DNA of 26,475 nucleotides from a virus, in IMG/VR virus record IMGVR_UViG_3300007539_000169, positions 1-26,475 of that record. The stretch is one strand, 5' to 3'. Positions 1 to 26,475 of the stretch are shown here, in pieces. Made by a program: the position numbers and the translations under genes. The notes below the pieces were generated by a model. That model was given only the letters and a program-made list of their open reading frames with translations. It was not told where the DNA came from and did not search any database. Numbering within the stretch: the stretch's first letter is position 1; every line of letters starts with the position of its first letter.

Positions 1-1314
1 CAAGTTGAGGTTCTTGGTTCGTCAAACTTCACGCCGTTTATGCAATTGCCTGCTTGGTCACGTCGAGAGGTTGTTGAGGATATTCTTGACATTAACTTGT
101 TCTCGCGCATGAACACAATACTCAAAGAACGTGTCAGCAAACATAAGGCAGATACTGAATACAACGACCACCAGATTGAATTGATTGACACTAAGATGTT
201 GTCGCAGAGGTCGCACATCAACGACCTTAAAAAAGTTACTGCAGAATTTGTTGAGGGTAAACGAGAAGAAATTCAAACTACCCAGCAACAGATAGACGAA
301 CTTAATGAAGAGTTGAGTCAAATAAACACAAACAGCGTTGATGGTCTCAAAACTGATCTAGCGAACACCACAAAAAAGATCAGAGATATTATGGCTTATA
401 TCAGTCAGTTTGAGCGCAAGATCAAAGACCTCAATTCTGAAATCTCTTTCTATGAAGACAACGACCATTGTAACACCTGCGACCAATCAATTGACGAGCA
501 GTTCAAGGAAACAAAGATTGCTGCATCAAAGGAAAGGATTTGCACGTATGAATCTGCTAGGGTTGGTGCAGAAAAAGAATCTGCTAAATTCTCAGAAACA
601 GAACAGCAGATTCAGGAACAGTTAAACGAAGAACTGGCAGTGTTTGCTAAGATTGAGTCTATACAATCAAACATTAACAGTAAGCAGTCTCGTGTTTCTA
701 TACTACAAGGAGAACTCCAAGAGTTAGAGGAAACAGAGAGCATAAGCAATGCCATCACGGTTTTTGAAAATTATGTTTCGCAGAAAAGCGAACTTGCAGA
801 TATTAAACTGGACCTGCTTGAGCAAAAAGAATACTTGAACATTGGTTCTGAGTTGTTGAAGGATACTGGTATCAAAACCAAAATCATCAAACAGTATCTA
901 CCAGCAATGAACCAGATCCTCAACAACTACTTGCAGACCCTAGACTTCTATGTTAGTTTTGAGTTGGACGAGGGATTCAACGAAACAATACGGTCAAGGC
1001 ACCGAGACGATTTCTCTTACGACTCATTTAGTGAAGGCGAGAAACAGCGCATTGACCTTGCTCTGTTGTTTACATGGAGAGAAATCGCTAAAAGAAAAAA
1101 CAGCGTGGCAACCAACATGCTCATCTTGGACGAAACCTTTGATGCATCTTTAGACGCAGATGGGGTTGAAAACTTGTTCAAAATATTAGATACTATTGAT
1201 GATAGTGTTAGTATCTTTGTAATTTCCCACCAGCGGGAACTGCTGCGAGATAAATTTGAACGAACAATTACTTTTGAGAAAAAGAAAGGATTTTCAACAC
1301 ATACGGAAGATTGA
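1..1314 (+). CDS. 46: gp46-like recombination endonuclease subunit, 5' end cut off
   Basis: This is the C-terminal part of the SbcC/Rad50-like ATPase that pairs with gp47 to resect DNA ends for recombination-dependent replication. The frame is open from base 1, so the true start and the Walker A motif lie off the left edge. Visible are a conserved stretch just after the edge (FTPFMQLP, then RREVVEDILDI), long Glu/Lys-rich coiled-coil arms, a CNTC zinc-hook motif at 469-480 between the arms, the ABC signature SFSEGEKQRIDLAL at 1024-1065, Walker B ending in Asp-Glu at 1129-1134, and the switch histidine at 1228-1230. The stop is followed at once by a small gene. The family assignment is firm; only completeness is limited. 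Confidence 0.95.
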   Translation, partial: QVEVLGSSNFTPFMQLPAWSRREVVEDILDINLFSRMNTILKERVSKHKADTEYNDHQIELIDTKMLSQRSHINDLKKVTAEFVEGKREEIQTTQQQIDELNEELSQINTNSVDGLKTDLANTTKKIRDIMAYISQFERKIKDLNSEISFYEDNDHCNTCDQSIDEQFKETKIAASKERICTYESARVGAEKESAKFSETEQQIQEQLNEELAVFAKIESIQSNINSKQSRVSILQGELQELEETESISNAITVFENYVSQKSELADIKLDLLEQKEYLNIGSELLKDTGIKTKIIKQYLPAMNQILNNYLQTLDFYVSFELDEGFNETIRSRHRDDFSYDSFSEGEKQRIDLALLFTWREIAKRKNSVATNMLILDETFDASLDADGVENLFKILDTIDDSVSIFVISHQRELLRDKFERTITFEKKKGFSTHTED

Positions 1315-1316
1315 TT

Positions 1317-1544
1317 ATGGAAGAAGAAAACACAACCGAAGAAGAATTTGAATTGAAGTTGAGCGACATGGTTAATGTCATCAACCTTATTGATATGTGC
1401 TCTCAGCGAGGCGTGTTTCTTGGTGAAGAACTTGAAGCAGTTGGCAGAGTACGATCTCGATTCAAAAGGTTTGTAGATATACACAACCCGCCAGAAGGCA
1501 TATTCACACACGAAAATGAGGATGATAGTGATGAAACTGAGTAG
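1317..1544 (+). CDS. small acidic protein, paralogue of the gene after gp45
   Basis: This 75-aa acidic protein of unknown function lies between genes 46 and 45. The ATG at 1317 is preferred to an in-frame TTG at 1311 because GGAAGA at 1304-1309 sits seven bases upstream. Its centre (RGVFLGEELEAVGRVRSRF) aligns without gaps to the product of 2205-2414 (RGGFRGEELATIGQLRDQ), so the two are paralogues on either side of the sliding clamp gene. Both have acidic C-terminal tails rich in Asp, Glu and Ser. The gene overlaps the start of gene 45 by 14 nt, which suggests coupled translation. A role tied to the clamp or to recombination is only inferred from position. Confidence 0.75.
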   Translation: MEEENTTEEEFELKLSDMVNVINLIDMCSQRGVFLGEELEAVGRVRSRFKRFVDIHNPPEGIFTHENEDDSDETE

Positions 1545-2202
1545 TGAAACATTGACGGTTCTTAAGAACTTTGCGTCAATTAACCAAAACCTTGTGTTTA
1601 ACGAGGGAAATAAACTTCGTACTATTGCTGAAGCAAAGAATCTTTTTGCGACCGCAGAAGTGTCTGAGAATTTCCCACAAACCTTTGGGGTTTACGACCT
1701 TAACGAGTTTCTCAGCGTTGTCGGACTTTTGGAAGATCCAGACCTTGAATTTACAGAAGAATGCGTTAAGATTAAATCTGGACTAACTTCAATTCGGTTT
1801 TACTATGACGAACTTGAGATGTTAACAACTCCCAAGAAAGACATTGAAATGCCAGAATGTGAAGTTAAGTTTGTACTAGATACAAGCACATTAAATAAAA
1901 TTCGAAAAGCATCATCAGTTCTAGGAGTTACCGAGTTACATGTTAACTCTAACACAAATAATGGAGTTAGTCTTTCATTGCGGTCTGATGAAGTTGAAAC
2001 TGCTAATTCTTTGACGCATGATGTTGATGGTGAATTTGAACAACCTCATTTTGATTTTGTTCTTGATGTAGGAAATCTCAAAATGATTGATGGAGACTAT
2101 ACTGTTTCGTTGTCTTCTAAACTTATTTCACGTTTTGTGAATACAACCACCAGTCTGCAGTACTGGTGTGCCCTAGAAAAAAATAGTTCATACGGAGAAT
2201 AA
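1531..2202 (+). CDS. 45: gp45 sliding clamp (DNA polymerase processivity factor)
   Basis: This is the trimeric ring clamp that tethers gp43 to DNA; in T4 it also serves as the mobile activator of late transcription. The 223-aa product is close in length to T4 gp45 (228 aa). It opens MKLSSETLTVLKNFASIN, which aligns with the T4 N-terminus (MKLSKDTTALLKNFATIN). The pattern FGVYDLNEFL also matches the T4 segment AIYDLNGFL. I chose the ATG at 1531 over an in-frame ATG at 1516 because of that alignment and a GAGGA ribosome site at 1518-1522. TATAAATA late promoters in this window fit a clamp-dependent late transcription system. Confidence 0.95.
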   Translation: MKLSSETLTVLKNFASINQNLVFNEGNKLRTIAEAKNLFATAEVSENFPQTFGVYDLNEFLSVVGLLEDPDLEFTEECVKIKSGLTSIRFYYDELEMLTTPKKDIEMPECEVKFVLDTSTLNKIRKASSVLGVTELHVNSNTNNGVSLSLRSDEVETANSLTHDVDGEFEQPHFDFVLDVGNLKMIDGDYTVSLSSKLISRFVNTTTSLQYWCALEKNSSYGE

Positions 2203-2204
2203 TT

Positions 2205-2414
2205 ATGAGCGAAAATGTTGAAGAAATCGTCGACCTGGCGAATCGAGTGACCCGAAGCGTGGTAGCAGTTATTGATACTGTTGCAAGTCGCGGCGGTTTC
2301 CGAGGCGAAGAACTTGCTACAATCGGTCAACTTCGTGATCAATCAATCGCATTGATTCAGTTGATTGAAGAAGCACAGTCTGAGTCTGATAGTTCTGACG
2401 GCGACGCAGAGTAA
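2205..2414 (+). CDS. small acidic protein, paralogue of the gene before gp45
   Basis: This 69-aa protein of unknown function starts two bases after the gp45 stop, with GGAG at 2194-2197 as ribosome site. Its central segment RGGFRGEELATIGQLRDQ is clearly related to the protein coded at 1317-1544. The C-terminus is acidic (ESDSSDGDAE). It is the last gene before a strong terminator, so 46, the two small genes and 45 look like one transcription unit. No catalytic motif, membrane segment or signal peptide is visible. The small, acidic, helical character would suit a protein-binding adaptor, but nothing in the sequence shows that. Confidence 0.75.
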   Translation: MSENVEEIVDLANRVTRSVVAVIDTVASRGGFRGEELATIGQLRDQSIALIQLIEEAQSESDSSDGDAE

Positions 2415-2417
2415 GTG

Positions 2418-2445
2418 TGGGGCGGCAACGCCCCAACTTCTTTTT
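2418..2445 (+). terminator. rho-independent terminator after the gp45 unit
   Basis: TGGGGCG pairs with CGCCCCA (2418-2424 with 2429-2435) around a GCAA tetraloop of the GNRA type, followed by ACTTCTTTTT. The 7-bp GC-rich stem, stable loop and T-run make a good intrinsic terminator between the gene 45 unit and gene 44. Gene 44 begins only about 20 bases further on, so readthrough or an unseen promoter must supply its transcript. Confidence 0.85.
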
Positions 2446-2466
2446 ATATAATGAATGGAGCGAACC

Positions 2467-3399
2467 ATGTCCATGGACTTTTTGTGGTGTGAACAATATA
2501 GACCAAAAACCATATCCGAATGCATCTTACCCAAAGATGTGAAAGAAAAACTATCAAACATTATTGTGACCGGATCTGTACCAAATCTTTTGCTTACTGG
2601 TACGGCAGGTCTCGGTAAAACAACTGCTGCCCGAGCAATCTGCGAACAACTTGATCTTGACTACATCGTTATTAATGCTTCAGAAGAAGGAAACATTGAC
2701 ACGCTGAGAGGAAAGATCAGAAAGTTTGCATCTTCTATTTCTCTTTCTGGAGGGAAGAAGGTTGTTATTCTTGATGAGGCAGATTATCTAAACGCACAAT
2801 CTACACAACCTGCCCTGCGTGGGTTTATTGAGAATTTCTCAGACAACTGTAGATTTATTCTTACCTGCAATTTCAAGAACCGATTGATTGAACCATTGCA
2901 TTCTAGATGTACTGTGGTTGAGTTCAACACAACCAGAACTGAACTTGCTGAAATGTGCGGGCAGTTCTTCAAGAGAATGAAAGACATTCTCAAGAAAGAA
3001 TCCGTTGAGTATAATGATAAGTTTATTGCTGACCTTATCATGCGCCATGCGCCTGACTGGAGAAGGGCAATCAATGAATGTCAATCAATGTCAATCAATG
3101 GCCTTATTTCTGATGACAATCGTCTGACAGGAACAGATTACAATGCTCTGTTCAATAGTCTGAAGAACAAAGACTTCAAAGCAATGCGCAAGTGGGTTGT
3201 GGAAAACATTGATGTTGACGCCACCGCAATCTTTCGTAACATCTATGATATGATGTATGAAAAGGTTGAGGCAAAGTCTATTCCACAGTTGGTTGTTATT
3301 CTTGCAGAGTATCAGTACAAGCAGGCATTTGCTGCCGATGGCGAATTGAACGTTGTTGCTTGTATGACTGAGATCATGGCGAACGTGGAGATTGCTTAA
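2467..3399 (+). CDS. 44: gp44 clamp loader ATPase (large subunit)
   Basis: This is the AAA+ subunit that, with gp62, opens the gp45 ring and loads it at primer-template junctions. The 310-aa product (T4: 319 aa) shows the N-terminal signature EQYRPKTISECILP, Walker A GTAGLGKTT at residues 45-53, Walker B VVILDEAD with Asp103-Glu104, and the arginine-finger motif SRC of AAA+ clamp loaders (HSRCTVVEF). Three in-frame ATGs exist (2455, 2467, 2473); 2467 has GGAG at 2457-2460 at ideal spacing. A 10-bp sequence is repeated at 3071-3100 inside the gene. Unlike T4, gene 62 does not follow directly: two unrelated genes intervene. Confidence 0.95.
   Translation: MSMDFLWCEQYRPKTISECILPKDVKEKLSNIIVTGSVPNLLLTGTAGLGKTTAARAICEQLDLDYIVINASEEGNIDTLRGKIRKFASSISLSGGKKVVILDEADYLNAQSTQPALRGFIENFSDNCRFILTCNFKNRLIEPLHSRCTVVEFNTTRTELAEMCGQFFKRMKDILKKESVEYNDKFIADLIMRHAPDWRRAINECQSMSINGLISDDNRLTGTDYNALFNSLKNKDFKAMRKWVVENIDVDATAIFRNIYDMMYEKVEAKSIPQLVVILAEYQYKQAFAADGELNVVACMTEIMANVEIA
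3071..3100 (+). repeat. three 10-bp tandem units inside gene 44
   Basis: TCAATGAATG is followed by two exact copies of TCAATCAATG. The 10-bp period is not a multiple of three, so the repeat is not a peptide repeat, and the reading frame stays intact through it (INECQSMSING). It may be chance or a small cis-acting site. Confidence 0.6.
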
Positions 3400-3400
3400 A

Positions 3401-3715
3401 ATGAACACAACAAGAAGAAACTTTCTGAAAGGAATCGTCGTTGCCACAGGGGCGGCGGTTTCTGTTCCTGAATTTGCCGGTGTAGCAAAAATTGCCTCTG
3501 AGAAAAAGTCTTACATCAAATACGCTATGGTTGTTGACGAAAAAACTTTTCAACCAGGGATTGGTGTCATGACTCAAAACAGAGACCTCATAAACGAAAC
3601 CACTGAAACAAAGGTAATAGATTTCATCCCGATGGATGAACATCCTGCTTTGGTTAATAAAGCAATGAGTGGTAATTTTGAGTATCCGCTCAACCAATGG
3701 ATTGCGTTGACATAG
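3401..3715 (+). CDS. small protein with a twin-arginine (Tat) export signal
   Basis: This is a 104-aa protein whose N-terminus, MNTTRRNFLKG, followed by an Ala/Val-rich hydrophobic stretch, matches the twin-arginine signal consensus (S/T-R-R-x-F-L-K). It is therefore predicted to be exported folded through the host Tat system. It starts one base after the gp44 stop, with GGAG at 3387-3390. The mature part contains no cysteine. Its first segment, KYAMVVDEKTF, resembles the start of the ferredoxin-like subunit of bacterial molybdo-oxidoreductases (RYAMVVD then a Cys cluster), but with the cysteines absent; that resemblance is an impression, not a proven homology. Function is unknown. Placement between genes 44 and 62 suggests an accessory insertion. 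Confidence 0.75.
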   Translation: MNTTRRNFLKGIVVATGAAVSVPEFAGVAKIASEKKSYIKYAMVVDEKTFQPGIGVMTQNRDLINETTETKVIDFIPMDEHPALVNKAMSGNFEYPLNQWIALT

Positions 3716-3717
3716 TA

Positions 3718-3725
3718 TATAAATA
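3718..3725 (+). promoter_or_regulatory. T4-type late promoter abutting a start codon
   Basis: This is an exact TATAAATA octamer, the -10 element recognised by the T4-type late sigma factor (gp55) with the gp33 and gp45 coactivators. Transcription would begin about six or seven bases downstream, around 3731-3732, which is the ATG of the membrane protein gene. The predicted transcript therefore has essentially no leader. Confidence 0.8.
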
Positions 3726-3731
3726 GAGGGT

Positions 3732-4757
3732 ATGGTATTAAACTATCTTGCCCTCTTAGGTGCACTTCTTTTAGCAGGATGCGCCGCATACTTCTCCATT
3801 GTTGGATTGACTGCAATCTTTCATGGTGCATTCATTTCCGTCATTGTCATGGCATCTGTCATGGAATATGCTAAACTTATTTCTGCAGCATATCTTCACA
3901 TCTACTGGGAACAAATAGGAATCATGATTAAATCATACTTGTTGATTGCTGTAGCAGTCCTGATGCTAATAACAAGTATGGGCATCTTTGGTTTCTTATC
4001 AAAGGCACACATTGAACAGAACGCGCCTGTTGCCAACAACTCTTTGAAGATTGAACGTCTGGAACAACAGATATCTCGAGAGCAGAAGAAGATTACCGAC
4101 GCCGAGTCAGTGATTGCCCAGTTAGACGGTGCCCTTGAAACGCTTATTGAGTATGACAAGATATCTGGTGATGATGGATACCGAGCAGTTCGCGACCAGC
4201 AACAAGACCAACGCGATATCATGTCAGAAACCATTGACGCTGCTCAGGCAAAGATTGACGAACTGGAAGAAAACAAACTGACGCTCAACCAACAACTGAC
4301 TGCAATTGAGTTAGAGGTTGGACCATTAAAGTATATTGCTGCCTTGATTTATGACAACCCAAAGGATAAACTAGAAGAAACTGTTCGAATTCTTGTGCTA
4401 CTTTTGGTGTTTGTGTTTGACCCGTTGGCGGTTGTGCTTTTGATCACCGCAGTTAAGATGATAAGAGAAAAACCAAAGAAGGTTAAGACAGAAGAAATTG
4501 CAATAATCGAAGACATCGAAGGAGAAGGTATGAAATGGTTTGGATGGTTTGATAACGAAAAGGAAGGCGAGACAGTCCCCGAAGATCTCCAACAGGTTCC
4601 TGCTGCCCCAGTTGGTTCAAAAGGAAGAAAACTTACAACGCCAAAATGGTTGAAGGGTGCAACTGCCACCACTAAGGGTTGGGTTGACTCAAAGGGTAAT
4701 GTCCTGAAAGCAATGCAACTTACCAAAGAAGAGGTGGAACAACTAAACAAAGAGTAA
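3732..4757 (+). CDS. multi-pass membrane protein with a periplasmic or cytosolic coiled coil
   Basis: This is a 341-aa protein of unrecognised function. Hydrophobic segments lie near residues 4-30, 32-52 and 68-90, followed by a long charged coiled coil (about 105-205, with heptad-like Glu/Lys/Gln patterns), a further membrane helix (about 220-243, LLVLLLVFVFDPLAVVLLI), and a soluble tail with Pro/Lys-rich linker and TTPKWLKG. The start ATG touches both the GAGGG sequence and the late promoter, leaving no normal spacing; the next in-frame ATG (residue 41) would remove the first helix. It sits between genes 44 and 62. A LAGC sequence near the N-terminus looks like a lipobox but lacks a basic leader. 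Late expression suggests a virion, lysis or envelope role; that is inference. Confidence 0.8.
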   Translation: MVLNYLALLGALLLAGCAAYFSIVGLTAIFHGAFISVIVMASVMEYAKLISAAYLHIYWEQIGIMIKSYLLIAVAVLMLITSMGIFGFLSKAHIEQNAPVANNSLKIERLEQQISREQKKITDAESVIAQLDGALETLIEYDKISGDDGYRAVRDQQQDQRDIMSETIDAAQAKIDELEENKLTLNQQLTAIELEVGPLKYIAALIYDNPKDKLEETVRILVLLLVFVFDPLAVVLLITAVKMIREKPKKVKTEEIAIIEDIEGEGMKWFGWFDNEKEGETVPEDLQQVPAAPVGSKGRKLTTPKWLKGATATTKGWVDSKGNVLKAMQLTKEEVEQLNKE

Positions 4758-4763
4758 TATATT

Positions 4764-5141
4764 ATGAACCCATTTGATTTTATTAATGAAATCAACGATA
4801 CCAAAGAACAGATTATTGTTGATGACATCACAGAAAAGGCATACAACCCCTTTCTAACCAACAGACAATTATCATACTTCTATGATACTACTTTGTTGGC
4901 AAATGAAATGAACATTAAACACCAGATTGATCATAAACTTCAATTTGATTTTTTGTTGAACACAGTTAGGCGTAAAAAACGTTTCTCTAAATGGTTCAAG
5001 CAAGAACAACAGAGAGATGTGGAAGTGGTTAAAGAGTATTATGGATACAGTAATGAAAAAGCGCGTAATGCCCTGAAACTTCTTTCTGAAGAACAATTAA
5101 AATCCGTTGCGAAAAAAGTCAGAAAAGGCGGAAGGCGCTGA
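4764..5141 (+). CDS. 62: gp62-like clamp loader small subunit
   Basis: This 125-aa protein matches the marine T4-like form of gp62, the non-ATPase subunit that completes the clamp loader with gp44. Recognisable blocks are the N-terminal MNPFDFINEIND, NPFLTNRQLSYF with nearby LANEMN, KLQFDFLLNTVRRKKRFSKW, and KEYYGYSNEKA followed by a Leu/Glu/Lys helix. It is much shorter than T4 gp62 (187 aa), as seen in cyanophage relatives. Its start follows the membrane protein stop by six bases. The assignment rests on remembered family patterns plus its place just before regA, the T4 order. Confidence 0.88.
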   Translation: MNPFDFINEINDTKEQIIVDDITEKAYNPFLTNRQLSYFYDTTLLANEMNIKHQIDHKLQFDFLLNTVRRKKRFSKWFKQEQQRDVEVVKEYYGYSNEKARNALKLLSEEQLKSVAKKVRKGGRR

Positions 5142-5179
5142 GGAAGTGCGAATCACATCCATCTATAACTTTGAGATTT

Positions 5180-5187
5180 TATAAATA
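5180..5187 (+). promoter_or_regulatory. T4-type late promoter upstream of regA
   Basis: This is an exact TATAAATA in the gap between genes 62 and regA. The transcript would start near 5193 and carry a leader of about 50 nt to the regA GTG. That leader includes a small hairpin (CATGAT at 5197-5202 with ATCATG at 5206-5211). No -35-like element is visible at the right distance, consistent with late-sigma use. Confidence 0.75.
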
Positions 5188-5241
5188 AATTCGAATCATG
5201 ATTTTATCATGTTAAAAGCAATAAGAAAAAGGTGAAAAAAG

Positions 5242-5655
5242 GTGGAAGAAGATAATGTTTGGACTCCGGCAGATATGCTGGAGGTTATATTGAACGAACC
5301 AGATGATTTCTTGAAGGTTCGCGAAACACTAACACGAATTGGTGTTGCTTCAAGAAAAGAAAACAAACTGTTCCAGTCATGTCACATCCTACACAAGCAG
5401 GGCAGATATTTCATTGTACATTTCAAGGAACTGTTTCTTCTTGATGGCAAACGCGCAAACCTAGAAGAGAATGATCTTCTGAGACGTAACAGCATTGCAA
5501 CTCTGTTGTCAGACTGGGGGTTGGTTCAAATTGTTGACCGATCTCAGGTCAATGAATGCGCACCGCTGCGCCAGATCAAAATCATCCCATATCGCGAACG
5601 AGATAACTGGGAGTTATGCGCAAAATATTCTATTGGTTCAAAACAAATTTCTTGA
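5242..5655 (+). CDS. regA: RegA translational repressor
   Basis: RegA binds ribosome-binding regions of early phage mRNAs, including its own, and blocks their translation. The product shows the family core: DDFLKVRETLTRIGVASRK, QSCHILHKQGRYFIVHFKEL, RRNSIATLLSDWGLVQIV and the C-terminal AKYSIG, collinear with T4 RegA. I use the GTG at 5242, preceded by an AAGGTGA ribosome site, giving 137 aa. T4 RegA begins at the equivalent of the ATG at 5275 (MLEVIL versus MIEITL), so initiation there would give 126 aa, close to the T4 122; that ATG has a poor ribosome site. The start is the only uncertain point. Confidence 0.95.
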   Translation: MEEDNVWTPADMLEVILNEPDDFLKVRETLTRIGVASRKENKLFQSCHILHKQGRYFIVHFKELFLLDGKRANLEENDLLRRNSIATLLSDWGLVQIVDRSQVNECAPLRQIKIIPYRERDNWELCAKYSIGSKQIS

Positions 5656-5682
5656 AAACTCTACCATAATACGGTATAAATA
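5652..5682 (+). promoter_or_regulatory. overlapping sigma70-like and late promoter for hsp20
   Basis: TTGAAA at 5652-5657, a 17-bp spacer and TATAAA at 5675-5680 fit a bacterial sigma70 promoter. The same -10 region reads TATAAATA (5675-5682), the exact T4 late octamer. Both polymerase forms could start near 5688, so hsp20 may be expressed throughout infection. Neither activity is proven by sequence alone. Confidence 0.7.
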
Positions 5683-5688
5683 AAGTTG

Positions 5689-5710
5689 CTCGTGCGGATG
5701 GTCCGGCGAG
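5689..5710 (+). promoter_or_regulatory. leader hairpin of the hsp20 transcript
   Basis: CTCG and CGGA (5689-5692, 5695-5698) pair with TCCG and CGAG (5702-5705, 5707-5710) around a TGG loop, with small bulges. It lies at the predicted 5' end of the transcript. Sequence TCCGGCGAGTA here recurs as TCCGGCAAGTA in the leader of the endonuclease gene at 10195-10205, also after a late promoter. Confidence 0.55.
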
Positions 5711-5750
5711 TAGACAATTAACCTTGCATAATTATATGGAGGATACCGAT

Positions 5751-6185
5751 ATGGTACATTCAACAAGACAATTCACATTCCCTTATTCAAGATTCCTCGG
5801 ATTCGACCACATCTGGGACGAGATCGAAAGACTTTCTGATATTGCTGGCGCAAATGAGAAAGGGTTTCCTCGCCACAATGTTGTCAAACACGGCGATGAT
5901 AAATTCTCAATTGAGATTGCCCTTGCTGGTTACAAAGAGGAAGATCTTGAAGCAGAAGTAAACAACGGGGTTCTGGTTGTAAAAGGAACACCAAAAACAG
6001 ACGAACGTGTCTATGCACATAAGGGAATTACTGCAAAGAAATTTGTTGAGTCATTCCGAATTGGCGAACATGTTGTCGTTGACGGAGCTAACTTCACGGA
6101 CGGTCTGTTGGTCATTGATATGAAAATAGAAATTCCTGAAGAAAAGCGTCCCCTTAAAATTCCATTAAACTCGAAGGAGACGTAA
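5751..6185 (+). CDS. hsp20: Hsp20 / alpha-crystallin small heat-shock protein
   Basis: This is a 144-aa small heat-shock chaperone that holds unfolding proteins in soluble complexes. After an N-terminal region containing FLGFDHIWDEIERL, an alpha-crystallin domain runs from about residue 42 to 132, with KFSIEIALAGYKEEDLEAEV and NGVLVVKGT. It ends with the C-terminal KIPL anchor (I-x-I/L type) near residues 137-140. The ATG at 5751 has GGAGG at 5738-5742; earlier TTG (5724) and ATG (5736) codons in frame lack that support. Hsp20 between regA and gene 43 is a hallmark of marine T4-like genomes. Likely roles are protection of replication proteins or capsid assembly; that is inference. Confidence 0.95.
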   Translation: MVHSTRQFTFPYSRFLGFDHIWDEIERLSDIAGANEKGFPRHNVVKHGDDKFSIEIALAGYKEEDLEAEVNNGVLVVKGTPKTDERVYAHKGITAKKFVESFRIGEHVVVDGANFTDGLLVIDMKIEIPEEKRPLKIPLNSKET

Positions 6186-6293
6186 ATGACTATCAAAGAA
6201 AGTGGTTTAGTTGATGCGTTTAAAATTACTGTCAGTTTGACAGCAGTTTTTCTCGCCGCACCAGCCTTTGCATATCTTGCCTATATGCACTAA
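6186..6293 (+). CDS. 35-aa single-helix membrane microprotein
   Basis: This is a short open frame with a strong ribosome site (AAGGAG at 6174-6179, six bases before the ATG), starting directly after the hsp20 stop. The product has a short polar N-terminus and then a hydrophobic segment from about residue 13 (ITVSLTAVFLAAPAFAYLAY), enough for one membrane helix or an uncleaved signal. The function is unknown. The good ribosome site and tight packing are the main evidence that it is translated. Confidence 0.6.
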   Translation: MTIKESGLVDAFKITVSLTAVFLAAPAFAYLAYMH

Positions 6294-6384
6294 CCTTTTT
6301 AGAGGGATGCAGTTAGAGGGGTCTGCTTTATCAAAACCTCTCGCCAACCTTGAATATGGAACAACTTTGAGGTATGATTATTGA

Positions 6385-8832
6385 ATGATATTTTATACAA
6401 ACGTAGATCGTAAAGGCAACGACTTACTGGTTCGTGGTTACAAAAACGGCGAACGTTTCAACCAGAAAGTTAAATTTAAACCAACGCTGTTTGTTGAAGA
6501 CAGAAAAAACCCCACCGAATATAAATCCCTTTATGGAGCACCAATCTCTCCCATCAAGTTCGGAAGCATGCGGGAAGCAACAGACTTCCGTAAACAGTAC
6601 AAGGGCATTTCAAACTTCAAGATTTATGGAATTGAAAACAACGTTTATCAGTTCATATCAGAAGCGTTTCCAAAGAGTCTTGCAGGAATTGACACAGAGC
6701 AGATTAATGCAACCACCATTGACATTGAGGTTTGGTCGGCAAACGGTTTCCCTGAACCCGATGAGGCAAACGAGCAAGTCACAGCAATCACAGCCAAGAA
6801 CAACATTGATAATGTGTTCTATGTTTGGGGGCTGAAAGATTATGAGGTTAAACAAAATAATGTTGTTTACTTTAAGTGTGCTTCCGAGGTTGATCTCCTT
6901 GTTTCTTTTACTAATTGGTGGTCTAGCGAGTCCAATACTCCTGATGTTATTACCGGATGGAATTCTAAATTCTTTGATATACCATACCTTGTTAATCGAA
7001 TAACAAAATTAGTTGGTGCTGAGTCCGCCAAAAAACTTTCTCCTTGGGGTCTTATCAACCAACGCACACGATTTGGTATGCACGGCAAGGAAGAACAATA
7101 CTATGAGTTGGTTGGTATTGCGCAACTAGACTACCAAGACCTATTCAAAAAATTTGGTGTGCTTACATGGGGAGCGCAAGAACAATATTCTCTTGATCAT
7201 ATCTCCTGGGTTGTCCTTGGTGCACATAAGATTGAATACAAGAAAGAGTATGGTTCGTTGCATGGGTTGTATGAACAAAATTTTCAATTGTTCATCGACT
7301 ACAACATCCGCGACGTAGAACTGGTTGATAAACTAGAGCAGAAACTGAAACTTATTGAACTGGTTTACCAACTTGCGTTCAAGGCAAAGTGCAACTTCCA
7401 AGATGCGTTTGGTACGACAGGTATCTGGGATTGCGTTATCTACAACGCTCTGAAAAAGAGAAACATGGCGCCTCCTTTAAAAAGCGGCAGCCCTCTCAAG
7501 GTTTCCATTGAAGGCGGATATGTGAAGGAACCTGTTCTTGGTTTGTTAAAGAATATTATGTCATTCGACTTTGAGTCTCTGTACCCAAACATCATGCTGC
7601 AGTACAATATGTCACCAGAGACCATGGTTGATATGACAGTCGCCGATAATGCCTGTATTACTGCAAACACAGCAAGGTTTCGTAAAGACTTTGAAGGTAT
7701 TTTCCCAACAGTAATCAAAGAGTTCTATGGCGATCGTCGTGAGGCGAAACGTAAAATGATTGATGCTGAAAATAAAATGAAAGATGGTGTAACTGCTGAA
7801 CTCGAAAACGTACACAGTATTGCGAATGCCCAGCAGATGGCAATTAAAATTCTGTTAAACTCTTTGTATGGCGCAGTTGCGAACGAGCACTTCCGTTACT
7901 TTGATCCTGTGTTGGCAGAGTCTGTCACTTTGTCTGGTCAACGGGCAATCAAACGCGCTGAAAAAGCAATGAACGAATACCTAAATGGCGTTCTCAAAAC
8001 AGAGCAAGATTATGTGATTGCAATTGATACTGACTCAATTTATGTCAATATGGATCCATTGGTTGAGATGGTAAAACCAAAATCTACTGTAGACTTCCTT
8101 GCGTCTGCCGAAGGTAAGTTTGTTAGTCATCTTGCAAAAGAGATGGAACTGTTGGCAGAAGAAACAAATGCTTATGTCAATCGTATGAATATGGAACGCG
8201 AGGTTATTGCTGACCGTGGTATCTGGACTGCCAAGAAAAGATACATTCTGCGTGTTCATGATAATGAGGGCGTTCGGTACGACAAACCAAAACTGAAGAT
8301 TATGGGCATTGAGGCAATCAAGTCCTCCACGCCGCAGGTTTGTCGCGACAAAATGAAAGAGGCGTTTGAAGTGATCCTTGAAGGCGATCAGTCAATACTC
8401 CATAAGTTTGTGGCAGATTTCGAAAGGGATTTTAAGCAACAACCTGCAGAGAACGTGGCATTCCCAAGAACAGTCAACAGCGTCAGTAAATGGGTTGACC
8501 GTAAAACAATATACACCAAGGGTAAAGGCATTCCTGTCCATTCACGCGGTGCAGTGTTGTATAACCATTACCTGAAAAAGAATCGACTGACAAACAGATA
8601 TGATCTGATTAAAGACGGGGAGAAGATAAAATTCATCTATTTGAAATTTCCTAACCCGATCAAAGAGGACATCATTTCGTTTCCAGTTGAACTTCCATCA
8701 GAGTTCAATTTGAATAGACACATAGATTATAGTAAAATGTTCGAAACGACTTTTCTAAAACCGCTTCGGTTGGTTTTGGACCCTATAGGATGGACAAGCG
8801 AAGAGGTATCAACTCTCGAAGGATTTATGTGA
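6385..8832 (+). CDS. 43: gp43 replicative DNA polymerase (family B)
   Basis: This is the phage replicative polymerase with proofreading 3'-5' exonuclease. The product is 815 aa. Exonuclease motifs: Exo I TIDIEVW with Asp113 and Glu115, Exo II FFDIPY with Asp198, Exo [11 protein letters not shown] with Asp310. Polymerase motifs: motif [12 protein letters not shown] with Asp395, motif [17 protein letters not shown], motif C IDTDSIYV with Asp548 and Asp550, then AKKRYILRV (KxY). All catalytic acids are present. The distance from motif A to C (about 153 residues) is some 60 shorter than in T4, and the protein is shorter than T4 gp43 (898 aa). It ends in a hydrophobic tail (TLEGFM) that may contact the clamp. 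The start overlaps a four-codon frame ending in ATGA, with GAGG at 6369-6372. Confidence 0.97.
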
Positions 8833-9209
8833 TGTTTATTTTTGTATTTGGTTCTAATAAAGCAGGTATTCATGGCGCGGGTGCGGCCCAGACTGCAAGA
8901 TTGACCTTTGGTGCTGCACCAGGAGTTGGCGAAGGAAGAACTGGTTTGGCGTATGCAATACCAACTAAGGATGAAAACTTTAACGTTTTATCTCTCTCAC
9001 ACATTGGTGAATCTGTCCACAGATTCATTGAATATGCTGAATTTAACCCTGACCTTGTTTTCAAGGTAACACAAATTGGTTGTGGGTATGCTGGTTATAG
9101 TCCAAGTGATATTGTCCCTTTGTTTACATCCGCACCAAATAATTGTTGGTTTGATACTAACTGGAGCGAGTTTCTTCCTGAGAACGCAAAATTCTGGGGA
9201 ACTGCGTGA
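8832..9209 (+). CDS. phage non-structural protein of the A1S_2505-like type
   Basis: This 125-aa protein opens with FIFVFGSNKAGIHGAGAA, followed by Gly-rich turns (PGVGEGRTG), YAIPTKDE and the conserved TQIGCGYAGYSPSDIVPLF. This arrangement is typical of a widespread small phage family annotated as A1S_2505-like non-structural proteins. The Gly-rich loops recall nucleotide- or ADP-ribose-binding folds, but I cannot assign a reaction. The ATG overlaps the gp43 stop (ATGA), and the stop overlaps the next GTG, so translation is probably coupled through three genes. Family recall is good; function is open. Confidence 0.75.
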   Translation: MFIFVFGSNKAGIHGAGAAQTARLTFGAAPGVGEGRTGLAYAIPTKDENFNVLSLSHIGESVHRFIEYAEFNPDLVFKVTQIGCGYAGYSPSDIVPLFTSAPNNCWFDTNWSEFLPENAKFWGTA

Positions 9210-10141
9210 CTTATCATATCACAATATACAATAACATATTTGATACAGATACCAGCAAAACATTAGACATATCAACGCTAGAAAAGTTTGAGAAGTTTCT
9301 GTTCAATCTCTCAAGAGTGCCCAACACCAAACCAAAGGCGCAACTGCTGTCGTCAGCAGTTTATGAGGAAGGTAAAACTCGAGCAAACTCTAATGTGGTT
9401 GAATGGTCTCAATGGTGCGCTGTTGATGTTGATGATATTACGATTCCTGGAGATAAAAACCTTTCAGAGTATCTGGAGCGTATCATCGGGAAGCACCGTT
9501 ATATTTGTTACTCAACAGCAAGTTCCTCTCCTGAGCAACCTAAGTTTCGTTTGGTGTTCCCGCTGACATCTACAGTACCTGCTGAGAAAATCTCTCACTT
9601 CTGGTTTGCTCTTAACAAAGAACTCAAGGAACTGGGTGACCCGCAAACAAAAGATGCCTCGCGCATGTTCTACATACCTGCTGATTATGAAGGTGCGTTC
9701 AATTTCTTTTTCAAGAACGATGTGGATACCATTATGGATCCTGCTGTTATCATGCAGAAACACGAGTTCATCAAAAAGACAGGCAACAGTTTTCTGGATA
9801 GTCTACCCGAAGGATTACGAGAAGAGATTATACAACATCGTAAAGACCAGATGACCAATCGAAGCATTACTTGGTCAGGATACCGAGATTGCCCCTTCTT
9901 CCCTAAAAAATTAGCAAACGAATACCGAGCAATTACTGGTACAGGTTGGTATCATAAAATGTATCAGATCATGGTGGCCATTGCAGGTAACGCCATCAAA
10001 GAAGAATATCCTATTACTGCCAATGAAATTGCTACTCTATGTAAAGAACTTGATATAGAGACAGGAAATTGGTATGCTAATAGGCCGTTCGAACTTGAAG
10101 CAACCAGCGCAATTGAATACGTTTATAGAAATTCCATTTAA
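9206..10141 (+). CDS. PrimPol-like (archaeo-eukaryotic primase type) putative primase
   Basis: This is a 311-aa protein with features of the archaeo-eukaryotic primase/PrimPol fold. It has a hydrophobic-DxD motif (WCAVDVDD, Asp74/Asp76/Asp77), then YICYSTASSSPEQPKFRLVFPL, and later DASRMFYIP. These are the usual three blocks for metal binding, the active-site strand and nucleotide contact. A C-terminal helical part (from about residue 200) could be a primase-associated domain. No T4-like gp61 primase is visible here, so this gene may make the primers for gp41/gp43; that is inference from position between genes 43 and uvsX. It starts with GTG in a GTGA overlap, with GGGGA at 9196-9200 as ribosome site. 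Confidence 0.6.
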   Translation: MTYHITIYNNIFDTDTSKTLDISTLEKFEKFLFNLSRVPNTKPKAQLLSSAVYEEGKTRANSNVVEWSQWCAVDVDDITIPGDKNLSEYLERIIGKHRYICYSTASSSPEQPKFRLVFPLTSTVPAEKISHFWFALNKELKELGDPQTKDASRMFYIPADYEGAFNFFFKNDVDTIMDPAVIMQKHEFIKKTGNSFLDSLPEGLREEIIQHRKDQMTNRSITWSGYRDCPFFPKKLANEYRAITGTGWYHKMYQIMVAIAGNAIKEEYPITANEIATLCKELDIETGNWYANRPFELEATSAIEYVYRNSI

Positions 10142-10170
10142 GGGCAGACAAGAGTTGAAATTGTTGGTTA

Positions 10171-10178
10171 TATAAATA
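10171..10178 (+). promoter_or_regulatory. T4-type late promoter for the HNH endonuclease gene
   Basis: This is an exact TATAAATA about 58 bases upstream of the endonuclease ATG. No -35-like hexamer lies at 16-18 bp. Late promoters of their own are typical of T4 free-standing homing endonuclease genes placed among early genes. Confidence 0.8.
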
Positions 10179-10183
10179 ATAGC

Positions 10184-10207
10184 ACTCCGGCGACTCCGGC
10201 AAGTAAA
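10184..10207 (+). promoter_or_regulatory. leader element with doubled ACTCCGGC
   Basis: ACTCCGGC occurs twice, at 10184-10191 and 10193-10200. The CCGG cores can pair with each other around a CGACT loop, with ACT/AGT extending the stem beyond a bulge. The second copy continues as TCCGGCAAGTA, like the hsp20 leader. It probably shapes translation or stability of the late RNA. Confidence 0.45.
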
Positions 10208-10235
10208 ACAGTCAACAACCAACAAAGGAAAACAA

Positions 10236-10910
10236 ATGAATTATCAAATCATTCACGATGATATTATTCATCGCGCCAAAAGTAGAACCCCACACAAAAA
10301 TCTTTATTATGAAAACCACCATATAACGCCTAAGTGCGAAGGAGGTTTATATGAAGGTTTTACTGTCAAACTAACTCATAAAGAACACAGACTTGTGCAC
10401 CTTCTAAGGTATAAAATGACTGGGGTTAAAGGAAACCTCAGTGCATACCTTTTAATGGGTAAGTCGAATCCCCACACATCTCCATTCAAGAGGCGAGAAG
10501 ATGCTTCTTTCGCAGCAAAAATGAGTCATAAGAAACGAAAAGAAAACGATCCTGACGAGTATCAGAATTCGCAAAGCAGAGTCGGTTCCATCGGTGGAAA
10601 AGCGTGTCATAAAAACGAATTGGGTATGTTTTCTATGACAGAAGAAAAAAAGAAAGAAGCGCGAAAGAGAGGAGGCGAAAGTACTGCTAGCAAAAAACTT
10701 GGCATGTTTTCTGATGAATATAGAAAAGAACACTCTAGAAAGATGCAAAAGGTTGTTTTAATAGACGGAATAGAGTATGATAGTTGTACTCTTGCTGCAA
10801 AATCTCTTAATGTGACTCGAGCAACAATAAGCAATTGGATAAACAAAGGCAAAGCAGTTGTTTTGTCAGAAGGTGAAATAAGGAGAAAAATGTATGTCAT
10901 TAATGAATAA
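10236..10910 (+). CDS. free-standing HNH homing endonuclease
   Basis: This is a 224-aa DNA endonuclease of the HNH type found in T4-like phages, which spreads its own gene by cutting uninfected alleles. The nuclease core is YYENHHITPKCEGG with His28-His29, then KLTHKEHRLVH with His51 and His55; the central Asn of HNH appears replaced (Phe42-Thr43 in EGFTV). Two NUMOD3-like DNA-binding repeats follow (ELGMFS and KLGMFS, each before a basic helix). A C-terminal NUMOD1/helix-turn-helix module comes last (IDGIEYDSCTLAAKSLNV, then SNWINKGK). It has its own late promoter and leader. Its last 17 nt overlap the uvsX start, so the uvsX ribosome site lies inside it. Confidence 0.9.
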   Translation: MNYQIIHDDIIHRAKSRTPHKNLYYENHHITPKCEGGLYEGFTVKLTHKEHRLVHLLRYKMTGVKGNLSAYLLMGKSNPHTSPFKRREDASFAAKMSHKKRKENDPDEYQNSQSRVGSIGGKACHKNELGMFSMTEEKKKEARKRGGESTASKKLGMFSDEYRKEHSRKMQKVVLIDGIEYDSCTLAAKSLNVTRATISNWINKGKAVVLSEGEIRRKMYVINE

Positions 10911-11943
10911 ATTGAAAAAAACATCAACTGTGAAGTCTTCACAGGTTGTTTCGGAATCCGATCATTTTAGAACTAAAGATTTGGTCACCACACCAGTGCC
11001 AGCCCTTAATGTAGCATTGAGCGGTTCTTTGGATGGAGGCATTTCTTGCGGATTGACTGTGTTGGCGGGTCCATCAAAAATGTATAAAAGTAATATGTCC
11101 TTGGTCCTTGCCAAAGCGTATATGGATAAATATCCTGAATCTGTCTGTTTGCTCTATGACACCGAGTTTGGAATAACAACACAATATCTAGAAAATTTTG
11201 ATATTGATACTGATCGTGTCTTACACACACCGATTGAACATGTTGAACAATTAAAATTTGATATCATTAGACAATTAGATTCTATGGAGAAGGGCGATCG
11301 AGTGTTTATTCTCATAGACTCTGTCGGTAATTTGGCGTCTAAGAAAGAACTTGAAGACGCATTGGACGAAAAGTCTGTTGCCGATATGACCCGCGCAAAA
11401 GCCTTGAAGGGTTTGTTCCGAATGGTAACACCATATCTGAACACCAAAGACATCCCTTTGTTATGTGTTAACCACACATACAAGGAAATTGGTATGTATC
11501 CGAAAGACATAATGTCTGGTGGCACAGGAATTTACTATTCGGCGAATCAGGTTTTCTTTATTGGCCGTAGACAGTTAAAAGATGGTGCAGATGTTTCTGG
11601 ATATGAGTTCATCATAAAGGTGGAGAAGTCTAGGTTTGTTAAAGAAAACTCAAAGATACCAATTACTGTGACGTTTTCTGGCGGGCTCGACAAGTACAGC
11701 GGTTTGTTTGATATGGCAGTAGCTGGCGGGTTTATAAATTCCCCCACAAAGGGTTTCTATCAGCTTATGGACCTTGAAACGGGAGAAATGAAAGAAAAGA
11801 GAATAAGAAAGACAGACATAACCAAAACTGGTTACTTTGACGATTTACTACAGTATGACCCATTTAAAGATTTTGTCAAATCAATCTACGTTCTAGATTC
11901 TGGTACCAAAATAGAAGTCGTTCCAGAAGAGGAAATTGAATGA
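10894..11943 (+). CDS. uvsX: UvsX RecA-like recombinase
   Basis: This is the strand-exchange protein that forms filaments on single-stranded DNA and drives recombination-dependent replication. The 349-aa product (T4: 391 aa) shows Walker A GPSKMYKSN at residues 59-67, matching the unusual T4 UvsX form, an acidic catalytic strand LLYDTEFG, Walker B VFILIDSVGN, and the later VNHTYKEIG and SGGTGIYYSANQVF blocks. The C-terminal tail is short and acidic (VPEEEIE). Start at 10894, with AGGAG at 10881-10885; an ATG at 10903 is the alternative. Its start overlaps the end of the endonuclease gene, and its stop overlaps the next ATG. Confidence 0.96.
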   Translation: MSLMNKLKKTSTVKSSQVVSESDHFRTKDLVTTPVPALNVALSGSLDGGISCGLTVLAGPSKMYKSNMSLVLAKAYMDKYPESVCLLYDTEFGITTQYLENFDIDTDRVLHTPIEHVEQLKFDIIRQLDSMEKGDRVFILIDSVGNLASKKELEDALDEKSVADMTRAKALKGLFRMVTPYLNTKDIPLLCVNHTYKEIGMYPKDIMSGGTGIYYSANQVFFIGRRQLKDGADVSGYEFIIKVEKSRFVKENSKIPITVTFSGGLDKYSGLFDMAVAGGFINSPTKGFYQLMDLETGEMKEKRIRKTDITKTGYFDDLLQYDPFKDFVKSIYVLDSGTKIEVVPEEEIE

Positions 11944-12215
11944 AGTTGATTGAGAACGAAGATTACCAACTGGTGCCTCTTAATGATAATGATTGGGGCA
12001 TTCGATTCTTAAAAGGCGAGTTTGTTGAAACGGTTGTATTTGGAATTGTTTTGTCTTATAATGAACATACGCAGAATTTAAATTTTGCGTTTGAAATTGA
12101 AAACACGCCAGACGGTGACTTGACTCCAGACAACACAGAACTACAACGTTGTGTTGGAGATGTGTTGGGTTCTATACTTGAAGATGATGATGGTGCAATA
12201 GTAAATGAGCGATAG
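11940..12215 (+). CDS. small conserved protein between uvsX and gene 41
   Basis: This 91-aa acidic protein has the pattern ENEDYQLVPLNDNDWGIRFLKGEFVETVV and a C-terminal DLTPDNTELQR. Similar short proteins follow uvsX in marine T4-like phages, as I recall; no function is known. There is no membrane segment or catalytic motif. The start is in an ATGA overlap with uvsX, and the stop lies 11 nt inside gene 41, so it is translationally embedded between recombinase and helicase. Its context suggests a replication accessory role, which is inference only. Confidence 0.75.
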   Translation: MKLIENEDYQLVPLNDNDWGIRFLKGEFVETVVFGIVLSYNEHTQNLNFAFEIENTPDGDLTPDNTELQRCVGDVLGSILEDDDGAIVNER

Positions 12216-13593
12216 CATACAGAAACTTGTTCTGAATAATTTGTTGGTAAACGACGAGTATACGCGAAAGGTTATTCCATATATCAACAAAGAATACTTC
12301 ACTGGCGTCTACAAAGACCTGTTCCTTATGGTTGGCAAGTATGTTGCCAAATACAATGAACTGCCAAGTCTGGAAGCATTCAAGATTGAGATTGAAAAGT
12401 CCAACCTTCGCGAGAGCGAGCTCGCAGAAGTTTCCAACTTGCTTCCTGAGTTGTTCAAGGAAAAGGAACAAAACATAAAGTGGTTGACCGAAGAAACAGA
12501 ACACTGGTGTCAAGATCGTTCTGCTTATAATGCCATCATGGAATCAATCAAGATCTATGATGGTAAGCATGATTCTCTTTCAAGGCAGGCAATTCCTGAT
12601 CTGCTAACAAAGGCGCTCAGCGTTTCCTTTGACCGCAATGTTGGTCACGACTATATTGAAAACGTTGAGGAACGATACAGTTTCTATCATGAGAAGCATC
12701 CGCGTGTTCCGTTTGATCTAGATTCCTTCAACGAAATCACAAAGGGCGGGTTTGCGTTTAAGTCCCTTAATGTTGTAATGGCAGGACCAGGTGTTGGTAA
12801 GTCTGCGTTCATGTGTCACCATTCTGCTGCTTGTTTATCGCAAGGTCAGAATGTTCTTTACATTACTTTAGAGATGGCAGAGGAACGCATTGCTGAACGT
12901 ATTGACGCCAACCTGATGGATGTTAATATTGATGACCTGTATGAGTTGCCCAAGAACACATACTTTGAGAAGATGGATAAAATTGCCAAGAAAACACAAG
13001 GTAAACTTATCATCAAAGAATATCCAACTTCTCAGGCGCATGTCAATCATTTTCGAGCATTGCTGAACGAACTCAAACTCAAGAAAGAGTTTATCCCTGA
13101 CATCATTTTCATTGATTACCTAAATATTTGTGCCTCTTCTCGAATTAAAAGCATGGGCGGTGCAGTAAACTCATACACCTATGTTAAATCAATTGCTGAA
13201 GAAGTTCGTGGTCTTGCTGTCGAATTCGATTTACCAATTGTGTCAGCAACCCAAATAAACCGAAGCGGTTACACCAGTTCTGATCCAGGAATGGAAGATA
13301 CTGCAGAAAGTTTTGGGTTGCCTGCCACTGCTGATTTCCTTGGCGTGTTCGTGACCAACGATGAGTTGGAAGAACTAGGGCAACTGATGTTTATTCAGTT
13401 GAAGAACCGTTATGCTGATCTCAACAAAAAGAAGCGTTTTGTTTTGGGCGTTAATAAAGCAAAAATGCAATTCTATGATGTTGACGAGAGTATGACACCA
13501 AAGGGAATAGAAGAAGATACTGGTCCTGTGTTTGACAATTCAGATTCCGGATCAAGAATCTCTTCTGAAAGATTTGGAGATATACAAGTATGA
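12205..13593 (+). CDS. 41: gp41 replicative DNA helicase (DnaB type)
   Basis: This is the hexameric 5'-3' helicase that unwinds DNA at the phage fork. The 462-aa product (T4: 475 aa) has an N-terminal helical domain (residues 1-150), Walker A GPGVGKS at 194-200, the motif YITLEMAEERIAERI typical of DnaB-type RecA folds, Walker B IIFIDYLNIC with Asp304, and SATQINRSGYTSSD. A charged C-terminal tail follows. The start overlaps the previous gene by 11 nt and has no strong ribosome site, so it depends on coupling. The terminal TGA overlaps the next ATG. Confidence 0.96.
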   Translation: MSDSIQKLVLNNLLVNDEYTRKVIPYINKEYFTGVYKDLFLMVGKYVAKYNELPSLEAFKIEIEKSNLRESELAEVSNLLPELFKEKEQNIKWLTEETEHWCQDRSAYNAIMESIKIYDGKHDSLSRQAIPDLLTKALSVSFDRNVGHDYIENVEERYSFYHEKHPRVPFDLDSFNEITKGGFAFKSLNVVMAGPGVGKSAFMCHHSAACLSQGQNVLYITLEMAEERIAERIDANLMDVNIDDLYELPKNTYFEKMDKIAKKTQGKLIIKEYPTSQAHVNHFRALLNELKLKKEFIPDIIFIDYLNICASSRIKSMGGAVNSYTYVKSIAEEVRGLAVEFDLPIVSATQINRSGYTSSDPGMEDTAESFGLPATADFLGVFVTNDELEELGQLMFIQLKNRYADLNKKKRFVLGVNKAKMQFYDVDESMTPKGIEEDTGPVFDNSDSGSRISSERFGDIQV

Positions 13594-13772
13594 CACCTTT
13601 TTGGCAAACAGTGTTGACGCTGGCTTGTATGTATTTTGCGCATTCATGGGGTGTGCGCAGAGGGTATGTGGTTGGGTTTGGTGATGGAAGAGAGTTCGGA
13701 AAGATGGATGCCATCATAGAACAGCGTCTTGACGAGTTAGAACTTGAGGAAGAAGATGATCATGACAAATAA
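13590..13772 (+). CDS. small membrane-anchored acidic protein
   Basis: This 60-aa protein has one N-terminal hydrophobic helix (about residues 5-28, TVLTLACMYFAHSWGVRRGY) and an acidic C-terminus (DELELEEEDDHDK). It starts in an ATGA overlap with gene 41, with GGAGA at 13576-13580. Short membrane proteins in this position are common in marine T4-like phages. Its end overlaps the hydrolase start by 17 nt. The function is not recognised. Confidence 0.7.
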   Translation: MTPFWQTVLTLACMYFAHSWGVRRGYVVGFGDGREFGKMDAIIEQRLDELELEEEDDHDK

Positions 13773-14403
13773 CTCCTTTTCTATTATATTATTTTTGACT
13801 GTCGCATTTTTTGCAATAAACGGCGGGTTAATTGCATTCCTTGTTTTAGAAGATAGAGAAACTAAACCAGCGGAAGTTGTTGTCGTTCCTGAACAACCAA
13901 AGATTGTAGAAACAGTCGAACCGCCTGTGCCTGATGTTGATGCGAGAGAGGTTCAATGCCTTGCCTTGAACATCTGGTTTGAGTCAAGAGGCACCAGCAA
14001 TAGAGATAAATTAGCAGTGGCGCACGTCACGAAAAATAGAGTCAAGCATAAAGATTATCCAAACAATGTTTGCTCAGTTGTCTTCCAAGGAATACATCGT
14101 CTGAACCCTAATACGGGAAAGGTTTATCCAGTGCGCAATATGTGTCAGTTCAGTTGGTATTGCGACGGCAAAACAGACGAAATTAAACTAACAGACAATC
14201 AAGGCAGAACCATTCATAACAATGTTATAATTTGGGAAGAATGTCAAACTCTTGCTTTTCAAGTCCTTACCGGACAAAGCGAAGACCCTACCAAGGGCGC
14301 GACACATTACCTGAACTCCAAACTTGTGAAGCGAATGCCAAAATGGACCTATGAGTACACCATGGTTCACGAAACCGATGGTCATCAATTCTATAGAATG
14401 TAA
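13756..14403 (+). CDS. SleB-type cell wall hydrolase with N-terminal membrane anchor
   Basis: This is a 215-aa peptidoglycan hydrolase of the SleB/Hydrolase_2 family. An N-terminal hydrophobic segment (about residues 6-30) followed by a Pro/Val/Glu-rich linker suggests a signal-anchor or export signal. The catalytic domain starts near residue 60: CLALNIWFESRG, with Glu76 in the conserved E-x-R-G, then AVAHVTKNRV, VCSVVFQ, CQFSW, ATHYLN, and the final WTYEYTMVHETDGHQFYR that closes this family. The ATG at 13756 is chosen because GAGGA at 13746-13750 lies five bases upstream; an in-frame TTG lies at 13744 and an ATG at 13762. It lies among replication genes, so it may act in lysis or superinfection rather than in the tail. 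Confidence 0.88.
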   Translation: MIMTNNSFSIILFLTVAFFAINGGLIAFLVLEDRETKPAEVVVVPEQPKIVETVEPPVPDVDAREVQCLALNIWFESRGTSNRDKLAVAHVTKNRVKHKDYPNNVCSVVFQGIHRLNPNTGKVYPVRNMCQFSWYCDGKTDEIKLTDNQGRTIHNNVIIWEECQTLAFQVLTGQSEDPTKGATHYLNSKLVKRMPKWTYEYTMVHETDGHQFYRM

Positions 14404-14594
14404 TGAATGTAATGGCAACAAAAAAGAAACGACATAAATTTCAAAAATCTTCCTACCCCACTCTAAAAGCGGTCTATAGAGAAATACTTGAAATTGGGGT
14501 AGAAAAAGTAGTAGAATTTAATGGTTACGAAATAATAACTGACCGTGGCAAATACGGACTGTATGATAGCAAGGTAACAATATATGATGATTAA
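14403..14594 (+). CDS. small basic hypothetical protein
   Basis: This is a 63-aa protein with a basic N-terminus (KKKRHKF) and the pattern NGYEIITDRGKYGLYDSKVTIYD, which looks like a small beta-rich fold. The ATG at 14403 overlaps the hydrolase stop; the ATG at 14412 (MATKKKRH) is equally plausible, because the sequence around both repeats AATGTAATG. There is no clear ribosome site. The function is unknown; the basic head could bind nucleic acid. Confidence 0.6.
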   Translation: MNVMATKKKRHKFQKSSYPTLKAVYREILEIGVEKVVEFNGYEIITDRGKYGLYDSKVTIYDD

Positions 14595-14748
14595 ACTTTG
14601 GACAATTTGGAAGTACGCACTGGGCGGTTTCTCTGACGACAAAACAGAACCCTATGATGATTATGTTGCGTTGTTACGAACAGTGATAGTTGGTGTGAAC
14701 TTCTTAACTTGTTTTTTTATTATGGCAAATGTAATACACAATTGGTGA
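14587..14748 (+). CDS. 53-aa membrane protein of a marine T4-like family
   Basis: This short frame overlaps the previous stop (ATG at 14587, with another at 14584). The product begins MIKLWTIWKYALGGFSDDK, continues TEPYDDYVALLRTVIVGVNFL, and ends in a hydrophobic helix and VIHNW. The motif of Trp-Lys-Tyr-Ala-Leu-Gly with a following aromatic/acidic turn and one membrane helix is one I recall from small cyanophage proteins. The function is unknown. Confidence 0.65.
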   Translation: MIKLWTIWKYALGGFSDDKTEPYDDYVALLRTVIVGVNFLTCFFIMANVIHNW

Positions 14749-14751
14749 TTA

Positions 14752-14946
14752 ATGATGGATAGAGAAAAGGTTAATGAGTTTATTGGATTCATGATTGTTC
14801 TGACGACTATGCTGACTGGAATGTTTGGACTTCCGGTTGCAGCATACTACATTGTGCAACACCAATCCAGCGCTGCATTTGAATTGGCAACCGCATGTCT
14901 GCTGATTTCTGGTTTCTTTTGGTACGCTGTTTTAAGCAAAAAATAG
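14752..14946 (+). CDS. two-helix membrane protein, first of a tandem related pair
   Basis: This 64-aa protein has two hydrophobic helices (about residues 10-34 and 42-60). The segment GLPVAAYYIVQHQSSAAFEL aligns with ALPFGGFYIVNNYPNSAVFEL in the next gene, so the two probably arose by duplication. Two ATGs (14752 and 14755) are possible. No motif reveals a function. Confidence 0.65.
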   Translation: MMDREKVNEFIGFMIVLTTMLTGMFGLPVAAYYIVQHQSSAAFELATACLLISGFFWYAVLSKK

Positions 14947-14976
14947 AGGCATTCATCATTGCAGATTGAGGTTGAA

Positions 14977-15225
14977 ATGAAAGAGAAAATTAAAAATTGG
15001 TTAATTTCAAGCGGTTTCTTTGCAATTGCATTAATTGCGTTACCGTTTGGTGGGTTCTATATCGTCAACAACTATCCTAATTCCGCAGTATTTGAGTTAG
15101 GCGGTGTTATGATGTTTCTTGGCGTTTGTTCATGGATCTTGGTTTTTATTGCAATTTATGATATGATATTCTATAAAAAAGAAATGGAGAACCATAGAGA
15201 GGGTTGTGATGAGTGGGATAAATAA
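14977..15225 (+). CDS. two-helix membrane protein, second of a tandem related pair
   Basis: This 82-aa protein has two hydrophobic helices and a charged C-terminal tail (KKEMENHREGCDEWDK). It shares the LP...YIV...SA.FEL pattern with the preceding gene. The ATG at 14977 is supported by GAGG at 14968-14971; an in-frame TTG at 14959 is not. The last 17 nt overlap the start of the TET-like dioxygenase gene. The function is unknown; it may associate with the inner membrane. Confidence 0.65.
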   Translation: MKEKIKNWLISSGFFAIALIALPFGGFYIVNNYPNSAVFELGGVMMFLGVCSWILVFIAIYDMIFYKKEMENHREGCDEWDK

Positions 15226-16690
15226 TATCAAACCCGAAGAATGGGATAAGGCATTTTTTAACTCAGCGGAAAAGAATATGAAAGGTACGGTTGACGAAAG
15301 TAAATATGATGTAGTAATGCAAGATGGTGTTAAAGTTATCACTGCGCAGTTCCATAAGAACTGCGAACACCAACTTGGAACCTACATGGAAGACACCGCC
15401 TATGATTTTGTGATTGAAGAAGATTGCGACTTCTATGCGCCGCCAGACTGCGATGTAAACTTGATGGCAGACTGTAACAAAGACTGTCAAAATTGCTTTA
15501 CAGAGGACAACATCATTTTCAAACTACGCAAGGGTGCGTTCACTGAAGAAGAACAACTTGGTGCTTATGAAGGTTTGATTGGTGCGGCGCAACCAACTCA
15601 AAATCGGGGCGTTGCTGCTGGACCCAAAACAGGGAAGCTTAACAACCGCGACTGGGTTACTGATGAACAGATAGAAATCATGGATCATTTTATCCGTCCA
15701 ACATCATCATTGTTTGAAGATGAAGATCCTATTGCTGAGATTATCAGAAAGCATAGAGGTAAAGATCAATCATCCAGAGGATTTGTTTGGTTGCGTAATA
15801 AAATCACTGATGCTGGTTATGCATACGAATCTTTCTTTGAATCAAAGATTCGAGAGTGGAGAGGCATGCCAGAATCAATGGCAAAGGCAGACGCCAGAAT
15901 CATTAAAGAAACTTTCGTTTCTGACACATCCTATGCCAACCAGGTGAACTCTGGACTTGCTGGATTCTTCGACCGTTATCCGAGAATTCCATATGGTCGT
16001 GCTACTTCTTACACAGAGAAACATTTTGAGACGTATGAGAAGTGTTATCCGTTCATGCGTAAACTTGCTAATAAGTTTAGCGAACTCTTACCAAGAAGAT
16101 TCGCATACCAAAACGCAAGAGCAGCAGAACTTGACCCACGATTCCGAGTTGCTGGAGAAGATACTCCATTCACAACTATCACTGTCAATAAAAACTTCCG
16201 TACAGCAGCGCACAGGGACGCAGGTGATCTTCACGAAGGATTCTCCAACCTTACTGTTGTTGCAAAAGAAAAGGATTGGGAAGGCGGTTACTTGGTGTTG
16301 CCAGAATTTAGAGTTGCCATTAACATACGTCCAGGGGACTTGCTCCTGATCAACAACCATGGCGGTATTCATGGTAACACGGAACTGCTTCCGCCGAAAG
16401 GTAAAACGTTGGAAGATATGGAACGTATTTCTCTGGTCTGTTACTTCCGTGACAAAATGTCAGAACTTGGTTCTTGGGAATATGAAGCAGTAAGACGCCA
16501 GTTTGTTGATGACCGCATGCATAATAAAGAACATCCGAACCAGAGACCATTATGGAATGGTGTTAGTCCAGGAATGTGGGAATCCCAGGAATGGTACGAT
16601 TACTTGGAAAGTAAACTTGGTCGTAAGGTTGTTCAACAATATCATCCCAATGCATATAAGATTGTATCTTCACTTGAGGAGTTTTTCTGA
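15209..16690 (+). CDS. TET/JBP-family 2-oxoglutarate/Fe(II) dioxygenase
   Basis: Enzymes of this family oxidise the methyl group of 5-methylcytosine or thymine in DNA; phage members make 5-hydroxymethylcytosine. The 493-aa product has the double-stranded beta-helix core at about residues 320-415. Metal ligands are the HxD of AHRDAGD (His335, Asp337) and His388 in GIHGNTEL; Arg406 in ERISLVCYFR would bind 2-oxoglutarate. Between them lie NLTVVAKEKDWEGGYLVLPE and the IRPGDLLLIN strand usual for TET/JBP proteins. Six cysteines lie near the N-terminus (52, 73, 81, 89, 93, 96), possibly a zinc-binding domain. The ATG at 15209 is chosen because of GAGAGGG at 15197-15203. A glycosyltransferase follows downstream. 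No DNA methyltransferase is in the window. Confidence 0.85.
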   Translation: MSGINNIKPEEWDKAFFNSAEKNMKGTVDESKYDVVMQDGVKVITAQFHKNCEHQLGTYMEDTAYDFVIEEDCDFYAPPDCDVNLMADCNKDCQNCFTEDNIIFKLRKGAFTEEEQLGAYEGLIGAAQPTQNRGVAAGPKTGKLNNRDWVTDEQIEIMDHFIRPTSSLFEDEDPIAEIIRKHRGKDQSSRGFVWLRNKITDAGYAYESFFESKIREWRGMPESMAKADARIIKETFVSDTSYANQVNSGLAGFFDRYPRIPYGRATSYTEKHFETYEKCYPFMRKLANKFSELLPRRFAYQNARAAELDPRFRVAGEDTPFTTITVNKNFRTAAHRDAGDLHEGFSNLTVVAKEKDWEGGYLVLPEFRVAINIRPGDLLLINNHGGIHGNTELLPPKGKTLEDMERISLVCYFRDKMSELGSWEYEAVRRQFVDDRMHNKEHPNQRPLWNGVSPGMWESQEWYDYLESKLGRKVVQQYHPNAYKIVSSLEEFF

Positions 16691-16851
16691 TGACGCCACT
16701 TCAAATTAGAGACTTGGTTATATACTCCCCTAGAATGTCGACAATAAAACAACCTGTTGGTTGTTATGTTATCAAAAAAGAGTTACAATATACATTTACT
16801 TACAGACCTAATTGGTTACATAGAATAATGACTAGATTTTTCCTTGGTTAG
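16690..16851 (+). CDS. 53-aa conserved-looking phage protein
   Basis: This is a short frame with an ATGA overlap onto the dioxygenase stop. The product begins MTPLQIRDLVIYS, is rich in aromatic and basic residues, and ends RPNWLHRIMTRFFLG, a C-terminal pattern I associate with small proteins that recur in tailed phages. There is no membrane helix and no known function. Its position between the dioxygenase and glycosyltransferase genes may be meaningful. Confidence 0.55.
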   Translation: MTPLQIRDLVIYSPRMSTIKQPVGCYVIKKELQYTFTYRPNWLHRIMTRFFLG

Positions 16852-16868
16852 GAATGGAGAGACTTTGA

Positions 16869-17690
16869 ATGAATGAAATTGAATACAGTATTGCGATACC
16901 ATCGTATAAAAGACATAACACTATCTTAGAGAAAACTCTTAAAGTTCTTGAGTCATATAACATTGACCCGCAGAAAATTAAAGTGTTTGTTAATGCTGAA
17001 GAACCAGGTGAATTTGAAAACTACACCGAAACTTTTTCGCATCATGCGTATGCTAATCAAATTGAGATCGTGAAAGGTGTACCGACTATCGGTGCTCAAA
17101 GAAACTTCATTGAAAAGTGGTATCCTGAAGGCACACGAGTGATGTGCTTTGATGATGACATCGAAGAAGTACAACGCAAAGAAGGCGAACAAAACCTTGT
17201 TAGAGTTGACGACCTTGAAGAAGAAGTTATCTTTCGAGGGTTCTCCGAATGCGAAGATAACAACGCTAAAACTTTTGGAATCTATGCTGCTGCGAACGCA
17301 TACTTTATGAAGCACCGAACCTATACTAAACTGTCTTACATCATTGCAAGTATGTATGGGTTTATCGCTGATCATGATCCATACCTTAACAGGGTGACTT
17401 CTCATGGCGAGGATTATGAGTATAGTTTAAGGCAATACCGTAAGCATGGTGTTGTTGTTCGCTTGGATGATATCACTGTCAAGTCCAACTACTATAAAGA
17501 AGAAGGTGGATTGCAAGAGTTCAGAACAGAGAAACTTATCCATGATTCTATTTCTTGGATCGCCAAAGAATTCTCTGATCTTTGTACGATGTATATCCGT
17601 AAATCAACGGGGCATGCTGAACTGAGGTTCAGGGACACCAGCAACGGCAGATACCAAAAAGCAGAGTCGACCCTGGAAAACTTCTTTTAA
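16869..17690 (+). CDS. TET-associated glycosyltransferase (GT-A fold)
   Basis: This is a 273-aa nucleotide-sugar-dependent transferase. The N-terminus SIAIPSYKRHNTI is the GT-A strand and loop that starts the nucleotide-binding fold, and VMCFDDDIEEV carries the DxD metal site (Asp95-Asp97). KGVPTIGAQRNFI lies between them. SHGEDYEYSLRQYRKHG supplies a likely catalytic acidic region. It follows the TET-like oxygenase, the arrangement described for phage TET-associated glycosyltransferases that add sugar to 5-hydroxymethylcytosine in DNA. GGAG at 16856-16859 precedes the ATG. The sugar and exact target are not readable from sequence. It could instead glycosylate a protein or cell-surface target, but the context argues for DNA. 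Confidence 0.8.
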   Translation: MNEIEYSIAIPSYKRHNTILEKTLKVLESYNIDPQKIKVFVNAEEPGEFENYTETFSHHAYANQIEIVKGVPTIGAQRNFIEKWYPEGTRVMCFDDDIEEVQRKEGEQNLVRVDDLEEEVIFRGFSECEDNNAKTFGIYAAANAYFMKHRTYTKLSYIIASMYGFIADHDPYLNRVTSHGEDYEYSLRQYRKHGVVVRLDDITVKSNYYKEEGGLQEFRTEKLIHDSISWIAKEFSDLCTMYIRKSTGHAELRFRDTSNGRYQKAESTLENFF

Positions 17691-17710
17691 ATCAAAGGTT
17701 TGCAAAAAGG

Positions 17711-17739
17711 TTGCTTTTTCTCTTTGAGTGAGATACAAT
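17711..17739 (+). promoter_or_regulatory. sigma70-like early promoter for the DUF262 gene
   Basis: TTGCTT (17711-17716), a 17-bp spacer and TACAAT (17734-17739). It resembles the three promoters at 19319, 21622 and 25750 in the -35 hexamer, the preceding GG and the exact spacer, but lacks their TCAATAACTTA upstream box. Transcription would start near 17746. Confidence 0.7.
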
Positions 17740-17746
17740 TCTGGTT

Positions 17747-17783
17747 GTAACTTGATGTTACGGATTAATAGCGCCTCGGGCGC
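17747..17783 (+). promoter_or_regulatory. two hairpins in the DUF262 mRNA leader
   Basis: GTAAC/GTTAC (17747-17751 with 17757-17761, TTGAT loop) and GCGCC/GGCGC (17771-17775 with 17779-17783, TCG loop) lie between the predicted transcription start and the ribosome site at 17796-17800. No T-run follows, so these are more likely leader structures than a terminator. Confidence 0.45.
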
Positions 17784-17808
17784 ACCACTCATTAAAGGAA
17801 CCTATATT

Positions 17809-19251
17809 ATGAATTCTGTATTCGCACCAAAACTAAAGTACACTTCTTCTGAATCTACGGTTCAGGAATTTTCCAGCAATCTCTCAGAACAAGGCGGATT
17901 TGCTAAAATTAACCCGAACCCCATAGGCCAAAGACCTCCGGTCCAAAAGGGTTTTAATAAGTCCAGAGAAATTATCGAAACAATGTTGCGCGGTATTTCT
18001 TGCGGGACGATTACCCTGAGGGATATTTCTGAAGACGAAGCTTCCCAAGTTTTTTACCCAGGGCAGAAATACCATATCATTGACGGCGGTCACCGTGGTC
18101 GAGCGATTCGTGACTTTGTCAAAGGAAAGTTCGATATTAAACTTGGCGGACAGTCCTTCTATTTTCAACAACTTGATGATAATGTCCAAGAATACTTTTT
18201 GGGTATTAAAATCAATTTAATCGCTTACGTTTGCTCCAACCAAGAAGCGCAGATGATCTTCAAGGCAGTTAATACTGTTACTCCAGTTAATGATATGGAG
18301 TCAATTATGTATAACGACACTTCGATGGTTGCTAAACACATTCGATCTCGAACTTCTTATTACCACGAATATCAAAACGAAGTCCATCCTTTGTTTGAAA
18401 CTAAAATGTATAGAGGCGATATCAAACCAGTTCATTGGGAATCTGATGTGAACCCGCGTCGCCTTTGGGATGAGTTCGTGGCAATCTGCTTTGCTAAGGT
18501 TATCGGTAGAGGTAACGCCGAGGCAGGTTATTCGGTTATTGAAGAAATGGTTAATACTGATTTGCCTATTAGTTCTGCCGACTGTAAGAAGGTTGATAAG
18601 ATTCTGAACGACGTTCTTAAAATCAAAAGAGCATCAGGTAACAAGTTTAATAAAGATAAGTTCGCTGCCGCTCAAGCTGTGTTGTTCGAATTATTAGATC
18701 TATCGCCAGAGTTTGTAATTACTGACCATAATGCCTTCGGTAAAGAATTTCTTAGAGCGCATTCAAATTTGACTGGTAATTCTTCCAGTCGTTATGATGA
18801 TGTGTTTGAAATTTACATCAAAGGTTTCGATAAGAAAAGAAATAAAAAAGTATACGACACAGAAAAAACTAATGCCAAAAAGTTTGCTCGTCGTGCTATT
18901 AAAAACTTCGCTAATCCTTGGCAGCAACGCAAGGTTGCTGCAATGTATCTTGAAGAAATGAAAGATGTCATTAAGGAACACGTTATTCTTCGCGATAAAA
19001 GCAGATCTATCACAAGGAAGGAACGCGAAGAACTGTTAGCGCAGCAAGGTTTTGTTTGTGCCATCGACGGATTGGATCTCTCCCTAGACGAATCTGTGTT
19101 TGGACATGACATATCTTGGAGCGAAGCGGATATCCGCGATGGGAAGACGCTGAAAGGTCAGGTGGTCCGCGCAACGCATAATTCCGCCATGGGTACCATT
19201 ACCCTCGACGAATACCGCTCGGTGCTTGCTGCACGCCAGGCAGCGCCCTAA
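17809..19251 (+). CDS. DUF262 (GmrSD/ParB-like) protein with degenerate HNH C-terminus
   Basis: This 480-aa protein is related to DUF262 proteins, which combine a ParB-like NTPase/nuclease domain with an HNH domain and include GmrSD, a nuclease that cleaves glycosylated-hydroxymethylcytosine DNA. Seen here are NPIGQRPPVQKG followed by a helix, the core motif HIIDGGHRGRAIRDFV (family form DGQQR), then AVNTVTPVND, SRTSYYHEY and NPRRLWDEFVA. A C-terminal segment, FGHDISWSEAD to VRATHNSAMGT, is HNH-like but retains a single cysteine. The ATG at 17809 has AGGAA at 17796-17800; upstream codons in frame lie inside the promoter. Adjacent to the TET/glycosyltransferase genes, it may act on modified DNA; that is inference. 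Confidence 0.7.
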   Translation: MNSVFAPKLKYTSSESTVQEFSSNLSEQGGFAKINPNPIGQRPPVQKGFNKSREIIETMLRGISCGTITLRDISEDEASQVFYPGQKYHIIDGGHRGRAIRDFVKGKFDIKLGGQSFYFQQLDDNVQEYFLGIKINLIAYVCSNQEAQMIFKAVNTVTPVNDMESIMYNDTSMVAKHIRSRTSYYHEYQNEVHPLFETKMYRGDIKPVHWESDVNPRRLWDEFVAICFAKVIGRGNAEAGYSVIEEMVNTDLPISSADCKKVDKILNDVLKIKRASGNKFNKDKFAAAQAVLFELLDLSPEFVITDHNAFGKEFLRAHSNLTGNSSSRYDDVFEIYIKGFDKKRNKKVYDTEKTNAKKFARRAIKNFANPWQQRKVAAMYLEEMKDVIKEHVILRDKSRSITRKEREELLAQQGFVCAIDGLDLSLDESVFGHDISWSEADIRDGKTLKGQVVRATHNSAMGTITLDEYRSVLAARQAAP

Positions 19252-19263
19252 ACCCTCCTAAAA

Positions 19264-19292
19264 CGGGGCATGGAAACATGCCCCGCATTTTT
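19264..19292 (+). terminator. rho-independent terminator after the DUF262 gene
   Basis: CGGGGCATG pairs with CATGCCCCG (19264-19272 with 19277-19285) around a GAAA tetraloop, followed by CATTTTT. A 9-bp GC-rich stem with GNRA loop and T-run is a strong intrinsic terminator. It separates the DUF262 unit from the early promoter just downstream. Confidence 0.9.
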
Positions 19293-19300
19293 CCTTAAAA

Positions 19301-19347
19301 ATCAATAACTTACGAAGGTTGCTTATTAGCGGTATACAGACGATAAT
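19301..19347 (+). promoter_or_regulatory. early promoter with conserved upstream box (copy 1)
   Basis: ATCAATAACTTACGA (19301-19315), then TTGCTT (19319-19324), a 17-bp spacer and GATAAT (19342-19347). The same layout recurs at 21604-21650 and 25731-25778. Around the -10, ATACAGA and TCTGTAT form a dyad. It should drive the vWA-protein gene at 19372. Confidence 0.8.
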
Positions 19348-19371
19348 ATCTGTATATTAATTGAGGTTTAT

Positions 19372-21591
19372 ATGAAAAACACTGATCAACTAGCAAAACT
19401 TCTGGCGACTGAGAATATCACGGTCACCAGGAATCCTTCTATGTCGACTGCTGCTTTTGATACTGAGAACCGTGTCCTCCACCTTCCGGTCTGGAAGCAA
19501 GCGTCTGATGAACTTGCTTCTATGCTGACTGGTCACGAGGTTGGTCACGCTCTCTGGACTGACAATGATTGTTGGGAGTCTGACATCATGCGCCACGGTG
19601 TATGGTCTAAGCAATACTTCAACGTCATTGAAGACGTCCGCATTGATAAACTCATCCAGCAAAAATATCCTGGTCTGAAGAAAGACTATGCCAAAGGCAA
19701 AGTCGAACTGTTCAAGTCTGGGTTTTTTGGTACAATCGATCTGGACGAAATCCAAGAGATGAGTCTGATGAATCGCCTGAATCTTCGATTCAAGGTTGGT
19801 CCCCAACTTGGCATTAAGTTTTCCGAGGCAGAGCAACGTTTTGTTGACACTGCTGAAAAACTTGAGTCTTGGGAAGACGTTGTAAAATTGACAGACGATC
19901 TCATTGACTTCATTCGCGCTGGCGGTGAAGACGAGGAAGACGAGCAGGAAGATGGTAATGCTCCTGGTGAGTCTGACGATTCCGGCGACGAGGAAGAGAC
20001 CGAAGATCTTGGTGTAGGTTCTTCTGATACCGACGAAGGTGAAGAGGAAGAGTCTGACGAATCAGAGTCTGGTAAAGGCGAAGGTGAAGAGGAAGAGTCT
20101 GATGAATCAGAGTCTGCTCCCCAGTCTGGTGAAGGCGAAGAGGAAGATGAGTCTAATGAAGCAATCCCCTCTGACGCCGAAACAGAAGAGAATGCCGAAC
20201 AAGGCGGTTCTGCTTTTGACAACAGTCCGTTGGAAGATATTGAAACTCAGGAAGCATATGACTTCAATATGGAAACACTGATTGATGATTCGGTGCAGGC
20301 ATACTACCAAGTCAATCTTCCGAGTGAACTTCCTCCTATTGTTGGCCACAAGGAAATTGTTGCTCTTTGCGAAGAGAAACTCTCGCTAAACCAAATAGGA
20401 GACGAATCTGAATCAAGAGAAATAAACGCAAATTACTATTCTGAGTTCAAGAAGAATTTCAAGTCTTCAATCAATCACATGGCACGTGAATTCGAGATGC
20501 GTAAAAAGGCAACTGAGTTTGCTCGCACCACGTATTCCAAGTCGGGCGTGATTGATACGGTCAAAATGAACAACTACAAGTTCAGCGACGATATCTTCCT
20601 GCGTATGAGCGATGTTAAGGAAGGCAAGTCGCATGGGTTTATCATCTATGTTGACTGGTCTGGTTCTATGTCTGACTGGTTGAAACCAACTGGCGAGCAA
20701 CTTCTGCTGTTGGTGGAGTTTTGCCGCAAGGTGAATGTTCCCTTTGAGGTTTATGCCTTCCAGCGCGATTACACTGGTCCTTGCGAGAACTACAAGCGAA
20801 AAAACATTGTTGGCGAGTTTGAGTTTGAAAACTTCTTCTTGCTCAACTTTTTCTCCAGCACCATGTCTCGTTCTCAGCATAATTCCATGGCAGAATACTT
20901 TCTGGGCATGTGTAATGCTATGTCAGGTTGGGGCGGTTACCAACATTGGTGGGTTCCTAAAGAATGCGGTCTGTCCGGCACCAATCTTGATGCGACTATC
21001 CTGAACCACCCTGTGGTCCATGCAAGTTTTCGTAAAGAGAATCGCGTTGATATTGTCAACACTTTCTTTCTGACGGACGGTGTTAGTCACTCATCAGAGT
21101 TTATCAGTGATGGGAATTTTGGTCCTCAAATTCGAGATTTTGGATTAGAGGGGAAATCTGTTTTCCAGATCCGAAACAAGAAGACTGGCAAGATGTATGA
21201 GTACAAAGGTAATAACCCTTATGCTCGAATGCATGTGACGGAATTTTTGCTTAAGACTGCTCGAGAAGAGACAGGCGACCAGATTATTGGTTATCGTATT
21301 GTCAACCCTAAACAAAGCGATGTGATAAATGTTGCCACTAAAATGGATTATTTTGTCGCTCAGCGCGCCACTGCTGAGTTGCGCAAGAAAGGTTATGCCA
21401 AGGTTCCTGGTTCTGCCTATTCTGAGTTCTTTGTTCTCAACGGCAAAATGATGTCGCCAAAGACAGCAAATCTGGACAAGAGTGTTCGTGGCGCTAAGAA
21501 AACTGCTATCCGGAATGCCTTCAAGAAGGCGACCGCTGAAAGCAAGTTTTCACGCCCTATGCTTACCGAACTGATGGAACTGGTTTCCTAA
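19372..21591 (+). CDS. CobT-like protein with HExxH and vWA domains
   Basis: This is a 739-aa protein that probably works with the AAA+ ATPase coded next. Near the N-terminus it has HEVGH (residues 55-59), a gluzincin-type zinc-binding motif. A long acidic, low-complexity linker (about 183-290) follows, with a 15-residue repeat. A C-terminal vWA domain has the metal-ion-dependent adhesion site DWSGS (Asp428-Ser432), and a later strand FFLTDGV supplies the usual Thr-Asp. This is the CobT/MoxR-partner architecture, seen in marine T4-like phages as CobT-like or peptidase genes. Cobalt chelation is not implied. GAGG at 19363-19366 precedes the ATG. An early promoter lies directly upstream. Confidence 0.8.
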   Translation: MKNTDQLAKLLATENITVTRNPSMSTAAFDTENRVLHLPVWKQASDELASMLTGHEVGHALWTDNDCWESDIMRHGVWSKQYFNVIEDVRIDKLIQQKYPGLKKDYAKGKVELFKSGFFGTIDLDEIQEMSLMNRLNLRFKVGPQLGIKFSEAEQRFVDTAEKLESWEDVVKLTDDLIDFIRAGGEDEEDEQEDGNAPGESDDSGDEEETEDLGVGSSDTDEGEEEESDESESGKGEGEEEESDESESAPQSGEGEEEDESNEAIPSDAETEENAEQGGSAFDNSPLEDIETQEAYDFNMETLIDDSVQAYYQVNLPSELPPIVGHKEIVALCEEKLSLNQIGDESESREINANYYSEFKKNFKSSINHMAREFEMRKKATEFARTTYSKSGVIDTVKMNNYKFSDDIFLRMSDVKEGKSHGFIIYVDWSGSMSDWLKPTGEQLLLLVEFCRKVNVPFEVYAFQRDYTGPCENYKRKNIVGEFEFENFFLLNFFSSTMSRSQHNSMAEYFLGMCNAMSGWGGYQHWWVPKECGLSGTNLDATILNHPVVHASFRKENRVDIVNTFFLTDGVSHSSEFISDGNFGPQIRDFGLEGKSVFQIRNKKTGKMYEYKGNNPYARMHVTEFLLKTAREETGDQIIGYRIVNPKQSDVINVATKMDYFVAQRATAELRKKGYAKVPGSAYSEFFVLNGKMMSPKTANLDKSVRGAKKTAIRNAFKKATAESKFSRPMLTELMELVS
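20035..20116 (+). repeat. 45-bp period tandem repeat in the acidic linker
   Basis: A 37-nt sequence at 20035-20071 recurs at 20080-20116 with a single mismatch (GAC/GAT). It encodes EGEEEESDESES twice, with a degenerate third unit after it. The 45-nt period equals 15 codons, so unit gain or loss keeps the frame and can change linker length. Confidence 0.85.
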
Positions 21592-21603
21592 ATGTTCTGT
21601 AAA

Positions 21604-21650
21604 ATCAATAACTTACGAGGGTTTCTTTTTATCGCCCTATTAGCGATAAT
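21604..21650 (+). promoter_or_regulatory. early promoter with conserved upstream box (copy 2)
   Basis: ATCAATAACTTACGA (21604-21618) is identical to copy 1. TTTCTT (21622-21627), a 17-bp spacer and GATAAT (21645-21650) follow. TATCGC and GCGATA form an inverted repeat across the spacer and -10. It drives the AAA+ ATPase gene separately from its upstream partner. Confidence 0.8.
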
Positions 21651-21691
21651 ATGTGTATATTTTGAATTATTCCTAAATTGAGGATTTTATT

Positions 21692-22885
21692 ATGAGTAAA
21701 GCACAACTTCAGTTGGCGTTGGTTGAGTACATTCACAACAATAACGGTGTGAAAGATACTTACACTCGCAAAGAACTGACCGAGGCCGCTGAAGCGCTGG
21801 GTCAGAAGTTCCCCCACTGGGCGATCAATAAAGACACCCGAGTGTCACGAAACGTATATGCGCTGCCTGCGGTTGATCCGATACTAGGCGCTGCGCAACC
21901 TGTTCCCCAGGAAGTGTCTACTGCTGCGATGACCGCAACGGTCACTCCGATTTCTGAGGCAGTTAAGTCTGAACCAGTTTCTCTTTCTGCTATGTCATCG
22001 GGTTTCACTGATAACCTGATTCCGGCGAAAGATCCGATGTTTGTTCCGTTTGGAAATTTCAAGACCATCTCTGATGTGATTAAGTCTCGAAAATTCTTCA
22101 ACGTGTTCATCACTGGTCTTTCCGGCAACGGTAAGACCCATGGTGTCATGGAAGCATGCGCTCGTGCGCAGCGTGAAGTCATCCGCGTGAACTTCACCAT
22201 TGAGACCGACGAAGATGACCTGATTGGTGGTTTCCGTTTGGTTGACGGTGAAACCAAGTTCTTCAAGGGACCAGTTATCACTGCCATGGAGCGTGGCGCT
22301 GTGCTGCTCTGCGACGAAATCGATCTGGCAAACCCAGCGCGTATCATGTGTCTGCAGTCAATCCTTGAGGGTTCTGGTTACTTCATCAAGAAGACAGGTG
22401 AGTACATCGAACCTGCTGATGGGTTTACGGTTGTTGCTACTGCGAACACCAAAGGTAAAGGTTCTGATACAGGTCAGTTCATTGGTACCAACGTGCTGAA
22501 CGAAGCGTTCCTTGAGCGATTCCCAATCACCTGCGAGCAGGAATATCCCTCTCCAGTAGTTGAGAAGAAAATTCTCGGCAAGGTGTTCGAGTCCAATGGG
22601 TTGGACAGTTCAGACGAGTTCATTGAGAAACTCATTGACTGGGCGGATATCATCCGCAAGACCTATGCTGATGGTGGGGTTGACGAGATCATCTCTACCC
22701 GCCGCCTGACGCATATCGCTGGTGCGTTTTCCATCTTCGGTGATAAGATGAAGGCAATCCAGCACTGCGTTAATCGTTTTGATGACGAGACCAAGGAATC
22801 ATTCCTTGATCTTTACACCAAGGTTGACGCTGGTGTTGAGACAACAGAATCCGAAGCGGATGACAATCCCTTTGCTCCACTCTAA
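21692..22885 (+). CDS. MoxR/CobS-like AAA+ ATPase
   Basis: This is a 397-aa ATPase of the MoxR/CobS type, which typically acts as a chaperone with a vWA partner; here the partner is probably the preceding gene. The N-terminal 60 residues look like a winged-helix or similar small fold (KAQLQLALVEYIHNN to RVSRNVYALP). Then come a Ser/Thr/Ala-rich linker, Walker A GLSGNGKT at residues 142-149, TIETDEDDLIGGFRLVDG, Walker B LLCDEIDLANP with Asp208-Glu209, sensor 1 VVATANTKGKG, and the arginine-rich STRRLTHIAGAF near the C-terminus. GAGGA at 21680-21684 precedes the ATG. It has its own early promoter. Cyanophage relatives are often called CobS, but a chelatase role is unlikely. Confidence 0.88.
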   Translation: MSKAQLQLALVEYIHNNNGVKDTYTRKELTEAAEALGQKFPHWAINKDTRVSRNVYALPAVDPILGAAQPVPQEVSTAAMTATVTPISEAVKSEPVSLSAMSSGFTDNLIPAKDPMFVPFGNFKTISDVIKSRKFFNVFITGLSGNGKTHGVMEACARAQREVIRVNFTIETDEDDLIGGFRLVDGETKFFKGPVITAMERGAVLLCDEIDLANPARIMCLQSILEGSGYFIKKTGEYIEPADGFTVVATANTKGKGSDTGQFIGTNVLNEAFLERFPITCEQEYPSPVVEKKILGKVFESNGLDSSDEFIEKLIDWADIIRKTYADGGVDEIISTRRLTHIAGAFSIFGDKMKAIQHCVNRFDDETKESFLDLYTKVDAGVETTESEADDNPFAPL

Positions 22886-22906
22886 TAAACAACAAGGAAT
22901 AGAAAT

Positions 22907-23293
22907 ATGCAGTACAAAAACCACAAAGACATACCTGCGAATTTTCGCAGGTTAATTCTTGACGAAACTGGTCTAAAGCGAGTCTCTAAAGTTTCGCTTT
23001 ATGACTGTAACCAAATCATCAACGAGCATCTTATTGCTGAGCAAGAGGATGCAACTTTAAAAAACTTTGAGATTGAGTTTGTTGAAGACGGAAAGCACGG
23101 ACTTCACAAATCAGATTCAATTGAAGGTGCACTGATCTGGATTGACCGACTTCTGTCGTACGACGAGCAAGACGGAACTGATGTTTCGTTTATTATGCGG
23201 CAGGCAGGTCGAACTGTCCGAGCATATCACCAAGGTAAATACCTTGATGTTCCTGCCAAGGATGCTCTTCGTAGAACCAAGCGAGCGGCATGA
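22907..23293 (+). CDS. hypothetical protein after the AAA+ ATPase
   Basis: This is a 128-aa soluble protein with no motif I recognise. It begins MQYKNHKDIPANFRRLILDE, has a mixed charged centre, and ends in a basic tail (DALRRTKRAA). AAGGA at 22894-22898 is well spaced to the ATG, and the gene follows the ATPase after only 21 bases, so it is in the same unit. Its stop overlaps the next ATG. It may be a small adaptor of the ATPase system, judged only by position. Confidence 0.7.
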   Translation: MQYKNHKDIPANFRRLILDETGLKRVSKVSLYDCNQIINEHLIAEQEDATLKNFEIEFVEDGKHGLHKSDSIEGALIWIDRLLSYDEQDGTDVSFIMRQAGRTVRAYHQGKYLDVPAKDALRRTKRAA

Positions 23294-23598
23294 TTATGGA
23301 TATTCAAGTGGTCATTATTAAAAAGTTGAATGACGGTCAGGAAAGGTTTTTCGTGGCGGCATATGATTGCGAACATGTCGAAGCGAAGCAGCTCAGGCTT
23401 TATAATCCCGAAACAAAATTGTTTAATTTGGAAGTGGTGTTATCATTAACGACCAAATCTGGACAACAGGTTAAGAGGTATCTTTTAAGAAATGAGGTAG
23501 CAACAGTCTACATTGATTTCTCGGATGAAGATAATACTTCTCAGAAAGCAACCTTGGCTAATAGGTATGGTCTGACTAAAAAAGAAATTTATACTTGA
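23290..23598 (+). CDS. hypothetical protein
   Basis: This is a 102-aa protein (99 or 100 aa if translation starts at the ATG at 23296) with alternating hydrophobic and charged residues that suggest a beta-rich fold (IQVVIIKKLNDGQERFFVAAY) and a short helix at the end. It lies in an ATGA overlap with the previous gene and 17 bases before the next start. No motif, signal or membrane segment is seen, and no family is recognised. Confidence 0.65.
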   Translation: MIMDIQVVIIKKLNDGQERFFVAAYDCEHVEAKQLRLYNPETKLFNLEVVLSLTTKSGQQVKRYLLRNEVATVYIDFSDEDNTSQKATLANRYGLTKKEIYT

Positions 23599-23615
23599 TG
23601 AAGAAGGGGAGTAAG

Positions 23616-23966
23616 ATGGATTATAAATTTAATGAAGGCGAGTTGATTAAGGAACTCCAGGCGTACATTGACTCAACGTACAATCAACACTACGCCACCG
23701 ACAAGTATCAGGCGACTGATATGATTATTGACGCTGGACATGGTATTGGTTTCTGCGTTGGTAACATCATGAAGTACGCCAAGCGATATGGTAAAAAGGG
23801 TGGTCCAGCAGATCAGCGTAAAGACCTGATGAAGATTCTCCATTATGGTATCATTCTCCTGAACGAGCATGACCAAAAGGCATCCGTTGACGTTCGAGCA
23901 TATGACCCGAGGGAACATAACTACCACGCTGGCAGTATGAACCAAGGGCAATTGGCAGTAACATGA
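23616..23966 (+). CDS. DUF3310-like small phage protein
   Basis: This 116-aa protein contains GHGIGFCVGNIMKYAKRYGKKGGPADQRKDLMKILHYGIILLNEH. The pattern of a Gly-rich helix start, GN-x-x-KY, a basic Gly turn and a following D-L-x-K-x-x-Y helix is typical of the DUF3310 family of small phage proteins. The molecular role of that family is not established. The ATG at 23616 has GGGGA at 23606-23610. An upstream TTG at 23595 would add only seven residues. The stop overlaps the next ATG. Confidence 0.7.
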   Translation: MDYKFNEGELIKELQAYIDSTYNQHYATDKYQATDMIIDAGHGIGFCVGNIMKYAKRYGKKGGPADQRKDLMKILHYGIILLNEHDQKASVDVRAYDPREHNYHAGSMNQGQLAVT

Positions 23967-24190
23967 ACATAGATAAACATGCACTAAAAGAGTCAGTCAG
24001 CGATACTGTTATCGCCACGCCGCTGAGTCTTGCGATAAACTTCGTGCTGATTAACGTTGCTTTTTATTTCCAATTTGGACCAGTAACCACCACGCTGTTT
24101 ATCACTAGTGTCATGTTTGCCTTTGCCATTGTTCGCAAATACTATGTAAGAATTCATTTTAAGAAAAGGTTTGAGAATGTTAAATCCTGA
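23963..24190 (+). CDS. small two-helix membrane protein
   Basis: This 75-aa protein has two hydrophobic helices (about residues 20-37 and 42-58) joined by a short turn and a basic C-terminus (RKYYVRIHFKKRF). The layout, with ESVSDTVIATPLSLAINF first and AFAIVRKYYVR late, recalls small phage membrane proteins of the DUF7220 type; that match is tentative. It overlaps the genes on both sides. A role at the inner membrane is likely; nothing more can be said. Confidence 0.65.
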   Translation: MNIDKHALKESVSDTVIATPLSLAINFVLINVAFYFQFGPVTTTLFITSVMFAFAIVRKYYVRIHFKKRFENVKS

Positions 24191-25172
24191 TTTAAGGAGA
24201 GTCGCGGAAAAGGTTTATTTTACCGGAAACAGTGTTGTTGACCTGCGGACTGATGTTGTTACAATAAGTTCTGGGTGTCAGGAAGCGTTTAATATGTTTT
24301 CTAATATCCCTCAATCCAGCGAAGCGCAACGAATGATTGATGGTCTGTTCGCGCAACAGATGCAACAGAATTTTGGGTTAGAGTTTGTTTGCCTTGTAGA
24401 CAAACCATATACCGCGTTATCCTGTGCAGTACCGAAAAATATGACTATTCACTATTCTCCTCTTGAGTTTGATGAATATGATTTCATTGACTATCATGCT
24501 ACAGAAGAAAGGATTAAAGATTTTTCAGAATGCGGCGGCGGCAATGCGATTTATATAGACAATTCGAGTTATCCCAGGCAGATTGACTGGAATATCATTT
24601 ATAATATTGCTTCTAAAGTGAACTTGAAAGTTATTGCCAATATTGGTAACACAGCAGGTCAAATTTTGACTGGTCTCAATTTCAGTCCAGAATCATATGC
24701 TGATATTATTATTGGTAGCACCGCCGGAACAATGGGCGGTATGCAAACAACCTTTGTCTTATCAAACGAACCATTGACACCAACGGTGGACATTTTACCT
24801 GCTGTCACCGCAGCGAACGTGCAGGCAGTTTACGAACTACACCCATCAACTGGCGCAAAAGATAAAATACAATGGCCAATAAAAATGCTTACCAGGAAAA
24901 TGGCAGACATTCTTATTAGTGAGGGAATCGAACTGTGCACTAGCGGCACACATCAAAACTTCTTAACGATTCCCCGTGACCCAGACACGATTGGTTTTCT
25001 TTCAAAACTCGAGAAGAAAAACATAAAAGTCAGTACCAATAGGAATTACATTATAATTGATTCAACCTTTGGCGTTAAGACAGGACGCTCTGAGGAGTGG
25101 TTTGAAAAGGTTGCATATGATATTGCAGATATAATTAATGATCACAAAAGAGGAAATGCTAATGGCAGTTAA
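24177..25172 (+). CDS. SHMT-like fold protein lacking the PLP-binding lysine
   Basis: This 331-aa protein resembles serine hydroxymethyltransferase (a fold-type I PLP enzyme) in its central domain. The segment from Asp175 (DIIIGSTAGTMGGMQTTFVL) aligns without gaps to the SHMT active-site segment that normally contains THKTLRGP. Here Gly184 replaces the Schiff-base lysine and Ala183 the neighbouring His. Upstream, NIGNTAG replaces DMAHISG, so the Asp that pairs with the pyridine nitrogen and its His are both Asn. The protein is also shorter than SHMT (about 415 aa). It is probably not a working SHMT; it may bind another ligand or partner. The ATG at 24177 is supported by AAAGG at 24165-24169. 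The assignment is from remembered family motifs. Confidence 0.6.
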   Translation: MLNPDLRRVAEKVYFTGNSVVDLRTDVVTISSGCQEAFNMFSNIPQSSEAQRMIDGLFAQQMQQNFGLEFVCLVDKPYTALSCAVPKNMTIHYSPLEFDEYDFIDYHATEERIKDFSECGGGNAIYIDNSSYPRQIDWNIIYNIASKVNLKVIANIGNTAGQILTGLNFSPESYADIIIGSTAGTMGGMQTTFVLSNEPLTPTVDILPAVTAANVQAVYELHPSTGAKDKIQWPIKMLTRKMADILISEGIELCTSGTHQNFLTIPRDPDTIGFLSKLEKKNIKVSTNRNYIIIDSTFGVKTGRSEEWFEKVAYDIADIINDHKRGNANGS

Positions 25173-25593
25173 ATCAGGAAAGGTATGGGGCACAACCGAA
25201 CTTATCGCAAGCAATTCAATGTTTGAGTTTCATCGTCTGGAATTCAAACGTAATTCTTGTTGCTCAATCCACACGCACCAAACAAAGTTAAACGGGTTCT
25301 TTGTTGAGTCAGGTCGAATGATGATTGAGGTTTGGCCGCAGGCATCTTTTAATGGGGATATCCTTGGCGACCCCGACAAGACGTTCCTGACCGCAGGCGA
25401 TTACTTTGAGGTTGAACCAGGTTTGTTCCACCGCTTCACTGGGATAGAGTCTGGAGTCGCCTTTGAAATCTACTGGTCTGAGTATTTCTCAGAAGATATC
25501 ATGCGGGTGACCGAGGGGACTCGCTGGGAAGAGGTCGACCCCGAGAGAGCGGAATCCACCCCTGAGAACAACCTAAATCATGACGGGGAATAG
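25162..25593 (+). CDS. cupin-fold protein
   Basis: This is a 143-aa single-domain cupin. The first conserved motif is SIHTHQTKLNGFFVESGRM, with two metal-binding His (the usual Glu replaced by Asn or shifted). The second is DYFEVEPGLFHRFTG, with the third His. An N-terminal KVWGTTELIASN and an acidic tail complete it. Similar cupins occur in marine T4-like phages. Small cupins can be isomerases, epimerases or dioxygenases; the substrate is not readable. The ATG at 25162 is chosen because AGGA lies at 25151-25154; it overlaps the upstream gene by 11 nt. It ends before a structured gap and an early promoter. Confidence 0.78.
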   Translation: MAVKSGKVWGTTELIASNSMFEFHRLEFKRNSCCSIHTHQTKLNGFFVESGRMMIEVWPQASFNGDILGDPDKTFLTAGDYFEVEPGLFHRFTGIESGVAFEIYWSEYFSEDIMRVTEGTRWEEVDPERAESTPENNLNHDGE

Positions 25594-25602
25594 GGTTTTT
25601 GG

Positions 25603-25721
25603 GGCAGAGAGGTCCTCTCGAGCGCTCTGAGGAGCGTTCTCCTGCCAGTAATAGGGTGCTATTAGGTAAAAGAACGACCCTCTCGGACGCCTCTGGAGCG
25701 TTCAGAGGGGTTCTAAAAAAA
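25603..25721. other. structured intergenic region with imperfect direct repeat
   Basis: This GC-rich stretch has no gene. A related sequence occurs twice: CCTCTCGAGCGCTCTGAGGAGCGTTC (25614-25639, written here only to show spacing of its CCTCTCG and GGAGCGTTC ends) and a shorter form at 25679-25703. The first folds as GAGCGCTC/GAGCGTTC with a TGAG loop inside GGCAG/CTGCC (25603-25646). Between them TAATAG/CTATTA forms a small hairpin near 25649-25664. The second lies in a long stem of GAAC, CCCTCT and GGACGC paired with GCGTTC, AGAGGG and GTTC (25672-25713). No plus-strand T-run follows. Confidence 0.6.
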
Positions 25722-25730
25722 CCCTGTAAT

Positions 25731-25778
25731 TTCAATAACTTATCTACCCTTGCTTTTTACCCCAAAAAGACCGATAAT
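25731..25778 (+). promoter_or_regulatory. early promoter with conserved upstream box (copy 3)
   Basis: TTCAATAACTTA (25731-25742), TTGCTT (25750-25755), a 17-bp spacer and GATAAT (25773-25778). The -10 is followed by a TATAT-type sequence, as in the other two copies. The expected start of transcription, about 25785, falls right next to the ATG of the HD gene at 25786. Confidence 0.8.
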
Positions 25779-25785
25779 TCTTTAT

Positions 25786-26328
25786 ATGAATGATTTAATA
25801 CAAAAAGCAAATACTTTCGCCGCAGTAAAGCACAGCGGTCAAACTCGGAAGTATACCAACGAACCTTATGTGCTCCACCCAATCAGCGTTGCTCGTCGGG
25901 TGTCTGAGTTTCTTGATTCGTTGCCAAACGAAAGATTCCCTGCCGACTCCAAAGCGGAAATGGTAGCAGCGGCACTTCTTCATGATACAGTTGAAGATAC
26001 AGATGCAACCATTGAAGAGATAGAAATGATCTTCGGCAAGACCGTTGCAATGTACGTTTGGTATCTTACCGATTCTCCCAAGTATACTGGCAACCGTGCT
26101 CATCGTAAGAGCATGGACTGCCAGCGACTTGGCGCTGCACCCGCAGAAGTCAAAGTCATCAAGGTTTTTGATTTCATGGACAACGCTCCATCAATCAAGA
26201 AAAACGACCCACGCTTCTTTCAGCAATTCTTGTTGGAAAAGATGGCGCTGTTTGATGCAATGGACATTGAGAATCTTACCTTCCATGGGGCAACCTTGCC
26301 TCTGGACCAAACGATTTATTCTGTTTAA
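25786..26328 (+). CDS. HD-domain (p)ppGpp hydrolase-like protein (SpoT/MESH1 type)
   Basis: This 180-aa protein is an HD phosphohydrolase of the RelA/SpoT type, which removes pyrophosphate from the alarmone (p)ppGpp; small single-domain forms (MESH1-like) do this alone. The metal-binding residues are present: His31 (YVLHPISVARRV), His66-Asp67 with Glu70-Asp71 (LLHDTVEDT), and Asp129-x-x-Asp-Asn133 (VFDFMDN). No synthetase, TGS or ACT domain is attached. The ATG is at the predicted transcription start, so the message from the adjacent early promoter would be leaderless. In a phage, hydrolysis of ppGpp would keep the host from shutting down rRNA and nucleotide synthesis; that is inference. Confidence 0.83.
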   Translation: MNDLIQKANTFAAVKHSGQTRKYTNEPYVLHPISVARRVSEFLDSLPNERFPADSKAEMVAAALLHDTVEDTDATIEEIEMIFGKTVAMYVWYLTDSPKYTGNRAHRKSMDCQRLGAAPAEVKVIKVFDFMDNAPSIKKNDPRFFQQFLLEKMALFDAMDIENLTFHGATLPLDQTIYSV

Positions 26329-26344
26329 TTATAGGAACTGACCA

Positions 26345-26475
26345 ATGAATAAACACATTGAACTTGTAAAGAAGTGGTTGGACGATCCCGAGTCAGTGAC
26401 ACAGGAGGAGCTGAAGGCTAATGCTGAGGCTGCTGCTGCTTATGCTGATGCTTGGGCTGCTGATGCTTGGGCTGC
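26345..26475 (+). CDS. Ala/Trp/Asp-rich phage protein, cut by the right edge
   Basis: This starts with ATG 16 bases after the HD gene, with AGGAA at 26333-26337. The visible 43 residues begin MNKHIELVKKWLDDPESV, a helix found at the start of a recurrent family of low-complexity phage proteins, then turn into Ala-rich repeats (ADAWA). The frame remains open to the window end. The function is unknown; the repeat region probably forms a long helix. Confidence 0.75.
   Translation, partial: MNKHIELVKKWLDDPESVTQEELKANAEAAAAYADAWAADAWA
26444..26475 (+). repeat. 15-bp tandem repeat at window end
   Basis: GCTGATGCTTGGGCT is repeated exactly at 26444-26458 and 26459-26473 and continues off the edge. 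Each unit encodes ADAWA, so the frame is preserved. The preceding sequence is a looser GCT-rich array. Confidence 0.8.

Follow-up and report, generated by a model that had tools for sequence, protein, structure and literature searches.

Which base of its genome a phage would decorate with a TET/JBP-family dioxygenase and an adjoining glycosyltransferase is the question raised by the stretch of DNA analysed here (the window), i.e., a 26,475-base IMG/VR fragment of an incomplete viral genome. A first-pass annotation had placed both genes within a T4-like replication module, regarded them as unusual beside such genes, and proposed that they modify cytosine in replicated DNA. The setting was borne out by the gp46, gp45, gp44, gp62, RegA, gp43, UvsX and gp41 families present in the window, and both the unusual pairing and post-replicative DNA modification were supported. 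However, cytosine as the modified base is poorly supported, because the same dioxygenase in related phages is operonic with thymine-hypermodification enzymes (a ViI-type kinase and an amino acid:DNA transferase, ADDT) and because no C5-cytosine methyltransferase (C5-MTase) was found in them. Most likely, the pair would put sugars on thymine instead: we assign a probability of roughly 0.7 to a post-replicative thymine-modification cassette in which the dioxygenase (TET) yields 5-hydroxymethyl-dU (5hmdU) and the TET-associated glycosyltransferase (TAGT) glycosylates it, in a base-J-like manner (Table 1).

Table 1. Features of the window, with the grounds for their assignment and their proposed roles.
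Feature	Position	Strand	Grounds	Proposed role
TET/JBP-family Fe(II)/2-oxoglutarate dioxygenase, 493 aa	15209..16690	+	Pfam PF12851, phrog_24024, ligands, AF2 fold	Putative thymine-DNA hydroxylase (T to 5hmdU); substrate suggested by operon partners in relatives
TET-associated glycosyltransferase (TAGT), GT-A type, 273 aa	16869..17690	+	PF20691, phrog_842, DDD 95-97	Putative glycosylation of 5hmdU in DNA; occupies the place of the kinase/ADDT cassette
480-aa protein	17809..19251	+	Next gene after TAGT; cluster c58	Possible third cassette member
Homing-endonuclease-like ORF	10236..10910		phrog_655 2e-20; directly before uvsX	
SHMT-like PLP enzyme	24171..25172		PF00464 6e-9	
Cupin, following the SHMT-like gene	25138..25593			

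The dioxygenase gene starts with the ATG at 15209 (a GTG at 15206 is also possible), and its product matched the Pfam Tet_JBP family at E=6e-24 (84.6 bits, cut-off 34.9) and its PHROG family at 6e-162, next to a TauD match of merely 0.022 that fell under the Pfam cut-off. The HxD motif, His388 and Arg406 named in the first-pass annotation were found at these positions, the iron ligands H335, D337 and H388 and the 2-oxoglutarate-binding R406 being invariant across 41 aligned relatives. Moreover, the AF2 model (pLDDT 83.6) displayed a TET-type double-stranded beta-helix upon structural alignment (Z-scores of 20.4 with TET2, 19.1 with CMD1 and 17.9 with NgTet1), and NgTet1 was its best Foldseek match (1.6e-8). 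Since these are its nearest folds, the enzyme was grouped with nucleic-acid oxygenases and not with the prolyl hydroxylases that had been considered as an alternative. Single-sequence searches of solved structures returned no credible relative of either the dioxygenase or the glycosyltransferase.

Reading the substrate from the catalytic pocket was also attempted. The residue three positions beyond the metal-binding Asp (D340) is either D or N throughout the TETs compared, apart from an S in that of phage C48C1; it is Asn in TET2 and, as we take it, Asp in NgTet1, so this pocket residue next to the metal cannot separate T from C. The nearest solved TETs are structures with 5mC, 5hmC, 5fC or 6mA DNA.

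The glycosyltransferase matched the Pfam TAGT family at 2.3e-15 (57.5 bits, cut-off 27.5) and its PHROG family at 1.7e-15, so that both profile searches proposed in the first pass found their family. Its DDD site was invariant in 14 aligned sequences, and the previously noted gap of 178 nt to the TET gene was confirmed, which is looser than the 4-nt overlap seen in relatives. TAGT proteins are not base-specific, as a TAGT of T6-like phages is thought to add the second glucose to glucosyl-hmC (PMC13390438). Regarding the sugar donor, no obvious candidate gene was found in the window. In relatives, the TAGT gene is accompanied by a glucose-1-phosphate thymidylyltransferase gene (S-CBWM1), an NTP-transferase gene with a weak phosphotransferase match (DLP6), or an NAD epimerase gene (several contigs).

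The protein encoded after TAGT, which the first-pass annotation had overlooked, has HNH-like motifs at its C terminus and a DGGHR motif (GmrSD_N/ParB-like) at its N terminus, and is possibly GmrSD/ParB-like. Its cluster was encountered only in loci with TAGT or with an epimerase and UDP-galactopyranose mutase, and in 0 of 48 kinase/ADDT loci. The GmrSD-like reading was not borne out by its relative at L010:12539-13861, which matched PF03235 at merely 0.0078, hhalign comparison with the ParB-like partners of other TETs yielded nothing, a scan of viral sequences found no further relatives, and the AF2 model (pLDDT 42) was unusable. Elsewhere in the window, the SHMT-like PLP enzyme had no cluster partner among the related loci, while the cupin recurs in 10 of them, with either cassette type.

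The genetic context of the dioxygenase was examined in 79 IMG/VR loci with the same TET family (45-100% identity over the best segment) and in the complete isolates DLP6 (L080), Cr30 (L081), C48C1 (L082) and S-CBWM1. All genes around TET were clustered, and cassette genes were counted within 6 kb of it in a set of 84 loci. At least one thymidine-hypermodification cassette gene was present in 48 of these 84, i.e., a GATase (PF13522), a GNAT acetyltransferase, an ADDT (PF18724) or a P-loop kinase (PF18751). All 121 adjacent gene pairs around TET were on the same strand, 120 of them with gaps of at most 30 nt, and the typical spacing of ADDT(-4)TET(-4)kinase indicates translational coupling. When run on phages M6 and ViI, the kinase-family profile gave M6 gp54 (3e-5) and Vi01_061c/orf67 (2e-4) as best matches, at the level of remote homology, whereas the ADDT-family profile recovered Vi01_199/orf247 of ViI at 1e-41. 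We take orf67 and gp54 to be 5hmdU kinases, as Lee et al. reportedly described in 2018. The ViI kinase gene adjoins thyA, which presumably provides the 5hmdU of that phage, whereas the kinase gene of the window's relatives adjoins TET. Given this position of the kinase, and given that no hydroxymethylase was found outside Cr30, the simplest reading is that TET would supply 5hmdU from thymine in DNA.

Several of these genes carry misleading names in GenBank (KU682439, KF301602, MG450654, NC_007809, NC_015296, NC_023701): members of the TET family appear as SNF2 DNA repair protein, the TET of mycobacteriophage Acadian as queuine tRNA-ribosyltransferase, and kinase homologues as terminase small subunit.

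In the window the cassette has been exchanged. Whereas the related locus L002 reads gp46, GATase, GNAT, ADDT, TET, kinase, CobT-like, CobS-like, the order in the window is TET, TAGT, c58, CobT-like, CobS-like, with TAGT at the cassette spot; neither kinase nor ADDT was found in its 26 kb, whereas most relatives have both in one operon with TET. In 20 loci TAGT is found close to TET, frequently with a 4-nt overlap, and only one locus combines it with the cassette (Fisher p=5e-9, for loci that are non-independent). On the TET tree both states interleave, at least six switches being forced by well-supported branches, and, aside from the near-identical fragment L001, the TETs closest to the window's own among those with known context (L002 and L003) both have the kinase cassette. 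A conserved TET whose downstream partners are interchangeable most probably retains a single product; if this is 5hmdU, that of TAGT would be O-glycosyl-5hmdU, of the base J type.

Further variants were encountered among the relatives. Cr30 (9998-18891) has the only locus that unites TET, ADDT, kinase and TAGT; an inositol-1-phosphate synthase gene lies near this locus, and a thymidylate-synthase gene is located elsewhere in the Cr30 genome. An extra gene in the kinase cassettes of 20 loci (cluster c23, e.g., L005:12057-12932) has a weak amidoligase match (PF12224 0.0087), which suggests that the attached amino acid is tailored further. Finally, in L021-L024, L052 and C48C1 (11365-13397), TET is followed by a gene of cluster c54 (phrog_14998) and a UDP-galactopyranose mutase gene (PF03275 1e-52 in L023), and an NAD epimerase gene is also found in the former contigs. 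Epimerase and mutase together are predicted to form a third branch, putting galactofuranose on DNA.

Alternatively, TET might oxidise 5mC to 5hmC for glycosylation by TAGT, with the 5mC supplied by an unseen C5-MTase of the phage or, possibly, of the host. The TET fold with its likeness to TET2 and NgTet1 fits this view, as do the glucosyl-hmC glucosyltransferases included among TAGT proteins and in PHROG 842. The first-pass annotation had rightly noted that the window holds no cytosine methyltransferase, and had placed the 5mC donor elsewhere in the genome. However, a search for PF00145 found none in 70 related records (66 IMG/VR contigs and the four complete isolates; 20 long records including these isolates, and 50 further ones), while control genomes were positive in 10 to 13 of 14 cases; for the window phage itself this absence is indirect, drawn from its relatives and from the window fragment. 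Methylation by the host at a few motifs would yield merely sparse modification. Since a C5-MTase is almost missing from other phage TET clades as well (two control scans found it on one of 36 TET contigs, i.e., L111, which speaks for the cytosine route, and not in Altadena or HTVC112P), its absence carries less weight than the genes sharing an operon with TETs of this family, which belong to thymidine hypermodification. T-free (C-containing) palindromes are avoided in the TET group (observed/expected 0.61-0.68) but not in hmC-containing T4 (1.06), which is consistent with unprotected C; this evidence is weak, as S-PM2 and HTVC008M, phages with unrelated pathways, avoid them alike. Taken together, modification of cytosine is unlikely. 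A PF00303 thymidylate-synthase-like hydroxymethylase, in turn, was found in none of 16 IMG/VR records and in Cr30 alone of the four isolates, while ThyX was present in 11 of 21 records. With ThyX found in part of the records, PF00145 in none and PF00303 in Cr30 alone, the related phages appear to make ordinary thymidylate, and neither 5mC nor a hydroxymethylated nucleotide. As to DLP6, which has both TET and TAGT, the 21 kb of it analysed as L080 hold 0 GGCC sites against 59 expected, and the paper on this phage reports tests with 18 restriction enzymes. A search for published nucleoside analyses of members of this TET group found none.

Less probable still is that TET makes 5hmdU on which TAGT does not act, be it that free 5hmdU is the final product, that TAGT has another acceptor, or that another enzyme finishes the modification. 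The loose 178-nt spacing in the window and the incompleteness of the genome leave some room for this, but the proximity of TAGT to TET in 20 loci, its frequent overlap and its swapping with the kinase cassette argue against it, as do the sugar-nucleotide genes adjoining TAGT in S-CBWM1, DLP6 and the epimerase-bearing relatives. Least probable of all would be a target other than DNA pyrimidines, such as RNA, 6mA or protein. While 2-oxoglutarate oxygenases are diverse and the structure of Coprinopsis CcTet was determined with 6mA DNA, the Tet_JBP match is well above its cut-off, the fold is of the TET type, and the gene is coupled to the DNA-modifying ADDT, kinase and TAGT genes.

On the favoured thymine reading, no methyltransferase would be needed, since thymine already bears the 5-methyl group. 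The TET/JBP enzyme would hydroxylate this group in replicated phage DNA to give 5hmdU, like JBP1/2 in trypanosomes, thereby substituting for the dUMP hydroxymethylase that acts on nucleotides in ViI and phages like it. In the window, TAGT would then add a sugar to the 5hmdU hydroxyl to form a base-J-like O-glycosyl-5hmdU, whereas in relatives the 5hmdU kinase and ADDT would act on the same 5hmdU. The product may protect the DNA from restriction.

A close parallel in the proposed order of steps is the base J pathway of kinetoplastids, in which JBP1/2, of the same Tet_JBP family, hydroxylate thymine in DNA to 5hmU and a separate transferase (JGT) performs the O-glycosylation. The gene complement of the window fits this pathway, except that it belongs to a phage and that its glycosyltransferase is a TAGT; moreover, base J marks chromatin, whereas the window's modification is expected to protect the genome. 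A cytosine version of such a system was reportedly shown by Burke et al. in 2021, with C5-MT, TET and GT producing 5hmC hypermodification in metagenomic phages; it likewise pairs a TET with a glycosyltransferase after replication, but no C5-MTase was found in the related records searched here. Phage cassettes containing TET had reportedly been predicted by Iyer et al. in 2013. T4 also combines its replication genes with a glycosylated DNA base, but makes hmdCMP before replication with gp42, whereas the window group, except for Cr30, yielded no PF00303 homologue. Phages ViI and M6 modify thymidine through 5hmdU, and up to 2019 no phage had been reported to contain glucosylated 5hmdU (PMC6449724). 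Their pathway is likewise post-replicative on 5hmdU, and relatives of the window's TET carry homologues of orf67/gp54 and orf247; in the window group, however, 5hmdU is proposed to arise from TET acting on DNA and not from a dUMP hydroxymethylase, and TAGT replaces kinase and ADDT in the window. TET-like proteins accompanied by a 5hmU-DNA-kinase homologue occur in Acadian as well, in the order ParB-TET-TAGT-x-kinase with a kinase of the same family, and in Rhodococcus phage Tonitrus, whose Tet-like, aGPT-PPlase2 and 5hmU kinase genes were read as thymidine hypermodification (PMC11955845). Both differ from the window in phage type, in a ParB-like first gene and in a distant TET (3e-6 with the family profile for Acadian).

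What is new is that, within a T4-like lineage, the same TET is joined in some members to a sugar branch and in others to an amino acid branch of the ViI type. In our view the odds are slightly better than even that base J, or a sugar variant close to it, is formed in the DNA of this lineage by means of TET/JBP and TAGT, the same hydroxylase feeding interchangeable cassettes (sugar, amino acid, possibly galactofuranose). If the thymine reading is true, phage TETs of this family would be thymine hydroxylases, providing a route to 5hmdU after replication without remodelling of the nucleotide pool, and it could no longer be assumed that a TET in a phage means 5hmC. Cr30, DLP6 and Acadian would be isolates in which this reading is testable, and the enzymes would be candidates for writing glycosylated thymine in DNA. 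The window would then encode a phage equivalent of base J synthesis, within a modular system where one hydroxylase supplies several alternative decorations.
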